A stretch of DNA of 64,000 nucleotides, from assembly GCF_003991905.1 (NCBI RefSeq), contig NZ_RSCL01000027.1:62001-126000 (forward strand). Direction: 5' to 3'. The notes beneath the pieces are model-generated. The model was not told the DNA's origin and made no database searches. It worked only from the letters and a program-made list of their open reading frames with translations. Position 1 is the stretch's first letter. The number at the start of each line of letters is the position of its first letter. The translations under genes and the position numbers were made by a program. This stretch comes from Dulcicalothrix desertica PCC 7102. Its GTDB lineage: Bacteria; Cyanobacteriota; Cyanobacteriia; Cyanobacteriales; Nostocaceae. Of the stretch, positions 1 through 64,000 are shown in pieces.

Positions 1-768
1 TTTAATTGATTGAGGACGATTTTCTGGAACTAGCTCCAAACCTTTTAAAATAGCGTCATTTACTTTATTACTCAACCTTGGATTAAGTTCTTTGGGTGAC
101 GCAAGCGCGCAGTCCATCATTCTAGAAATAGAACCTTCTGGCTCTTGCCCCGTTAAAACTTTATACAAAGTTGCAGCTAAAGAATATACATCTGTAAAAG
201 CACCACGTTTTGCACGAGGATTATATTGCTCTGGTGGAGCATAAAAAGGTGTTACATATTCTGTATGAGTTTGGGTTACATTTGGATTAAATTCACGTGC
301 GATACCAAAATCTATTAAAACAGCTTCTGACTTATTTGCCCTAATAATTATATTATTTGGTTTCACATCTCTATGCAACAAACCTTTATTATGAACCATT
401 TCTAATGCTTCACCAATCTGATTAATGTAAAATAAAGCTTCCTGCTCTGGCAACGGCAAGTTTTTATAAATTAACTCTTCACCTTCAACATATTCCATTA
501 CAATGCCCCACAAATCATCAACTTTTATGCATTCGTAAACTTTGACAATATGAGGGTGGACGCATTTAGCAAGTTTTAGCGCTTCGTTGACGAAATCTTG
601 CTGACTTTTGCCAAAATCGTCGCCATCAGTTAGTTTTAAAGTTTTGATAACTACTTGATGACCAGTGTTACTTTTGGCAAGATAAGTAACACCAAAGCCA
701 CCTTGCCCCAACTTTCTCTCGACTATATATTTTCCATTGTCCAATTGCTGTCCAGATTGCCAAAACAT
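1..768 (-). CDS. Serine/threonine protein kinase, 3' end outside window
   Basis: Hanks-type Ser/Thr kinase. The ATG at 768-766 opens a frame of 256 codons that runs off the window edge. Visible motifs are the glycine loop GQGGFGVTY at residues 21-29, ATP-anchoring lysine in VVIK (K42), catalytic HRDVKPNN at 132-139, DFG at 153-155 and APPE at 177-180, so the catalytic core looks intact and active. What lies C-terminal (TPR, WD40 or membrane segment are all common in cyanobacterial Spk-like kinases) cannot be seen. It faces away from the degenerate antitoxin at 874-1177. Substrate unknown. The family call is firm; the full architecture is not. Confidence 0.93.
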   Translation of the reverse strand, partial: MFWQSGQQLDNGKYIVERKLGQGGFGVTYLAKSNTGHQVVIKTLKLTDGDDFGKSQQDFVNEALKLAKCVHPHIVKVYECIKVDDLWGIVMEYVEGEELIYKNLPLPEQEALFYINQIGEALEMVHNKGLLHRDVKPNNIIIRANKSEAVLIDFGIAREFNPNVTQTHTEYVTPFYAPPEQYNPRAKRGAFTDVYSLAATLYKVLTGQEPEGSISRMMDCALASPKELNPRLSNKVNDAILKGLELVPENRPQSIK

Positions 769-873
769 AATTTACGTATAGTTTTATTGTCAATTATGTC
801 TCATGATATGTTTATGTATTATACAGTACATATTCCATTAGGTAGGTTTACACTAACAGCGCTCAACAACGAT

Positions 874-1177
874 TTAAATACTATCCTCTTGTTTTTCTGC
901 CACTTCAACAATTAATTTAAGACCTAATGCCGCTAACCATTCTCTAAGATGATATATAGCTTCATCCGCGCTTTGTGCAAGCAATGTATCTAATTTTTAT
1001 TGGTGCTGTTTAACTTGAACAGGCGCCATGTTATTTTGTTCACCGAGAGCTTCAGCAATGTCGGTTAATGCGGATTTTAGGAGTTATGTAAGCTGCTGCT
1101 AACTCAGGCTCTTTTTTCAAAGATTTAATAAGATACTCGTTATAACTATCACTCGTCGGCATTTTGTCGTTTTTCAT
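874..1177 (-). pseudogene. Degenerate antitoxin gene (addiction-module antidote type)
   Basis: Reading from ATG 1177-1175 gives MKNDKMPTSDSYNEYLIKSL followed by KKEPELAAAYI, which resembles the start of small HigA-like addiction-module antidotes (YxEYLxxxLKdpexAAxYL). The frame is then lost near 1075; the next frame continues with SALTDIAEALGEQNN, meets a TAA near 998-1000, and goes on as a tail ending LREWLAALGLKLIVEVAE before a stop at 876-874. One frameshift and one in-frame stop therefore separate the pieces of a once continuous protein of about 100 residues. No toxin gene is beside it. Family assignment is from memory of the motif only. Confidence 0.55.
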
Positions 1178-1484
1178 AATATTAAGCCAAATTTATACCT
1201 TCTCTATGTCCTCTGTGTCTCTGTGGTAAAGAAAATTACTTATACTGCACAGGCAAGATACCTGTGCTACAAGATTACATATATGTTACAATGGATGGGT
1301 AATTAGCGGCGACTTTACTTTAATTTCAAAAAAGTCTTGTCAAAGCAAACAATGGTGAAGTATTAAGGTTAGAATATAATTGTTAAGGCTTCTTTACAGA
1401 GTTACACAAAAATTCCGTATTCTGTTACTACAGCCGTGTAAACAATATCTGAAAACCCCCTCTTAAATTATTGGAACGCGCACT
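1178..1484. other. Intergenic region upstream of typA
   Basis: About 300 bases with no gene. It carries a copy of the common dispersed string CTCTGTGTCTCTGTGGT near 1210-1227 (its complement recurs near 30301-30317) and AT-rich DNA that should hold the typA promoter. I see no convincing operator or riboswitch. Confidence 0.5.
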
Positions 1485-3278
1485 ATGACGCTCCCTATCC
1501 GTAACGTCGCTATTATCGCCCACGTAGACCACGGCAAAACCACCTTGGTTGATGCACTTTTGAAACAGTCCGGCATTTTCCGCGAAGGCGAAGACGTTCC
1601 GGACTGCGTTATGGACTCTAATGACCTAGAGCGCGAGCGTGGCATTACTATTCTTTCTAAAAATACAGCGGTTAAATATAAAGAGACGCTGATTAATATT
1701 GTTGATACTCCTGGACACGCGGACTTCGGTGGCGAAGTTGAGCGCGTACTTGGCATGGTTGATGGTTGTATCTTAATTGTGGATGCTAACGAAGGCCCAA
1801 TGCCTCAAACTCGTTTCGTGTTAAAAAAAGCACTCGAAAAGGGTTTACGTCCTATTGTTGTTGTTAACAAGATTGACCGTCCTCAAGCTGAACCACACAG
1901 CGCTACCGATAAAGTTCTTGATTTGTTTTTAGAACTCGGCGCCGATGATGACCAGTGTGATTTTCCATACTTATTTGCTTCAGGTTTAGCTGGGTTCGCT
2001 AAAGATAAGTTAGAAGACGAATCCAAGGACATGGAGCCTTTATTTAATGCGATATTGCGCCATGTTCCACCACCAGTAGGTGACGTTAACAAGCCTTTAC
2101 AATTACAAGTAACAACTCTTGATTACTCTGAGTACTTAGGACGTATTGTTATTGGTCGTATCCATAACGGTACAATCCGTATGGGACAACAAGCGGCATT
2201 AATCAACGATAAAGGCGCCATCATCAAAGGTAAAATCAGCAAGTTGATGGGCTTTGAAGGTTTGCGTCGTGTGGATATGGAAGAAGCTACCGCAGGTTAC
2301 ATTGTGGCGGTTGCTGGTTTTGCAGATGCGAACATTGGCGAAACAATTACTGACCCTAACGACCCACAAGCTTTACCACTAATTAAAGTAGACGAACCTA
2401 CTTTACAAATGACCTTCTGGGTAAACGATTCCCCATTTGCAGGACAAGAAGGTAAGTTAGTAACATCGCGTCAAGTTAGAGACAGACTGATGCGTGAACT
2501 TGAAACAAACGTTGCTTTGCGTGTAGAAGAAACAGACTCCCCTGATAAATTCCTCGTTTCAGGACGTGGAGAATTACACTTGGGTATCTTAATCGAAACA
2601 ATGCGCCGCGAAGGTTACGAATTCCAAGTTTCTCAGCCACAAGTAATTTACCGTGAAGTTAACGGTCAACCTTGCGAACCATACGAACTTTTAGTACTAG
2701 ACGTTCCACAAGAATCTGTTGGTAGCTGTATCGAACGTTTGGGACAGCGCAAAGGCGAAATGCAAGACATGCAACCAGGTAACGGTGGACGTACCCAACT
2801 TGATTTTGTAATTCCTGCACGTGGTTTAATTGGTTTCCGTGGTGAGTTCATGCGGATGACTCGTGGTGAAGGTATTATGAACCACAGTTTCTTAGAATAT
2901 CGTGGCTTAAGTGGTGACATTGAAGCACGTAACAAAGGTGTACTTATCTCCTTTGAAGAAGGTGTATCAACCTTCTACGCAATGAAGAACGCTGAAGACA
3001 GAGGCACATTCTTCATTACTCCCGGCATAAAAGTTTACAAAGGCATGATAGTCGGAGAACACAACCGTCCTCAAGACTTAGAACTCAACGTTTGTAAAAC
3101 CAAGCAGTTAACTAACCACCGCGCATCTGGTGGTGATGAACTAGTACAATTACAGGCGCCTGTTGAAATGAGTTTAGAACGCGCGCTCGAATACATTGGT
3201 CCAGACGAACTTGTGGAAGTAACCCCCCAATCAATTCGTCTACGCAAAATGGCAAAGAAGCTCGCAGGTAGAAGGTAA
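1485..3278 (+). CDS. typA: Ribosome-associated GTPase TypA/BipA
   Basis: Translational GTPase of the EF-G-like superfamily that binds ribosomes and supports ribosome assembly and stress adaptation. At 597 residues it has the usual family length. GTP-binding motifs are AHVDHGKT at 12-19 (G1), RGITIL near 52 (G2), DTPGH at 74-78 (G3) and NKID at 128-131 (G4). The middle holds the beta-barrel domain II, and the C-terminal half has the EF-G-like alpha/beta domains and the TypA-specific basic tail ending [13 protein letters not shown]. The ATG at 1485 puts the P-loop at its normal distance from the N-terminus. It stands alone, with repeat-rich DNA on the 3' side. Nothing unusual. Confidence 0.97.
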
Positions 3279-3282
3279 GAGT

Positions 3283-3312
3283 TAGGAGTTATAAGTTAGG
3301 AGTTAGGAGTTA
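3283..3312 (+). repeat. Short tandem repeat (GTTAGGA units)
   Basis: Imperfect tandem copies of GTTAGGAGTT/GTTATAAGTT directly after the typA stop. This is the heptamer-type short tandem repeat common between genes in filamentous cyanobacteria. A related GAGTTAGGAGTTA is at about 53505-53517. Confidence 0.7.
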
Positions 3313-3376
3313 AGAATAAAGAATTATTTTTAACTTGTGACTTCCTCGCAAATTTATCAATATCGTATATTTATGG

Positions 3377-3402
3377 TAGAGACGTTATAAATAACGTCTC
3401 TA
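3377..3402. repeat. Dispersed palindrome, GTAGAGACG family (copy 1)
   Basis: TAGAGACGTTAT, a 2-base loop, then the exact complement: a 12-bp perfect stem. One of six copies in the window with conserved outer arms (GTAGAGACG) and variable centres. It may act as a terminator for typA. Confidence 0.8.
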
Positions 3403-3430
3403 TTTTATTTTTATTAAAAAGGTTATAAAT

Positions 3431-3805
3431 ATGACCAAAGTTTTAGAAGATGTTATAAATCAAATCTTTGCTGACGTAGAGAATAGAATATCGCAGGGCA
3501 TCAAAGAAATTGACCAATTCTTTCAGTCAGAGAGAAGCCAAATAACGGCGCCGCAAGCAGAAGAATTTGTAACAAAGTATCAGCAATTATATTCAGAAGT
3601 TAAACAGGCGCCTTTATTAAGTTTAAAGCTGAAAGCATATCAGGAATTCAAGTCGTATTTAAGTCAAATCAAGACTCAGTATAATGAGGTACTACAAAAG
3701 CCTGTAATTAGAGTTATGGAGCAGATTGATTCGCATATTCAAGCTTTAAATTGTCATTCTGAGTGGAGTCTTACGGAACGTAAACGGAGTTTTCCCGCAG
3801 GGTAG
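3431..3805 (+). CDS. Small hypothetical protein with a repeat-encoded tail
   Basis: 124 residues, unrecognised. The first 107 or so residues are charged and largely helical in appearance (DVENRISQGIKEIDQFFQSE, then EFVTKYQQLYSEVK), consistent with a coiled coil or helical bundle. The last 17 residues, from HSEW to RKRSFPAG, are encoded by the dispersed repeat that begins at 3752, so the original C-terminus has probably been replaced by the insertion. No signal peptide or membrane segment is visible. The next open stretch (3857-4099) is an unrelated toxin fragment. Whether the shortened gene still functions is unknown. Confidence 0.6.
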   Translation: MTKVLEDVINQIFADVENRISQGIKEIDQFFQSERSQITAPQAEEFVTKYQQLYSEVKQAPLLSLKLKAYQEFKSYLSQIKTQYNEVLQKPVIRVMEQIDSHIQALNCHSEWSLTERKRSFPAG

Positions 3806-3855
3806 AATCTAGGGTTTAGGCTATATACTGAGATGCTTCGTTCCTCAGCATGACA
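3752..3855. repeat. MITE-like dispersed element with inverted ends
   Basis: Starts TGTCATTCTGAG and ends CTCAGCATGACA, which are imperfect inverted repeats, 104 bp apart. The interior includes AGTTTTCCCGCAGGGTAG. Related copies lie at 30209-30288 and 35019-35092, and partial copies at 17231-17287. No coding capacity of its own. Confidence 0.7.
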
Positions 3856-3856
3856 T

Positions 3857-4099
3857 TCACAGACACTTTTCAAACATCCTCTTAAAGCTGCACAGTTGTG
3901 GGGTTGGGCACGTAGTACAGGACAATCCACTGCACAGTCGGCAGCACTTGATGGAGATGTTATTTTAGCTGCAACCGCAATTATTGCAGCACAAGATTTT
4001 GGTAAACGAGTTATTATTGCAACAACAAATGTTAAGGATTTACAGCGATACCATACAGATACGCATCACTGGGATGATGCTTGGTGGTTTGATGTGTAG
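3857..4099 (+). pseudogene. C-terminal fragment of a PIN-domain (VapC-like) toxin
   Basis: The frame reads FKHPLKAAQLWGWARSTGQ, then ALDGDVILAATAIIA, VIIATTNVKDL and HHWDD, which matches the second half of PIN-domain ribonucleases (the LDGDVILAA acidic motif and the conserved ATTN). The N-terminal half with the first catalytic Asp is missing, and the frame begins right after the dispersed element ending at 3855. The only in-frame start is a weak TTG at 3896. Best read as a toxin gene cut by repeat insertion and deletion. Confidence 0.6.
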
Positions 4100-4123
4100 A
4101 AACGTTACATGTAACGTCTCTAC
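4096..4123. repeat. Dispersed palindrome, GTAGAGACG family (copy 2)
   Basis: 28-bp palindrome with centre GTTACATGTAAC and one mismatch in the arms (GTAGAAACG against CGTCTCTAC). It begins within the last codons of the PIN fragment. Confidence 0.75.
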
Positions 4124-4142
4124 TACATATCACTGCAACATT

Positions 4143-4262
4143 AAATTATCTCTCAACATAAATTAATTAACATATTCCATTTTTCGGTAAAATACCATAA
4201 AATTACTTAGTTTTAAGAGCAAACACTGTAAATATACTAGAATTTGTATAAATAACTAGGCT
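4143..4262 (+). promoter_or_regulatory. Upstream region of kinase 1, shared with kinase 2
   Basis: About 120 bp that matches 14852-14970 closely by eye: both share AATTATCTCTCAA, CCATAAAATTACTT or CCGTAAAATTACTT, and TGTAAATATACTA. The last string holds a TATACT that fits a -10 box (4233-4238). No good -35 is visible. Conservation ahead of both paralogous kinases suggests a real promoter or a shared leader. Confidence 0.55.
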
Positions 4263-4317
4263 ATATGTTCAGCGAAACCTTAAATAAATTGATAAATGGT
4301 AACTTTTATTAAAATAT

Positions 4318-6669
4318 ATGTATCAACCTGAACACAGCCCAGGAGATATTATTCACGGGCGTTATAAAATTATTAACTTCATTAGCAGGGGAGGGTTTGG
4401 TGAGACTTACAAAGTGGAAGATGCACAACAAGCAAACCTCATTTGTCTGCTCAAATACCTCAGACCACAAAACAGCAGTCCAACGGTTTTGAGACTCGCA
4501 GAAGAAAAGTTTGCTCAAGAGGCAGATATTTTACGTCGTTTAGGAAGCCATAATCAAATTCCACAGCTTTATGATTACTTTGAGGAAAATCTCAAGTTTT
4601 ATTTAGTTGAGGAATATATTGATGGTCAAAATCTTGCTAATGAACTACGTATGGAGTTATTCAGCGAGACAAAAGTTATTGAAGCTTTATATGATGTTTT
4701 AAAAATTTTAGATTATCTTTCTCAAAATTATGTTATTCATCGTGATATTAAACCTGAAAATTTAATTAGAAGAAGTTCTGATAACAAAATTGTTTTAGTT
4801 GACTTTGGAGCAGTTAAAGAAGTTGGTACCCTAGTAGTAAATGCTCAGGGGCAAACAATTTTAACAATGGCTATTGGCACACCTGGCTTTATGGCGCCTG
4901 AACAATTGGATGGAAAACCACAATTTGCTAGCGATATTTATGCTTTAGGTGTAACGGCATTATTTCTTTTAACAAGACAAATTCCTGTATTAAATCAATA
5001 TAATAACTCAATTTTTAACGGAATACAAATCCAACCTCACTTCGCAAAAATTTTAGAAAACATGGTGCGTTATAAATATGAAGAACGCTATCATAATGCA
5101 TCTGATGTTCTTGCAGATTTAGAACCATTAACTTTGTTAGGGCAAGTACTTAACCATCGCTACGAAATTAACAGTTATTTAGGTGGAGAAGGGTTGATTT
5201 ACACCTATTCTGCCCAAGATAAGCAACGTCCTTATCAAGCTAATTGTATTATTAAACAATTGAAGCTTACACACTATAACCAAAGATTGCTGCAAGAAGC
5301 ACAAAATCGTTTTTCAGCCGCAGTTCAATCACTAAGCAGATTACCTGCTCATCAGCAAATACCACAAATATCAGACCACTTTCAAAATAATAAAGAATTC
5401 TATTTAATTTATGATTTTATTGACGGAGAGTCTTTAAGTAAACAAATTACAGCAGTAAGCTTGAGCGAAGCTGAAGTGACTGCATTGTTGAAAGATGTTT
5501 TAAATATATTATCATTTATACATCAACATGGTGTTATTCATGGTGATATCAAGTCTTCTAATTTAATTAAAAGACATCAAGATGGGAAATTCTGTCTAAT
5601 TAATTTTGCAGATTTGAAACAAATAACGAATTTAAGCTTTAATGGACAAAATATAATTGTTCCACCAAGAGGAACAAATGGATATATGGCGCCTGAGCAA
5701 TTTCAAAATAGATTGCAAGCTAGCAGTGATATTTATTCTTTGGGCATGACAGCTATTCAAGCTTTAACAATAATTTATCCAGACCAATTACAAAGAGATT
5801 CTCAAGATGAAGTTATATGGCAAAAGCAAGCTCAAGTCAGTTCAAAGTTAACAAGAATATTAAATAAAATGGTACGTTTCCAAGCTGGAAAACGCTATCA
5901 ATCTGCTCAAAGTATTTTAAATGATTTAAATACTCAAACTTGGCAGGAAAAATTAGAAAAATATTGGAAAGTCTTAGTTTTAATTGGTATAACTTTAAGT
6001 GCGCTTCTTGCTTTTCGTATTTATATAGTTTTACAAGAATTGCAAAGAGACAATTTTTTCAATCAAGGCTTTGAGAAAAAGCAGCAAGGAGATAATAAAA
6101 AAAATAACGGAGATATTATTGGCGCCAATAAAGCTTATGATGAAGCTATTCAAAAATTTAATCAAGCCTTAGAAATCGACTCAAGTTTTACAAAGGCTAA
6201 GGTGAATTTGGGTTATACTCATGTTCAGCGTGGTAGTTTTACAAAATCTTTAATAGCTTGTAATGATGCAAGAAAGGATGATTATAATAATCCGAAAATT
6301 TTTATTTGCTTGGGCAATGCAAAGCATGGTTTAAAACAATATGAAGAAGCTTTACAAGATTACGAGCAAAGTATTAAATTAGCTTCCAAACCCGATGATA
6401 TTGACGATTTGGTAAAAGCTTTGACTAATAAAGGTGAACCATTACTCGCATTGCAGAAATTCAATGATGCCCTGGAAGCATATACACAAGCTACTCAAAA
6501 GCAGCCAAATAATTCTATTGCTTGGACTGGTAAGGGTAAAGCTCTGTTAAGTTTAGAAAAATATAATAATGCGCTCGATGCTTTTAGAAAAGCTCTTACT
6601 ATCAAAAATGATTATAAACCTGCAATAGATGGTGAAAAAGAAGCGCGTAAACGATTAAATTTACCGTAG
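4318..6669 (+). CDS. Tandem kinase-pseudokinase with membrane segment and TPRs
   Basis: 783-residue membrane protein. Kinase domain 1 (about 15-265) looks active: glycine loop GGFGETY at 25-31, K46, HRDIKPEN at 141-148, DFG at 162-164, APE at 193-195. Domain 2 (about 280-540) keeps a glycine-rich start (LGGEGLIYTY) and a lysine (CIIKQL) but has HGDIKSSN for HRD at 408-415 and NFA in place of DFG at 429-431, so it should be a pseudokinase. A hydrophobic span at 551-572 crosses the membrane and is followed by TPR-like repeats to the end, predicted to sit outside the cytoplasm. Paralogous to 15027-17204. It converges on the CHAT gene only 19 bp away. Probably a sensor kinase; ligand and substrate unknown. 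Confidence 0.88.
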   Translation: MYQPEHSPGDIIHGRYKIINFISRGGFGETYKVEDAQQANLICLLKYLRPQNSSPTVLRLAEEKFAQEADILRRLGSHNQIPQLYDYFEENLKFYLVEEYIDGQNLANELRMELFSETKVIEALYDVLKILDYLSQNYVIHRDIKPENLIRRSSDNKIVLVDFGAVKEVGTLVVNAQGQTILTMAIGTPGFMAPEQLDGKPQFASDIYALGVTALFLLTRQIPVLNQYNNSIFNGIQIQPHFAKILENMVRYKYEERYHNASDVLADLEPLTLLGQVLNHRYEINSYLGGEGLIYTYSAQDKQRPYQANCIIKQLKLTHYNQRLLQEAQNRFSAAVQSLSRLPAHQQIPQISDHFQNNKEFYLIYDFIDGESLSKQITAVSLSEAEVTALLKDVLNILSFIHQHGVIHGDIKSSNLIKRHQDGKFCLINFADLKQITNLSFNGQNIIVPPRGTNGYMAPEQFQNRLQASSDIYSLGMTAIQALTIIYPDQLQRDSQDEVIWQKQAQVSSKLTRILNKMVRFQAGKRYQSAQSILNDLNTQTWQEKLEKYWKVLVLIGITLSALLAFRIYIVLQELQRDNFFNQGFEKKQQGDNKKNNGDIIGANKAYDEAIQKFNQALEIDSSFTKAKVNLGYTHVQRGSFTKSLIACNDARKDDYNNPKIFICLGNAKHGLKQYEEALQDYEQSIKLASKPDDIDDLVKALTNKGEPLLALQKFNDALEAYTQATQKQPNNSIAWTGKGKALLSLEKYNNALDAFRKALTIKNDYKPAIDGEKEARKRLNLP

Positions 6670-6688
6670 GGCAGTCAAAATACCTATC

Positions 6689-9400
6689 CTACAGCCAATT
6701 ACCGACTAAAACAAAAGGCGCCCAATAAAAAGGATGATTAAACTTTTGAATTTTCAATAAAGATATTTGAGCATTGCGAAGTGCTTTTGCCCTAGACATT
6801 TTGCGTGTAATCAAATTTTGATAAAATTCTTTCATCAATTCGACCGTAGCATCATCTGATACAGACCATAAACTCGCGATAGTACTACTTGCTTCAGAAC
6901 GTATTACTACACCAGCCATACCTAAAGCGGCTTTTTCATCTCCTGAAGCTGTTTGGCAAGCGCTGAGAACAAGCAATTCTATATTTTTATTGTTGGTACT
7001 ATCTTGAGGATTGAGCAAATTCTGAAAATCATCTACATTAATAGTACTATTATTGCCAGTTACAAGAAATGTTCGTTCTCGATTAGAACTAAAAACACCG
7101 TGAGTTGCTAAATGCACAATAGTAGGAGAAGTTTTTATTTGTGTTTGCAAATTCTTTTGGTTAAAGTTTTTATTAGGAAGTATTGTAGTAGCTACTCCTA
7201 CTTTTTCAAATTGTTTAATACTATTTAATTCTTTTTCTACTCCTCGAAGTCCTGGAAATGGCTCTTTACCGATATATTGAGTTTCACTAACACCTGCTGC
7301 TAAAATTTTCATATTGCTGCGTGACACAGGTTTTGTTTCCACCAGTTCTTGACCTAAATTTAAAACGACATTATATTTTTCAATTAGATATTTTTGAGAC
7401 ATCTTATCATGTAAAGCTGCTATAGGAATTTTTTGGAAGGCTCTATCTAGTAAAAAGACTAAAGTTTTGACATTGTTTGGGTCTAACTGATTATTTTCTT
7501 CCAAAGGTTTTATTAACCAATCATATACACGCTCAGAACTTTTCAAAAATTCTTGTTTATTTCTTTCTAATTTTTGCTGTTGAAATTCGTCTGTATCTAG
7601 GTTTCCCCCACTATTAATTAGAAGAGCCGAGTCTGATTTAAGCTCTGTGTTATTATATATAATGCTTGCTAAACTTTCTAAAGTATTTTTAACTTCATCT
7701 TCGTTGACAGGAAAATAATTGCTACTTGTTTGCCCTGAACGATAAAGAATGACCTCTAAGCGATTTTTCAAAATAATTGGATAAATCACAACAGCGTTTT
7801 GGTCAATCTTGTCTATTTGTACTGGTTTGGCAACAGGAGGAGAACACGGTTCTTGAAAAAAGTTATCCAGTTCTGCTAATTGTAGAGATTGCATAACTAG
7901 ACGTGCTGTATCTAAGGGATTTTTTAGTGGTTTACCCTCTGTTTGTAGTACAAGCTGCTCAAAATCTATTTTATTTCTGTCTGCTTGCAATAGTAAATCG
8001 ATAAACTCTCTATATATAGGTTCTACATTTTGACGAAACGAAAACTGATTATCTGTATTAGTTACTAAATCTGCTCGCAGTGACTGGAGTATATTCCATG
8101 CTTCTGCGTAAGATGATAATGCTGCTTTTATATCTCCTTGGGTTTTTAGAATGCGTCCTAACTGGTGTCTATGACGATATAATATTTGGCGCCTATCGGC
8201 ATTAATTTCATTCGACAACAACAAAGCTTGTTCAGTTAGTTTCTTTGCTGTATCTAGGTTGAGCTTATCTTGTTGCGTTAAATTTCCTGTTTCCGGCGCC
8301 TGTATTTCATATAACCTCGCAAGATTTCCTACAGCTAATGTTTCTGCTTGCTTATCTCCTAAGTTGCGAGACTTCTGAATAGCTGTAGATAAAATTTTGG
8401 CAATTTTTTGTTCTGGATAATATTTTTTGTTACGATTCAGTTCAACTAAGCTGTTACTAAAATTAATATATGCATATACAGCTTCGCGATTCTCAGGTAA
8501 TTTATCTAAATTTAACTCGACTTTTGGTAACTTCTCTGCCAGAATTTTATCTAGGTTTAATTGTAATTTTTCTAAATCAGCCTTGTTGATTTTGATAATT
8601 TGCTCAGTCCACCATTGTTTGTTTTCAACTAATAAACTTATTTGATTCAATTCAGCTTGAGTTTGTGTTAATATAGAAGATTGTTTCTTAGATAAATCAT
8701 AGTTACTCATCGCTTGCTGATAGAGATTTAAAGTAAAATTAGCAGTATTAAAATTAGCATCTTCATCAAGAATATTGCTTACAATTATTTTATAATCTAA
8801 GCTATTTCTGTTTTTACTTGCTTTAATACGTTCGAGATTACCTAAGCTAATATATATAATGCTCTGATATTCTGGATATTGTTTTGATGCTTCTAAGCTT
8901 GTCTGTAAAACTGTATTTGCCAAATCTAACTCATCTAATCTTTGCAAAATATCACCAAGAAGACGTAAGCTAATTACTCTATTTATATTTGGTTGTCCTT
9001 GCAAACTATTTATAAATTTTTCCTGCACTAACTTAATATTATTACTATTTTTGTTATTCTTAATTAATTGGTCGCAGGTTAAATTTTTAATAAAGAGTTG
9101 AGTAATTTGATTACACGCTTCTGGATAAAGTCCCAAAGACTGTAGGGCTTGAGCTTTATTAATTAAATTCCTATTTTTACCTTTTTCATCTTTTTTATAT
9201 GCATCTGCTGCTTGCTGCCATACTTTTACAGCTTCAGCAAAACGTCCAGCTTCGTAATATGAGTTACCTTGCTGTTCTAATTTTAAGGCATTAGATGCTT
9301 GAGATGGAATAGGAGCAATTATACTTAGAAAAAACGTGAATAATATTGATATTAAAATGGATTGTACTGTAAGGTGAAATAAAAACCTTTTTCTTGCCAT
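6689..9400 (-). CDS. Exported CHAT-domain peptidase with N-terminal TPRs
   Basis: 903 residues. Basic n-region and hydrophobic core at 1-36 (MARKRFLFHL ... ending SQASNA) form a signal peptide or anchor. TPR-like helices follow (LEQQGNSYYEAGRFAEAVKV near 41-60), then a long helical region. The C-terminal CHAT domain (about 620-903), a caspase-like cysteine protease fold, has the dyad HLATHG (His767) and LSACQT (Cys815), the PGLRG motif and the typical end FYWAPFVLVGNW. CHAT proteins with TPRs are frequent in cyanobacteria, mostly of unknown target. Third gene of the operon with TpsA and TpsB; its start lies 49 bp inside the TpsB gene, implying coupled translation. It may process the secreted partner (inference). 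Confidence 0.88.
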   Translation of the reverse strand: MARKRFLFHLTVQSILISILFTFFLSIIAPIPSQASNALKLEQQGNSYYEAGRFAEAVKVWQQAADAYKKDEKGKNRNLINKAQALQSLGLYPEACNQITQLFIKNLTCDQLIKNNKNSNNIKLVQEKFINSLQGQPNINRVISLRLLGDILQRLDELDLANTVLQTSLEASKQYPEYQSIIYISLGNLERIKASKNRNSLDYKIIVSNILDEDANFNTANFTLNLYQQAMSNYDLSKKQSSILTQTQAELNQISLLVENKQWWTEQIIKINKADLEKLQLNLDKILAEKLPKVELNLDKLPENREAVYAYINFSNSLVELNRNKKYYPEQKIAKILSTAIQKSRNLGDKQAETLAVGNLARLYEIQAPETGNLTQQDKLNLDTAKKLTEQALLLSNEINADRRQILYRHRHQLGRILKTQGDIKAALSSYAEAWNILQSLRADLVTNTDNQFSFRQNVEPIYREFIDLLLQADRNKIDFEQLVLQTEGKPLKNPLDTARLVMQSLQLAELDNFFQEPCSPPVAKPVQIDKIDQNAVVIYPIILKNRLEVILYRSGQTSSNYFPVNEDEVKNTLESLASIIYNNTELKSDSALLINSGGNLDTDEFQQQKLERNKQEFLKSSERVYDWLIKPLEENNQLDPNNVKTLVFLLDRAFQKIPIAALHDKMSQKYLIEKYNVVLNLGQELVETKPVSRSNMKILAAGVSETQYIGKEPFPGLRGVEKELNSIKQFEKVGVATTILPNKNFNQKNLQTQIKTSPTIVHLATHGVFSSNRERTFLVTGNNSTINVDDFQNLLNPQDSTNNKNIELLVLSACQTASGDEKAALGMAGVVIRSEASSTIASLWSVSDDATVELMKEFYQNLITRKMSRAKALRNAQISLLKIQKFNHPFYWAPFVLVGNWL

Positions 9401-11121
9401 GTTTTTTCCCTCGCATCAATATTTACTAAAGGAATGCCATAATCTAAACGCGCGTTAAATTGTTCACCCATTTGCCATTGCAACCCCAAGCCAACGGAAG
9501 CTAAAGTATTAGTATCTAAAGTACTCTCACTACCGCTGTTCCAAGTAGTTCCAACATCAACAAATGGAATTAACCTTAAAACATTATCTCCCGATGCTGT
9601 ACTGTAAATAGGTAATTGCAAATCTGCTGAAACAAAAACACCGTTGTCACTAAATAAAGCATCTTGACGATAACCCCGCGCGCTAAAAATACCACCTAAT
9701 GTAAACTGTTCATTTGGAACGAGTGCTGTATTAGCTAGTTGCACGTCAGAACGAACTAAAAGTCTAGGTGTAACACGAGGGTTATTACTTTTTGAACCAA
9801 GTAAACGTAACCACTGTAGTTGTCCCCTCCATGCAAAAAAACGACTATCAGGCGCCGAGTTATTAATTGTGGCATTAAATGCACCTACTCCCACGCTAAA
9901 CTGAGAGCGTGCTAAAAACACTTCTTGAAAACTGCTTCGTCTCCACTCCTGAAAAAAACGCAGTGCTGAAATGCGGGTATTTCCTCGTGCATCTGCTCCT
10001 ACAGAAATAGGAAAATCTACACCTAAAACAGAAGTATCACTTTCTCGTCGAGATAACGTTAAACCGAGTGCAAGTTCTTGTGTAAACTCTGCACGCGCGT
10101 TTTGTACTACTGGTTGACGCAAGCTAATTTCATAATTACGAGAGTTTGACTCAATATCTAAATCTTTAAATGGCGGCTCTATAATATTGTTTGAAGTTTT
10201 GCTATAGCTAAAACCAATAGTACCATTCCGCGAATTTATCGGTACCGTGTAGCTTGCATTTATGCCATTACTGCCATCAGTATTGTCATAACCTATATTT
10301 AACCTATCTCCTAACCCCGTTAAATTAGCTTCTTCTATTTCTACACCCCGTCTAAAACTACCCACACTAGGGTTTCTACTGTTATCTAATATAATTCCAA
10401 TATTGCCAGTACTTGCTTCTCTAAATGTAACTTTCAGTAAATTAGTACCAGGAATAGTACCCGCAGATAATTCTGCTGATATGCTTTCAATTAAAGGATT
10501 TTGTTGCAGCAGTTGTAAAGCTTCGCGTAAACGTCGGATATTTAAAGGTTTGGCAATGCCTAACTCCAAACGTGAGCGCACATAACTATCATTTAATTGT
10601 TTAGAATTTGTGGGTTCTCTTGTAATACGCAGTTCTTGTAAGCTACCTTCAATAATTTGAATTTTAACAACACAACTTTTGGCGCCTTGCGACTTGACAA
10701 AACAACCAGTTAATGTTTGTTCTGGAATATAGCCGCCGGAAGTCACATATCCTTCTTTAATATAAAGGTTAGTAATTTTAGAAGCAGCTTGCAGCAGTTG
10801 TGTAAAAGTTATAGGTTGCTTTGTATTTGTAAACTCTTGAATTTCTTGACGCAGCCTTTGGTTACTAAATATATTAGAGCCATCAAAATCGAAACGCTCA
10901 ATAGTAATTCTACCTGTAACGTTATCAAGATTTTGTTCAGGAGTAGGTGAGTCAGGAAAAATTCGTAGAAGTTCTTCTTGGGGAAGTAGAGGTTCAGGGG
11001 TTGGGGGAGTTGGAACAACTGGGTTAGGAACTTCAACAGGAGGAATATTTTGTGCGCGTGCGAACAAATATGTGTTACTCAAAACAACAAACCCCAACAC
11101 AACCAAAAATTTAATATGCAT
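9352..11121 (-). CDS. TpsB/ShlB-type outer-membrane transporter
   Basis: Two-partner secretion transporter of the Omp85 superfamily, expected in the outer membrane. I prefer the ATG at 11121, which gives MHIKFLVVLGFVVLSNTYLF, a clean signal peptide, over an ATG 13 codons upstream. Then come a Pro-rich linker (PNPVVPTPPTPEP), a POTRA domain (ITIERFDFDGSNIF ... GYIPEQ) and a beta-barrel with the conserved loop-6-like motif ARGYRQ, ending LQYNPF with a terminal Phe as usual for outer-membrane barrels. The start overlaps the TpsA stop by 11 bp (ATGCATATTAA), so translation is probably coupled. Partner is the exoprotein 11111-13993. Confidence 0.92.
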   Translation of the reverse strand: MHIKFLVVLGFVVLSNTYLFARAQNIPPVEVPNPVVPTPPTPEPLLPQEELLRIFPDSPTPEQNLDNVTGRITIERFDFDGSNIFSNQRLRQEIQEFTNTKQPITFTQLLQAASKITNLYIKEGYVTSGGYIPEQTLTGCFVKSQGAKSCVVKIQIIEGSLQELRITREPTNSKQLNDSYVRSRLELGIAKPLNIRRLREALQLLQQNPLIESISAELSAGTIPGTNLLKVTFREASTGNIGIILDNSRNPSVGSFRRGVEIEEANLTGLGDRLNIGYDNTDGSNGINASYTVPINSRNGTIGFSYSKTSNNIIEPPFKDLDIESNSRNYEISLRQPVVQNARAEFTQELALGLTLSRRESDTSVLGVDFPISVGADARGNTRISALRFFQEWRRSSFQEVFLARSQFSVGVGAFNATINNSAPDSRFFAWRGQLQWLRLLGSKSNNPRVTPRLLVRSDVQLANTALVPNEQFTLGGIFSARGYRQDALFSDNGVFVSADLQLPIYSTASGDNVLRLIPFVDVGTTWNSGSESTLDTNTLASVGLGLQWQMGEQFNARLDYGIPLVNIDAREKTWQEKGFYFTLQYNPF

Positions 11122-13993
11122 GGCAGTTAGCTGTAGGTTGGGTGGAGGAACGGAACCCAACAGTATTAACAGTATTAACAGTATTAGCTGTAAGAAGAAT
11201 TTCTCCTTTGTTATTAACTCCCCATCCTGTAGCTGGTCGTGGGTAATTAACTAAAGTAGCAGGAAGTTGCTCATTACTAGATGGCGCCGATACTCTTACA
11301 GATTCACTCTTTAATGGTTCTGTAGGACTGGGTGGTAGTCCACCTCGTCCGGTAATGAAAAATTGATTACGGTTTTTTCCGACTTCTGCGGTACAAGCAG
11401 ATGCTACTTGGTTTTCTGGACTGAAAAAGTTTGTTGGTACGTCTGTTAATTCTTGGTTTGAGCCAACATCAGGAAGATTTATTTCAATAAGACCGTTAAA
11501 TTGAGTTCCTAATTCTGAACTGGCAGTAATGGCAAAAGGAAAAGCAAATAGTCCTTGAGTTGTAATTCGTACATTACCCCCTTGTCTACCTGCATCTGCT
11601 TTAATACTGCTGTTTTCTAAAATCGCAATTGCACCTGCTTCTATTGTGATGTTACCGCCATTACTATTACTACCAGCAACAGTAGAAATTTGAGAGTTTC
11701 CACGCAACTGCAAAGAGTCTCGAATTTGTAGCGTTGTGTTGGCGCCAGTACCTACTACTGTTGCACCGCGTATAAAACCATCTTTTAATTTAACCGACTG
11801 AGCTTGTACTTGAAGTCTACCAGCAGGCCCACTACCACTAGCACTTACTGATAATTCGGCGCCATCTTGAATATTCAACAAACCAGTTGTAATTTCTAAG
11901 TTGCCACCTGTACCTGTAGCTTCATTTGCGGCAATAGTCGGTCTATCTTCTCCAGATAAAGCAAACAAACCACTAGCAAATGTACGTGTTTCTACTTGAT
12001 TATTTCGTGTCAGTTGTACTTTACCAATGCCACTAAGTTCTACTGCATCTGAGGCATTAATAATTAAGTTACCTCCCTGACCTCCAGAAATACCACTTTC
12101 ACCTCTACCACGAGTAGATGCAGAAATTCTTGCACCATCCTGAACTAGCAAACGACCAGTATTAACAGTTAAAGAACCTCCATCTTGAGTTCCTTCTGTG
12201 GCAGCAAATAAACCACTGCGACTGAAAATAGTAGTATTAGGAATAGCGCTAACTCCAATTAATTCTACAGACTCACGAGCTAATATATTAACTTCTCCAG
12301 AACGTCCCGTTCCAAAAGCTGTCACCGAAACATCTGCTCCATCGCTAACTCGTAGCTCTTTACTATCAATTGTGATGTTACCTGAATTGCCGGCGCCACG
12401 GGAAGTAGCGCTTAAAGTACTAAACTGCTGGGCAACTGTTGATGCACCAGTTACATTAATTGAATCTGCTAAAACAGTAATATTTCCACCTTGCCCAATA
12501 CCTTCTGTAGCAGCTGACACTTGTGCCCCAGAGCGAATATTTAACTGCTCAGTTTCAATTTTGATATCTCCACCCTGACCTGTAGCTCTGCTAGGAACAA
12601 TATTTGGGTTTGGTCTTTGCTCTCCAGATAAAGCAAACAAACCACTAATAAAGCGACCATCAGGACTGGCACCACTTAGTTCTATGTTTTTGGCATTAAC
12701 CAGTAAATTACCACCTCGTCCCCCTGGTTTATTATCTTGACCTCTACCTCGCGTTGATACAGATACTCTTGCCCCATCCGTTACTTGTAATTTAGGGGTA
12801 TTAATTGTGATATCACCACCGTTTTCTGTTCCTTCAGTTGCAGCAAACAAACCGCTACGACTAAAGTTTTGCCCCCCTGGACTAATGCCTGCACCTATTA
12901 ATTCTACAAACTCAGAAGCATTGACGGTAAGATTTCCCCCCTTACCTGAGTTAAAAGTCGTTACAGATACATCGGCGCCATCTCTTGCAGTTAAGCGGTT
13001 AGTGTTAATATTTACACTCCCAGAATTTCCACTTCCCCTTGATGTCGCTGCAATTGTGCTAAATACTTGACCATTAGAACTGGCGCCACTGACGGTTACA
13101 TTGTCAGCTTGGATATTTATGACACCAGCATTTCCGGCGCCTCCTGTTTCCACAGAAATTTTAGAACCATTCGTCACATTTAAATCTTGTGACCGGACAA
13201 AAATTTCGCCACCGTTTTGATTTAGCGCAGACTGTGATAATAATTGAATATCGCCAAAATTATTTACACGATTATATCCTAAAGTCCAGCCATTAGTTAC
13301 TGGGTTTAAGCTAACTAAACTGTTGGCGCCAACACTACCTACTTCAATACGTCCTTGTGATGCTGTTAACTGACTACCATCTAGAATAATACCCCCACCT
13401 ACTAAAGCGATAGTTTTTTCAGGAGAGACTTGCAGATTGGCGCCATTACTAATAATATTTGCTGGTATTGCTGGGAATTGCAAACCCAAAGGTACATTAA
13501 TACTCAATAAAGATGTGGTTTGAGGACTAGTCGCGCTAAATTCACTACCATCAGCAAATATAATGCTACTTGCTGTACTAGATACAAAAGAACCACCAAT
13601 ATTTAACGTAGCATTGCGACCGAAGAAAACTCCATTAGGGTTAAGTAAAAATAAGTTAGCATTGCCTCTAGCTTGAAGCAAACCATCAATATTAGAGATA
13701 GACCCACCTGTAACCCTCGTCAAAATATTTTGAATATTCAAAGGGTTATTAAAAAAAGCTAATCCAGCAGTAGGGACAGAAAATTCTTGAAAACTGTGAA
13801 ATAAGTTACTTCCTGCCACAGTACCACCATTTATCTCAAAATTGATGTTGCCAATCGGTGTGACAACTGAGTTAACTCGAAGAGTGTTATCTGGAACTAT
13901 TTGCCCCAATGCAGGACTAGAAGCTATGGGCAAGCATAGACAAAGACTACAAACAAGCCAGGAAGGTAGAGCATTTCGTATCATGGGATACAT
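11111..13993 (-). CDS. TpsA-type exoprotein (filamentous haemagglutinin-like)
   Basis: 960 residues, exported. Signal peptide at 1-31 (core WLVCSLCLCLPIASSPALGQ). The TPS domain follows, with the hallmark NPNGVFFG near residue 120, needed for recognition by TpsB. The rest is a right-handed beta-helix of degenerate repeats rich in G, S, N and T, with recurring SRSGLFAATEGT, VELSGA and GNITI units. The C-terminus has the conserved VASACTAE segment and a Pro-rich tail (GGLPPSPTEPL). Likely a cell-surface or released adhesin. First gene of a three-gene operon with its transporter and a CHAT peptidase. Confidence 0.92.
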   Translation of the reverse strand: MYPMIRNALPSWLVCSLCLCLPIASSPALGQIVPDNTLRVNSVVTPIGNINFEINGGTVAGSNLFHSFQEFSVPTAGLAFFNNPLNIQNILTRVTGGSISNIDGLLQARGNANLFLLNPNGVFFGRNATLNIGGSFVSSTASSIIFADGSEFSATSPQTTSLLSINVPLGLQFPAIPANIISNGANLQVSPEKTIALVGGGIILDGSQLTASQGRIEVGSVGANSLVSLNPVTNGWTLGYNRVNNFGDIQLLSQSALNQNGGEIFVRSQDLNVTNGSKISVETGGAGNAGVINIQADNVTVSGASSNGQVFSTIAATSRGSGNSGSVNINTNRLTARDGADVSVTTFNSGKGGNLTVNASEFVELIGAGISPGGQNFSRSGLFAATEGTENGGDITINTPKLQVTDGARVSVSTRGRGQDNKPGGRGGNLLVNAKNIELSGASPDGRFISGLFALSGEQRPNPNIVPSRATGQGGDIKIETEQLNIRSGAQVSAATEGIGQGGNITVLADSINVTGASTVAQQFSTLSATSRGAGNSGNITIDSKELRVSDGADVSVTAFGTGRSGEVNILARESVELIGVSAIPNTTIFSRSGLFAATEGTQDGGSLTVNTGRLLVQDGARISASTRGRGESGISGGQGGNLIINASDAVELSGIGKVQLTRNNQVETRTFASGLFALSGEDRPTIAANEATGTGGNLEITTGLLNIQDGAELSVSASGSGPAGRLQVQAQSVKLKDGFIRGATVVGTGANTTLQIRDSLQLRGNSQISTVAGSNSNGGNITIEAGAIAILENSSIKADAGRQGGNVRITTQGLFAFPFAITASSELGTQFNGLIEINLPDVGSNQELTDVPTNFFSPENQVASACTAEVGKNRNQFFITGRGGLPPSPTEPLKSESVRVSAPSSNEQLPATLVNYPRPATGWGVNNKGEILLTANTVNTVNTVGFRSSTQPTANCHAY

Positions 13994-14112
13994 AATTGCC
14001 GATAAATGGCAACAATGGTAATGATTATTGAAAAATACTACAAAAAATCAGTAATAGTCAAATAATGAGGTATTATTGCTAACGATTAAGCATTCGCACG
14101 AACAATGAACCC

Positions 14113-14727
14113 GTGAGCAGCCTTATGAATAAAGCTTTTATGACATTCCAAAAATCATTGTTGCTTAGTTTAACTGGAGTAATGACGATTGTTGCAACCC
14201 CAGCTTTCAGTCAATTGAACTCAGAAAATAAGGTTTCATTTCGTTGTGACACTTCGCAACTCATACCAGTAACCGTTGCATATAACCCCAGTAACCAGCA
14301 ACAACAACCAATTAATATAATTACTTGGAAGCAAGAGCATATTGATTCACAGAATATTGAGCTTGATTGTAAGAAGGCAGCAGAAACATTAGGTAAACGT
14401 TTCAATTCAAAGGAACTTTCGGAGACAGATTATTCTTTGGGTGTTGAGACTAAATTATTGGACGATACTAACTCCCAAGATAAAATGACTTTATCTACCG
14501 TTTGCTTACTTCGTCGAAGTGGTGGAATTTGTCAACCCAATGGTAGCAATCAACTTGTTCGTATCAAAACTTTACTTAATAACGAAGAAGCTAGTGCTAA
14601 AACTTTCTCAGCAATTATTAACCCAGATTTTGCCGAATTAGGTAGAGCTAACCTTAGAACTGTTGGTGTAACCTACCCGCCAATTAAGTCTAGAACGTTT
14701 TGGAAGAGATTGTTTGGTTTAAGATGA
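14113..14727 (+). CDS. COP23-domain secreted protein
   Basis: 204 residues. The frame opens with GTG at 14113; an ATG at 14125 (MNKAFMTFQKSLLLSLTGVM) gives the better signal peptide, with cleavage near ATPAFSQ. The mature part has the COP23 pattern: an early FRC, then IITW, paired cysteines (LDCKKAAE, TVCLL, GGICQ) and VRIKTLL. COP23 was described as a circadian-oscillating cyanobacterial protein of unknown function. It is divergent from TpsA with a 119-bp gap that may hold two opposed promoters. It sits between TpsA and kinase 2, so it may belong to the same island. Family call from the cysteine and Trp pattern only. Confidence 0.7.
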   Translation: MSSLMNKAFMTFQKSLLLSLTGVMTIVATPAFSQLNSENKVSFRCDTSQLIPVTVAYNPSNQQQQPINIITWKQEHIDSQNIELDCKKAAETLGKRFNSKELSETDYSLGVETKLLDDTNSQDKMTLSTVCLLRRSGGICQPNGSNQLVRIKTLLNNEEASAKTFSAIINPDFAELGRANLRTVGVTYPPIKSRTFWKRLFGLR

Positions 14728-14740
14728 TATCCAGAGTAAG

Positions 14741-14768
14741 GGCGGGCAAGGATGCCCACCCCACAAGA
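14741..14768. repeat. Dispersed repeat GGGCAAGGATGCCC family
   Basis: GGGCGGGCAAGGATGCCC followed by ACCCCACAAG. The same family is at 30153-30181, 31626-31682, about 34380-34426, about 37888-37912, about 39087-39157 and 48520-48596. It has no coding capacity and may act as a terminator. Confidence 0.75.
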
Positions 14769-14851
14769 AGTTTGTTAATTTAATCTTGGATAGGCGCCCG
14801 GATGCTTAGATATGAATGTTTATAGGTTTTAAACACATTATTGTAATATCG

Positions 14852-14970
14852 AATTATCTCTCAAAACAAATTAATAGTGTATTGCATTTTACGTTAATAT
14901 GCCGTAAAATTACTTGGATACAAAAGCAAAAAATTGTAAATATACTAAGATTTACATAAATAGATGCGCT
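14852..14970 (+). promoter_or_regulatory. Upstream region of kinase 2, shared with kinase 1
   Basis: Counterpart of 4143-4262. Shared strings include GAATTATCTCTCAAAAC, CCGTAAAATTACTT and TGTAAATATACTA; TATACT at 14941-14946 is the candidate -10 box. The rest of 14728-15026 holds the repeat at 14741-14768 and AT-rich DNA. Confidence 0.55.
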
Positions 14971-15026
14971 ATTAATATAGCCAAACCAGAAATTACGATT
15001 AGAAGTGGCAAATTTAACCAAAATAC

Positions 15027-17204
15027 ATGCAGTATCAACCAGAACATAGCCCTGGAGATATGATTTATGGGCGTTATAAAATCATCAGTTTCATCAGTCG
15101 GGGAGGATTTGGTGAGACTTACAAAGCTGAAGATAAACAGCAACAAGGACTTATTTGTTTACTTAAGTACTTAAAACCTCTAACTACTAATTCATCATCT
15201 TTGAGAATTGCTCAAGAAAAGTTTTGTCAAGAAGCTTCGACGCTGCGTCGTTTGGGAACTCACAGTCAAATTCCAGAGTTGTATGACTACTTTGAAGAAA
15301 ATCAAAAATTTTATTTAGTTGAAGAATATATCGATGGTCAGAATCTCGCTGACGAACTAAAAAATAGCGTATTTAGCGAAATACAAGTTATTCAAGTATT
15401 GTATGATACTTTGAAAATATTAGATTATCTGTATCAAAATAACGTTATTCACCGAGATATTAAACCAGCCAATTTAGTCAGGAGAAATTGTGATAAAAAA
15501 AATTTTTTAGTTGATTTTGGGGCAGTTAAAGAAATAAGTATTTTAACAATTGATTCTTACACAGAAACAATTTCAACAATGGTTGTGGGTACATTAAAGT
15601 ACATACCACCTGAGCAAGCCGAAGGTCAAGCAAATTTTGCCAGTGATATCTATGCTTTGGGTATAACAGCACTAGAACTTTTAACGAAAAAGATTCCACA
15701 TGGAACTCAGGAAGTTGAAAGTCTTTTAAACGAGCTTGAAATTAACCCAAACTTAGCAAAAATTTTGCAAAAAATGGTGCGATTTAATTATAAAGAGCGT
15801 TATCAAACACCATTAAATATTCTTTTCGACTTACAACCATTAATTTTATTAGGGCAAACACTTAACCAACGGTATAAGATAACAAAGTATTTAGGAGGAG
15901 GAGATTTTTACTATACATATTTGGCGGAAGATTTGAAATATCCTTTTCAATCTGATTGTATTATTAAGCAACTGCAATTGAACGTTAATAATCAGTATGT
16001 TTTGCAAGAAGCACAAAGTCGTTTTACTGACATACTAAATTTATTAGATAAACTTTCTCATGAACAGGTTCCACAACTTTTTGATGATTTTGAATATAAT
16101 AAGGAATTTTACTTAGTTTATAAGTTTATACCAGGAGAATCTATAAGCGAGCAGTTAACAAAAGAAAATTGTTGGAGTGAAGCACAAGTAATTGCTTTAC
16201 TGAAAGATGTGTTAAAAGTATTATCTTTTATGCATCGGCAAGGTATTATTCATGGTGATATTAAACCCTCTAATTTAATTAGGCGCCAGCAAGATGGCAA
16301 AATTTGTCTGATTTATTTAGCGGCGCCGGAACAACTTAGCAATAAAAAGAAATTGCAACCAGCTAGTGATATTTATGCTTTAGGAATGACAGCTATTCAA
16401 GCATTAACAGGAGTTCATCCTCAAGAATTAAAAGTAGATTTACATGGTGAAGTTTCATGGAAAAATCTATGTAATGTCAGCCCAAATTTAGCACTAATAT
16501 TAGATAAAATGGTGCGTTGTCAAACTGAGAAACGTTACCAATCCGCACAAAAAGTTTTAGATGACTTAAATACTCAGGTATCGTGGGCAAAAATTGAAAA
16601 GTATTGGCGCCTAATAGCTATGTCTACCATTGCTATTAGCTTTAGTATTGTTTATTATATCTATTCAGGCGTTCAAGAACAGCAAGCAGTACATTATTTT
16701 AATCAAGGTACAGAAAAAATACTCTCTGGAGACAATCATAAAAAGACTGGTGATATTGAAAAAGCTAATAAATATTATAATGAAGCGATTGCAGCTTTTG
16801 AAAAAGCAACACAAATCAATCCAAAGTTCACAGAAGCTTGGGTTAATCAAGGGTATGCTTATGGTCAACGCAGAAAATTTGCAGAGCAAGCTCATGCATG
16901 TATTCAAGCACATACAATTAACTCAAATTCTCCTTTAGTTTGGATTTGTATTGGAAATGTTCAATTTGCAGCAAAGCAATATGAAGACTCAATTAAAAGG
17001 TTTACTCAAGCTACTCAAACTTGTAATTCTCAGCTTGAAAGTAAGAAAAATACTTGTGTTGCAGCTTGGAGCAATATAGGTGATGCTTACTTGGCTTTGA
17101 ATAAACCTGAACAAGCATTAAATGCTTTTAATAAAGCCCTTCGTGTAAAAAAAGATTTTCAACAAGCAATTAATGGCAAAACAGAAGCACAAAAACATCT
17201 ATAG
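15027..17204 (+). CDS. Tandem kinase-pseudokinase with membrane segment and TPRs (paralogue)
   Basis: 725 residues with the architecture of 4318-6669. Kinase domain 1: GGFGETY at 26-32, K47, HRDIKPAN at 142-149, DFG at 163-165, and PPE instead of APE at 194-196. Domain 2 (about 280-520) is more decayed: HGDIKPSN at 409-416, YLA where DFG should be (430-432), and the activation segment is shortened so that YLAAPEQLSNKK follows directly. A membrane span lies at 528-547 (LIAMSTIAISFSIVYYIY) and TPR-like repeats fill the C-terminus. The N-terminal 110 residues are nearly identical to the first copy, and the upstream DNA is conserved too, so this is a duplication whose second kinase domains are diverging. 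Confidence 0.87.
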   Translation: MQYQPEHSPGDMIYGRYKIISFISRGGFGETYKAEDKQQQGLICLLKYLKPLTTNSSSLRIAQEKFCQEASTLRRLGTHSQIPELYDYFEENQKFYLVEEYIDGQNLADELKNSVFSEIQVIQVLYDTLKILDYLYQNNVIHRDIKPANLVRRNCDKKNFLVDFGAVKEISILTIDSYTETISTMVVGTLKYIPPEQAEGQANFASDIYALGITALELLTKKIPHGTQEVESLLNELEINPNLAKILQKMVRFNYKERYQTPLNILFDLQPLILLGQTLNQRYKITKYLGGGDFYYTYLAEDLKYPFQSDCIIKQLQLNVNNQYVLQEAQSRFTDILNLLDKLSHEQVPQLFDDFEYNKEFYLVYKFIPGESISEQLTKENCWSEAQVIALLKDVLKVLSFMHRQGIIHGDIKPSNLIRRQQDGKICLIYLAAPEQLSNKKKLQPASDIYALGMTAIQALTGVHPQELKVDLHGEVSWKNLCNVSPNLALILDKMVRCQTEKRYQSAQKVLDDLNTQVSWAKIEKYWRLIAMSTIAISFSIVYYIYSGVQEQQAVHYFNQGTEKILSGDNHKKTGDIEKANKYYNEAIAAFEKATQINPKFTEAWVNQGYAYGQRRKFAEQAHACIQAHTINSNSPLVWICIGNVQFAAKQYEDSIKRFTQATQTCNSQLESKKNTCVAAWSNIGDAYLALNKPEQALNAFNKALRVKKDFQQAINGKTEAQKHL

Positions 17205-17230
17205 TACAAACACGTGACGTCTTGACTTCT

Positions 17231-17287
17231 GTCATGCTGAGGAACGAAGCATCTCTATCATGTCATGCTGAGGAACGAAGCATCTCT
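17231..17287. repeat. Two tandem copies of a GTCATGCTGAGGAACGAAG repeat
   Basis: Copies at 17231-17256 and 17262-17287, differing by little. The same string ends the elements at 3752-3855 and 30209-30288. No gene inside. Confidence 0.8.
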
Positions 17288-17331
17288 CAAGTGCAATATA
17301 ACCAGATAAATTATTATGCACTTGTGTTGAC

Positions 17332-17391
17332 TCAGGTGCTGACCTCAAATCCGGCGCCGTAAGCATCACCAATAGCTAGCTCTAACAGCAT
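17332..17391 (-). pseudogene. N-terminal scrap of an ADP-ribosylglycohydrolase
   Basis: ATG at 17391 reads MLLELAIGDAYGAGFEVST and then stops. The LAIGDAYGAGFE string is the characteristic start of ADP-ribosylglycohydrolase family proteins, which have over 250 residues; nothing recognisable follows, so only a scrap remains. Confidence 0.5.
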
Positions 17392-17484
17392 TTTAGTCCC
17401 CGCAGCAATTACAAGCCTCTATATTATATAGAAGCTCGCGACTGCGCTACACTATAGCAAGAGTTAACTCTATTTTGTTACGTC

Positions 17485-18246
17485 ATGGAAAATATCGAAA
17501 CCTCAGAAATTCAAGTCCTGGAAGATACGTGTGAAGATGCACTCTCACGTGATATATTTCCTCAAGAGGAATTAGATAGTGACGAACCGCAATTGGAAAC
17601 GTATCAACACTTGCAGCAAATGTTGCTGCTGATAAAATGCTTGGAATGGTGGTGGCAGGATAGAACCGATTTCTTTGCCGCAGGTAATTTAACAATTTTT
17701 TACAGCCGAAATCAAGACAAGTCAGAGGATTTTCGAGGGCCAGACTTTTTCGTGGTACTAGATACTGTCCGTAAACCTCGCAGCAGTTGGGTTGTATGGA
17801 ATGAAAATAATAAGTATCCAAATGTTATTATCGAGGTTCTCTCTAAAAAGACGGCAAAAACTGATAGAGGATTTAAGAAAAAGCTTTATCAAGACACCTT
17901 TCGCACCCCTGATTATTTCTGGTTCGACCCTATTACATTAGAATTTAAGGGTTTTACCTTAGTTAATACTGTTTACGAACCTTTGCAACCGAACGCTCAA
18001 GATTTGTTATGGAGTCAGCAATTAGAGTTATATTTGGGAGTTTACCAGAAGCAACTGCGGTATTTTACACCTGATGGACAACTAATGCCAACTCCTGAAG
18101 AAGCTGAAAAAAAAGAAAAACAACGCGCTGAACAAGAAAAACAACGTGCTGATTTAGAAGCGCAGCGTGCTGAACAAGAAAAACGAGAAAAAGAGCGTCT
18201 TGCAGCAAAACTTAGAGAACTAGGTATAGACCCTGATGCTTTGTAG
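17485..18246 (+). CDS. Uma2-family protein (PD-(D/E)XK fold) with coiled-coil tail
   Basis: 253 residues. Uma2 (DUF820) proteins have a restriction-endonuclease-like fold and are heavily expanded in cyanobacteria; the true role is unclear. Visible are the FRGPDFFVVLD segment (PD motif) near 80 and the NVIIEVLSKKT segment (E-x-[KS] position) near 112, the two catalytic strands of the fold. The tail from about 205 is a charged coiled coil of EKQRAEQEKQRAD-type repeats. It resembles 62415-63242 in layout. It follows 280 bp of repeat-rich DNA and converges on the sugar-binding protein gene. Confidence 0.85.
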   Translation: MENIETSEIQVLEDTCEDALSRDIFPQEELDSDEPQLETYQHLQQMLLLIKCLEWWWQDRTDFFAAGNLTIFYSRNQDKSEDFRGPDFFVVLDTVRKPRSSWVVWNENNKYPNVIIEVLSKKTAKTDRGFKKKLYQDTFRTPDYFWFDPITLEFKGFTLVNTVYEPLQPNAQDLLWSQQLELYLGVYQKQLRYFTPDGQLMPTPEEAEKKEKQRAEQEKQRADLEAQRAEQEKREKERLAAKLRELGIDPDAL

Positions 18247-18314
18247 AAAATTCTTTGATAAACCATGCTAGTACACTGGGAAATAAGTTGCTTTTTTATA
18301 TTGGCGTGAATACG

Positions 18315-18380
18315 AGAAACCAGGTTTCCTTTGATAATGCTGAAGATTGTTATGTTCAGTGCTGGGGAAACCTGGTTTCT
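18315..18380. repeat. Inverted repeat AGAAACCAGGTTTCC, likely bidirectional terminator
   Basis: Exact 15-bp inverted arms at 18315-18329 and 18366-18380 with a 36-base loop, between two convergent genes. Member of a dispersed AAACCTGGTTT family also at 26412-26479, 49928-49942, 55776-55842 and 62371-62403. Confidence 0.75.
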
Positions 18381-18388
18381 GGGTTTGT

Positions 18389-19699
18389 TTAGTTGAAAAT
18401 TAGGTCTAGGCGTTGTTGTGATTGTTTTAATGCTTCTGTGGGGGAGGTTTTGCCTAGCAGGACTGATTCTACTGCTCGACCTATGTTTTCTGAGACTCGG
18501 TTGTAACCTGGGAATATTGGACGAGAGCGTCCATATTTGGCTTGGTCTAAAAAGATTTTGACTGCGGGTTGTTTTTGGGCAAATTCTAGGTATTTGGGGT
18601 TTTGGCGAGATTTGATGTTTATGGGTAAATATCCTGTTCCGAGTGCTAGTTCGGTTTGAAATTCTTCGCTGAGTGCATATTCTGCAAATTTAAATGCGGC
18701 TTTTTCTCGTTCTGGCGCCGTTTTAAATAAAAATAGATTCTCACCACCAATACTTGTTGCTGGACGTTGACCAACTGGTATGGGGAATACACCAAAGTCT
18801 ATACCTTTAGCTTGAAATTCTCCTAATGTCCAAGGGCCTGTTAATTGCATGGCTACTTTACCTGCTACCAAAGCATCGGTTTCATATCCGCGTTCGGGAC
18901 CCGACAGCACAGCTGAACCATCTGTAATTAAATTTCGCCAAAGCTCTAATGCTGATATTGCTCCTTTATTATTTGCTAAATTAACGGCGCCAGCTACTTG
19001 ACTTTTACCATTTATTAAATCACCGGCGCCGCTCCACATAAACGGCAACCAGGTAAATACTGTAAATTCTCCTTTCCCTAAAGGTAGAACCATACCATGT
19101 TGGTCAATTTGTCCGTCGTTATTTGTATCGCGCGTTAGTTTTTTTGCTACTTGTCGAAATTCTTCCCAAGTGTTTGGTACTTGCACCCCGGCAGCTTTAA
19201 ACAAACTAGGACGGTAAAAAACACCGACGTTATTTGTTGCAAAAGGTACAGACCATATTTTCTGTTTGTATTCCATTGACTCGAACAGTGTCGGGTCAAT
19301 CTCTGCTTTTACAGGAGACTTATTTAAGTATTCATCTAGAGGTATTAGCGCATTGAGTTCGACTAGCTGACCACCAATAGTTGGATTGTACCATAATAAA
19401 TCAGGGGGTGCGTTTCCAACGACTGCCGCTAATATTTTCGGCATTTGCTGGTCTTGCTGCCCAACGTACAATGATTCAACTTGAATATCTGGATGAGTTT
19501 TATTGAATTTATCGACTAGCTTTTGTAGTACGTCACGGTTTGGTGGTGGGTTGACACCTTGCCACAATGTTAAGCGTATTACCCCACTATTATCAGAAGG
19601 CGCCTGACACCCTGTTATTAAGAATATGGTACACAGGAGTACTACTAGTAACCCACTGAAGGTGCTTCTATAATTGCGAGCGTTGAAAAAAAACGGCAT
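18389..19699 (-). CDS. ABC sugar-type substrate-binding lipoprotein
   Basis: Extracytoplasmic binding protein of the family-1 (maltose/oligosaccharide-like) class. I start it at ATG 19699 (MPFFFNARNYRSTFSG), because longer frames would run into yebC; this places the lipobox LITGC at a normal distance after a hydrophobic core. The mature part has family features: IRLTLWQGVNPP near the start, VDKFNKTHPDIQVE, the DNNGQID-like DTNNDGQIDQHG calcium-type loop, and GPWTLGEFQAKGIDFGVFPIP. About 436 residues, normal length. No permease or ATPase gene lies beside it, so it must work with subunits encoded elsewhere or be an orphan. The 46 bp to yebC must hold two divergent starts. Confidence 0.87.
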   Translation of the reverse strand: MPFFFNARNYRSTFSGLLVVLLCTIFLITGCQAPSDNSGVIRLTLWQGVNPPPNRDVLQKLVDKFNKTHPDIQVESLYVGQQDQQMPKILAAVVGNAPPDLLWYNPTIGGQLVELNALIPLDEYLNKSPVKAEIDPTLFESMEYKQKIWSVPFATNNVGVFYRPSLFKAAGVQVPNTWEEFRQVAKKLTRDTNNDGQIDQHGMVLPLGKGEFTVFTWLPFMWSGAGDLINGKSQVAGAVNLANNKGAISALELWRNLITDGSAVLSGPERGYETDALVAGKVAMQLTGPWTLGEFQAKGIDFGVFPIPVGQRPATSIGGENLFLFKTAPEREKAAFKFAEYALSEEFQTELALGTGYLPINIKSRQNPKYLEFAQKQPAVKIFLDQAKYGRSRPIFPGYNRVSENIGRAVESVLLGKTSPTEALKQSQQRLDLIFN

Positions 19700-19745
19700 A
19701 AGGCAAATACTTAATAAATATAGATGAGTTGACTTACGAACGATT

Positions 19746-20501
19746 ATGGCAGGACACAGTAAATGGGCAAATATTAAACGCCAAAAAGCAGTGGTTGATG
19801 CGAAAAGAGGTAAAACCTTCACGCAAATGTCACGAGCGATTATTTTGGCGGCACGCAGTGGCATTCCAGACCCAACAGGAAATTTTCAACTGCGGACGGC
19901 TATCGAAAAAGCTAAAGCTGCTGGTATTCCCAATGATAATATTGAGCGTGCCATTGCTAAAGGCGCCGGGAATTTTGCTGGTGACGGTAGCCAACTAGAA
20001 GAAATTCGTTACGAAGGTTATGGCCCAGGTGGTGTAGCTATTTTAATTGAAGCGCTGACCGATAACCGTAATCGTACTGCTGCTGAATTGCGAGTATCGT
20101 TTAGCAAAAATGGCGGAAACCTTGGTGAAACTGGTTGTGTCAGTTGGATGTTTGCCCAAAAGGGCGTATGTATCGTAGAATCTGTTAAAAATGAAGATAA
20201 ATTACTCGAAGCATCTATTGAAGGTGGCGCCGAATATTATGAAATGACCGACGAAGATACAGCCGAAGTATTTACCGAAGTGGCTGACCTCGAAACCCTT
20301 AGCCAAACCCTCAAAAATCAAGGCTTTAAAGTAACCGAAGTTGAACTACGCTGGATTCCTGATAATAGCGTTGAAGTTAGTGACGACCAACAAGCACGCA
20401 CACTCCTCAAGTTAATTGACACCCTCGAAGCATTAGATGATGTCCAAAACGTCACAGCTAATTTTGAAATGCCAGAACAATTAATGGCGGCAATAGCTTA
20501 G
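19746..20501 (+). CDS. yebC: YebC/PmpR-family (TACO1) regulator
   Basis: 251 residues, full length. It begins with the family signature MAGHSKWANIKRQKA and continues with RAIILAARSG, NFQLRTAIEKAKA and the three-domain pattern (EGYGPGGVAILIEALTDN, TGCVSWMF). YebC proteins have been linked both to DNA-binding regulation and, like mitochondrial TACO1, to easing translation of difficult stretches; the cytoplasm is the site. It is divergent from the sugar-binding lipoprotein and followed by a dead Uma2 gene. No oddities. Confidence 0.95.
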   Translation: MAGHSKWANIKRQKAVVDAKRGKTFTQMSRAIILAARSGIPDPTGNFQLRTAIEKAKAAGIPNDNIERAIAKGAGNFAGDGSQLEEIRYEGYGPGGVAILIEALTDNRNRTAAELRVSFSKNGGNLGETGCVSWMFAQKGVCIVESVKNEDKLLEASIEGGAEYYEMTDEDTAEVFTEVADLETLSQTLKNQGFKVTEVELRWIPDNSVEVSDDQQARTLLKLIDTLEALDDVQNVTANFEMPEQLMAAIA

Positions 20502-20601
20502 TTGTGCTAGCGATGTCATACAAGGCATCGCCTACTACCTTACTATTTTTACATTCAAAACTCCACATTGGTTAAGTTAAGTTATAGCTAAATGAGTTTA
20601 T

Positions 20602-20835
20602 AAGTTGTCCTTGTACGCCAAAATGAGAATCCCTGAATTTTGGTGATTCAACGGCGCCACACTACGGGTTTACGTCCTTAAAGGTCAAAAATACGAAGAA
20701 GTTCAAAATAGTCCAACATTTGAACCAGTACCAATAAAAGAAATTCCTCGCTTTATTACTGAAAGTCGAACTATTGGGCAATTAGCTGCTAAAAAAGCTT
20801 TTCGTGAATGGGTAGCTAGCTATATAAGCAAGTAG
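20602..20835 (+). pseudogene. C-terminal remnant of a Uma2-family gene
   Basis: The frame reads YAKMRIPEFW, a TGA at 20644-20646 where CGA (Arg) would be expected, then FNGATLRVYVLKGQKYEEV and SPTFEPVPIKEIPRF, ending REWVASYISK. This matches the typical Uma2 tail (IPEFWRxxG ... LRVY.LkgxxY). No N-terminal half is present upstream, so it is a decayed fragment with an in-frame stop. Confidence 0.65.
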
Positions 20836-20885
20836 TTTATGTTTGAGGTGCCCATCGTTTACAGATATTTGTGCTAGATATTTAA

Positions 20886-21578
20886 ATGAAGCTAGTTCAA
20901 GGAGCGGAATTTCTGAAAAACGTTGAAGCTAAAGGGGTTGAAAAACTTATTGCCCCACTTATTGCGCTGCTTGGTTTCGTGTTTTTAGTACAATGGCTAA
21001 TACGCGGGGATTTACGCTCCGAGTTTTCTGACCCTACTTTTAAGCAACAACAGCCACCTTTGGTAATGAAGGGGGGAGACCCATATATCCGTGCGCTGAT
21101 GCGAACGATTTCTGCTAGCGAGTCTAATACACCGCGTCCCTATTCTGTTTTATATGGTGGTAAAAATGTTAATGACCTAAGTCGTCATCCGCAAATTTGC
21201 GTCACAATAGTTAATGGACCGAATAAAGGTAACTGTTCTACTGCTGCTGGTCGCTACCAAATTATTAATACAACTTGGTATAGAATTGCTCCTCGCTATC
21301 ATCCGAATCCATCAAATTTAATGTTTTGGACGAATTATAGCTTTGAGGCAGAGTACCAAGATATGGTAGTTCATCGCTGGTTAAGTGATTCACGTGTGTG
21401 GGGCGCCGATATTCCCCAATTATTACGTCAAGGTAAAATTAATGATGTATTAAAAAGATTATCTCCGACTTGGACTAGTTTAGGATATGGTATTGAAAAT
21501 AACTCAATGAGCCGCTCTTTACCTGGTATTTATCAAAGAATGTTGCAAGATGAATTAAAAAATGCTAAAAAAGCTTGA
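20886..21578 (+). CDS. Membrane-anchored lysozyme-like muramidase
   Basis: 230 residues. Residues 22-40 (IAPLIALLGFVFLVQWL) are a membrane anchor; the rest should face the periplasm. The catalytic-type domain resembles the lambda-endolysin-like lysozyme group (GH104-like): IRALMRTISASESN with a likely catalytic Glu, PYSVLYGG, STAAGRYQI and TTWYRIA. Expected to cleave peptidoglycan glycan strands, as in cell-wall remodelling. It is not surrounded by phage genes, so a cellular role is likely. Its last 24 bp overlap the 3' end of menH on the other strand. Confidence 0.78.
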   Translation: MKLVQGAEFLKNVEAKGVEKLIAPLIALLGFVFLVQWLIRGDLRSEFSDPTFKQQQPPLVMKGGDPYIRALMRTISASESNTPRPYSVLYGGKNVNDLSRHPQICVTIVNGPNKGNCSTAAGRYQIINTTWYRIAPRYHPNPSNLMFWTNYSFEAEYQDMVVHRWLSDSRVWGADIPQLLRQGKINDVLKRLSPTWTSLGYGIENNSMSRSLPGIYQRMLQDELKNAKKA

Positions 21579-22376
21579 AACTTTTTCTGCAAAAATCTCT
21601 GGCTGTTCAAAATGAATATTATGTCCGGCGCCTGAAATTATATTCAAGTTACAATATTTACAGGCATCTACCATTTTACTATTTATGTGAATAAATTTTT
21701 TATCGTATTCTCCAACTAATAAAAGTATTGGCAGTGTATTTGTCTTTATCTTTTCCCAAAGTGATGGTTGACTTCCTGTTCCCATCCAACATAACGATTT
21801 TGCTAATTCAGCAGGGGTATTTTTAAGCCGAGTTGTAATTAGTTTCTCGTACTGAGAATGATTTTTAATATTACCGAAAATAGATTGAGTATACCAAGCG
21901 GATAAAAAGACTGTAAAATCTTCACTTGTATTGATTCGGTTGAGCTTTCTGGCTATTTGATTATCACTTTTGACTCGTTCTGAACGCTGTGTTTCTGTAG
22001 ATAAGCCAGGAGAGGCAGATTCTAGAATAACTTTTAAAAAACGTTCAGGAAAGTTTAATGTTAAATATAAAGCTAATCTACCACCCATTGAGTAACCAAT
22101 CAAAAAGCAGTTAGATATTTTTAATTCGTTAAGTAAATTAATTAGACTTTGGACTGTAAATTCCATTGTGTAATAATCATTACTTTCTAACAGTTGACTT
22201 TTTCCATGCCCTGGTAAATCAACTGTTAAAAACGAAAAATCATTTAAATATGAAATTATTGATACAACGTCTTCAAATTCTTCACAGTCACCCATAAAAC
22301 CGTGTAGAAATAGAATTGTCGGTTTACTCAAATCCCCTTGAATACAGTAGTTCAACTTATACTTATCACTCAACAT
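21555..22376 (-). CDS. menH: 2-succinyl-6-hydroxy-2,4-cyclohexadiene-1-carboxylate synthase
   Basis: 273-residue alpha/beta hydrolase of the menaquinone/phylloquinone pathway, eliminating pyruvate from SEPHCHC. Seen: the HGFMGD oxyanion region, VDLPGHGKS, nucleophile elbow GYSMGG (Ser96), the MenH-type segment SASPGLSTETQRSERVKSD, the acid in VGEYDKKF and the histidine in GAGHNIHFE. In cyanobacteria this pathway yields phylloquinone for photosystem I. No other men genes are adjacent, which is common in cyanobacteria. The family call is good; other alpha/beta hydrolases are possible but the SPGL..ETQRSER motif argues for MenH. Confidence 0.82.
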   Translation of the reverse strand: MLSDKYKLNYCIQGDLSKPTILFLHGFMGDCEEFEDVVSIISYLNDFSFLTVDLPGHGKSQLLESNDYYTMEFTVQSLINLLNELKISNCFLIGYSMGGRLALYLTLNFPERFLKVILESASPGLSTETQRSERVKSDNQIARKLNRINTSEDFTVFLSAWYTQSIFGNIKNHSQYEKLITTRLKNTPAELAKSLCWMGTGSQPSLWEKIKTNTLPILLLVGEYDKKFIHINSKMVDACKYCNLNIISGAGHNIHFEQPEIFAEKVSSFFSIF

Positions 22377-22384
22377 TTTTTAAA

Positions 22385-22438
22385 CTACTCACTACTCAGC
22401 ACTCAGCACTCAGCACTCATTACTCAGCACTCATTACT
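22385..22438. repeat. Tandem heptamer repeat (CACTCAG/CACTCAT units)
   Basis: About seven copies of a 7-mer of type ACTCAGC/ACTCATT between menH and the metal-sensor gene. The same unit recurs near 53446-53560. Short tandem heptamers are typical of heterocystous cyanobacteria. Confidence 0.85.
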
Positions 22439-22441
22439 CTA

Positions 22442-22846
22442 TTAAGGTAAAAATCTATCTAAGGCAGCTTTGAGTTGCTCGATTTCTGTTTCAATATTAC
22501 CTTCTTTCGAGGCTCTAGAAATACACTCGCTTAAGTGTTCATCCAAAACGATGCGGGCTACTCGGTCTAAGGCACCACGCACAGCAGCAATTTGTAATAG
22601 TACATCTGGACAGGGACTATTTTGTTGTACCATTGTTTTTATGCCGCGAACATGTCCTTCAATTCGCGATAGTCGGTTTACAATACGTCTAAGAGACTCT
22701 TCGCTATGTACATGAGGATGGGCTGAGTGGTCATGTGAATGGTCATGTTGATCATGTTCGATTTTGAGAGAGGAAATATCCGAGACATTTTTTAGTGAAT
22801 CAGAAACAGGCAAAGGTTCTTTTTTGAGTCGGTTGGTTCCATTCAT
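22442..22846 (-). CDS. CsoR/RcnR-family metal-sensing repressor, His-rich (InrS-like)
   Basis: 134 residues. The conserved helical core is SLRRIVNRLSRIEGHVRGI, CPDVLLQIAAVRGAL and LDEHLSEC, with the Cys of CPDV and the His and Cys of HLSEC as metal ligands. The N-terminal extension carries nine His within 21 residues (HDQHDHSHDHSAHPHVHS), as in nickel-sensing InrS of Synechocystis. CsoR/RcnR proteins derepress efflux genes when metal binds. Nickel is the likely metal, copper or cobalt are alternatives. No efflux gene lies beside it, so the target is elsewhere. The 323-bp upstream gap may hold an autoregulatory site, though I cannot point to a clear G/C-tract operator. Confidence 0.82.
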   Translation of the reverse strand: MNGTNRLKKEPLPVSDSLKNVSDISSLKIEHDQHDHSHDHSAHPHVHSEESLRRIVNRLSRIEGHVRGIKTMVQQNSPCPDVLLQIAAVRGALDRVARIVLDEHLSECISRASKEGNIETEIEQLKAALDRFLP

Positions 22847-23169
22847 GAGTAGTAAGCAAGAAGTGTTATTAAAATCAATCCTAGCCTAGATGCAAGCTAG
22901 AAAGTGGAATTACAAAGATGATAACTGTCAGGTGTAAAACCCGAATGGGCAAGTACGGATGTCTATAATAGCTTTTCCCTTACATTTACAAATAACTTTG
23001 ATAATAAGTGGTTTATGCTGTACTGCTAGGAAAACTTATCCGTTTGTTGGAGCAAGAAGTGCAACCATTAGGCGCCTTTCTTCGTCTGTTTTCTAGAGAT
23101 TTAAACCAATACGCGCGGTTTTCACACTCCCATCACTTTATTTATTGAACGAAAAATTAGGTTGTAGAT
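22847..23169. other. Divergent intergenic region, metal sensor / Deg protease
   Basis: 323 bp. A 46-codon frame from GTG 23008 to TGA 23148 (plus strand) reads VYAVLLGKLIRLLEQEVQ and on to RLFSRDLNQYARF; it resembles a protein by composition but I do not recognise it, and it has no clear ribosome-binding site. Otherwise it should hold the promoters of both flanking genes. Confidence 0.3.
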
Positions 23170-24390
23170 ATGCGATTTTCCAAACTACCTCGGTCACTCC
23201 GCCAATTTGGTACGCATGTATTAGCTATAATTATGGGGGTCATGCTAACAGTTGGCACCCTAAGCGTATCTCCTTCCATTGCTTCCCCTGTATCTAATGA
23301 CACGGCGCCAGAATTAATGCCGGAGTTAGTAGCTCAACGTCCATCAAATGCGAACGCTGCTATTGGTAACAGTAGTTTTGTAACTGCCGCAGTTAACCGA
23401 GTTGGTTCGGCAGTTGTTCGTATTGATACTGAACGTACAGTTACACGACGTACTGCTGACCCTTTTTTTGATGACCCATTTTTCCGTCGCTTCTTTGGCG
23501 ATAGTTTCCCACAACAGGCGCCGAGTCAACAGCAACGCGGTTTAGGTTCTGGTTTTATCATTGACAAAAGTAGATTAATTTTAACCAATGCCCACGTCGT
23601 CGATAAAGCTGATAGAGTTACAGTCAGACTCAAAGATGGTCGTACTCTACAAGGAAAAGTCCAGGGTGTCGATGAAGTTACCGATTTGGCGTTAGTAAAA
23701 GTTAATGCAGGCGCCGATTTACCAGTAGCAGCGTTAGGTTCATCTTCAGATGTACAAGTTGGAGACTGGGCGATTGCAGTAGGCAACCCTCTGGGACTAG
23801 ATAACACAGTAACTTTAGGTATTGTAAGTACTTTACGTCGTACTAGTCGAGATGTTGGTATTGGTAATAAACGACTCGAATTTATTCAAACCGATGCAGC
23901 GATTAACCCAGGTAACTCTGGTGGACCACTTTTAAACGCACAAGGTGAAGTAATTGGTATTAACACTGCAATTCGCGGTGATGCAATGGGTATTGGATTT
24001 GCAATTCCTATCGACAGAGCAAAATCGATTGCCTCTCAACTTCAACGTGGTGAACAAGTTTCTCACCCGTTTATTGGTATTGGCATGGAAGATTTAACTC
24101 CCGAAACGGCAAGACAATTCAATTCAAATCCTAATTCTCCTATTCAAGTGCCAGAAGTTAATGGTATTTTAGTCGCGCGTGTTGTTCCTAACTCTCCTGC
24201 TGCTGCTGCGGGAATTCGTATTGGAGACGTTGTACTTCAAGTCGATGGTAAGCGTGTAACCAAAGGTGAAGATTTACTCAATATTGTTGAGCAAAGTCGC
24301 ATCGGTCAAACTTTACAATTGAAAGTTCAGCGCGGTAGCCAAACACAGCAACTTTCTATACGTACCGCACAACTACAAGACCCTTCTTAA
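23170..24390 (+). CDS. Deg/HtrA-family serine protease (HhoA/HhoB/HtrA group)
   Basis: 406 residues, exported by the N-terminal segment 1-39 (hydrophobic VLAIIMGVMLTVGTLSV). Trypsin-like domain with catalytic His142 in TNAHVV, Asp172 in VTDLALV and Ser250 in GNSGGP, followed by one PDZ domain at about 300-395 (GILVARVVPNSPAAAAGIRI, GDVVLQVDG). Degrades or refolds damaged envelope proteins and takes part in stress and photodamage responses in cyanobacteria. One PDZ and the length fit the HhoA/HhoB/HtrA group but I cannot tell which member. A strong G/C-rich inverted repeat follows at 24401-24477. Confidence 0.92.
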   Translation: MRFSKLPRSLRQFGTHVLAIIMGVMLTVGTLSVSPSIASPVSNDTAPELMPELVAQRPSNANAAIGNSSFVTAAVNRVGSAVVRIDTERTVTRRTADPFFDDPFFRRFFGDSFPQQAPSQQQRGLGSGFIIDKSRLILTNAHVVDKADRVTVRLKDGRTLQGKVQGVDEVTDLALVKVNAGADLPVAALGSSSDVQVGDWAIAVGNPLGLDNTVTLGIVSTLRRTSRDVGIGNKRLEFIQTDAAINPGNSGGPLLNAQGEVIGINTAIRGDAMGIGFAIPIDRAKSIASQLQRGEQVSHPFIGIGMEDLTPETARQFNSNPNSPIQVPEVNGILVARVVPNSPAAAAGIRIGDVVLQVDGKRVTKGEDLLNIVEQSRIGQTLQLKVQRGSQTQQLSIRTAQLQDPS

Positions 24391-24400
24391 AGATTAGAAA

Positions 24401-24477
24401 AATCCCCCCAACCCCCCTTGATAAGGGGGGCTAAAAATGCCTCTTTTTCCCCCTTATTAAGGGGGGCTAGGGGGGAT
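24401..24477. repeat. Large inverted repeat of C-run and G-run arms
   Basis: AATCCCCCCAACCCCCCTT (24401-24419) pairs with AAGGGGGGCTAGGGGGGATT near 24459-24477. It is a well-known type of dispersed intergenic palindrome in cyanobacteria and lies between two convergent genes, so it may terminate both. A partial relative is near 48391-48412. Confidence 0.8.
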
Positions 24478-24565
24478 TCTTCTACAGTTTAAAATTAGTA
24501 AAGGGCGCAAAGCCAAAGCTTTACACCCTTCAAGTGATTATTAGCATGAATTATTTTTGGTATAA

Positions 24566-25645
24566 TTAACCACGTTGCCAAACTTTAACGGCGCCATTAG
24601 CACCAGCACTTACTAGCATTTGGCCATCTGGACTAAACACTAATTTTTTAACGCTGGATTCATGTCCGGTAAGAGTTGTAATTTCTTCGCCAGTTTGTAA
24701 ATTCCAAAGTTTAATGGTTTTATCGGCACAGCCCGAAGCAAGTACAGTACTATCACTGTTTATAGCTACAGAATATACTTCGTCGCTATGACCAACAATT
24801 ACTCCAACAAACTCTCCGGTCTGCCAGTTCCACAACTTAATTTTTCCATCAGCACAACCACAAACAAATAGTCGTGTATCTGGACTAAACGCAATTGAGA
24901 ATACTGGGGACTGCGCGTTGAAGGTCGCAATTTCAGTTTTTGTATTCAGATTCCACAGTTTTATGGTTTCGTCATAACTTCCACTCGCAAGAATTGCACC
25001 GTTACCACTAATTGCCAGAGCATTTACCCAATCGTCATGCTTGACAAAAGTAGCTGTTGCATGTTCTTCGTCTGCATTCCAAATTTGAACTGTTTTACCT
25101 CTGTCACCGGAAACGAAAGTTTTACCATCTGCACCGAACACTAGTGCATTTACTCCATACGCATGAGTAACATATTCACGAATTTGCTCACCACTAATAG
25201 TATTCCATAACTCAATACGCTGACTCAAACCAGTACTAATTAAGGTTTTGCCATCGGGACTAAAGGCAAGTGACTTTAAAATACCAGAGTTGCGCTTGAT
25301 TGTATGAATTACTTCACCAGTCTGCAAATCCCACAGTTTAATCTCTATACTACCAGTCGCTAGCATTGTTCCATCGGGACTAAATGCTACTGCCTGCGAG
25401 TTTCTCAAAAAATTATGGATGCACTTCCAACTCGTAGCTCTAAGTAACGAAGCAGTTTTTTTAACTACCTCTACTGCTACTTCTGCTAATCCTAATGTTA
25501 CCGTCTTCCCTGATGATTCCTGCACAGGCGATAACACAGCACTTTTAGCTGAAGCTTCTATTGAAGACACACGGTTTGCAGCACTTGCGGTGGATTCGGA
25601 AACAAAATTCGATATACGTGATGGTAAAAACATAGTCCCGCTCAA
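24566..25645 (-). CDS. WD40-repeat protein
   Basis: 359 residues. After an N-terminal 80-residue segment rich in Ser, Ala and Val, about seven WD40 repeats run to the end, each with the GH/FSPDGxxLxSGSxDxTIKLWN pattern (for example VAFSPDGTMLATGS, LASGSYDETIKLWN, LASGCADKTIKLWN). They should form one seven-bladed beta-propeller serving as a protein-interaction scaffold. No effector domain (kinase, NACHT, caspase) is fused, unlike many cyanobacterial WD40 proteins. The partner is unknown. It diverges from the fragment at 25681-25857. Confidence 0.9.
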   Translation of the reverse strand: MSGTMFLPSRISNFVSESTASAANRVSSIEASAKSAVLSPVQESSGKTVTLGLAEVAVEVVKKTASLLRATSWKCIHNFLRNSQAVAFSPDGTMLATGSIEIKLWDLQTGEVIHTIKRNSGILKSLAFSPDGKTLISTGLSQRIELWNTISGEQIREYVTHAYGVNALVFGADGKTFVSGDRGKTVQIWNADEEHATATFVKHDDWVNALAISGNGAILASGSYDETIKLWNLNTKTEIATFNAQSPVFSIAFSPDTRLFVCGCADGKIKLWNWQTGEFVGVIVGHSDEVYSVAINSDSTVLASGCADKTIKLWNLQTGEEITTLTGHESSVKKLVFSPDGQMLVSAGANGAVKVWQRG

Positions 25646-25680
25646 AAAATTTTAGTATTTGTGTTCTAGTAGGAGGGCGC

Positions 25681-25857
25681 CTATTTAAAGAGGCATTAAA
25701 AAGTGCTGCGAACACGGTAGACACAGGTTCAGTAACCTTGGGTACAAGCGCGCAACAGCTTGTTGGTAAAGGGTTGAGTGAGCAATCACTCGATAAATTC
25801 TCTACTTTTTGTCAACTTTCCGGCTTAAACATTACCGATTTCATGAACAAAAGTTAA
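25681..25857 (+). pseudogene. Short open fragment, possible gene remnant
   Basis: The frame reads LFKEALKSAANTVDTGSVTL and ends FCQLSGLNITDFMNKS. A good Shine-Dalgarno-like AGGAGGG lies at 25671-25677 but no ATG, GTG or TTG follows at the right distance. It is either a decayed gene or a gene whose start was lost. Not recognised. Low confidence. Confidence 0.3.
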
Positions 25858-26583
25858 AAACTGTGGATGAAAGTTGCTGTTTTTTAATTTTCTATGACAA
25901 CCCTTAACTATATTTTCCATTCTAATGCAAGAAAATAAACATAACTTTATAAAATGTTAATAGTTAATGGTTAACATATGTTAATTTTATTGTTAATCTT
26001 TGTTAGTTAACAATAAATAATCAATTGCGCTTTGGTGAGCAATGCTACTGAAAATGTATGTAAACAGTAGTATCCAAGAGCAATAACAGCAAAATTCTCC
26101 TTTTTAACCTTGTTGATGATGACGTAGTATAAGCGTGTTTTTACGCTTGTCGAAATTTGATGCTAACTGAGTAACAATGTATAAATACTTACTCAAATTA
26201 TTAAGAGATTATTAATTTTGCTCAGATATTCTAGCAGCAGCTAAAGGAAATACATAAGCAAAACAATTTAGGGAAACACCACAGCATCAATTTCACTTAC
26301 GTTGTAGCTTATTAAAAGTACTCATGCCACTCGTAGTTATACGGAAGAGCAAAGGAATTTTGCTTTAAATTTGTTAACAATTAAAAGTCGAATCATTTAC
26401 GCAAAAATCCAAGAAACCTGGTTTCCTGTTCGATGATTTGTAATAAAAACGACGATTTTGCGGTAAAAACCAGGTTTCTGAGACTTTTAAGTTTTATCTT
26501 TAGATAGCCAAGAAAGAATTTAAAATTCTGGTGGCGTATCGACGGTTCTATAATTGATTCTTGCCCTTAATAGTTCGTAAACC
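25858..26583. other. Long AT-rich intergenic region upstream of lysS
   Basis: About 730 bp with no convincing gene. Contents: clustered GTTAAT/GTTAAC motifs at about 25950-26010, a hairpin AAGCGT-loop-ACGCTT at 26131-26148, and the AAACCTGGTTT repeat element at 26412-26479. No T-box or known riboswitch pattern was recognised before lysS. Confidence 0.4.
26412..26479. repeat. AAACCTGGTTT-family element
   Basis: Left arm AGAAACCTGGTTTC and right arm AAAACCAGGTTTCT around an interior with TTGTAATAAAAACGACGAT. The element at 55776-55842 shares this interior (TTGTAATAAAAATGAAGAT), which marks them as one mobile-type family. Confidence 0.7.
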
Positions 26584-28110
26584 ATGTCGGAAGAAGATAT
26601 CCGTGCCACAAGGCTAGAGAAAGCAGAGCAGTTTAGACAGCTAGGAATAAATCCCTACGCTTATCGTTGGGAGTCAACCCACCATACAGCCCAGTTGCAA
26701 CAAAAATTCGTTGACTTGCCAAGTGGCGAAGAAGCGGATGTTGAAGTTGCTGTTGCTGGACGTGTAATGGGGCGCCGCTTTATGGGAAAGCTGGCTTTTT
26801 GTACCCTTGAAGATGATACAGGTAAAATTCAACTATATATAGAGAAGCAAGTTATAGACGAAGGTATGGCTTCAACAATTCCCAATGCCTTCAAAACACT
26901 TGACAAACTTGTAGATGTGGGTGACATCATCGGCGTTAAAGGTACTATTAAACGAACTCAAAAGGGTGAATTGTCGGTATTTGTCAAGCAATTTAATATT
27001 TTGAGTAAATCTTTATTGCCTTTGCCCGACAAATGGCATGGGTTAACAGATATTACCAAGCGCTATCGTCAGCGATATGTTGACTTAATTGTTAACCCCG
27101 AAGTTAAACAAACTTTTCGGCGCCGTGCCCAAATTACGGCGGGTATTCGTCGCTATTTGGAAGAACGCGATTTTCTGGAGATTGAAACCCCAGTTTTACA
27201 AAGCGAAGCAGGAGGCGCCGACGCTAGACCGTTTATTACCTACCACAACACCTTAGAAATGGAGTTGTACTTACGTATCGCTACCGAGTTACACTTAAAA
27301 CGGTTGATAGTAGGTGGGTTTGAAAAAGTTTTTGAAATGGGGCGGATTTTCCGCAACGAGGGTATTTCGACTCGTCATAATCCTGAATTTACATCCGTTG
27401 AAATTTACCAGGCATATGTTGATTATAACGACATGATGGATTTGACAGAAGGGGTTATTACCACCGTTGCTGAATCTGTTTTAGGAACCTTGAAAATCAA
27501 CTATCAAGGACAGGAAATCGATTTAACACCACCGTGGCGCCGTGTGACAATGCATGATTTAGTCAAAGAAGCCACAGGTATAGATATCACTACTTGCAGT
27601 TTAGATGAAGCAAAAGGCGCCTTATTGAGTGCAGGTGTACCAAATGTAGACGAATGTAAATCGATAGGTAAGCTATTAAATTTGGCATTTGAAGAAAAAG
27701 TAGAAACAACTTTAATTCAGCCAACATTTGTAATAGACTATCCAGTTGAAATTTCACCTCTAGCAAAACCGCATCGTTCCAAACCAGGTTTAGTAGAACG
27801 GTTTGAATTATTTATAGTGGGAAGAGAAACAGCAAACAGTTTCTCAGAACTTACCGACCCCATCGACCAACGTCAACGCTTAGAAGCACAAGCAGCACGT
27901 AAAGCGGAGGGAGACTTAGAAGCACAAGGTGTAGATGAAGATTTTCTCACGGCCTTGGAATATGGAATGCCACCAACAGGAGGATTAGGTATAGGTATAG
28001 ACAGATTAGTCATGCTACTTACCGACTCTGCGAGCATCCGTGACGTTATCGCATTCCCTCTCCTAAAACCAGAAAAACCCGACTCAGAAAAAGCTGAAAC
28101 AGAAAAATAA
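26584..28110 (+). CDS. lysS: Lysyl-tRNA synthetase (class II)
   Basis: 508 residues, normal length. It charges tRNA-Lys in the cytoplasm. The N-terminal OB-fold anticodon-binding domain (about 50-165: [20 protein letters not shown]) is followed by the class II catalytic core: motif 1 region [15 protein letters not shown], motif 2 [13 protein letters not shown] with TRHNPEFT, and motif 3 [12 protein letters not shown]. The ATG at 26584 gives the usual short N-terminus. A terminator hairpin follows at once (28122-28151). Confidence 0.97.
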
Positions 28111-28121
28111 ATAACATTTGT

Positions 28122-28151
28122 AAGGGTGGGTTGAAAAGCCTACCCTTTTTT
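28122..28151 (+). terminator. Rho-independent terminator after lysS
   Basis: AAGGGTGGGTT, short loop, AGCCTACCCTT and a T-run. It overlaps the longest reading of the next frame, which argues for a later start (28215) for that gene. Confidence 0.7.
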
Positions 28152-28214
28152 AAGTGTCCAAAAAATCTTAAAATCTCTTTCGAGCGTGAGTATTTCTCCA
28201 AGGAAAAGTGCAGA

Positions 28215-28907
28215 GTGCAAGCAACAGAGTTAAAAGAAAGGCTGAAATCATTGATAGAGTCAGCTTTTGAGGTAGATATGAATTTAGCAAGGAGGTTAGA
28301 GGAATTAAATCGTTGGGTAAAAAATGTCAAACCTGGTTTACTGACAGCCAAACCTTTGGTAAGTTTACTTTTGTTACAAATAATTCAAGATGCAGAAGCT
28401 TGGCTGATACTCCAATCAATGCCATCCGAAGAAGAACGACTTGCTGCGTTAAATGTCCTCAGTCCTGCATTAAGATATTGGTATAGTGACTTATTCCCCA
28501 AATGGTTAAACGAGAACGACCCCAAATTTTATGTTTGGAGACAGAAAATTATGGCGGGTGAGTTTACTCAAAAAGACGGCGCCTTGATAGAATCTGTGAG
28601 TTCGGAGATACAAAAACGTAATAGTGAAATTGTTCGACGCTATATAGCTGACTTATCGATGGCAACTGATATAATAGTTTGTAGTCGTTTCAAACCGCTT
28701 TGTGTACAACTCACAAGTCTAAGAGATGAACACTCACAATATAAATCGGATGAATGGGAAAATACACTACGTATATGGGCAATAGAAAGAGGGCTATTTT
28801 TGAGTTACAACCCCGCCACAAGTAACTATGTGAGTCAAATTGTAAATATAATAATATATAACAGCAATAATCTGGCGCCTGCTACTTATCTTAAATTTAA
28901 CTTATAA
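28215..28907 (+). CDS. Hypothetical protein, mostly helical
   Basis: About 230 residues from GTG 28215, which has AGGAAAAG upstream; the frame is open further up to 28131, but that would start inside the lysS terminator. Not recognised. The sequence is rich in helices (ELKERLKSLIESAFEVDMNL, RRLEELNRWVKNV) with no signal peptide or membrane segment. Possibly a cytoplasmic all-alpha protein. The following gene (28999) is on the same strand, 91 bp away, and also unknown. No motif suggests an enzyme. Confidence 0.6.
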   Translation: MQATELKERLKSLIESAFEVDMNLARRLEELNRWVKNVKPGLLTAKPLVSLLLLQIIQDAEAWLILQSMPSEEERLAALNVLSPALRYWYSDLFPKWLNENDPKFYVWRQKIMAGEFTQKDGALIESVSSEIQKRNSEIVRRYIADLSMATDIIVCSRFKPLCVQLTSLRDEHSQYKSDEWENTLRIWAIERGLFLSYNPATSNYVSQIVNIIIYNSNNLAPATYLKFNL

Positions 28908-28998
28908 CCCCATGCCATCACACTAATTTTTTTTGATTCTAATTTCAAACACTTAAAACAATTATTACATTACTATTACTTAGAGAATAACAGTCATC

Positions 28999-29421
28999 AT
29001 GGTAAATAAGCCCATTGACCGTCAGCAAAGACTAGAAAAGTTTGTGCAAGCTGTTTCTTCTGCCCAACAACTGCAAGATAATATAATTAGATATGGAATA
29101 AATGCCGCTTATCTATATTATGAAGATGTAGATAGAGACTGGTTATCAAAATGGGGAGACGATGACACACCATCAGAATTAATAACAAGTTTTCTCCTAA
29201 GTAATGATTTGGTAGCATTAAATTTACGAGATATGCTTCACGACAAATCAATTCCAGAAATATCTGATTACTTAGACAACTGCATGAATATTTCCACAGA
29301 AGAAAATAGAATATTTGCAGTTAAAGATTTACTGATAAGTAGTATCAACAATAAAAGTGGAATTGACTTATTAAATTTAGCGCAACAACTTGTAGATAAA
29401 CTAGAACATATAATCAAATAA
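28999..29421 (+). CDS. Small acidic hypothetical protein
   Basis: 140 residues, acidic and helical (PIDRQQRLEKFVQAVSSAQQ, then DVDRDWLSKWGDDDTPSEL). No signal peptide, membrane span or known motif. It is in the same direction as the unknown gene before it and may be co-transcribed. I do not recognise the family. Confidence 0.6.
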   Translation: MVNKPIDRQQRLEKFVQAVSSAQQLQDNIIRYGINAAYLYYEDVDRDWLSKWGDDDTPSELITSFLLSNDLVALNLRDMLHDKSIPEISDYLDNCMNISTEENRIFAVKDLLISSINNKSGIDLLNLAQQLVDKLEHIIK

Positions 29422-29555
29422 CTTTGGATACATATATCAAATAATTCTTTCAGCAGATAAAATTATACCTACAGTTCTACCTTAGGGTGATGCAAAACAC
29501 CCTCGAAATTACCTAGCCTTAAGGTTAAGGAATTTCAAGCAACAAGAAGGTATTT

Positions 29556-30134
29556 ATGGTAGCTAACTCCAGCGAAATTAAAAAAAGTGTAAACGGTGCC
29601 CTCATATCAGGTATAGTACTAACAGTTCTGGGAATAGTAGGAATTGCATTACCAGTAGTATCTACAATATTTGCAGAGACTTGGGTAGCTTTAATCTTAA
29701 TTACAGCAGGATTTACTAAATTAGTGTATGCCACCCAAACCCGTCATGAAGGTGGTTTCATCTGGAAGATTTTACTCAGCGCTTTATATATAGCAACAGG
29801 TATAATGCTATTTGTCTACCCATTAACAGGAATTTTAACTTTAACACTGTTACTTGGTAGCTTCTTACTAACCGAAGGCACATTCGAGTTAATTCTAGCA
29901 TTCCGTATTCGTCCACAACAAAACTGGACATGGGCATTAGGTAATGGTATTGTCACTTTAATATTAGGCGCCTTAATATGGTTCCAATTTCCATATAACG
30001 CACCTTGGTTAATTGGTACAGGTCTAGGCGCCAGCATTTTAGCAACAGGTGTATCACGAGTAATGCTATCAATCAACGCACGTTCAGCATTAAACAGCGC
30101 AGACCAAAGTTTAGACCAAGGCGCCAGTGCGTAA
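29556..30134 (+). CDS. HdeD-like membrane protein (DUF308)
   Basis: 192 residues with about six membrane helices: LISGIVLTVLGIVGIALPVV, WVALILITAGFTKLVYA, ILLSALYIATGIMLFVYPL, LTLTLLLGSFLLTEGTFELI, WALGNGIVTLILGALIWFQF and LIGTGLGASILATGVSRVML. This is the layout of HdeD-type proteins, named for acid resistance in E. coli; the function in cyanobacteria is not established. Stand-alone gene followed by dispersed repeats. Confidence 0.87.
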   Translation: MVANSSEIKKSVNGALISGIVLTVLGIVGIALPVVSTIFAETWVALILITAGFTKLVYATQTRHEGGFIWKILLSALYIATGIMLFVYPLTGILTLTLLLGSFLLTEGTFELILAFRIRPQQNWTWALGNGIVTLILGALIWFQFPYNAPWLIGTGLGASILATGVSRVMLSINARSALNSADQSLDQGASA

Positions 30135-30152
30135 GTAAAGAAGGTATAATTA

Positions 30153-30181
30153 GGGACGGGCAAGGATGCCCATCCCACAAG
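30153..30181. repeat. GGGCAAGGATGCCC-family repeat
   Basis: GGACGGGCAAGGATGCCC followed by ATCCCACAAG, close to the copy at 14741-14768. Located just after the HdeD-like gene. Confidence 0.75.
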
Positions 30182-30208
30182 AATTATACTTCTCACTCCC
30201 TCCCTCCT

Positions 30209-30288
30209 GTCATGCTGAGGAACGTTAACGCAGTTTTCCCGCAGGGTAGCATCTCTCTTCTTTGTCATGCTGAGGAACGAAGCATCTT
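30209..30288. repeat. TGTCATGCTGAGG element, second copy
   Basis: Begins TGTCATGCTGAGGAACG, contains GTTTTCCCGCAGGGTAGCAT (also inside 3752-3855) and ends with another TGTCATGCTGAGGAACGAAG. The rest of 30135-30478 holds only AT-rich DNA. Confidence 0.7.
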
Positions 30289-30478
30289 ATGGTATATATT
30301 TACCACAGAGACACAGAGAGAAGAGAAAGAGATTTAAGATTGGCGCCTGCTTCCAAAAATAAATGATATAAAGTAATACTATTATATTAATCCCAAATTA
30401 AGTTACCTAGAAAAATCCGAAAAGCTCTTATCAAGTATTGTAAGTGTATACATATAATAGACTCAAACTACAAAACTT

Positions 30479-30721
30479 ATGAGCGAACCTACATTTCACA
30501 CAGTTGATTCTGAATCGCTTAAAAACATTACAATAGACCAAATACTAGCTCCAAAGAACCCGTTAGAAAAAGCAGACTACAATACACCTGTTCCGACGGA
30601 AGATAAAAGCATTCCTACTCAAGATAAAGATAACCATTATATCCGTATGGTTTATGGTTTAGATGCAACTCCTGTTCCTAAATTTAATAATAGTCATCGC
30701 GGTAAAATAGGCGGATGTTAA
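30479..30721 (+). CDS. Small hypothetical protein ending Gly-Gly-Cys
   Basis: 80 residues, hydrophilic, no signal peptide. Sequence blocks: MSEPTFHTVDSESLKNITI, a Pro/Thr/Asp-rich middle (NTPVPTEDKSIPTQDKDN) and HYIRMVYGLDATPVPK, ending HRGKIGGC. A start at ATG 30479 and a clear terminator at 30741-30772 argue that it is a real gene. Function unknown. A short leader-like protein with a GGC end could be a peptide precursor, but no modifying enzyme is beside it. Confidence 0.55.
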   Translation: MSEPTFHTVDSESLKNITIDQILAPKNPLEKADYNTPVPTEDKSIPTQDKDNHYIRMVYGLDATPVPKFNNSHRGKIGGC

Positions 30722-30740
30722 GGAATTAATATAGTTTACG

Positions 30741-30772
30741 AGTGGGTTGGATATCTGTATCCACCCATTTTA
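30741..30772 (+). terminator. Terminator hairpin after the small gene
   Basis: GGGTTGGATA, loop, TATCCACCC followed by a T-rich run. It lies between convergent genes and can serve both. Confidence 0.65.
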
Positions 30773-30777
30773 TATTT

Positions 30778-31533
30778 CTATAAAATTATACTTCGTAACC
30801 AGGCTTCACTTTCTTTAGATAATTTAGGCGTACAACCTTTATTATAATCAATACCTAACTTAAACCTAGCGCGGTCATAAACTTTATGTAACAAAGATTG
30901 TAAATCTAAAACAGGTTCATTTTCACCACTACGTAACGGAATAGGAATAGCTGGTATAGGCTGTTGCAAATTAAAAGCGTATAATTCTGCTTTTGGACGT
31001 AGATAACTACGACTAATAATAATTCGATAATCAGAAGGAAAAGCGGCGCCCATTGTGAAAGCATTACCACCTCGTAATAAATCTATTTCAACTAAATGAG
31101 TTGCGCTGACTAAAATCTTTTGCCGTTTTTGTAAATAGGTACTACGCCCCTCACCCGCACGCTTATTTTTCGGCGATATTAGTTCAATAACTGTAATTAC
31201 AGTTCCAGTAACAACTTCACGAATTTCTAAAAATCGCTCTTGTACTTCCTCAGCAATTGGGATTTCAATGGATATAGGTTGGGTAATTGGCTCTAAAGTC
31301 GCTATTTGTGTTGTGCTTTGTAAAGAAGTAGTAACAGATACATCTGGAATTCCAATTAACACATTATCACCGTCATCACTAAGGTAGACGCGCTTTTCTA
31401 CTGCAACACGATAATCTTCACTAAGGCTATCATCCAGCGCATCAGCAATTGCCACAATCATACGACTGTGAAATTCTGACCAAAACTCTGGATTTTCTAG
31501 GTAAGGGTTCATGCCAGGTAGAGGTGAGGGCAT
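30778..31533 (-). CDS. DUF4058 family protein
   Basis: 251 residues. The N-terminus MPSPLPGMNPYLENPEFW with FHSRMIVAIADAL is the signature of DUF4058, a family abundant in cyanobacteria and planctomycetes, of unknown function. Further conserved parts are IPDVSV, FLEIREV and VTVIELISPKNKR, the last recalling the E-x-x-S/PxNK strand of the restriction-endonuclease-like fold seen in Uma2 proteins. Stand-alone. Confidence 0.88.
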   Translation of the reverse strand: MPSPLPGMNPYLENPEFWSEFHSRMIVAIADALDDSLSEDYRVAVEKRVYLSDDGDNVLIGIPDVSVTTSLQSTTQIATLEPITQPISIEIPIAEEVQERFLEIREVVTGTVITVIELISPKNKRAGEGRSTYLQKRQKILVSATHLVEIDLLRGGNAFTMGAAFPSDYRIIISRSYLRPKAELYAFNLQQPIPAIPIPLRSGENEPVLDLQSLLHKVYDRARFKLGIDYNKGCTPKLSKESEAWLRSIIL

Positions 31534-31625
31534 GGCTGTATTATTTTTAATTGGTTTTATATTACTTATTTTAATCCAGTTTAATCACTATGATCTAATA
31601 TACTGTAAAACTATTTTATTATTTT

Positions 31626-31682
31626 GACGGGCAAGATGCCCGTTCCACAAGAGGCAGTTCCACAAGAGGCAGTTCCACAAGA
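31626..31682. repeat. GGGCAAGATGCCC repeat with tandem GTTCCACAAGAGGCA units
   Basis: GACGGGCAAGATGCCC followed by about three tandem copies of GTTCCACAAGAGGCA. A local expansion of the tail of the dispersed repeat, just after the stop of the next minus-strand gene. Confidence 0.75.
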
Positions 31683-31685
31683 CAT

Positions 31686-32573
31686 TTAATTTGCTAGCCA
31701 GAGGGCTACATTTTTAACATAAGTATGGATATCATCTAGTGCGCGTGGTTCTGTTTTCATTCCATTTCCGGGTGGTTCATCTACAAAACTGGGGCAACCT
31801 TTTTCAATGTCCCAGTTATAATCTACTATGTGATGAAAGCTGGAGTTTGTGACGGCACGTCCTAAGTTATTTCCTTGGGCATCTTGATGATGGTCGATAG
31901 CTACTACTAAGTTAAAGTCACGTCCTGTTATTATACTTTTACTTTTTGCGATTACACGCGCGTATTTATTATTTGCAGGCGCCCCTATACCTCCTTCGTG
32001 TGGATGTGCTGGGAAGTATTCGATAGTTCCCGATGGTGAGTTGGGGTTTTTAAAAAGTTCGTGTGGTTCGAGTACGGTTATTTTTTGATAGTCACCGTTG
32101 GCACCAGAATGATAGTTGGGAAAGTTAATATAAGTTGTATAAGGGTCATCACGAGTTAAACGTGCTGTATCTGGGTCAGGGTTCTTGGTATGGAAGTAAT
32201 GAGTATCACCTATATCTATTAACCCACACATCGAACATCCCATATCTTGATGGTCGCGTGTCGTTAAAATACCACCACCACGTTGACGAAATGCATTGAT
32301 ACCTGCTATGTCTTTTTCGGTTAATCCTTCACCAACATCTAAGGCAAATAACCAAAGTTCGTCAAAGTCAGATTGGTCAAGCGAGCTTAATATTGGGTCA
32401 TTACCTTCAATATCTGTCACCCTGTCACGTCCAAATACTTCAAACAAAGCATTTCCAGATTCATCGCGTAACGATGCTAGATAATTTTGTAGCATTGAGA
32501 AACGCGCGATACTCCAATCGTCTTCGGTAGTTGGAATTGTGGTTTGCAAAAGAATGCGAATTGGTCTAAGCAT
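31686..32573 (-). CDS. Hypothetical protein, possible glutamine-amidotransferase-like fold
   Basis: 295 residues, no signal peptide. The first 90 residues look like an alpha/beta Rossmann-type half (RILLQTTIPTTEDDWSIARF, DFDELWLFALDVG, FRQRGGGILTTRDHQDMGCS), a pattern seen in ThuA/GATase-like proteins, with a Cys-x2-Cys near DMGCSMCG. Several His clusters (HYFHTKN, PAHPHEGG, DHHQDAQG) could bind metal. Family not certain. It sits 3 bp downstream of the M50-GNAT gene and is likely co-transcribed with it. Function unknown. Confidence 0.6.
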   Translation of the reverse strand: MLRPIRILLQTTIPTTEDDWSIARFSMLQNYLASLRDESGNALFEVFGRDRVTDIEGNDPILSSLDQSDFDELWLFALDVGEGLTEKDIAGINAFRQRGGGILTTRDHQDMGCSMCGLIDIGDTHYFHTKNPDPDTARLTRDDPYTTYINFPNYHSGANGDYQKITVLEPHELFKNPNSPSGTIEYFPAHPHEGGIGAPANNKYARVIAKSKSIITGRDFNLVVAIDHHQDAQGNNLGRAVTNSSFHHIVDYNWDIEKGCPSFVDEPPGNGMKTEPRALDDIHTYVKNVALWLAN

Positions 32574-32576
32574 TAT

Positions 32577-33722
32577 TTACTCTCTTTGAGATAACGCACT
32601 TTTTCGATTTATTTTATATATATGAACTATTTTGTCGCACCATAGTGACTCTTTGACAAACTCCATGCCTATTTTTTGTAAAACTCTTACTGATGCTGTA
32701 TTTTCTGGTTCCACAATACCTAGTAAATATTCTAGATTTAATGTATCAAATGCGTAACTTATACAACTACTAGCTGCTTCTGTTGCAAAACCCTGGCGCC
32801 AAAAATGTGAGTCAAATCGATAACCTAGTTCGTTTTCTAAATTATTATCTATTTCTTCTATTGCTATTCCGCAGTAACCAATTAATTTTCCTGTATTACG
32901 GTGAATTACTGCCCATTTCCCATACCCATGTTGTTGATATGAGTCTATATAACTTTTGATTTTGACTGCTGTTTCTTCGGTAGATATGGCGCCAGTAGGA
33001 GAAAAATGCATTACTTCTGGTTTACTTAGAATATACGCTAAGTCATCTACGTCTGACATTGTAAATTCACGTATAATTAAACGTGGAGTTTCAATAATTA
33101 CCTGTATTTTATGCGTATTATCGATTAAATACTTGTCCAACCACTTGTTTTTTGAGCCTTGCCATAAAGTTAAAAGTAAAGCTATATGTAAAACAAGCGT
33201 TACTTGTGCATATGGTTGAATCGAGAAATCATAAATAGTTAACCAATCTCCTCGAAAACCTGTGAACGAAACAAGTGGATAGAAAATTAAAGAGTAAACT
33301 AACTGAGCAATAGCAAAAGTATAAAATAATTCTTTTAATGAAGGCTTTTTAACTAGAGGCAGTATTAATATAGCAATAATACCTAGTAAAATTGAAATTA
33401 AATTACCACTAAACGCTATCCACCAAATTTGGTCTGTGGTAAAATTACCAACAGGAACAACATAACCCCAAAAAAGGCGCCATTGAAACTCTCGAACTTG
33501 ACCACCAAACAGCCAAGTTGCAATAGCATGTCCCAATTCATGAAAAAATACTCCGAATGGAATTAGTATAAAAGCTGCTGTTCGCTGAATTAAAAGCTTA
33601 TCTTTTGCTGTTATAGAATCATCCCAAACAGAACTCCAAGTTTGTGATAAACGAATAATAGTATCAAGACTGATAATGCTGTAAAGTATAGAAATTAAAT
33701 CGAATGATGAATTGCTAAACAT
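32577..33722 (-). CDS. Fusion: M50-like membrane peptidase and GNAT acetyltransferase
   Basis: 381 residues. The N-terminal half (about 40-190) is a membrane domain with zinc motif HELGH at 61-65 in FFHELGHAIATWLFGG, further spans (WWIAFSGNLISILLGIIAIL, AQVTLVLHIALLLTLW), and resembles M50B-type intramembrane or membrane-embedded peptidases; a second Asp motif is not evident. The C-terminal half (209-375) is a RimJ/RimL-type N-acetyltransferase: ETPRLIIREFTMSDVDD, ELGYRFDSHFWRQGFATEA and ENTASVRVLQKIGMEF. The frame is continuous, so the fusion appears genuine. Downstream genes on both sides include another GNAT (33735) and a hypothetical (31686). Confidence 0.8.
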   Translation of the reverse strand: MFSNSSFDLISILYSIISLDTIIRLSQTWSSVWDDSITAKDKLLIQRTAAFILIPFGVFFHELGHAIATWLFGGQVREFQWRLFWGYVVPVGNFTTDQIWWIAFSGNLISILLGIIAILILPLVKKPSLKELFYTFAIAQLVYSLIFYPLVSFTGFRGDWLTIYDFSIQPYAQVTLVLHIALLLTLWQGSKNKWLDKYLIDNTHKIQVIIETPRLIIREFTMSDVDDLAYILSKPEVMHFSPTGAISTEETAVKIKSYIDSYQQHGYGKWAVIHRNTGKLIGYCGIAIEEIDNNLENELGYRFDSHFWRQGFATEAASSCISYAFDTLNLEYLLGIVEPENTASVRVLQKIGMEFVKESLWCDKIVHIYKINRKSALSQRE

Positions 33723-33734
33723 AGATATACACCG

Positions 33735-34142
33735 TCAATGCTCGTTTCCATCATAAATCCACATCGCCTGACTATTTCCAGCTTTATTAAACCCACACTT
33801 CTCATAAAAAGCAATAGCTTCGCCATCTGCGACTAACATTTGCATATGGAAACCCTCGTACCTTCTCTTCAACATCTCTACCAAAGTTTTTCCTATTCCT
33901 TGCCCTTGATAGTCTGGATGTACTAGCAAATGAGGATAATAAACTACCAACGAACCATCAGAAATAGCATTTCCTACACCGACTAATTGTCTATCATCCC
34001 ACGCGGAAACGAGATAATGCGAGTTTAGCAAAGCTTGATGTAATGAATGTGGCTTCATAACTGAAGACCAACGGTTAGCTTTGTACAACAGAACAACCTG
34101 TATCATTTCAATATCCCGCGTTTCAGAAAATACAATAGTCAT
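33735..34142 (-). CDS. GNAT-family N-acetyltransferase
   Basis: I prefer ATG 34142 (MTIVFSETRD) to an ATG eight codons upstream. About 135 residues, the size of a minimal GNAT fold. Motif A is clear: LLVHPDYQGQGIGKTLVEML with the Q-x-x-G-x-G acetyl-CoA loop, followed by ADGEAIAFYEKCGF. The substrate cannot be told. It ends 12 bp before the M50-GNAT gene begins, so the two acetyltransferases are probably in one transcript. Confidence 0.88.
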   Translation of the reverse strand: MTIVFSETRDIEMIQVVLLYKANRWSSVMKPHSLHQALLNSHYLVSAWDDRQLVGVGNAISDGSLVVYYPHLLVHPDYQGQGIGKTLVEMLKRRYEGFHMQMLVADGEAIAFYEKCGFNKAGNSQAMWIYDGNEH

Positions 34143-34627
34143 AAATTTATTTATACAGGCAGTCATTAAAGGAAATTACACATAAAACGGGTTTGACAAA
34201 ATCACAACAGGAAGTCTGTGTATAATTTAAATCCACCTCGCATACAGTAATTATGATGCATCTGCTGAAAAACATCTGTTAATCGCAAACCGGGCTATAT
34301 TAAACCTTATAAATTATTTCCGCAAGATTTGTGGTGACTTGATGTTCAAATTAGTACTTTTGTAACAAAAAGTTAACTTGTTGTGGGATGGGAGTCCATA
34401 TATCTGGGCGGGCGCTCCACAAGATGATAAATTGAATTAAAGAAAGTTCCTCAATAGTTCGGTAAACCTCATCAACTCTTCAAGCACTGGCGAAGAAATA
34501 GCGTAGAAAATTAAGCAACTGTAAGCAAAAGCGACAAAAACAGCTAGAGTACGGTAAGCTCATAACGCGCGTTTATATAAACGATTGTTACAATCAAAGT
34601 AAGAAAACAAGTAGAGGAGCAACCAGG
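34143..34627. other. Intergenic region with a dispersed repeat
   Basis: About 480 bp. A degenerate GGGATGGGAGTCC ... GCTCCACAAG copy of the GGGCAAGGATGCCC family lies near 34380-34426. ACGCGCGT and AT-rich DNA precede the 34628 gene, whose ribosome-binding site is AGAGGAG at about 34613-34619. No gene seen. Confidence 0.5.
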
Positions 34628-35002
34628 ATGCAAACGTCATACGGTTTTGATAAGCGTAAACTGTTGTCTTGCCTGTCTCATGGAGCGATTTTCTTAAGTA
34701 CAACGTTTTTATCAGTGGGTATTCCGATTGCAATTTACTTTGTTTCGGATGACCCAGTAGTTAGGAACAACGCTAAAGAGTCAATAAACTTTCACTTTAA
34801 TGTTTGGTTCTGGGCAACTGTGATTGGTGTGCCCATTGGTATTTTATCTTTTATTACTTTTGGTCTTGGTGGAATTTTATTCTTTCCAGTAGTTGCGCTT
34901 GGCTTTGCAATACACTGGGGTTTAACTATCATCGCGCTGCTGCACTGTATTGGTAATGCCGATGAACCATTCCGTTACCCATTTATTTTTAGAGTATTTT
35001 AG
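34628..35002 (+). CDS. DUF4870-type small membrane protein
   Basis: 124 residues with three membrane helices (CLSHGAIFLSTTFLSVGIPI, WFWATVIGVPIGILSFITF, GILFFPVVALGFAIHWGLTI). The ARNNAKESINFHFNVW-type segment (VRNNAKESINFHFNVW) is the hallmark of the DUF4870/Tic20-like small membrane family. Function unknown; possibly related to protein import or membrane stress. Good ribosome-binding site. Ends before a dispersed element. Confidence 0.82.
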   Translation: MQTSYGFDKRKLLSCLSHGAIFLSTTFLSVGIPIAIYFVSDDPVVRNNAKESINFHFNVWFWATVIGVPIGILSFITFGLGGILFFPVVALGFAIHWGLTIIALLHCIGNADEPFRYPFIFRVF

Positions 35003-35018
35003 TTGATTTTTAGAGAAT

Positions 35019-35092
35019 TGTCATGCTGAACGTAGTGAAGCATCTTTGATATACAGTCATATTATAGATTCTTCGCTGCGCTCAGAATGACA
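35019..35092. repeat. TGTCATGCTGA element with inverted ends
   Basis: Starts TGTCATGCTGAACG and ends CGCTCAGAATGACA, inverted ends 74 bp apart; same family as 3752-3855. It is followed by a short tandem ATGACAGTTTATGCCTATTT duplication at about 35087-35127. Confidence 0.7.
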
Positions 35093-35125
35093 GTTTATGC
35101 CTATTTAATGACAGTTTATGCCTAT

Positions 35126-35545
35126 TTACTTATACATATTTCCATCAGGCATTATGGCGCCGTCCCATGTTGCTCCAATAGTATATGCTCCGTAAAGGTT
35201 TGCTTCGAGTAATTCTGCTGCCGTTAAATCTGCATCTATTAAATGCGCCATTTTTAATTCTGCTTTCTTTAATACAGCACCGGTAAGTTTCGCTTCATAT
35301 AATTTTGCGCCACTTAGATTTGCACCGCTTAGGTCGGCGCCACTTAGATTTGCACCAACAAGTGACGCTTCGGTTAAATCAGCACCTATTAAGTTTGCTT
35401 GACTTAAATCTGCTTCACAAATCGTGGCGCCGTGTAAATTTGCCCCACTCAAATCCACACCGTTGAGATAACTACCAATCAGATTTACGCCTTTAAAATT
35501 CCTTTCACCTGATTTGTATCTCAATAAAAGTTCGTCGATACTCAT
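35126..35545 (-). CDS. Pentapeptide-repeat protein
   Basis: 139 residues. From about residue 18 to 125 it is built of A(D/N)LXX pentapeptides (VDLSGANLHGATICEADLSQ and so on), which fold as a right-handed quadrilateral beta-helix. Such proteins are very common in cyanobacteria; few have known roles (some mimic DNA and inhibit gyrase). No signal peptide, so cytoplasmic. Stand-alone, preceded by about 180 bp of AT-rich DNA. Confidence 0.92.
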   Translation of the reverse strand: MSIDELLLRYKSGERNFKGVNLIGSYLNGVDLSGANLHGATICEADLSQANLIGADLTEASLVGANLSGADLSGANLSGAKLYEAKLTGAVLKKAELKMAHLIDADLTAAELLEANLYGAYTIGATWDGAIMPDGNMYK

Positions 35546-35722
35546 AACACTCTGATTAAAACTTGTTTTATTAGATTCACTAATATTTTAACATTTAACT
35601 GTAATTATTGTTACTTATCGTTTAATTGAAAAAGTTTTATACTATTCTAAATCTAAAATCCAGCGATTTATTTGTACAACTAATAACATATAAATATTAT
35701 TTTCATAATTTAGTTTCACTCT

Positions 35723-37819
35723 CTAATCATTATCTAATCGACTAAAAAAACACACACATTGTTGCCACCAGCGAGCTGTTAAAATCATGCTATTCATTTC
35801 CCATATTCCCAAAAGCTTTATTCTCCAAGGGTTTTCTATAAAGCTAAAAAACGGTAAATGACCAAAAGCAGCATCTAAACTAAAATTCAAATCATCATAG
35901 TCTAACCAGTTATCTTTAAGTCTCCAACCTACACGGGTTGCAAAATCGATACCTGTTTCACCAAATTTGACATTATCTTTACCAATGACCATTGCTAAAA
36001 CATAATCGTTAGGTTTGGTTGATTTTAAAGTTTCCCAAATTTGCTTCTGAACACTAAAACCAAAACGTCCACCGCTATACTTTACCCAAAGACTATCAAT
36101 AATATAAATGTCTTCACAAGGTAAATTATTAATATCTTCTAGCTTGAGATAGATGTTTTGATGAGCAAGCTCAAGTAAAATATGCGTTGTTTCATTATTT
36201 GCTTCTTGCCATTTCCCAGATTTGAGTAAATCGTGTAATTTTTGGTAATTGGCGCCAAAATTTAAAGATATGTCTTCTATATTTACTTTGTCTGTGAACA
36301 ATGTTTGATTTAGCAGAATTTCAATAATGCCTTTTGTTCCCCATAACCAAAAGTATGGTTTAATATTTGATGAAGCTAACTCGATTTGTAATTGAGTAAT
36401 CCAACTTGCTGCCGTTAACCCTGATGCTTGGCGCCTTTGTTTTAAAGTAGTAAGTAGAATATTTGTGAATTGTTCTAAATTTTCCCCAGGTGATGCGGCA
36501 ATTACACATTGTCCTTTATTATTATGATGTAGAGACGTTACATGTAACGTCTCTACCCATTCCCGCACCATATTTGGGCAATCTAAAATAATAATTTGTT
36601 GCAGATTTGGTATTTTTTGCAACTGTTTTTTCAACCACGAACGAGTCATCTTTAAAGTTGGCGATAATTCGAGCAATGTTTCACCATCGGATGTTTTTTC
36701 AATACTCGCACGTAAATACAACAAAACGGCGCCATGTTCCAATTCCAATAGTTTAGTTATACTAGAACGTAAATCAGCCGATGTTGCAGGTTGAAATAGA
36801 TAGTCCACGTCAAAACCACCATCAGCACGTAGTATTTTAATAATCCCTTGACAAGCATCACTCTTGTGAAGTCCTTCAATAACTAAAGCTTTTCGCAAAG
36901 GATGCTGTTTACCTTTACTACTTTTCAAACCCAAAATTAATTGTCCTACCCCTTCAACTATTCGCTTAGGAGTTTGCAAAGAATATTCTTGATAAGCTTG
37001 AGTAATTCCAATACTTCGGTTCTGCTGGTTAATTAATCTTAATTGTTGATTTGTCTTATCTATATATGAGAGCGTTTGCTGATAAACATACTTATATAAA
37101 CCATCTGCATCTATTACACCTTGTGCATCTGCCGCATCACCAAGCAACCCTTGCATGAGATAATACGTAAATAATCCATGTTCCAACTCTGAAAATTCCC
37201 AAGATAGCTGGTCTTGGTCACAAGATAGTAAAGCATAAAATCCTTTACTTTTAGCCGCACGTTGTCGCAACAAGTTTACCAGCTGGTTCGTAGGATTTTC
37301 TTCGTTTTCATTATCTCCTTTGGCGCCAAATAAAGTCATCCCTCCACTGTGACAAGCATCTAACCAAACCACCTGCTGCTGTGCTGGACAAGTTTCGAGG
37401 GTTTGTAACAATTCCTGTAGACTTAAACCCGTGGCGCCTAAAGTGTCCTTATGCGTATCTTGTAAACAAAGAACTACACGCTCGCTACTATCAATAATTC
37501 CATGCCCAGAAAAGTAAAATATTACCGTATCTTGAGGTTTTGCCGAGGTAGCAATTTTTCGTAAACTGGCACGAACTGCTTCTAAGTATGGAACTTCTAA
37601 AGCAAAATCATGATGAACTATAACTTGCTTCTGTGGAAATGCTTGTGTAGCCTGTTGTAAAGCATCTGCTAAACCCTGACAATCTTGAGCCGAATAATTT
37701 AAACAAGGTATTTGCTTATCTTGGTATTGATTTACACCTATTAACAACTGCCATATTTTGGCGGCGCCTGTTTCTAAAGCATTAATTGAGTTACTGATAC
37801 GAATAGCTACAGGACACAT
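35723..37819 (-). CDS. Fusion: caspase-like peptidase and C-terminal GUN4 domain
   Basis: 698 residues, cytoplasmic. Caspase-fold domain at about 22-270: IWQLLIGVNQY, the catalytic His in FYFSGHG (His106) and Cys in WLDACHSGG (Cys156). A middle region of unknown fold (about 285-510) has alternating strands and helices. The C-terminus (about 520-658) matches GUN4: LHDLLKSGKWQEANNETTHI, IDSLWVKYSGGRFGFSVQKQ, VGWRL and FGHLP. GUN4 binds porphyrins and activates Mg-chelatase in chlorophyll synthesis, and is also found fused to signalling proteins. Residues about 422-431 (VETLHVTSLH) are encoded by a dispersed palindrome (36529-36556). A porphyrin-sensing protease is one possibility (inference). 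Confidence 0.85.
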   Translation of the reverse strand: MCPVAIRISNSINALETGAAKIWQLLIGVNQYQDKQIPCLNYSAQDCQGLADALQQATQAFPQKQVIVHHDFALEVPYLEAVRASLRKIATSAKPQDTVIFYFSGHGIIDSSERVVLCLQDTHKDTLGATGLSLQELLQTLETCPAQQQVVWLDACHSGGMTLFGAKGDNENEENPTNQLVNLLRQRAAKSKGFYALLSCDQDQLSWEFSELEHGLFTYYLMQGLLGDAADAQGVIDADGLYKYVYQQTLSYIDKTNQQLRLINQQNRSIGITQAYQEYSLQTPKRIVEGVGQLILGLKSSKGKQHPLRKALVIEGLHKSDACQGIIKILRADGGFDVDYLFQPATSADLRSSITKLLELEHGAVLLYLRASIEKTSDGETLLELSPTLKMTRSWLKKQLQKIPNLQQIIILDCPNMVREWVETLHVTSLHHNNKGQCVIAASPGENLEQFTNILLTTLKQRRQASGLTAASWITQLQIELASSNIKPYFWLWGTKGIIEILLNQTLFTDKVNIEDISLNFGANYQKLHDLLKSGKWQEANNETTHILLELAHQNIYLKLEDINNLPCEDIYIIDSLWVKYSGGRFGFSVQKQIWETLKSTKPNDYVLAMVIGKDNVKFGETGIDFATRVGWRLKDNWLDYDDLNFSLDAAFGHLPFFSFIENPWRIKLLGIWEMNSMILTARWWQQCVCFFSRLDND
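36529..36556. repeat. Dispersed palindrome inside a gene (copy 3)
   Basis: Perfect 28-bp palindrome, arms GTAGAGACGTTACA and its complement, identical to the centre of the copy at 51912-51939. It lies in frame within the caspase-GUN4 gene and adds about ten codons. Confidence 0.85.
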
Positions 37820-37933
37820 TTTAGAAGCGCAAAAGTAAGGTGTACAGTTTAATTATGGATTGTCAACCCAGTAAAAAAACAATTTTGTGGAATGGGCATC
37901 CTTGCCCGTTCTATATACTTAATATTAAATTAA

Positions 37934-38197
37934 CTAACCAAAAAAATTATCATAATCATCATGATTGCCAATCCAGAACCATGTCACAGTATCACCATCT
38001 AAAATGCCAACTGCTCTATACATTATGGTTATTCGGACAGACCAAACATTGTCTTTTTGATTAATGCACTTAAAACGTAAAGATGGATGAAAGGGATTCT
38101 CTCTCCATAGGTAGTAAGCTTTTTTTGCGCTACGTTTCGTACTGCTATCAAGAGTAAAATATTCTTCCCAAAAGGATGGAAGAGTAATAGATTTCAT
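37934..38197 (-). CDS. RelE/ParE-type toxin
   Basis: 87 residues, the second gene of a two-gene toxin-antitoxin unit; its start overlaps the antitoxin stop by 4 bp (ATGA). Features of the family: MKSITLPSFWEEYFTLDSST, KKAYYLWRENPFHPSLRFKC, NVWSVRITIMYRAVG and the end FWIGNHDDYDNFF, matching the RelE-like fold where SVRIxxxYRA and the terminal HDxYD are conserved. RelE-type toxins cleave mRNA on the ribosome, ParE-type poison gyrase; I cannot decide. It follows the caspase-GUN4 gene by a short repeat-containing gap. Confidence 0.85.
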   Translation of the reverse strand: MKSITLPSFWEEYFTLDSSTKRSAKKAYYLWRENPFHPSLRFKCINQKDNVWSVRITIMYRAVGILDGDTVTWFWIGNHDDYDNFFG

Positions 38198-38424
38198 AGC
38201 TTATCGTAGTCCATCGGCTCCGCAAGTCCTTCCGCTATTTGTTGTCTCGCACGTTTAGCAGCTGCCGAAAGTTTCGATTGTGTTTTTGCAAAAGTCTTAT
38301 CCCATTTTAGCTCGTCTTCTAGGTCAAGAATATATTCTCGAAGATGCTCTGCAACACGGTTTTGTGTATCTTCCGGTAATGATTCCATCATCTTAATAAC
38401 AGTGGCAATCGCGTTTGATGACAT
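38194..38424 (-). CDS. Antitoxin partner of the RelE/ParE-type toxin
   Basis: 76 residues, acidic and helical (TVIKMMESLPEDTQNRVAEH, LREYILDLEDELKWD) with a C-terminal ARQQIAEGLAEPMDYDKL. It precedes the toxin with a 4-bp overlap, the standard order. No obvious ribbon-helix-helix start; the N-terminus may still bind DNA for autoregulation. The middle segment probably wraps the toxin. Confidence 0.8.
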   Translation of the reverse strand: MSSNAIATVIKMMESLPEDTQNRVAEHLREYILDLEDELKWDKTFAKTQSKLSAAAKRARQQIAEGLAEPMDYDKL

Positions 38425-38699
38425 AGCTTGCTGTGTTTAATAACTTTTCATTTATACTCTAACACTGCTGCTATTTTACTCACGTTACATCAAAATAATT
38501 CTAATAGAAGTCGTTGACACAGAAGCCAGCGCGGCGTACTTCTAGCAACACAAATACCGTGGTTGTGCAGTAATCTCAGAGACTATCAACGGTTTAATCA
38601 GCTTGAATGGGATTTTGCTAATACACACGGCGCCCTTGCGTGGGCAAGATGTTTTTAATTTTCGCGTCCTACCTGCTCTGGATAAAGATGCGTAGCTAG

Positions 38700-38870
38700 A
38701 AGGCGCCAATTTCTAAAAAAGAAGTTGATTTGCAGTCAAAATCAGAAATTGTTGAGAAGTTAATACAGATACGTCAAGAGATTGTAAATTATGGTACACC
38801 TTTACTGACAGATGCAGAAATAGATATGGAAGTTGCAGAACGACGTGGAGGCTATCAGGAAACAGAATGA
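38700..38870 (+). pseudogene. Antitoxin fragment of a broken VapBC-like unit
   Basis: The frame reads KEVDLQSKSEIVEKLIQIRQ, then NYGTPLLTDAEIDMEVAERR and GGYQETE, ending at TGA 38868. This resembles small cyanobacterial antitoxins preceding PIN toxins (LTDAEIDxEVAERRGGYQ). No start codon with a ribosome-binding site is visible upstream; a TAG lies at 38697. The start overlaps repeat-disrupted DNA. Confidence 0.5.
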
Positions 38871-38929
38871 TTCGGACATTTCTTGATGCAGGAGTATTAA
38901 TTGCCGCTACTCGTGGTGAGGTGCAGTAA
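38867..38929 (+). pseudogene. Truncated N-terminus of a PIN-domain toxin
   Basis: ATG at 38867 overlaps the antitoxin stop (ATGA). It reads MIRTFLDAGVLIAATRGEVQ and stops. FLDAGVLIAA holds the first PIN catalytic Asp; the remaining 100 or more residues are gone. Confidence 0.6.
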
Positions 38930-39086
38930 AATTTCTTACCCATGAAAAACCTGAAAAATCAATTTACCGCACAAAAAGCATTCAAGTTATTTCTATGCGT
39001 CCAGCGTCGAACTAAACTCTCTCTATCGAAGGTGCATTATACTCAGCCAAAGCACTTTCAAATAAAAAATATTCAAAATTTTATTG

Positions 39087-39157
39087 TGGGGTTTATTGTG
39101 GGGTGGGTGTCCCCGCCCGCCCTGAGTCTGGAACGGGCAAGGATGCCCATTCCACTC
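39087..39157. repeat. GGGCAAGGATGCCC family, paired copy
   Basis: TTGTGGGGTGGGTGTCCCCG followed by CGGGCAAGGATGCCC and ATTCCAC; inverted arrangement like 48520-48596. It lies just beyond the 3' end of por in an otherwise empty 260-bp gap (38930-39192). Confidence 0.65.
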
Positions 39158-39192
39158 TTAGATGAGCATTTTACAAGAGTTTTTACACAGTG

Positions 39193-40494
<1,302 letters not shown>

Positions 40495-41034
40495 TTAAAT
40501 CCAATGTTTGGGGTAAGTTCTTTTTGCTACTAAATTATTGAAAGCATATGTGCAGGAGAGTATAATTATTGACCCTGCTAAGACTGGAGCAAATAGAAAT
40601 CCCCACGAAGCGTGACTCATTGCTCCAACTAGTGCTACTGCTCCACCTGGTGGATGAAGTGTTTTTGTTAGCAGCATTAATTTAATTGCTACTGCAACAG
40701 AAGCTGCTTGAACCCACGGAGCTGACCCAAATAAATGAACCAAAATAATACAGGTTAAAGCTCCGAGAATATTCCCTCCGATTACGTTACGAGGTTGTGC
40801 AAGAGGACTTTCTGGTACCGCATATAACAGTACTGCACTTGCTCCGAAAGGCGCCGCTATTAATGGATAGTTTGTATGTAATGATAGGTATACAAGAGAT
40901 GCTATACCTAAAAAGCTGCCTATGCCTGAGAGTAAAATCTGTCTATAGGAGAAGCTTGGCTGATGTACAGAACTTCTATAGAGTTTTAAAAAATATCGTT
41001 TTACTTTATCTGACTTTTGCATAAATATTGCCAT
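40495..41034 (-). CDS. HPP-family membrane protein
   Basis: 179 residues (a start at the ATG of MQKSDK, 41022, is equally likely). Four membrane spans: ILLSGIGSFLGIASLVYLSL, PLIAAPFGASAVLLYAVP, GALTCIILVHLFGSAPWV and GFLFAPVLAGSIIILSCTYA. The hallmark HPPGG is present (TKTLHPPGGAVALVGA), with APFGASAVL and PLAQPRNVIGG, so the family is secure. HPP proteins have been linked to nitrite transport in chloroplasts and cyanobacteria; the substrate here is not proven. It lies downstream of the TnpB-like gene on the same strand. Confidence 0.9.
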   Translation of the reverse strand: MAIFMQKSDKVKRYFLKLYRSSVHQPSFSYRQILLSGIGSFLGIASLVYLSLHTNYPLIAAPFGASAVLLYAVPESPLAQPRNVIGGNILGALTCIILVHLFGSAPWVQAASVAVAIKLMLLTKTLHPPGGAVALVGAMSHASWGFLFAPVLAGSIIILSCTYAFNNLVAKRTYPKHWI

Positions 41035-41339
41035 TGCCTAAATCGCTCACGGGGGCGCCTTCATTGGTTGATGGTGCGTGATTTCCTTTGTATTCTGTCA
41101 TGATAACTTAATATTTGAATCAAATGTAGCTAAATATACAGAATTACTGTTTGACTTTATTGATAGCAATAATAATTAGAAGCAATGCTAGCCAATACTA
41201 CATTACAACCAGTTTGTAGATTCACTGCGGGCTTGCCTGTCTACACCTAAAGAGCGCATTGAGCAGCACTATACTAGACTTAAAAGAAGTAACAACTTCA
41301 TCCAAATCTATAAATGTGAGTAATCAGCATGTGGTATGA

Positions 41340-41506
41340 GTAATTCGGGATAAACCGGACACTCGCTTTGTGATCCTGTTTGATACACCAATCAGAAAGA
41401 CGACGGAACTAGCCGCTACTTTATACGATGGTATCTCGTTACCCTTCGGGTCAACCAGTTTGCCACGACGGAAACCGACCGTGGCAACAGGTTGACCGAT
41501 GTAACA
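41340..41506 (-). ncRNA. Candidate guide-RNA scaffold (omegaRNA-like) 3' of the TnpB-like gene
   Basis: Directly downstream of the TnpB-like stop, in the direction of its transcription, lie nested hairpins: an 8-bp outer stem GGTCAACC/GGTTGACC (41449-41456 with 41490-41497), an 8-bp inner stem TTGCCACG/CGTGGCAA (41460-41467 with 41480-41487) and a small CGGAAACCG at 41469-41477. Next comes CCCTTCGGG (41442-41450) and, further on, GGAC-loop-TGATCC (41357-41376) with a single bulge. TnpB and IscB systems make their RNA from exactly this position. The 3' boundary and any guide cannot be fixed by eye. Confidence 0.5.
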
Positions 41507-42964
41507 CTACGCACAAGACCAGGCAGGAATCACCACTTTCCCTTTACCCACAGGCTCCGGTAGCCAAACAACACAACCTCTGGGCAAACCTGCATTTTTA
41601 AAAACTACAGGCTTTTCAAATTTTGCAGCCAGGTATTTTAAACCAATGTTTCTAGCTGCATTTTCACCAGAACATAATATTTTACCATCTGGCGTTTTAA
41701 CTAATTTTCCTAAACCTGAATCACTCCATAAATAAAGGTTAAGTACACCAACTTGTGAACCTCTTAAACATTTACCACCATTGTGCGAATCCGTAATGCT
41801 AGTAAATGCTGGGTTAACTCTAACAGTATAAATAGAGTGCCTGTTTAAAGCTTTCTGCTCAACTCGTTTTTGTATTTTCTTTGCAACCCAAAACGAACGT
41901 TTTATGTTGCTTCGACGCGAGTACTTACCACGTTGAGGCTTTAAAGTTTTGAGATTTTCAAAAACAATTACATTACAATTGTGGTCATTAGCAATTTCCA
42001 CAATTGAGTGTGATATTGTTTCAATAAGTTCCTTTTCTAAATTTTTAATTCGCTGCCATAACTTGGAACATAAGTTTTCAGGAGGCAACACGCCCAACTC
42101 TGTTTTAGTATTAGTCAAACTTTTTGCTTTGGCAATCTTACCTAGATAGCGCTTCCTAAGATGATGGAGTCGATTGTTTCCTTTTATCCGTAGATTGGCT
42201 AACTCTACAACAACGCTCGTATCTTCGTACCCTTCTAATACCTTGCCTACAACTATCGGGTCGTCTAAGTTGAGATCAATGCTTAGAACTCGGAGCTTAC
42301 CATAAGCTTTTATATAGTCTACTAACTTTCCTTTTGATAGCGTATTTTTCTGAATTACCCAAACAAGTTTTAGTCTACTTTCATCATAAATTAAAGAGAA
42401 AGTTCCTTTGACGTAATCAGGTGGTAATTCACGACACTTATAACTAACTTTCTGAAATTGCCATGTTTTTCCTGTCCAAAGTTTTACAACTAGGGTGTCT
42501 CCAGTATCGTCTTTAAACATACCTGAATAAACCTGAATTGGAAAATTAGTGGATTGTGGTAAAATTGGCGGTTTGCCTGCCTTCTTTTTTAACCTTGTAC
42601 GTTTTTTGAGTGTATGACAGGTCTTTGACCTTTCAATTCGTTTCATCCATCGCTCAAAATTCGTGTACCAAGACTTGACAACACCTGCAGCTTTTTTTAT
42701 TGCAGCACGTCTCAGGTCTTGAGGAATACGAGCAGCACTAAGAACTGGCTCGCTAGTTATTCGTTTTTCATAAACATTGTAAAGCGAATCTGAGGATGTG
42801 GAAAGAAATAATTTTAGATTCGATGACATTTGAGAAACATAAAACATCACACAGTCGTTGAACAGTAACTGTGTCAGCTTAACATACTCAGGTGTTGCTG
42901 TTTCTACAGTTGCTAAAATTGACTCGTTGATTTGAAAGTGACCTTTTTGTTTCTTCAATGCCAT
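41507..42964 (-). CDS. TnpB-like RNA-guided protein with altered RuvC-III site
   Basis: 485 residues, slightly longer than a typical TnpB. The N-terminal half (1-215) is basic and helical with a beta-rich wedge-like part (GTFSLIYDESRLKLVWVIQK). The RuvC-like half has RuvC-I LRVLSIDLN with Asp230 and RuvC-II CNVIVFENLKTLK with Glu336. The RuvC-III block ENAARNIGLKYL (434-445) is intact, but the residue expected to be the catalytic Asp is Gly433 (CSGEN instead of DADxN). The zinc ribbon keeps only Cys399 and Cys431. No TnpA, CRISPR or Tn7-like genes adjoin. Either nuclease-dead or using a relocated acid such as Asp391 or Asp415. Structured DNA follows at 41340-41506. Confidence 0.85.
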   Translation of the reverse strand: MALKKQKGHFQINESILATVETATPEYVKLTQLLFNDCVMFYVSQMSSNLKLFLSTSSDSLYNVYEKRITSEPVLSAARIPQDLRRAAIKKAAGVVKSWYTNFERWMKRIERSKTCHTLKKRTRLKKKAGKPPILPQSTNFPIQVYSGMFKDDTGDTLVVKLWTGKTWQFQKVSYKCRELPPDYVKGTFSLIYDESRLKLVWVIQKNTLSKGKLVDYIKAYGKLRVLSIDLNLDDPIVVGKVLEGYEDTSVVVELANLRIKGNNRLHHLRKRYLGKIAKAKSLTNTKTELGVLPPENLCSKLWQRIKNLEKELIETISHSIVEIANDHNCNVIVFENLKTLKPQRGKYSRRSNIKRSFWVAKKIQKRVEQKALNRHSIYTVRVNPAFTSITDSHNGGKCLRGSQVGVLNLYLWSDSGLGKLVKTPDGKILCSGENAARNIGLKYLAAKFEKPVVFKNAGLPRGCVVWLPEPVGKGKVVIPAWSCA

Positions 42965-43278
42965 ATATTAACCACCTCTCTATTTAGCAATATTTATTTA
43001 GATATTTATAAGTATATATTTTTTTGACAAAAAAACAATATTTATCTAATATTTAAATATCTGATTGAAGTTGCCAAGAATTGATAAGTTTTATTAATTT
43101 TTAATGAAAGGGCACTTGTTCTGATATTTCATCATATCAAAATTTCAAGTTTTAAAATGTGGACTATAACTATTCATTCTATAGAACTATTGAGAAAATT
43201 ATAGTCAGATGCTTGCATGACGCACACAATTATGTAAACTTTACTCAAAGCAATGTAGAATTTGTAATTTTGTATTAA
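42965..43278. other. AT-rich region upstream of the TnpB-like gene with direct repeats
   Basis: Two direct repeats start CAATATTTAT: 42988-43010 (CAATATTTATTTAGATATTT) and 43036-43060 (CAATATTTATCTAATATTTA). They lie just upstream of the gene and may be a transposon left end or an operator. A minus-strand TATACT at about 43012-43017 could be a -10 box. The remainder holds nothing recognisable. Confidence 0.45.
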
Positions 43279-43548
43279 AGTCAGTCCGTTTTACTCGGAT
43301 ATTGTCCAATATGTACAGAAAAAGCTCTATCTAGTACTACGTCTGAGGTAATTGAGATACCAGCGGAATTAACGCCATTTTTGCTTCCTAGCGCAGTTCA
43401 AAACCGTCTTCAATTTTTGTTAGACCGTCAGGATGCAGGCGAACTGTTGAGTGACGAAGAACGTCAAGAAGCAGAAGGATTAGTCGAATTGTCAGATTTT
43501 TTATCTCTACTTCGCTTAAGGTCACAGCGAGTTACGAAAAAACTATAA
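43279..43548 (+). pseudogene. Small conserved gene lacking a start, partner of HNH
   Basis: The open frame has no ATG, GTG or TTG after the TAA at 43276-43278. It reads EVIEIPAELTPFLLPSAVQN, RLQFLLDRQDAGELLSDEER and QEAEGLVELSDFLSLLRLR, resembling small acidic proteins of cyanobacteria that precede nuclease or toxin genes (PFLLPxxVQxRLQxLLDRQ). It ends TAA directly before the HNH start codon. Probably decayed at the 5' end. Confidence 0.5.
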
Positions 43549-43797
43549 ATGTCAACATCAATTTCAGCTTCTTTGCGTAGATTAGTTATTCAAAGGGCGG
43601 GTAATCGCTGCGAGTATTGCGGTTTATCTCAAGCAGGACAAGAAGCGACATTTCACATTGACCATGTCACACCTGTTGTGGCAGGTGGGCAAACGGTAGA
43701 AAATAATTTAGCGCTTGCTTGTGTATCCTGCTCATTACATAAATCTGCTCGACAAATGGTTAAACACCCGCAAACAGGCAGGCATCCACCACCATAA
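43549..43797 (+). CDS. HNH nuclease, short
   Basis: 82 residues. HNH motif: RAGNRCEYCGLSQ, FHIDHVTPVVAGGQTVENNL and LACVSCSLHKSARQ, with both CxxC pairs and the catalytic His in DH. Full-length relatives normally carry 30-80 more residues after HKSAR; here the tail is a short Pro/His-rich KHPQTGRHPPP and a stop, so the gene may be truncated though the catalytic core is complete. The preceding gene ends at the base before this ATG, so translation is coupled. Confidence 0.75.
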   Translation: MSTSISASLRRLVIQRAGNRCEYCGLSQAGQEATFHIDHVTPVVAGGQTVENNLALACVSCSLHKSARQMVKHPQTGRHPPP

Positions 43798-43804
43798 AAC
43801 TTTA

Positions 43805-44857
43805 TTATTGTGACATCACAACTTCTTTTTCCTCGATAACTTCGTAGCCTGTAGCTAATTTGTCAATTGCTTTGTCGAGTAATTCAACTCCTTGCTTTAC
43901 GGTTTCTATTTTATTCAACTCACCACGTAAATCAGAGGCGCCAACAAATCCCTTTGCGTACCAAGCCATATGTTTACGCGCTTGGTAAATACCGCGTTCT
44001 CCTTTATATTCATACAACGCTTCTAAATGTTCTTTGGCACATTCGAGTCTTTGTATAAGTGTTGGCGCCGCTAATATTTCCCCTGTTTTTAAAAAATAAT
44101 CAATTTCTCCCACTAAAAACGGATATCCCAAAGTACCGCGCGAACACATTACACCATCGGCGCCTGTTTCTTCCAAGCATCGCGCTGCTGACTCTACAGA
44201 AAATATATCCCCATTGGCAATTACTGGAATATCTAATACTCGTTTTACCTTTCCTATCCATTCCCAACGCGCATTACCTGTATAACCTTGGGCACGTGTA
44301 CGACCATGTATAGTTATCATTTGGGCGCCTGCATCTTGCATACGAAGAGCAAAATCTAGTATCGTAATCTCTGCATCATCCCAACCAATGCGTGTTTTTA
44401 CGGTGACTGGTACATCAACTGCCTTAACTATTTCTCTTACTATTTCTTCTGCTACTTCTGGTTGTCGTAACAGCGAAGAACCCCCACCCTTGCGAGTAAT
44501 TTTATTTACCGGACACCCCATATTAATATCCACAGTATCGGCGCCTTCGGCAACCGCTTTTTGTGCAGCTTCAGCTAAAAAATGTGGACGGCAATCAAAT
44601 AATTGAATACTTACCGGGCGTTCGTTCGGGTCAATTTCCATAATAATGGGAATTTCCTTTAAATGCTGCAACCTAGAAGCGTGAACCATCTCGGTATATA
44701 ACATTGACTCTGGAGCATAACGACGAACTAGGCGCCGGAACACTAAATCTGTTACACCAGATAAAGGAGATTGAAGCACACGACTGTTGATTTCTAAGGC
44801 GCCTATTTTTAGAGGTGTAGCGAGTCTCGCTTTGAGATGAGGAGTTAATTGCAGCAT
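43805..44857 (-). CDS. tRNA-dihydrouridine synthase (DusB-like)
   Basis: 350 residues. FMN-dependent TIM-barrel enzyme that reduces uridines in the tRNA D-loop. Seen: SPLSGVTDLVFRRLVRR, TEMVHASRL, NMGCPVNKITRKGGGSSLLR with the catalytic Cys, VKTRIGWDD, TIHGRTRAQGYTG, NGDIFSVE and a C-terminal helical RNA-binding domain (KHMAWYAKGFVGASDLR). Length and motifs are standard. It converges on the HNH gene. Confidence 0.93.
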   Translation of the reverse strand: MLQLTPHLKARLATPLKIGALEINSRVLQSPLSGVTDLVFRRLVRRYAPESMLYTEMVHASRLQHLKEIPIIMEIDPNERPVSIQLFDCRPHFLAEAAQKAVAEGADTVDINMGCPVNKITRKGGGSSLLRQPEVAEEIVREIVKAVDVPVTVKTRIGWDDAEITILDFALRMQDAGAQMITIHGRTRAQGYTGNARWEWIGKVKRVLDIPVIANGDIFSVESAARCLEETGADGVMCSRGTLGYPFLVGEIDYFLKTGEILAAPTLIQRLECAKEHLEALYEYKGERGIYQARKHMAWYAKGFVGASDLRGELNKIETVKQGVELLDKAIDKLATGYEVIEEKEVVMSQ

Positions 44858-44908
44858 AAAAAGATAAATATAAAATTCACATAGCTTCTATATTTTTACA
44901 TTACGTAG

Positions 44909-44971
44909 GGTGCGCTCTGAGCAATCACAAACTAGAAACGAAGCAAATAATTAAACTGCTCAGAGCGCACC
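44909..44971. repeat. Perfect inverted repeat of 15 bp
   Basis: GGTGCGCTCTGAGCA at 44909-44923 and its exact complement at 44957-44971, loop of 33 bases. Placed between the dihydrouridine synthase start and the small antitoxin-like gene; a dispersed element or a terminator for the latter. Confidence 0.75.
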
Positions 44972-44980
44972 ATCGAATAT

Positions 44981-45136
44981 TTATAAGCTCTTTTTGCTTT
45001 CTACATCATAAATTGGTGGCGCCACAACATTAGAATATTTCACAAATAACTCAACTTCAGAACCTTCTGGTATATCATAACTTGTTTGCAATATAAAGGT
45101 GCCATTCGTGTAAGTTGCTTTTAAAATTTGGGGCAT
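44981..45136 (-). CDS. Small DUF104-like antitoxin
   Basis: 51 residues from ATG 45136: MPQILKATYTNGTFILQ, DIPEGSEVELFVKYS, ending VESKKSL. The pattern (I-x-A-x-Y-x-x-G-x-F, then L/IPEGxxVEL) matches DUF104/AF2212-like antitoxins, small beta-rich AbrB-like partners of PIN toxins. No toxin gene follows: the next minus-strand feature is the inverted repeat and then the unrelated dihydrouridine synthase gene. An orphan antitoxin is likely. Confidence 0.6.
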   Translation of the reverse strand: MPQILKATYTNGTFILQTSYDIPEGSEVELFVKYSNVVAPPIYDVESKKSL

Positions 45137-45275
45137 ATAGATAACTTTATGTTAATCTGGATAACTACATGTTAGATATTTATTCTAATCTATTGCTGCG
45201 TCACAGCATTTAGAAATGTTTGAAAAGTAATATTTATTAGGCAATCCTATATTTTGGTTATATGGAACGCTATAT

Positions 45276-48251
45276 TTAAAGCCTAACGCTGAGTGTGTCA
45301 TATTTCGCTCGTGCTTGTTGCGCTTCCTCATAAAGTTCAAGCTGTTCTAAAATATCTATTTTGCCTTGCCATGCTTGTGTGTTATTAGGAGCGATTTCAA
45401 TTACTTTATTGTAAGCTTTTAACGCTTGCCCATAATAACCTGATATCTTTAAAATCCAGGCAGCCTCTAACCATATCGATTTTACAGATTCTTTTTTCTT
45501 AAATTTAACAGCTTTTTGACAAGTATCCCACACTTCATCTTCACGACCGAGTAGTCGCAAAATCATGATTTTATCACACCATTGCCAGACTTGGTTTGAA
45601 TTCATTTCAATCGCCTTATTATAACAATTTAGGGCTTCTTCGTAGCGTTCTAATTCTCTTAAAATAAACCCTTTATTTCGCCAGATAGTACCATCTTTAC
45701 CTCTTGTTTGTTGAATTGCTTGTTCACTAATTAAAAGTGCTTCTTCATAACAGCCTTGCTTTTGGAGTATATATATTTTTCTTTCCCATCCCCAGGCATC
45801 ACTAGGATTTGATTGGATATATTCATCAACAGCTTTTATTTGTGCCTCGATTTTTTCTTCATACCATTCATACCGTCCTAACAAGTCAATCAAACAGCGT
45901 CGTGTGTAGCGATTATAAGAACCTAACTCTATTGCTCTATTATAAGCGGGTATTGCTTCTTCATAAATACCTAATTTTCTTAAAGTTGATGCTTTACATT
46001 CCCATGACCAAGTGTTGTTAGGTTCCAGTCGAAGCGCACGATTATAATTTTGTAGCGCTATATGAGGTCGATAGTCTTCAAAGATTAAACCTAATAATTG
46101 AAATACTAATGCAGGTTTAAGTATAAAATATACAAAACAACTAATCAGTATAACTAATACTGCGTACCAGCGGTCAAACAAGTTCCAACCAACCCACGCC
46201 GGGTCTGGTGAAATTCCTGAAATAGCTGCTAAAATTCCTGTCAAGACAAGAATAGGAAATACAATTATTGGAATAAATAGTGGGATGATGAACACAACTA
46301 TTAATCCTATCAGCGATGCAATACCATTACGGTCTTGTAATCGGTATGGCAACCATTTCTCTAACATTTTATAGCCATCTAATGGAGGAATTGGCATCAA
46401 GTTTAAAAACGCCATTAGGAACTGTAAGCTAATAAAGAAAGCGAGAAATGCAGTTAACCAATAGGGAAAATTATATTTTAAGCTCAGATGATATACAGGA
46501 ACTAAGAGTAAACCAAATAGTATACTAGCAATTGGACCTGCCGCTGCTGTCGCGGTTATCCAAAATCGGTTCCTAATTTTTTCAAATTCAATGTAAACTG
46601 CGGCGCCTGGTAAAGGTATTCCACCCGCAATAAAAAAGAAAATAACAGGTAAGATAAAACTGTGCAAAGGATGAAAATATCGACTTGGGTTAAAACTTAA
46701 ATAACCTTTATCTTTCACAGAAGTATCGCCACCCCAATATGCGACAATTGCATGTCCAAATTCATGACAACTAATGGCAATAACCCAAAGTAAACACGCC
46801 ATAAATGCAATTAACAGTTTAACCTGAGTCGGATACATTTTGCTAATTAACTTATGGGTAATATATTGTGGAAATGTTTCACCTTTAGAGTTAATGTAAA
46901 GTGGCTGTAACCAAGAACCTGCTGACGTATTGGTATTTTGGCGAACTTGAGCAATACCGTAAGAGTCAAACGGACTACATGCTGAAAATTGAGGTTTAAT
47001 AGCGAGTTTACCTTGTTTGTCGATATAGCCGCATTTTCCGTCTGTGGCAACAGTTGCAAGCCCGTGAGAGAATCGGTGTCGTACAATATTTTTCGAAGAC
47101 GGTTCTAGTTGGTGTGCATATTCTTTAAAAGAATTTAATAAATCTTTAGACTCACCGATATATCCAGACTCAGCACTTGGAAAATATTGCGGCTTGATTA
47201 CAACTTTCCCAGCTTCGTTAATAAAACCTATTTTGCCATCTTTAATAATTAAACCACGTTCTTCAACCAGACTATCTGCATAATCAAATTGCGGACTAAC
47301 TACAAAGAAGCCTGTTTTATCTATATATCCCCATTTATCTTGAACACGAACAGCTGCTAAGGAATGTGAAAAGCTTTGACAGCCATCAAATTGTGGCTTA
47401 ATAACAACCTTTCCTTGTTCGTCTTGAAACCCACATTTTAAGCCATTTGAAGAGATAAACCCATATTCAGATGTAGCTACTACTGGGGGAAAATCAGGTT
47501 TCTGCCACAAGTTTTGCTCTATTATCGCAAGTCCTTCCTGAAACTCTCTAGCAACACTAGGAGGGTAGTTAACACTAATTAATTGCCCTGATTTATCGAA
47601 GTAGTACAAATTTAAACTATTTGTTCGCTGTCCTATTTTATCTAGGGTGTCTATATTAATCTTGGCTATTCCTTGAAAAAAGTTAATTGGATGTGGATAC
47701 TTGTTTACAGGTGAAACTATCCAGTTGCCTTGTCGATTAATGGCGCCCCATAAATTATTAATGCTAGCATTTGCTATACCATCAGAGAATTGCTGAACTT
47801 TATCAAACTGATAGGGAATAACAAGTTGCCCGGTTTCATCAATAAACCCCCATTTGCCGTTAAGTTTAACGCCTACCAAACCGGATGAAAAAGAACTCGA
47901 TGGAACACGATACAAATCATCTTCTTTAGTTTCTGGTATTTCATTAATACGCAGCGATTCACCTACCATATCATATTGAGGAGGAATGCTCACTTCTCCC
48001 TTCAAGTTGATAAAACCCCATTTGCCATTAACTTTTACGGGCGCTTTATTAGCTGAAGTAAACAGTCTAGCATCATAAAACTTTGGTTGAACAACTAACT
48101 CGTAAGCTTGGTTGATATAACCAGATTTGTCAATAAACTTAACACGATATAAGTTTTCGGTTTTAGGCACTTCGACTTTTTGAAGCCACAAAGCGCAAAA
48201 GAATGTTAGCAGCAACAGAACGAGTAGCCAAACCTTTATCCGTGTCGTCAT
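45276..48251 (-). CDS. Fusion: WG repeats, M50 (site-2) peptidase domain, TPRs
   Basis: 991 residues. A membrane anchor at 7-24 (VWLLVLLLLTFFCALWL) is followed by about ten WG repeats to about 460 (KWGFINLKGEVSIPPQYD, KWGYIDKTGFFVVSPQFD), predicted outside. A site-2-protease-like membrane domain spans about 478-730, with zinc motif HEFGH at 496-500 and second motif NLMPIPPLDG at 617-626, whose Asp completes the zinc site. The C-terminus (from about 745) has TPRs (LEPNNTWSWECKASTLRKLG and others) facing the cytoplasm. S2P enzymes cut transmembrane anchors to release signals, so an extracellular WG sensor and a cytoplasmic TPR platform fit a regulated protease. The substrate is unknown. Continuous frame with no sign of breakage. 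Confidence 0.88.
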   Translation of the reverse strand: MTTRIKVWLLVLLLLTFFCALWLQKVEVPKTENLYRVKFIDKSGYINQAYELVVQPKFYDARLFTSANKAPVKVNGKWGFINLKGEVSIPPQYDMVGESLRINEIPETKEDDLYRVPSSSFSSGLVGVKLNGKWGFIDETGQLVIPYQFDKVQQFSDGIANASINNLWGAINRQGNWIVSPVNKYPHPINFFQGIAKINIDTLDKIGQRTNSLNLYYFDKSGQLISVNYPPSVAREFQEGLAIIEQNLWQKPDFPPVVATSEYGFISSNGLKCGFQDEQGKVVIKPQFDGCQSFSHSLAAVRVQDKWGYIDKTGFFVVSPQFDYADSLVEERGLIIKDGKIGFINEAGKVVIKPQYFPSAESGYIGESKDLLNSFKEYAHQLEPSSKNIVRHRFSHGLATVATDGKCGYIDKQGKLAIKPQFSACSPFDSYGIAQVRQNTNTSAGSWLQPLYINSKGETFPQYITHKLISKMYPTQVKLLIAFMACLLWVIAISCHEFGHAIVAYWGGDTSVKDKGYLSFNPSRYFHPLHSFILPVIFFFIAGGIPLPGAAVYIEFEKIRNRFWITATAAAGPIASILFGLLLVPVYHLSLKYNFPYWLTAFLAFFISLQFLMAFLNLMPIPPLDGYKMLEKWLPYRLQDRNGIASLIGLIVVFIIPLFIPIIVFPILVLTGILAAISGISPDPAWVGWNLFDRWYAVLVILISCFVYFILKPALVFQLLGLIFEDYRPHIALQNYNRALRLEPNNTWSWECKASTLRKLGIYEEAIPAYNRAIELGSYNRYTRRCLIDLLGRYEWYEEKIEAQIKAVDEYIQSNPSDAWGWERKIYILQKQGCYEEALLISEQAIQQTRGKDGTIWRNKGFILRELERYEEALNCYNKAIEMNSNQVWQWCDKIMILRLLGREDEVWDTCQKAVKFKKKESVKSIWLEAAWILKISGYYGQALKAYNKVIEIAPNNTQAWQGKIDILEQLELYEEAQQARAKYDTLSVRL

Positions 48252-48613
48252 AACTTTTGTCGGTGATGCAGTTATACATATAACTACTTCCTGTCAGACG
48301 TAACTTATGCAAATAAACCTAGTCAACTTGGATGTAGTATTCATTACTATTTCCAGTCAAGTAAGATTTTTTATACATAGTATTAAAATGCCCCTAGCCC
48401 CCGAAATTCGGGGGATCAAACCTATATAGGTACAAAAACTGATGCCATACAAGCAACAACAAAGCTAATCTATTCGTATATGTAAAAATTAATACTAAAC
48501 CTCAAAAGATTTCATTTATCTTGTGGGGTGGGCATCCTTGCCCGCCCTATATATTTGGAACATATTTGGAACGGGCAAGGATGCCCATTCCACAAGAGCA
48601 ATTTAAACATGCT
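48252..48613. other. Intergenic region with dispersed repeats
   Basis: 362 bp. GCCCCTAGCCCCCGAAATTC and GGGGG near 48391-48412 is a short G/C palindrome; the paired repeat at 48520-48596 follows. No gene seen. Confidence 0.5.
48520..48596. repeat. Inverted pair of the GGGCAAGGATGCCC repeat
   Basis: Left arm CTTGTGGGGTGGGCATCC plus TTGCCC and right arm GGGCAAGGATGCCC plus ATTCCACAAG match in 22 of 24 positions; loop about 29 bases. Just beyond the 3' end of the HTH gene, so possibly its terminator. Confidence 0.8.
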
Positions 48614-49726
48614 TTACAAAGCTTCAGGTGCTGCAATGCCGGCGCCTACTGAAACTTGACCGTTAGATTGTAATCCAGGTTTAGTATTTGTTTCTTTGTC
48701 TTGGGGTGTTTTAGTGAAAGATGAAGTTGAAGATGTGTTTGTGTCGGGGAGTAGTCGTTTTGCTTCTGCTTGCTGTGACATTAATGATAATCCACTAACG
48801 GCGCCAGCTACGAGTGCTGTATAACCGACATATAAATGCATCGGTTTAATATCAAATCCGATTCCACTACTACCAGAGCTTTTCTGTTCTTTATACCAAA
48901 CTGGTGCAATTGTTTTTACGGGTTCGGGAGCTGGTAAAGTCGCAACTAAATTAGTTCCATTAAGTCCCAATGCATTACCCATAACACGAATAAATCCGCG
49001 AACATATACTTCTTCAGGTAGATTTTCCCATTTCCCATTTTCAATTGCTTCCATTTGATGGACGGGTACATGGGTATAGATATTCAACTGAGTCAGTGAC
49101 ATTCCTTTCAACTCACGTGCTTGTCGCAATTGTTGACCAATGTCGTTTAAAGTTTTGATGCGTTGTTCTGCTGCTGCAAGTCTAGCAAGTTCTGCTTTGG
49201 AAGGTTTTTTGTTTTTGTTCTTGTTCAACCACGATAACGGTAAGTTTGATTTAACAGCGCTTTTAACTTCTACACTAGGTGAATTACCATTGTCTACTAC
49301 TGCATCAGTTTCGTGTTCTGCTTTGGAATGAAACTTTGCACTGGTTAAGCATTCTGATAAATCACCGTTCGGTTCTAGGTTATGTTCAACAGAATGATTA
49401 ACGTTTTCTTCTAATTCAGCTTTTTCTTCGTTACTTACAGAATTGGGAGATGAAGCAGCACCTGGTTGGACTTCCTCTATTTGTTGCTGCTGTTTAGCAA
49501 ACTGATGAAAAGCTAAACCTATTGCTTCCCGTCCCACAGCTTTAAATAACTGACTTGCTTGTTCAGAAGATTCTCCGAACATTTTTTTTACAGTAGCTAA
49601 CGCACGACGGTAAACTTTACTGCGATGTAGCTCTGCTTCAATTTCGCCTAAGATTGACCGTAGTTCGTCTTGGCTGATCTCAATAGCTGATTTTCCAGGA
49701 ATACTTAGTGAGTATACAGCTGTCAT
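48614..49726 (-). CDS. HTH-domain protein, RodZ-like helix-turn-helix
   Basis: 370 residues. The N-terminal 90 residues form a charged helical domain (ELRSILGEIEAELHRSKVYR, FGESSEQASQLFKAVGREAI). A helix-turn-helix of the Xre/RodZ (HTH_25) type follows at about 190-255 (IGQQLRQARELKGMSLTQL, VHQMEAIENGKWENLPEEVY, VRGFIRVMGNALG). One predicted membrane span (YVGYTALVAGAVSGLSLMS) is near 295-313, and the tail is Ser/Thr-rich. RodZ proteins link cell-wall synthesis to MreB; the present one may be a cyanobacterial relative or regulator. Function not proven. Confidence 0.7.
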   Translation of the reverse strand: MTAVYSLSIPGKSAIEISQDELRSILGEIEAELHRSKVYRRALATVKKMFGESSEQASQLFKAVGREAIGLAFHQFAKQQQQIEEVQPGAASSPNSVSNEEKAELEENVNHSVEHNLEPNGDLSECLTSAKFHSKAEHETDAVVDNGNSPSVEVKSAVKSNLPLSWLNKNKNKKPSKAELARLAAAEQRIKTLNDIGQQLRQARELKGMSLTQLNIYTHVPVHQMEAIENGKWENLPEEVYVRGFIRVMGNALGLNGTNLVATLPAPEPVKTIAPVWYKEQKSSGSSGIGFDIKPMHLYVGYTALVAGAVSGLSLMSQQAEAKRLLPDTNTSSTSSFTKTPQDKETNTKPGLQSNGQVSVGAGIAAPEAL

Positions 49727-49927
49727 AATTTTTGTCTAAACCAATAATATTTATAAGAGCGAAAAAGCTTTCTCTGTGTAATTTATTCTCTTGAATGCGG
49801 GTGATTCCGGATTTTTGTGTATCAATCCATCAGGTATTTTGAACCACCAAAGTCATTTTTATAGACGCACTAAAATATCAACAATTACATCCCCACTTAG
49901 GTGTAATTGCTGAAATCGGCGCCTGTC

Positions 49928-49942
49928 AGAAACCTGGTTTCT
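49928..49942. repeat. Palindrome AGAAACCTGGTTTCT
   Basis: Single short copy of the AAACCTGGTTT family abutting the 3' end of the hydrolase gene, likely its terminator region. Confidence 0.6.
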
Positions 49943-50785
49943 CTAATAAATAGTTGGTCGTTTCGCTTCAATTAGTTTTATAAAAGACTGCACAGCTTTT
50001 AGATATACAGACGGAGCGAACTCTCCAACGTTGTTATGGTCTGCACCAGGAACAATTAGTACTTCTTTGGGCTTTGGAGCCGCATTATACAGCTGTTTAC
50101 TCATAAACGCTGGAACTGTTGAATCCTCTGCGCCGTGAATTAATAGGATAGGTATTTTTATCAGTGGTATTTTACTGATTGAATCAAAATTTTGTTTCAG
50201 AATTAACTTGACGGGGAAAAACCGGAAAAGTTTCCGAGCTACAATCACATTTCGTATTGATGTGAAAGTGCTTTCTACAATCAACCCGGCAGCTTCTGGA
50301 TGCTTTGTGACTAATTCTATCGCAACGGCGCCACCTAACGAGTGTCCATATATATAGATGTTGTGAGCAGCTACTTTTCTTTGTGTTACCAAATAATTCC
50401 AAGCTGTGGACGCATCTTCGTAAACACTCTTTTCAGTAGGATGCTTACCAATACTCAGCCCAAACCCTCGATAATCAATTAACAATACTGAAAACCCTGC
50501 TTTGTAATATCCAGTTGCTGCATAAAGATTGGCGCCAATGTTAGCTGCGTTACCGTGGAGATAGAGTAGCACTTTACCATTTGAGTACTTAGAATTATCC
50601 ATCCACCAAGCGTAAATTCGCTCATTGCCATTGGAACTTACGGGTATCCAAACTTCTTCAAAAGATACATCATAAGCAGCAGGTGTTTTTTCAATCTCTG
50701 ACGAAGGATAAAAAAGATACTTGTGCTGTCGTGCGTATAAAAATAAGCACGTTGCGATATAAGCAAAAATAACCAGCAGCCCCAT
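49943..50785 (-). CDS. Alpha/beta hydrolase, membrane-anchored
   Basis: 280 residues. N-terminal anchor at 1-17 (MGLLVIFAYIATCLFLY), then an alpha/beta hydrolase of the Bem46/BAAT-like type: LLYLHGNAANIG, DYRGFGLS, nucleophile GHSLGG, acid in HGAEDSTVP and histidine in GADHNN. Likely an esterase or peptidase-like hydrolase at the membrane; substrate unknown. Divergent neighbour is the RodZ-like gene, with a 235-bp shared upstream gap. Confidence 0.88.
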   Translation of the reverse strand: MGLLVIFAYIATCLFLYARQHKYLFYPSSEIEKTPAAYDVSFEEVWIPVSSNGNERIYAWWMDNSKYSNGKVLLYLHGNAANIGANLYAATGYYKAGFSVLLIDYRGFGLSIGKHPTEKSVYEDASTAWNYLVTQRKVAAHNIYIYGHSLGGAVAIELVTKHPEAAGLIVESTFTSIRNVIVARKLFRFFPVKLILKQNFDSISKIPLIKIPILLIHGAEDSTVPAFMSKQLYNAAPKPKEVLIVPGADHNNVGEFAPSVYLKAVQSFIKLIEAKRPTIY

Positions 50786-51020
50786 ACCAAGAAGAAACTT
50801 GGGGAGTAAATGTATTATATGTATCAGCTTTCCTGCCCTCCTTCAGGTAATTCTAAACACAATCATTATTATTTTTGTGATTAAATTTGGTACTCTATTA
50901 AATTAGAGATACGATTGTCAAATATGAATTCTTATAATTGGGATTAATTAGTTTAATTATATACACAAAAATCAGTACTTTCTCTATTGAATAAGCATAG
51001 GTGGATAAGAGGAGAATCAA

Positions 51021-51908
51021 GTGAAGTTAGCGACTGAGGCTCAAATAGAGCAATTAAGGGAGATTGGGGCTTACTTACGCAAACGACGCGAAGACAAATC
51101 TATAAGTATAGATGAAATCGCAGTACATACGCGGATACGCCCAGCGTTCATACAAGCCATAGAAGAAGGAAATGCCGAGGTTCTTCCTGAAGCAGTTTTC
51201 GTACAGGGATTCATTCGCCGTTATTGTGATGCTATTGGCATTGATGGCGCCGCACTAACCACAAACTTTGGTGATGTATTTTTACCCGTACCCACTGAAA
51301 GCGAACCACAAGACATCGAAAAAAAACAAAATTTATATATACCTCTAGCCGTACCGTATATCTTACTACTAGTTGCCGCCTCTTTAGGACTTATTTATAT
51401 TCTTGTTCCTCGTCGAGGAGCTGAGTCGGTAGCTCAAAGCAAAAGTAATACTACTAAAACAGCAGTTATTTCTAAAACTTCTCCGGTAGTATCATCGTTA
51501 CCAAAACCAACATCAAGTCCAACAAGCTCTCAAGAAATCGCGTTAGCATCACCGTCACCAACACTGACTTCTACCCCTCAAACTACTCCTACTCCTACTC
51601 CTACTCCTACTCCTACACCAACTATTCAAGCTGGGGAAGGGGTTGAAGTTGGTGTAGAACTGCAAGACAGTTCGTGGGTACGAGTCAAAGTCGATGGAAA
51701 AACTGATTTTGAAGGAACCTTAAATAAAGGAGAAAAAAGAACGTGGAAAGCTTTGAAAGAAGTTTCGATACGTTCGGGTAATGCTGGTGCTGTTTTAGTA
51801 TCCCAAAATAAACAACCTGCTACAGCTATGGGTCCTGAAGGTAGTATCCGAGATGTGAAGTATACTCCTGAAACTGGCGCCACACCAACGCCTTCCCCAA
51901 CACCATAA
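51021..51908 (+). CDS. rodZ: RodZ-like protein
   Basis: 295 residues. HTH_25 domain at about 9-77 (IGAYLRKRREDKSISIDEI, RIRPAFIQAIEEGNAEVLPE, VFVQGFIRRYCDAIGIDG), membrane span at about 110-131 (YIPLAVPYILLLVAASLGLI), a Ser/Thr/Pro-rich linker including tandem TP repeats (TPTPTPTPTPTPTI), and a C-terminal beta domain of the DUF4115 type (VEVGVELQDSSWVRVKVDGK, FEGTLNKGEKRTWKALKE, VSIRSGNAGAVLV). This is the full RodZ layout: cytoplasmic HTH bound to MreB, periplasmic domain in cell-wall elongation. A ribosome-binding site AGAGGAG precedes the GTG/ATG start region at 51021. Confidence 0.8.
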   Translation: MKLATEAQIEQLREIGAYLRKRREDKSISIDEIAVHTRIRPAFIQAIEEGNAEVLPEAVFVQGFIRRYCDAIGIDGAALTTNFGDVFLPVPTESEPQDIEKKQNLYIPLAVPYILLLVAASLGLIYILVPRRGAESVAQSKSNTTKTAVISKTSPVVSSLPKPTSSPTSSQEIALASPSPTLTSTPQTTPTPTPTPTPTPTIQAGEGVEVGVELQDSSWVRVKVDGKTDFEGTLNKGEKRTWKALKEVSIRSGNAGAVLVSQNKQPATAMGPEGSIRDVKYTPETGATPTPSPTP

Positions 51909-51911
51909 AAA

Positions 51912-51939
51912 TGTAGAGACGTTACATGTAACGTCTCTA
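51912..51939. repeat. Dispersed palindrome, GTAGAGACG family (copy 4)
   Basis: Perfect 28-bp palindrome with centre GTTACATGTAAC, 3 bp after the RodZ-like stop and before the convergent gatA stop. Probably acts as a terminator for both. Confidence 0.85.
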
Positions 51940-51963
51940 CAACAACGGTTTGTTTTTTATTTT

Positions 51964-53427
51964 TTAAATTTTGGGTTCGCGTGAATGCCAGTCTGTTGCT
52001 TGCTCGTATGCATAAGCAACTTGGAACAACAAATCTTCCCGCAACGCATTACCCACCAACTGTAAACCTATTGGCATTCCCTCATTATCAAAACCACATG
52101 GTACACTTATACCAGGCAATCCAGCTAAGTTAACAGGGATCGTCATCAAGTCAATTAAATACATACTTAATGGGTCGGTTGTTTTCTCTCCTGCTTTGAA
52201 TGCAGTTGTGGGAGCAACAGGAGATACTAAAACATCGACTTTTTCAAATGCGCTCTCAAAGTCTTGTTTAATTAAAGTGCGGACTTTTTGGGCTTTGAGA
52301 TAATACGCATCGTAGTAACCTGAAGACAGTGCGTAGGTACCTATCATGATACGACGTTTGACTTCGGCGCCGAAACCATTAGCACGAGTGCGGGTGTACA
52401 TTGATAGTAAATTTTCTGCATCTTCTGCGCGCATACCATATTTAACACCGTCGTAACGGGCTAAATTCGCAGAAGCTTCTGAGGGAGCAATAATGTAATA
52501 GCTTGGTAAACCATAGCGGAAACGAGGACAAGAAATTTCAACGATTTCTGCTCCTAGTTCTTTAAGTTTTTCAATAGCAGTATTGACAGATTGCTCAACA
52601 GTGGCATCTAAACCTTCACCAAAAGTTTCCTTGATAATACCAATACGAATTTTTCTGCCGTTATACGACATTGAACCAGGTTTGAGATTTGTCGCATAAT
52701 CAGGAATTTCAACTTTTAAACTCGTCGAGTCTTTAGGGTCATATCCGGCTATAGCATTTAGTAGAATAGCCGAATCTTCAACGCTACGTGAAAAAGGTCC
52801 AATTTGGTCGAGGGAAGAAGCAAATGCGACTAACCCATAGCGTGAGACAAGTCCATAAGTAGGTTTGATACCTACAACACCACAAAACGAAGCAGGTTGA
52901 CGAATGGAACCACCTGTATCTGAACCTATTGACACAACACATTCACCTGCTGCAACTGCTGCTGCTGAACCTCCCGATGAACCACCTGGTACACGTGATA
53001 AGTCCCAAGGATTAGCTGTTTTTTTATAAGCTGATGTTTCTGTGGAACCTCCCATCGCAAACTCATCAAGATTCGTTTTACCAACCATTACGGCGCCTGC
53101 ATCGAATAGCTTTTGCGTTACCGTTGATTCATAAGGTGGGACAAAATTCTCTAAAATACGTGAAGCGCAAGTTGTAGCAATTCCCTTTGTACACATATTA
53201 TCTTTGATCCCAATGGGAATACCAGCTAACATGCCTATTTCTTCACCTGCTGAAATTTTCGCATCCACAGCGCGTGCTTGTTCCATTGCCTTTTCAGCCG
53301 TCACGCATAAAAAACTTTGTACCTTTGGTTCCAACGTTTCTATACGTTTTAGCGCTTCTTGGGCAATTTCAACCGCTGAACGCTCCTTTTTAACTAATTG
53401 TTCGTGTAATTCACGAATGGATGCCAT
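51964..53427 (-). CDS. gatA: Glutamyl-tRNA(Gln) amidotransferase subunit A
   Basis: 487 residues, normal length. Amidase that supplies ammonia from glutamine to convert Glu-tRNA(Gln) to Gln-tRNA(Gln) with GatB and GatC; needed because cyanobacteria lack a glutaminyl-tRNA synthetase. Ser-cisSer-Lys triad: Lys75 in IGIKDNMCT, Ser150 in [10 protein letters not shown] and Ser174 in [12 protein letters not shown]. The C-terminal third ([28 protein letters not shown]) is standard. gatB and gatC are not nearby, as is usual in cyanobacteria. Confidence 0.96.
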
Positions 53428-53445
53428 AATAATTCCCTTATTTAG

Positions 53446-53560
53446 TGCTGAGTGGAAAGTGCTGAGTGCTGAGTGTAGAGACGTGATTAATCACGTCTGT
53501 ACGGAGTTAGGAGTTAAAAATCATAACTCATTACTCAGCACTCAGCACTCAGCAGTCATT
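53446..53560. repeat. Tandem heptamer repeats around palindrome copy 5
   Basis: GTGCTGA/CAGCACT heptamers in opposite orientation flank the palindrome at 53475-53502 and a GAGTTAGGAGTTA string. Composite repeat island between gatA and dnaE-C. Confidence 0.75.
53475..53502. repeat. Dispersed palindrome, GTAGAGACG family (copy 5)
   Basis: Arms GTAGAGACGTGATT and AATCACGTCTGTAC: the centre differs from other copies but both arms changed together, keeping the stem but for one base. Confidence 0.8.
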
Positions 53561-53712
53561 AACTCTTATCAAATGATTGATTTTAATACAGGTTGGCCTT
53601 TTATGGTCGATTGTTAAGAGGTCTGTGCCAACCATAGCGACATAAATAAATCATTATAAACTTGATATAAGTTGCATAATATAAATTCCATAAGTATTTA
53701 GAGGCTGTGGTT

Positions 53713-55059
53713 ATGGTAAAAATAATTGCTAAAAAAACTCTTGGTATACAAAATGTCTATGACATTGGGGTAGCGCAAGACCATAATTTTGTTATAAAAC
53801 AAGGCTTTGTAGCTTCTAACTGCTTTAATAAGTCACACTCTACTGCTTATGGTTATGTAACTTATCAAACTGCGTACTTAAAAGCTAATTATCCCATAGA
53901 GTACATGGCAGCACTGTTAACAGCTAACAGTGGTGATACAGACAAGGTACAGAGATATATTTCTGCCTGCGTCACCATGTCTATTCCAATTGAGCCACCA
54001 AACGTAAATCGGTCGGGTATTCACTTTACCCCAACAGATGGCAAAATTGTGTTTGGATTGTCGGCTGTACGTGGTTTAGGACAAGGCGCCATTTCGTCGA
54101 TATTAGAAGCACGCTCCGAAGGTGGGGAATTTAAATCGCTTGGTGATTTTTGTGACCGTATTGATTTGCGTGCAGTGACTCGTAAAACTATAGAATCTTT
54201 AATATATTGCGGCACCTTCGATACAATCCTTCAAAATCGTCAACAACTAATCCACGATTTAGAATTAACTTTTAACTGGGCACATTCCCGCGCAAAAGAC
54301 CGTGCTAGCGGTCAGGGAAACTTATTTGACTTGTTAGGAGGAGGATTTGGCAGTAACGATACTAGCAAAAAGAATAGCTTTGATACGGCGCCGAAAGCTA
54401 AACCCGTTCCAGATTTCCCTCCCCAAGAAAAACTTCATAAAGAAAAAGAACTACTTGGCTTTTACGTCTCTGACCACCCGCTTAAATCAATTCGCCAATC
54501 TGCGCGTATTCTTTCACCCGTAAACCTATCGCAAATCTCAGAACAAAAAGAAGACGCTGCAATTTGCACGGTCGTGATGCTCAATAACGTCATCAAACGC
54601 ATCACCCAAAAAGGTGACCCAATGGCAATTTTACAAATCGAAGACCTAACAACACAATCTGAAGCCGTCGTTTTCCCTAAAATATACGAACGTATTAGTC
54701 CCTTACTTCAAGTCGATGCACGATTAATTATTTGGGCAAAAATCAAACGTCGCGACGATCAAAATCAAATAATTGTAGACGATGTAGAGCCAGTCGAACA
54801 AGTACAAATGATAATGGTCGAGCTTACCCCTGAACAAGCTACCGTTATCGAAGAACAAGACCGTTTGCGAAATGTCTTAGTCAAACAAGCAGGTGGCAGC
54901 GAAAAAGGTAAAACACCCGTTATCGGAGTCGTCCAATCTGGAGGAACTCGTCAACTCGTTCGTTTCGGCAGACAATTTTGGGTGCAAGATTCCATCAACG
55001 CTATCACCGCACTCCAAAATGCCGACTTCAAAGCACGTCTCCAACCCCTAACAAATTAA
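53713..55059 (+). CDS. dnaE: DNA polymerase III alpha subunit, C-terminal half with split-intein C-part
   Basis: Residues 1-36 from ATG 53713 are an intein C-fragment: NVYDIGVAQDHNFVIK (block F) and GFVASN before the junction (block G). Cys37 (codon 53821-53823) opens the C-extein CFNKSHSTAYGYV. Two in-frame codons earlier a GTG (53707) is also possible. In cyanobacteria DnaE is made as two proteins joined by trans-splicing; this is the C-half, about 412 extein residues, with the OB-fold region DAAICTVVMLNNVIKRITQK near the middle. Asn36 and Cys37 are in place, so splicing should work. The N-half gene is not in this window. Confidence 0.96.
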   Translation: MVKIIAKKTLGIQNVYDIGVAQDHNFVIKQGFVASNCFNKSHSTAYGYVTYQTAYLKANYPIEYMAALLTANSGDTDKVQRYISACVTMSIPIEPPNVNRSGIHFTPTDGKIVFGLSAVRGLGQGAISSILEARSEGGEFKSLGDFCDRIDLRAVTRKTIESLIYCGTFDTILQNRQQLIHDLELTFNWAHSRAKDRASGQGNLFDLLGGGFGSNDTSKKNSFDTAPKAKPVPDFPPQEKLHKEKELLGFYVSDHPLKSIRQSARILSPVNLSQISEQKEDAAICTVVMLNNVIKRITQKGDPMAILQIEDLTTQSEAVVFPKIYERISPLLQVDARLIIWAKIKRRDDQNQIIVDDVEPVEQVQMIMVELTPEQATVIEEQDRLRNVLVKQAGGSEKGKTPVIGVVQSGGTRQLVRFGRQFWVQDSINAITALQNADFKARLQPLTN

Positions 55060-55087
55060 GTAGAGACGCGATTAATCGCGTCTCTAC
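55060..55087. repeat. Dispersed palindrome, GTAGAGACG family (copy 6)
   Basis: Perfect 28-bp palindrome, arms GTAGAGACGCGATT and complement, starting at the base after the dnaE stop. The likely dnaE terminator. Confidence 0.85.
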
Positions 55088-55219
55088 ATATGTCATCAGT
55101 ATAATAACGTAAGTATTCTGTTTTTAAATCATATAATTAGTTACTTATGCGGATGAGAAATCTTGCATGTATATGGTATCGTTTTATGCCATAGACTATT
55201 TGTATGCAGCATCAGTGGA

Positions 55220-55768
55220 ATGAACAAAGATTGCATGAGCGCAGATGAACTGAATAAATTTGTGGCTTACTGCAAAAAAATTCAGCCCCAATCACAGCAA
55301 GACATAAAACGTTTTTTTGAAGGAGTTGTGGGGTTTCCCTACGATAAAGAGCTCCTTTTACAAGCGTATTTATTTTTAAACATCCAGAGCTTGTTCACGA
55401 ATTGCTCTGAGTTACTGCTGTTTGAAAAATCTCCGATTGCTGACTATACTGATTTGGGTAAGTGTGATTTTGTCTACCTAACTACCACAGGTAACTTATT
55501 TCTCATCGAAACCAAATTTATTGATACCGAAGCAACAGGCGCCACCGAACGCAAGCGTCGCAATAAGCACAGGAATAAAGTTTTTGACCAAGTAATTACT
55601 CTAAAAAGTCGATTTAGTGAGTACTGGGATATTCAGCTTGCGTACCTAAGTTGTGGTGTCTTTACTACCGACCCCGAAGTCGAATGGCGTGGTAATAATG
55701 CTGGTGTAATTACTGAGTCTATCTCAATAGAAAAACTCGAACAGTGGCGCCGAAATTATCAACCCTAA
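55220..55768 (+). CDS. Hypothetical protein with PD-(D/E)XK nuclease-like motif
   Basis: I start it at ATG 55220 (MNKDCMSADELNKFVAYCKK); a longer frame to 55163 has no ribosome-binding site. About 182 residues. The segment GKCDFVYLTTTGNLFLIETK has the layout of the restriction-endonuclease-like catalytic strands (D, then about 13 residues, then E-x-K), and EATGATERKRRNKHRNKVFD could bind nucleic acid. No known family comes to mind. Stand-alone, bounded by palindromes on both sides. Nuclease function is an inference from one motif. Confidence 0.6.
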   Translation: MNKDCMSADELNKFVAYCKKIQPQSQQDIKRFFEGVVGFPYDKELLLQAYLFLNIQSLFTNCSELLLFEKSPIADYTDLGKCDFVYLTTTGNLFLIETKFIDTEATGATERKRRNKHRNKVFDQVITLKSRFSEYWDIQLAYLSCGVFTTDPEVEWRGNNAGVITESISIEKLEQWRRNYQP

Positions 55769-55775
55769 AAACCCT

Positions 55776-55842
55776 AGAAACCCGGTTTCTTATTCGTTAT
55801 CTTGTAATAAAAATGAAGATTTTGCTTAGAAACCGGGTTTCT
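55776..55842. repeat. AAACCTGGTTT-family element (GGGTTT variant)
   Basis: Arms AGAAACCCGGTTTCT and AGAAACCGGGTTTCT with interior TTGTAATAAAAATGAAGAT shared with 26412-26479. The central arm bases changed together (CCGG for CTGG/CAGG), preserving pairing. Confidence 0.75.
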
Positions 55843-55884
55843 TATAAAGAATATGCTGAAGAGCGAAGTTATCCGTAGGAAAAA

Positions 55885-55934
55885 CCCCGCCCATTCATGG
55901 CGGGGATGAAAGCACATAGAATGGCTTTAGCCAT
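55885..55934. terminator. Two hairpins 3' of the glycosidase gene
   Basis: CCCCGCC-loop-GGCGGGG (55885-55905) and ATGGC-TTTA-GCCAT (55921-55934). On the minus strand the first is followed by a T-run, so it can terminate that gene. The pair also resembles the hairpin ends seen in cyanobacterial IS200/IS605 elements (from memory). Confidence 0.55.
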
Positions 55935-56962
55935 CAATCACAGGAATGATTTCTAATCATTTGTTCAAGATATTCACTTGCGCTCATACAGTTTCGTGCT
56001 GCCAATTCTTGTATTTTATGCCATGCAGTATCGGTAAGCATTATGCCACGCTTTTTCTTAGGCTCGTCGTACAAACCCGGAGACATTCCCCCATCAAATA
56101 GCATTGCTTCAGTAATGGCGCCTAAACAGTTATTTTTCGCTATCCCCATCAAAACATTATCAAACTGGTCTGGTAATAACTCCTGATTATTCTCTGATAC
56201 GCTTATATCAGAGTTAGCTTTTGCGTCATTGACTAATAAAATTACATAACCGCGATTAGTAACAGCCACCATAGAACGATTAGTAGCTTGCTTACAAGCA
56301 AACTCACCTAAATCTTGACAAATATCTTTAAAACTTCCATCTCGATAAAATCTACCATTACCACCAACAAGGTTGTAATTTAAAATATCTTCTTTCCTTC
56401 TACCTGTAGCAATTGTCGCTCGGCGCCTCGTTGCCTCTCCAGACGATATTCCAAACGACGAACGCTTACTTTGAAAATCCCCTGCATACGCAACTCCTCG
56501 TGAGATATTCAAACCTTGGGGTTTATTTAGGGTATCTATATAATCAGCATTAATCGCAGCGATTGGTAATTTCCCCTTCAACTTCGCATTTTCATCACTA
56601 ATAATTTCACGAAACGTTTTTGGTACATACTCTCGTTTTACTTTACCTTGATTATCTTTCTCATATAATTTATGCGCCAACCCCACATTCACCTTAAAAT
56701 CAAGCTTATTAGACTTGGGATTAAAAATAATTACGTGATTAATACCTCTCTCATACACCTCCCCAGAATTATTCGTCTTAAAAAACTCAATACTAAAATC
56801 TTTATTTTCCCCAAAACAATCCTTTTTTGGCGCCAACTCAACTGGTTCTAACTTTAATATAGGAGACTGACTTATATCTCGTTGAGTTATACCCTCCCTT
56901 TGACAACCCACAAAAATCACTAAAACACTAAAGCCACACACCAACCTCATAACATCCTTCAT
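55934..56962 (-). CDS. Lipoprotein phosphodiester glycosidase-like with RHH-like tail
   Basis: The start is taken at ATG 56962 (MKDVMRLVCGFSVLVIFVGC), giving a lipobox VGC; the frame is open 37 codons upstream through repeat DNA. About 342 residues. The body (INADYIDTLNKPQGLNIS, GVAYAG, RATIATG, NLVGGNGRF, VAVTNRGYVILLV, MLFDGGMSPGLY) fits phosphodiester glycosidase (NAGPA) proteins, often tied to exopolysaccharide. The last 38 residues (KKKRGIMLTDTAWHKIQELA to MIRNHSCD) look like a ribbon-helix-helix DNA-binding segment, unexpected in an exported lipoprotein. Possibly a fusion created by an insertion. Confidence 0.75.
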   Translation of the reverse strand: MKDVMRLVCGFSVLVIFVGCQREGITQRDISQSPILKLEPVELAPKKDCFGENKDFSIEFFKTNNSGEVYERGINHVIIFNPKSNKLDFKVNVGLAHKLYEKDNQGKVKREYVPKTFREIISDENAKLKGKLPIAAINADYIDTLNKPQGLNISRGVAYAGDFQSKRSSFGISSGEATRRRATIATGRRKEDILNYNLVGGNGRFYRDGSFKDICQDLGEFACKQATNRSMVAVTNRGYVILLVNDAKANSDISVSENNQELLPDQFDNVLMGIAKNNCLGAITEAMLFDGGMSPGLYDEPKKKRGIMLTDTAWHKIQELAARNCMSASEYLEQMIRNHSCD

Positions 56963-57082
56963 AACCCATCCGTTACATCCGTTATATCCGTTGCCAGAAA
57001 ACCCACTATAACGTGTATAGTGGGCTTCAAAACATTTAGCTATTAGTAGGATATTAGGTTTATATTGTTCCAAAATTGAAAA

Positions 57083-58339
57083 TTAATTAAACCATTCCAA
57101 CACTGCTTCGTCTTTAGTATTGGTATTACGCGATGGGGTTTCGCGGTTAAACTTCATTTGAATCGAACGAGTTTGTTCTCCATCTGCTGCTACTGCCATG
57201 ATTGGGTAATCAATCAATCCATCTTGGAACGACATTTGGAAGCGGAAAGTTCCATCTGGATTTAACTTAATTGGGCGCCCACCAATTGTAACATTTGCAT
57301 CTGGCTCAGTAGCACCGTAAACAATTAACTCAGCATCAGCAATTAACCAGAACTTGCGGGGTTGCATTGGAACTTCACCCAAACCAACACCCGACATACC
57401 TACACCAGACATATTCAAACCTGATGTGGTGGGTACTGCCCACATACCTACACCAGATGGGAATACGTAAGAACTAATTGCTTGCTCTGGCGCCATCGAA
57501 CCAGGTACGTGCTGCATTGAACCAAACAATGAACCAGCTACACGCAAAGCTTCGGTAGATTCTGCCATACCAAAGATTTGGTCGTAAATCGCATTACCAT
57601 TGGCGCCAGCAACACCCGCACCCGCACCCGCAGCGGCAACTTTCTTAGCAGGAGGAACAAGTTCGTATAAAGTTTTACTGCGGAGTTCTTCTTCAAAGTT
57701 GACGGTAATGAAGACATCTTCAATCCAGTCAGATGGATACACAGGAGGAATGTGAACGCGCGCGGAACGAGCAAGCACCAACCAGCGACCGTCAGCACAA
57801 CGATAACCGATATCAATTACATAATCTCTATCGCTTACAGGAACAGGTAAATACCATTCGCGCGCCATTTCATCGCTTGGGTATTCTTGGATACTGTGTG
57901 GGCTTTGAGTGTCAAAGTTTATATCAGTAACATCGTAGATTCTTAAAGCTAATTGCTGTCCACCATTGCGACGCAACTCTTCTTTATGCTCCTTGGGTAT
58001 ATCCCAGTAAGCATACGCCCATTGTGGGTCACGGGGCATTAATACAATGCGGCTTTCACCATAACCACCTGGCAGATCAGCTAAAAACTCATCGACATCC
58101 GAAAGATTTCCTGCATTGCGATCTACTTGTCCTAACTCAAACTTTGCTGCTTCCACGACTTCCTGTGCCTCTAATGTACGAGATTGATTTAATGAAGGTT
58201 TGCTACGTTCTACTTCTAAAATGGATGCAAGTAATTGGGTCTTACGCATCCGGCTGTAACGAGATACACCATAAGCACTAGCTACTTTACGTAACTGCCG
58301 CAATGTCATCTCGTCTAACGGTGGGCGTTCTTTTGCCAT
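57083..58339 (-). CDS. DUF4912 protein with Rho-N/SAP-like N-terminus
   Basis: 418 residues. N-terminal helical segment MTLRQLRKVASAYGVSRYSR with RKTQLLASILE resembles the Rho N-terminal or SAP-like nucleic-acid-binding fold. DUF4912 follows at about 95-215 (SRIVLMPRDPQWAYAYWDIP, DYVIDIGYRCADGRWLVLAR). A Met/Gly-rich middle (MSGVGMSGVGLGEVPMQP) precedes a C-terminal beta domain (FWLIADAELIVYGATEPDAN, VTIGGRPIKLNPDGTFRFQM). Conserved in cyanobacteria with unknown function. The long upstream region (58340-58854) should carry its promoter. Confidence 0.85.
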   Translation of the reverse strand: MAKERPPLDEMTLRQLRKVASAYGVSRYSRMRKTQLLASILEVERSKPSLNQSRTLEAQEVVEAAKFELGQVDRNAGNLSDVDEFLADLPGGYGESRIVLMPRDPQWAYAYWDIPKEHKEELRRNGGQQLALRIYDVTDINFDTQSPHSIQEYPSDEMAREWYLPVPVSDRDYVIDIGYRCADGRWLVLARSARVHIPPVYPSDWIEDVFITVNFEEELRSKTLYELVPPAKKVAAAGAGAGVAGANGNAIYDQIFGMAESTEALRVAGSLFGSMQHVPGSMAPEQAISSYVFPSGVGMWAVPTTSGLNMSGVGMSGVGLGEVPMQPRKFWLIADAELIVYGATEPDANVTIGGRPIKLNPDGTFRFQMSFQDGLIDYPIMAVAADGEQTRSIQMKFNRETPSRNTNTKDEAVLEWFN

Positions 58340-58854
58340 GAATATTAACTCCAGTTTTTTCCTAAGATTTTTAAGTTTTACTTCCCCTGGCTAATTCAAC
58401 TAATGAGCATAAATGTCATTCACATAATCAAAAATTAACGTTCTTATTTGCTAAACTTATAGCTTAAGAAACGTGCTTTTATTTGAATTAATCTACCTTT
58501 TACAACTTGCTTTTCTCCTACGGGTATTCACTAGGAGCGAAACAAGTCTTTATATCAATGAATATTAACCAATTACCCCCACTAGGGATCAAGGGGTCTC
58601 AAAGGGTATTTTTTAAGCTTTCAACGAATTTACACGTTTTCGGGGAGCAAAGTGTCAATATTTCATGACATTTAACGCAATTACAGGCTTTTTCAGCATT
58701 CAAATTACAAAATTATGTCATGAAAAGTTAACATTTTACTTTGGGGGTGCAAATTTAAGTTTTTTTTGGAAGGAAATTATTTAAATTTTATTATATAAAA
58801 ACCTGCCAACGCGCAGGTTTTGTTTATATAGCGATACTTTCAAGGTGTATATGA
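58340..58854. other. Long intergenic region, DUF4912 gene upstream
   Basis: 515 bp. Inverted repeat TTTCATGACAT (58661-58671) and ATGTCATGAAA (58725-58735), 53 bases apart, may be two half sites of an operator or a hairpin. A G-rich GGGGGTG tract is near 58743. The terminator of the next gene is at 58799-58824. No gene. Confidence 0.45.
58799..58824 (-). terminator. Terminator of peptidoglycan-binding protein 1
   Basis: AAACCTGC-loop-GCAGGTTT with a T-run on the minus strand side. It matches in sequence the terminator of the paralogue at 61022-61045. Confidence 0.75.
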
Positions 58855-59991
58855 TTACATTTTGCTGTTAGGACGCATTAACCAAATTGCTTCGTAGTAC
58901 ATGAATGTATCAACACCTTCTTCAAGAGTTAATGAACTTTCATATTTTGCTTGTGCAAAGGAAACGTTACCTCGGTTTTGGAAATCGTTTTTGACTGCAA
59001 AGCGCACGTGACCACCGTTTGCAACTTGGTCACCTTCGCTGTCAACGATTAAGAAGTCACCGGGCTGAACTTTGGCAAGTAGTTGTTGAATTCGTGTTTT
59101 GCGTTGTGCTTCGTTGGTTAATGAAAGTGGTTTGACTTCATCAATTAATTGAAAGCGAACGGGGTTATTGTTTGCACTTGCGTATTTGTCTGTCCATTTA
59201 AACCACTGGTTCGCGTTAGCGTATTCACCCTTACCATCGTTAGTGTTGTCCTTGTAGTAGGGGGGTTCATAACCACCTTTACGTAAAACGTTACCGCCAA
59301 ACAAGTTGCATTTCCAACAGTTTTCGAGGGGTTTAAAGGGTTTGTTGGTAGGAATGTTGTGTTTAGGGTCAATATTTATCCAAGGTTGGGGTACACCATA
59401 GAATTTTGCTACTTCACCTGTGGAAAGTTCAATTGCTGCGTTCACCAAATCTTTAGGGGTGGCGCCTGTAATTCCTGGTACATTAGTTTTACTAAGTGCA
59501 GCGTCAAGTGCTTTAGCAGTCTTGGTGCCAACTTTACCATCTGCAACTAGTCCGTTATTTTGTTGAAATGATTTTACAGCCTTGATTATCTCATCACCAT
59601 AGTCACCATCGGCACCAAATTCGGGCAGCATGTAACTTAACTTAGCAGTACGACTCGCTAAGGCAATAAGCGCGCGTTGGACGTTACGAACAGAAGGATG
59701 ATTACGTCCTGAGTCTGGTAAAGAGATTCGTCCATTGAGTAAATCAGTATCGCTTGCGAGATTAGCGATGGGTTGAGCAACTTTGATATTACTGCCAAGA
59801 CTAGTTAAAAGTTTATTTAACCAGCTACCTACACCAGGTTCTAACGTATCAGCATACAGAGTGGCAATTGCTTCGGCATCTTCTTTCTTTGCTTGTCCCG
59901 CTTTAATCAGCTGTTCTAATTCAACCATTTCTATGGCTGTAAAACGCGCGTTTGTAATTAACTTTTTGATGGGAGTTGATAAAGCAGGCAT
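58855..59991 (-). CDS. Peptidoglycan-binding protein with possible amidase/CHAP-like domain (copy A)
   Basis: 378 residues starting MPALSTPIKKLITNARFTAI, no signal peptide. A peptidoglycan-binding (PG_binding_1) domain is at about 97-165 (HPSVRNVQRALIALASRT, FGADGDYGDEIIKAVKSFQQ, GLVADGKVGTKTAKALD). The C-terminal half has a Cys near WKCNLFGGNVLRKGG and a His in NGGHVRFA, with VQPGDFLIVDS between them, a spacing reminiscent of NlpC/P60 or CHAP amidases. It is a close paralogue of 61144-62277. Without a signal peptide it may be exported by another route, such as a contractile injection system. Function is inferred. Confidence 0.75.
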   Translation of the reverse strand: MPALSTPIKKLITNARFTAIEMVELEQLIKAGQAKKEDAEAIATLYADTLEPGVGSWLNKLLTSLGSNIKVAQPIANLASDTDLLNGRISLPDSGRNHPSVRNVQRALIALASRTAKLSYMLPEFGADGDYGDEIIKAVKSFQQNNGLVADGKVGTKTAKALDAALSKTNVPGITGATPKDLVNAAIELSTGEVAKFYGVPQPWINIDPKHNIPTNKPFKPLENCWKCNLFGGNVLRKGGYEPPYYKDNTNDGKGEYANANQWFKWTDKYASANNNPVRFQLIDEVKPLSLTNEAQRKTRIQQLLAKVQPGDFLIVDSEGDQVANGGHVRFAVKNDFQNRGNVSFAQAKYESSLTLEEGVDTFMYYEAIWLMRPNSKM

Positions 59992-60270
59992 TATTGTTCT
60001 CTAGAGTAAATTTTTACGTTAGCTCACGTTCAAATACGCAAATTTCGTATTGAGAATACCGTAGTATAAAATACCACAGCATTTTTGTAAGGAAGCTTTT
60101 TGAATGCGCTTTTTATGTTTATAATCTACTAATAGCAACCTTGATTCTAAAGATACAATTATTTACATATGTTTATATAATACATTAGTTACTGAAATTA
60201 TGAGGCGAGTAGTTACCGATAAAATTATTTAATTTCAGCCTTCGCTACGTCGTGTTGACTAAATAGAAAA

Positions 60271-60831
60271 CTAAACGATGAGCTTTGAAATGTGCTGTAA
60301 AACCCAAGATTCTATATCATTTTCTTGAAGAATATCTGCACCTAGTTTATTATAAGTATTAAGAGTTTTATTATATGCATATTCAATTTGCTTATAATTG
60401 CTTTGTTCTAACTTTGGTGGCAATACAAGAATGGCAATAGGAAAATAAGGTTGATAACTTTTTACATCTGAAATCCTCCAAAGAATAGCATCCTTTAAAG
60501 TATCAGGTATATCAACTTCAAAAGAAATGGCATGTGCCGCAAAATAAGGTTCAGTATTAGCGACAACAACATCAAACTTATTATTTGTACTGTTTCCTTT
60601 TACAGGATAATCCTGTTTTATTAATTCTTTGGTTTTATCTCCGAATTTTTGTTTTAGTGCTTCGCGCGTTTTAGACCTAATAATTTTTGCAGCAGCTTTA
60701 CGGTCACGCATTTTGAACTTGGGTGCTGGTTCCAGCTTTTGCTCGTGCAAATAAATTTTAATGCTATTTTCCAGCAATCCATCTATAGTATCTAACGCCG
60801 CACGAGGCTCGGTGAACTGAATACTATTCAT
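60271..60831 (-). CDS. Hypothetical protein between the two paralogues
   Basis: 186 residues. Blocks: MNSIQFTEPRAALDTIDGLL, a basic KFKMRDRKAAAKIIRSKTRE, AISFEVDIPDTLKDAILWRI and AILVLPPKLEQ. FDVVVANTEPYFAAHAISFEVD has D-to-E spacing that loosely recalls restriction-endonuclease-like folds but is not convincing. No signal peptide. It could be an immunity or chaperone partner of the flanking proteins by position, which is speculative. Unrecognised. Confidence 0.6.
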   Translation of the reverse strand: MNSIQFTEPRAALDTIDGLLENSIKIYLHEQKLEPAPKFKMRDRKAAAKIIRSKTREALKQKFGDKTKELIKQDYPVKGNSTNNKFDVVVANTEPYFAAHAISFEVDIPDTLKDAILWRISDVKSYQPYFPIAILVLPPKLEQSNYKQIEYAYNKTLNTYNKLGADILQENDIESWVLQHISKLIV

Positions 60832-61143
60832 CCATTCCTGTGAAATTTTTAAAACTCTTTCATGGTGAGGGACTCCATCAAAATCATCACCACTTTATTT
60901 TTCCTGATAATACAAGTATCAAATCTTAAGAGGCGCCTCTTAGAAAGTATACAATTCACAAAAGGTTTGTAAATTTAGTCACAGGTGCAGATGTTTGCTT
61001 TTTTGGATTGCTATGAAAAAGCCTGCTAAAATGCAGGTTTTTTTTCATATATAAATACATTTTAAGATGTCAATACTGATTTTAGATACTTCACGTAGTG
61101 AGGATGACACTGTAATTTACTGCGTTCAGTATGACACTGTAAT
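60832..61143. other. Intergenic region between hypothetical and paralogue B
   Basis: 312 bp. Holds the 16-bp perfect palindrome TAAGAGGCGCCTCTTA (60927-60942), one of the GGCGCC sites, and the terminator at 61022-61045. A duplicated GACACTGTAATTTAC string is at about 61106-61121 and 61132-61147. No gene. Confidence 0.55.
61022..61045. terminator. Terminator of peptidoglycan-binding protein 2
   Basis: CCTGC-TAAAAT-GCAGG with T-runs on both sides, so it works in either direction. Resembles 58799-58824, supporting joint duplication of gene and terminator. Confidence 0.75.
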
Positions 61144-62277
61144 TTACATTTTGGTGTTAGGACGCATTAACCAAATAGCTTCTTCTGACATGAGAGCTTC
61201 AATACTTTCTTCGCGAATTAAGGAGCTTTCAAAGCTTGCTTGCGCGAAGGATATTGTGCGGGAGCTAGCAAAATTATTTTTGGTTGCAACGCGCGTGTGT
61301 CCACCATCTTGAACTCCGCTACCTTGGTGGTCAACCAGTAAGAAGTCACCGGGTTGAATTTTTGCAAATAGTTGTTGAAGTCGTGTCGAGAGTTGTGCTT
61401 CGGTTAATGATGTTGGTTTGATTTCGTCTATTAATAGGAAGCGAACGGGGTTATTGTTTGCAGCAGCGTATTTATCTGTCCATCTGAACCATTGGTTCGC
61501 GTTGGGGTATTCACCTTTATTGTCGTTGGTGTTGTCTCTGTAATAAGGAGGTTCGTAACCACCTTTACGCAAAACATTTCCACCGAATAAGTTGCATTTC
61601 CAACGGTCTTTAAGGAAATCAAAGGGTCTGTTGGTAGGTACGTTATGTCTAGGGTCGATGTTTATCCAAGGTTGAGGTACACCATAGAATTTTGCTACTT
61701 CACCTGTAGAAAGTTCAATTGCTGCATTTACTAAATCTTTGGGACTGGCGCCTGTAATTCCTGGTACATCAGTTTTACGAAGTGCTGCATCGATGGCTTT
61801 TGCTGTTTTGGCGCCAACTTTACCATCAACGAGTAATGCATTACCTTGTTGAAATGCCCGTACAGCTTTAATTGTTTCATCACCATAGTCACCATCGGCG
61901 CCAAACTCTCTTAACATATAATTTAATTTACTAGTACGGCTGGCTAAAGCAATTAGCGCGCGTTGAATATTACGAACAGAGGGATGTTTACGTCCTGAGT
62001 CAGGTAAACTAATATTGCCATTGAGTAAATCAGTATCGCTAGCAAGATTAGCAATTGGTTGTGCAACTGTAACGTTGCTACCAAGAGATTTTAAAAGTTT
62101 ATTTAACCAGCTACCTACACCTGGTTCTATTGTGTCAGCGTAACGAGTTGCTATTACTTCTGCTTCTTGTCTATTTGTTTGCCCTGCTTTAATGCGTCTT
62201 TCTAACTCGACCATTTCGGCAACAGTAAAACGCGCGTTGGTTATTAAATTTTGAATAGGAGTTGATAAAGCTGGCAT
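61144..62277 (-). CDS. Peptidoglycan-binding protein with possible amidase/CHAP-like domain (copy B)
   Basis: I start it at ATG 62277 (MPALSTPIQNLITNARFTVA), matching copy A, although the frame is open 25 codons further. 377 residues, close to copy A over its whole length. The PG_binding_1 domain (FGADGDYGDETIKAVRAFQQ) and the C-terminal WKCNLFGGNVLRKGG, IQPGDFLLVDHQG and DGGHTRVA segments are kept. Differences cluster in the C-terminal third (LSTRLQQLFAKIQ). A third, partial relative of the PG-binding part starts at 63531. Tandem duplication is likely, the intervening gene notwithstanding. Confidence 0.76.
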   Translation of the reverse strand: MPALSTPIQNLITNARFTVAEMVELERRIKAGQTNRQEAEVIATRYADTIEPGVGSWLNKLLKSLGSNVTVAQPIANLASDTDLLNGNISLPDSGRKHPSVRNIQRALIALASRTSKLNYMLREFGADGDYGDETIKAVRAFQQGNALLVDGKVGAKTAKAIDAALRKTDVPGITGASPKDLVNAAIELSTGEVAKFYGVPQPWINIDPRHNVPTNRPFDFLKDRWKCNLFGGNVLRKGGYEPPYYRDNTNDNKGEYPNANQWFRWTDKYAAANNNPVRFLLIDEIKPTSLTEAQLSTRLQQLFAKIQPGDFLLVDHQGSGVQDGGHTRVATKNNFASSRTISFAQASFESSLIREESIEALMSEEAIWLMRPNTKM

Positions 62278-62370
62278 GTAGTTTCTCCGCAATAATAATA
62301 TTTTTCGTTGGAATTTTCTTGTGGTTTTGACTACATGCACCGTCTGAATCATTTCGGAAAATACAGACTA

Positions 62371-62403
62371 AGAAACCAGGCTTCTTTAAAAAGCCTGGTT
62401 TCT
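62371..62403. repeat. Hairpin AGAAACCAGGCTT / AAGCCTGGTTTCT
   Basis: Perfect 13-bp stem with a 7-base loop, another member of the AAACCTGGTTT family, between the Uma2 stop and the start of copy B. Confidence 0.75.
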
Positions 62404-62414
62404 CAAGAGATATT

Positions 62415-63242
62415 TTACCTAACTGCCTCAACTTCTTGGACAGTTAATGAAAGTGCTTGTGCAACTTGTTCAACGCTTAATCCCATTTGTAGTAATTGAG
62501 ATACTGCATCTAATCTTGCCTGCCGTTCGGCATCAGCACGTTGTTGCTCGGTGTCAGCACGTTGTTGTTCAGCTTCTTCTGGCAATAAAACCAGATTTCC
62601 GACTTCGTCGTAAAACCTTAGCCAAACTGCGTCATCATCTTCAATAACACCTTTCCAAGTCCCTAACCATAGATGCAAACTCTCGCACCACAACCACCCT
62701 CGCGAATCTTCTTCGATTGGTTGGTAGCCTTTGTAGCTATCAAGGCGCCATCCTTGTAGTGAGTTGACTTTGAAGGGATGAAATACAAAATAATCTTTGG
62801 TTTTAAAGACTTTTTCGTACAGCGCTTTTTTTTCTCCTAGGTCATTTACTTCTGTAGTATCAGAAAGTAACTCAACAATCATGTCAGGATAACGTCCGTT
62901 TTCTTCCCAAACTACCCAACCTTGACGTGCTGGGTCAGGTGGCACATCTAAGACAATAAAAAAGTCTGGCCCTTTAAATTCTTTGTTTTTAACTTGCTGA
63001 CTGCTATAGTAAACAAACATATTGCCGCCAACAAAAAAGTTGTTTCGCCCTGCACAGTGGTGCCGATAAGAACGAATTAGCGCGTTCATTGTGACGCGGT
63101 GACGACTACTTTCCAAGGGTTCTCCGTCATCAAATATTAAATCTGTAGGTGGCATCGGTGGTTGCCACTCTTCTTCCGGTGATTGCGTTTCTATTTGTGT
63201 TACTTCAGCGGTTTGAGGTGTCATAATATCCACAGTGGTCAT
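62415..63242 (-). CDS. Uma2-family protein
   Basis: 275 residues. Core motifs as in 17485-18246: FKGPDFFIVLDVPP (PD strand) near 92 and DMIVELLSDTTEV (E-x-x strand) near 125, plus WVVWEENGRYPD. The C-terminus has a short coiled coil (EEAEQQRADTEQQRADAERQ) and a small helical tail (LLQMGLSVEQVAQALSLTVQ) that is common in cyanobacterial Uma2 proteins. The ATG at 63242 lies in GGCGCC-containing DNA. Function of the family unsettled. Confidence 0.87.
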   Translation of the reverse strand: MTTVDIMTPQTAEVTQIETQSPEEEWQPPMPPTDLIFDDGEPLESSRHRVTMNALIRSYRHHCAGRNNFFVGGNMFVYYSSQQVKNKEFKGPDFFIVLDVPPDPARQGWVVWEENGRYPDMIVELLSDTTEVNDLGEKKALYEKVFKTKDYFVFHPFKVNSLQGWRLDSYKGYQPIEEDSRGWLWCESLHLWLGTWKGVIEDDDAVWLRFYDEVGNLVLLPEEAEQQRADTEQQRADAERQARLDAVSQLLQMGLSVEQVAQALSLTVQEVEAVR

Positions 63243-63530
63243 GGCGCCACCCGATTACAATATTTTGAAAACTTTTGTACTATTATACTACTTGCTATAA
63301 ACTGGCGCCTAATCATAGTTAGTAAACATTAAACTAGTAATAAAATACTCTTATAAAACTTAAATACTAAGAAGTACATTTGTGACAGATATTTTACTGT
63401 CACTAGTTAAGTATTCATTTCTGCCTTTAAATGCTGAGTTTTATATTGATTTAACTAATCCCTGTCATTTCCGCAATGCTTAAGTGTAAACTTGTATAAA
63501 TATAAAACTTTATACAATCACATATACAGT

Positions 63531-64000
63531 ATGAAATTAGAAAATATAATTTCTCGTCTTAGCGAAGAGCAAGTAAAAGCTGATAATGAGTTAGTTACGC
63601 AAATTCAAATTAAATTACGAGGTTTAGGTTTATATCCGGGTGGAAAGTTTGTTGATGGTGACTTTGGCCCAAGAACTAGGAATGCGATTAAAAGCTTTTG
63701 TGATGCTGTTGGTATTCCCTTTCCTCAATATGATAGAAACTTTGCTCAAAATCTTTTAACTAGAAAGCAGTTACCTTCTGTTTTAGGAATGGTAACTAGT
63801 AACCGCACGCAAACTTTTCAAAATTTACTTGATATTGCCAAAGCTACCAGACCCTCTGAAGGGGAAGTTGCTTTTTTACATCGAGGTATTCAAAACTCTA
63901 AGTACATTGCAGAAATTGTTGAGTATGCAGAACGGTTAACAACTAAGCATGAACCTCAAGCTTTACCATCAACTGATACATCGTATCCGAAACGAGGATT
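63531..64000 (+). CDS. Peptidoglycan-binding-domain protein, 3' end outside window
   Basis: ATG 63531 opens a frame of 156 codons to the window edge: MKLENIISRLSEEQVKADNE then a PG_binding_1-like domain (TQIQIKLRGLGLYPGGKFVD, GDFGPRTRNAIKSFCDAVG). No signal peptide at the start, like copies A and B. The rest (LLDIAKATRPSEGEVAFLHR) is helical. It diverges from the Uma2 gene with a 288-bp gap. A catalytic domain may follow outside the window. Confidence 0.75.
   Translation, partial: MKLENIISRLSEEQVKADNELVTQIQIKLRGLGLYPGGKFVDGDFGPRTRNAIKSFCDAVGIPFPQYDRNFAQNLLTRKQLPSVLGMVTSNRTQTFQNLLDIAKATRPSEGEVAFLHRGIQNSKYIAEIVEYAERLTTKHEPQALPSTDTSYPKRG

What the first reader, a model, noticed from the sequence alone, without database searches (positions are those of the whole stretch)
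41507..42964. Lone TnpB-family protein with the RuvC-III catalytic Asp replaced by Gly
Seen: RuvC-I Asp230 (LSIDLN) and RuvC-II Glu336 (VFENLK) are present and the RuvC-III block ENAARNIGLKYL is intact, but the DADxN position reads CSGEN (Gly433), and the four-Cys zinc ribbon is reduced to two Cys. Known: nuclease-dead TnpB relatives have been adopted as RNA-guided repressors (TldR) and Cas12k is a dead relative that guides transposition; some TnpB groups instead relocate a catalytic acid. Inference: this gene may be an RNA-guided DNA-binding protein in a cyanobacterium.
Basis: partly seen in the sequence, partly recalled or inferred. Interest (0 to 1): 0.78.

Follow-up and report, generated by a model that had tools for sequence, protein, structure and literature searches.

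The report
Cyanobacterial transposon TnpB lacking RuvC-III Asp
This is the RNA-guided protein of a small mobile cyanobacterial transposon (IS607 type) in which a whole group of relatives has lost one of the three acids that normally cut DNA; it is not a lone repressor gene, and whether it still cuts, perhaps with a moved acid, is a direct laboratory question.

Summary
The gene sits in a ~2.0-kb element (41331-43340) whose ends are shared by copies at other sites; two related genomes hold the empty site. Relatives at ~30% identity, 7 of 32 examined, have a full-length IS607 serine-recombinase tnpA upstream; window-type copies have none and would move in trans. Target motif and right end share AC or TC; no target duplication. 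The right end holds a conserved, covarying RNA scaffold that stops where variable flank begins. The loss is clade-wide: 29 of 58 tree rows lack the Asp (25 Gly, 2 Ala, 2 Ser) while Asp230 and Glu336 are 58/58; 28 of those 29 have Asp at 234, against 1 of 29 with the Asp. I read it as an RNA-guided transposon protein with a remodelled RuvC site, more likely catalytic (about 0.5) than dead (about 0.35); geometry could not be measured. A domesticated TldR-like repressor or Cas12k-like role is not supported. New variant of a known kind.

The parts
41331..43340 (-). IS607-type mobile element, copy without a transposase gene
   Evidence: Same end points in six copies with both ends and different flanks; one of them (L030) carries an insertion, one (L019) assembly gaps. 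Empty site in G006 (98%) and G005 (89%), no gap at the junction, small indels elsewhere
43341..43344 (-). Target motif AGAC kept at the insertion site; presumed TAM; its last two bases AC match the right end ...CCAC
   Evidence: AGAC at the left end of all six window-type copies with that end; present in the empty sites
43225..43340 (-). Left end; TTGGACAAT and AACGGAC motifs read by eye
   Evidence: First 60 nt 80-92% identical between five copies, rest of leader 49-74%
41507..42964 (-). TnpB-family protein, 485 aa, RuvC-III Asp replaced by Gly
42275..42277 (-). Asp230 codon (RuvC-I acid)
   Evidence: Asp in 58 of 58 rows
42263..42265 (-). Asp234 codon, candidate relocated third acid (230+4)
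   Evidence: Asp in 28 of 29 rows without the RuvC-III Asp, 1 of 29 with it
41957..41959 (-). Glu336 codon (RuvC-II acid)
   Evidence: Glu in 58 of 58 rows
41666..41668 (-). Gly433 codon at the RuvC-III Asp position
41331..41442 (-). Right end and presumed reRNA (omega RNA) scaffold, ends ...CATACCAC
   Evidence: Last 100 nt 92-99% identical between five copies; covarying pairs
41311..41330 (-). Presumed guide: first 20 nt of host flank
   Evidence: Conservation stops at 41331; guide use inferred from known TnpBs
41441..41494 (-). About 54 nt extra hairpin between stop codon and reRNA
   Evidence: Absent from the other right ends shown; z -4.6; its core is in 4 of 338 fetched loci, all holding this same copy
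43341..43548 (+). Gene interrupted at its start codon (ATG = 41329-41330 plus 43341; MSEVIEIPAELTPF...)
   Evidence: Joined-flank reading; uninterrupted in G006 and G005

Best explanation
The gene is the TnpB of an IS607-type transposon of filamentous cyanobacteria; the window copy has no tnpA and would be moved in trans. It makes a reRNA from the right end whose guide is the flanking host DNA, and the protein-RNA complex recognises AGAC plus the guide, that is, the empty donor site. Its RuvC site is remodelled: Asp230 and Glu336 are kept, the RuvC-III Asp is gone, and Asp234 in the turn after strand 1 (perhaps helped by residue 232) supplies the missing ligand, so that the complex still cuts or nicks the empty site and helps the transposon persist. 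Shown: element, ends, target motif, empty sites, IS607 tnpA beside relatives, clade-wide loss, invariant D and E, co-occurring Asp234, RNA covariation. Inferred: movement in trans, guide use, TAM, cleavage, role of Asp234.
For: Shared end points, dispersed copies; L042/L043 identical over 2,323 nt at two sites. Empty sites. Full-length IS607 tnpA upstream in 7 of 32 genes without the Asp (L014, which gave the seed, L040, L042, L043, L053, L067, L076), part of one in L083, L078, L054; none in 9 outgroup genes, L084 or L085, with one tnpA as seed; TnpA has Resolvase and MerR-type domains. Same dinucleotide at target motif and right end in the 19 copies whose ends I placed. reRNA: 95.2% of cells paired, 5 pairs changed on both sides, reached by 4 of 500 shuffles. 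Purifying selection. D230 and E336 58/58; Asp234 28/29 against 1/29. L085 (partial, 306 aa) has both Asp234 and the canonical Asp, a possible intermediate. Model: Asp230 ends strand 223-230, Asp234 in the 231-236 turn, Glu336 ends strand 332-336, Gly433 near the start of helix 432-448.
Against: No coordinates were available, so the Asp234 distance to Asp230/Glu336 is unmeasured and may be too large. L078 has Asn at 234 (Asp at 232). Glu254 is also invariant (28/28 filled rows), so invariance alone does not prove catalysis. Asp at +4 occurs with the canonical Asp in L085, and L219 reads DLNDD with it. 6 of 7 single right ends fold no better than shuffles (z -1.5 to +0.7; L014 -3.7). Fold matches include binding-only relatives (Cas12m2, dCas12f). 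None of the 10 window-, L035- and L051-type copies has a tnpA hit upstream, so their IS607 label rests on kinship and ends.
Confidence: 0.5

Rival explanations
1. Nuclease-dead but transposon-borne: the complex binds the guide-matched empty site (or the element ends) without cutting and helps the element by blocking or steering the TnpA reaction or by silencing genes next to insertions.
For: RuvC-III Asp replaced by three different small residues (25 Gly, 2 Ala, 2 Ser); degraded zinc ribbon; reRNA and ends still conserved. Cas12 lineages with inactivated RuvC that act by binding are known (PMC12669027, passages).
Against: Asp230 and Glu336 kept in 29 of 29 rows without the Asp, unexpected if catalysis had long been dispensable; Asp234 goes with the loss in 28 of 29.
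Confidence: 0.35
2. TldR-like domesticated RNA-guided repressor of a host gene.
For: A catalytic RuvC residue is lost, as in TldRs (PMC13418256, passages).
Against: Window-type copies lie at different sites with the same ends; empty sites exist; L042/L043 are identical at two sites; the sequence in guide position differs from copy to copy because it is the insertion flank. Neighbouring genes of all copies were not annotated.
Confidence: 0.05
3. Cas12k-like or other CRISPR-associated effector.
For: Cyanobacterial, RuvC changed, matches to several Cas12 profiles.
Against: No repeat array in 40400-44900; none of the 14 PADLOC matches is named Cas12k; the recombinase beside relatives is of IS607 type.
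Confidence: 0.03
4. Decaying passenger gene with no function.
For: This copy lacks tnpA and carries an extra hairpin; several relatives are broken by stops or truncated.
Against: Intact 485-aa frame and purifying selection on protein and right end.
Confidence: 0.05

Closest known systems
IS607-family TnpB (ISXfa1, ISFba1)
   Same: TnpB with a serine-recombinase tnpA in relatives, right-end RNA, no target duplication, matching dinucleotide (PMC10711439, PMC11061315, PMC6188088: passages seen)
   Different: AC or TC instead of GG; RuvC-III Asp lost; degraded zinc ribbon; window protein scores 56.7 bits against NCBI's cut-off of 100 for guided TnpB
Pro-Fanzor TnpBs and Fanzors
   Same: Cyanobacterial IS607 TnpBs with a rearranged RuvC site (PMC10711439, passages)
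   Different: They have DPG in RuvC-I and a moved RuvC-II Glu; here the Glu is in the canonical place, RuvC-I reads mostly DxDLD or DxNLD, and the RuvC-III Asp is lost
TldR
   Same: TnpB relatives with RuvC changes
   Different: Many TldRs are tied to non-transposon genes (PMC13418256, passages); these elements have mobile-element ends and empty sites
Cas12m and Cas12k
   Same: Cas12 proteins that act by binding (Cas12m: start of abstract of PMC11013384 in the listing; Cas12k recalled)
   Different: CRISPR-guided; no repeat array found beside this gene

Membership tests
IS607-family transposon | Serine-recombinase TnpA encoded with TnpB | tested here: inconclusive
   Met for 7 of 32 related genes without the Asp (domains of one); not met for the window copy nor for any of the 10 window-, L035- and L051-type copies in about 1,500 bp upstream
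IS607-family transposon | No target duplication; exchange over a matching dinucleotide | tested here: met
   Empty sites. AC/AC in 12 and TC/TC in 7 copies whose ends I placed; L044's left end and the TC-type ends were placed partly by analogy within the group. Not the GG known for IS607
TnpB (RNA-guided nuclease) | TnpB/Cas12f-type fold with RuvC domain | tested here: met
   Model pLDDT 76.2; Foldseek E 4.8e-13 to Cas12f, 3.3e-9 to ISFba1 TnpB, 5.9e-7 to ISDra2 TnpB, but query-normalised TM-scores of the rows listed are 0.26-0.43, and the input alignment held TnpBs
TnpB (RNA-guided nuclease) | D-E-D catalytic triad | tested here: not met
   D230 and E336 kept, third Asp is Gly433
TnpB (RNA-guided nuclease) | Right-end omega RNA with flank as guide | tested here: inconclusive
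   Conserved, covarying scaffold with abrupt end; single folds mostly not better than shuffles; no RNA data
TnpB (RNA-guided nuclease) | RNA-guided cleavage | not testable with these tools
   Needs biochemistry
TldR | Association with a non-transposon gene, loss of mobility | tested here: not met
   Different flanks with the same ends, empty sites
Pro-Fanzor | DPG in RuvC-I and alternative Glu near the zinc ribbon | tested here: not met
   No DPG in the 60 rows; Glu at the canonical place in 58 of 58
Cas12k (type V-K CAST) | CRISPR array and Tn7-like genes nearby | tested here: not met
   No array in 40400-44900; five neighbour proteins scanned are HNH, Dus, TM_HPP, short-chain dehydrogenase and a WG/TPR/M50 protein

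The most novel reading that the evidence does not exclude
A clade of cyanobacterial IS607-type TnpBs moved its third catalytic acid from RuvC-III into the RuvC-I turn (Asp234), through an intermediate with both, giving an active RNA-guided nuclease or nickase with a D-D-E arrangement; this would be a second kind of active-site relocation in cyanobacterial IS607 TnpBs besides the pro-Fanzor Glu shift.
Probability: 0.35. Interest if true: 0.72.

Novelty: new variant of a known kind. Interest (0 to 1): 0.52.

Why it matters
If the site is active, it is a natural, compact RuvC variant with a relocated acid, possibly a nickase, and a test case for how catalytic sites move. If it is dead, an RNA-guided binding protein has stayed on mobile elements in ten genus groups, which would mean that guided binding without cutting can maintain a transposon. 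Either answer bears on why transposons keep TnpB.

Tried and rejected
D392 and D415 as the third acid: not conserved. Glu244 (26/29) and Glu254 (28/28) are conserved, but by my own strand-register estimate from the model's strands they lie far from Asp230; not measured. Residue 431: H 16, C 5, D 4, N 3, S 1 in the 29 rows without the Asp, N in 22 of 29 with it; a possible partial ligand in some members, but Cys in the window. IS200/IS605 membership was considered because the motif is not duplicated; dropped after IS607 tnpA turned up beside relatives. First structure job with five close sequences failed (pLDDT 37.7). Viral contigs gave one clade member, on one contig (L132; none). Open frames across joined flanks: found in 8 of 10 copies but expected often by chance; of nine such peptides two spanning the junction match short-chain dehydrogenases (L026 8.4e-05, L035 1.4e-08), two match weakly (L033 AAA 0.0046, L036 MFS 0.0044), L076 matches Resolvase mainly on one side, four match nothing. 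Single loss of the Asp: the best tree needs two changes and 0% of 200 bootstrap trees need one, yet AU does not reject one (p 0.055); L084 is a long branch and L085 partial. Literature: the 2023 TnpB/Cas12 classification (looked up) and the TldR paper are not held, a PubMed-id look-up, also found nothing. So I cannot say that this clade is unreported; in eight searches of the held library I saw no listed title or abstract start that describes it.

Full report
What is there. The ORF at 41507-42964 (-) encodes 485 aa. It matches TnpB/Cas12 profiles below their cut-offs: guided_TnpB 56.7 of 100 bits, Pfam TNB domain 15.1 of 26.3 bits; in PADLOC, which shows no cut-offs, Cas12f at 1.6e-13. Of 29 relatives scanned, 23 match guided_TnpB at E <= 0.001.

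It is a transposon gene. The window lies in an 11.4-Mb genome; the named loci encoding close relatives are Calothrix. The same genome holds a 92% copy broken by assembly gaps, a 69% copy, a contig-edge copy and more distant ones. In the genus, 6 of 7 genomes including the own have some match; that of G004 is a weak canonical one. Copies share the same two end points, window 43344 and 41331. The four bases AGAC at 43341-43344 belong to the target: two genomes of the genus carry the uninterrupted site, 98% and 89% identical to the joined flanks, with AGAC and no gap at the junction, and there the interrupted gene regains its ATG (MSEVIEIPAELTPF...). There is no target duplication. Joined flanks of L026 and L035 give dehydrogenase sequence running through the junction. 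Some relatives moved recently: L042 and L043 are identical over 2,323 nt at two sites.

Which family. IS607 tnpA (Resolvase plus MerR-type HTH) lies upstream of L014, L040, L042, L043, L053, L067 and L076 in full length, with pieces at L083, L078 and L054: 7 full-length of 32 genes without the Asp, searched over about 1,500 bp (606 bp for L054) with the L014 tnpA as seed; no hit at 9 outgroup genes, L084, L085, or the 10 window-, L035- and L051-type copies. The family search gave the same pairs, for example G000:C44, G003:C3, G193:C1. One canonical relative, L029, lies about 1 kb from a Y1 tnpA (G004:C6), and a distant relative in G194:C99, whose RuvC-III I did not read, lies near another. Published IS607 elements lack inverted repeats and target duplications and recombine at GG (PMC6188088, PMC10711439, passages seen). 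Here the last two bases of the target motif equal the last two of the right end: AC in 12 copies (window, L019, L025, L026, L030, L033, L035, L036, L011, L042, L043, L044), TC in 7 (L014, L040, L076, L077, L080, L081, L082). The left end of L044 and the TC-type ends were placed partly by analogy; copies with one unread end (L031, L041, L051, L052, L062, L063, L073) are not counted. L076 appears to sit inside another IS607-type tnpA.

Guide RNA. The last 100 nt of the right end are 92-99% identical between five window-type copies, more than third codon positions (70-84%) and most of the leader (49-74%). On 12 right ends the consensus structure has 21 pairs; 95.2% of cells pair (0 of 500 shuffles), five pairs change on both sides (4 of 500), and sliding the partners drops pairing to 36-54%; the structure came from the same alignment, which favours it. 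One hairpin position is G-C, C-G and U-A in different subfamilies. Of seven single right ends folded, six are not clearly more stable than shuffles (z -1.5 to +0.7), L014 is (z -3.7). Guide use is inferred.

The missing acid. In the tree of 58 rows (full-length ORFs plus the partial L085), 29 keep Asp at 433 and 29 do not (25 Gly, 2 Ala, 2 Ser). Asp230 and Glu336 are 58 of 58. Asp at 230+4 is in 28 of the 29 without the RuvC-III Asp (exception L078, Asn) and in 1 of the 29 with it (L085); position 230+2 is Asp (20) or Asn (9) in the former, Gly in 26 of the latter. The rows without Asp come from ten genus groups and one viral contig. They lie in a starred 31-row clade that also holds two canonical members, L084 (long branch) and L085; the best tree needs two changes, 0% of 200 bootstrap trees need one, but AU does not reject one (p 0.055). 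In the 29-row clade alignment, which includes L084 and L085, three of 35 acid-majority columns are invariant: 230, 336 and 254. The clade is uncommon: matches at E <= 1e-20, canonical relatives included, in 13 of 217 family, 33 of 388 order and 6 of 386 phylum genomes, with few candidates scored per genome, so these are lower bounds.

Structure. The second model (34-row alignment, pLDDT 76.2; 80-89 around the motifs) has Asp230 at the end of strand 223-230, Asp234 in the next turn, Glu336 at the end of strand 332-336 and Gly433 near the start of helix 432-448. Foldseek ranks Cas12f first, with Cas12g, ISFba1 and ISDra2 TnpB, Fanzor2, and also Cas12m2 and dCas12f, at low global TM-scores. Coordinates were not in the box, so the deciding distance is not measured.

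Judgement. An IS607-type TnpB with a guide RNA: I would put near 0.9. Remodelled but still catalytic: about 0.5; dead but useful to the transposon: about 0.35. Invariant D and E over this divergence, with an Asp gained nearby, tilt me to catalysis. The precedent in the same setting is the pro-Fanzor group, cyanobacterial IS607 TnpBs with a moved Glu (PMC10711439, passages seen); here another acid is concerned. I recall, without having the text, that published TnpB surveys report groups with rearranged or lost sites, so this clade may be listed there.

Noticed in passing
window 41441-41494: A ~54-nt near-perfect hairpin sits between the tnpB stop codon and the reRNA in this copy only; its core occurs in 4 of 338 fetched loci, all of them this copy.
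   Followed up: partly
window 43341-43797 (+): The interrupted gene (MSEVIEIPAEL...) is followed by an HNH endonuclease gene (43549-43797). The first gene is uninterrupted in G006 and G005; 70-71% matches to its coding part lie in G003 and G006.
   Followed up: partly
L110 and L114, around 1501: Short matches (43-46 nt) to the left end alone, in G006 and the own genome; I saw no right end or gene in the stretch read.
   Followed up: no
L019 1400-3598: The 92% copy in the own genome is broken by runs of N with a repeated stretch, possibly an assembly artefact.
   Followed up: no
window protein residue 254: Glu254 is invariant in the clade alignment (28/28 filled rows) in a stretch where canonical relatives have a gap in the alignment; role unknown.
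   Followed up: no
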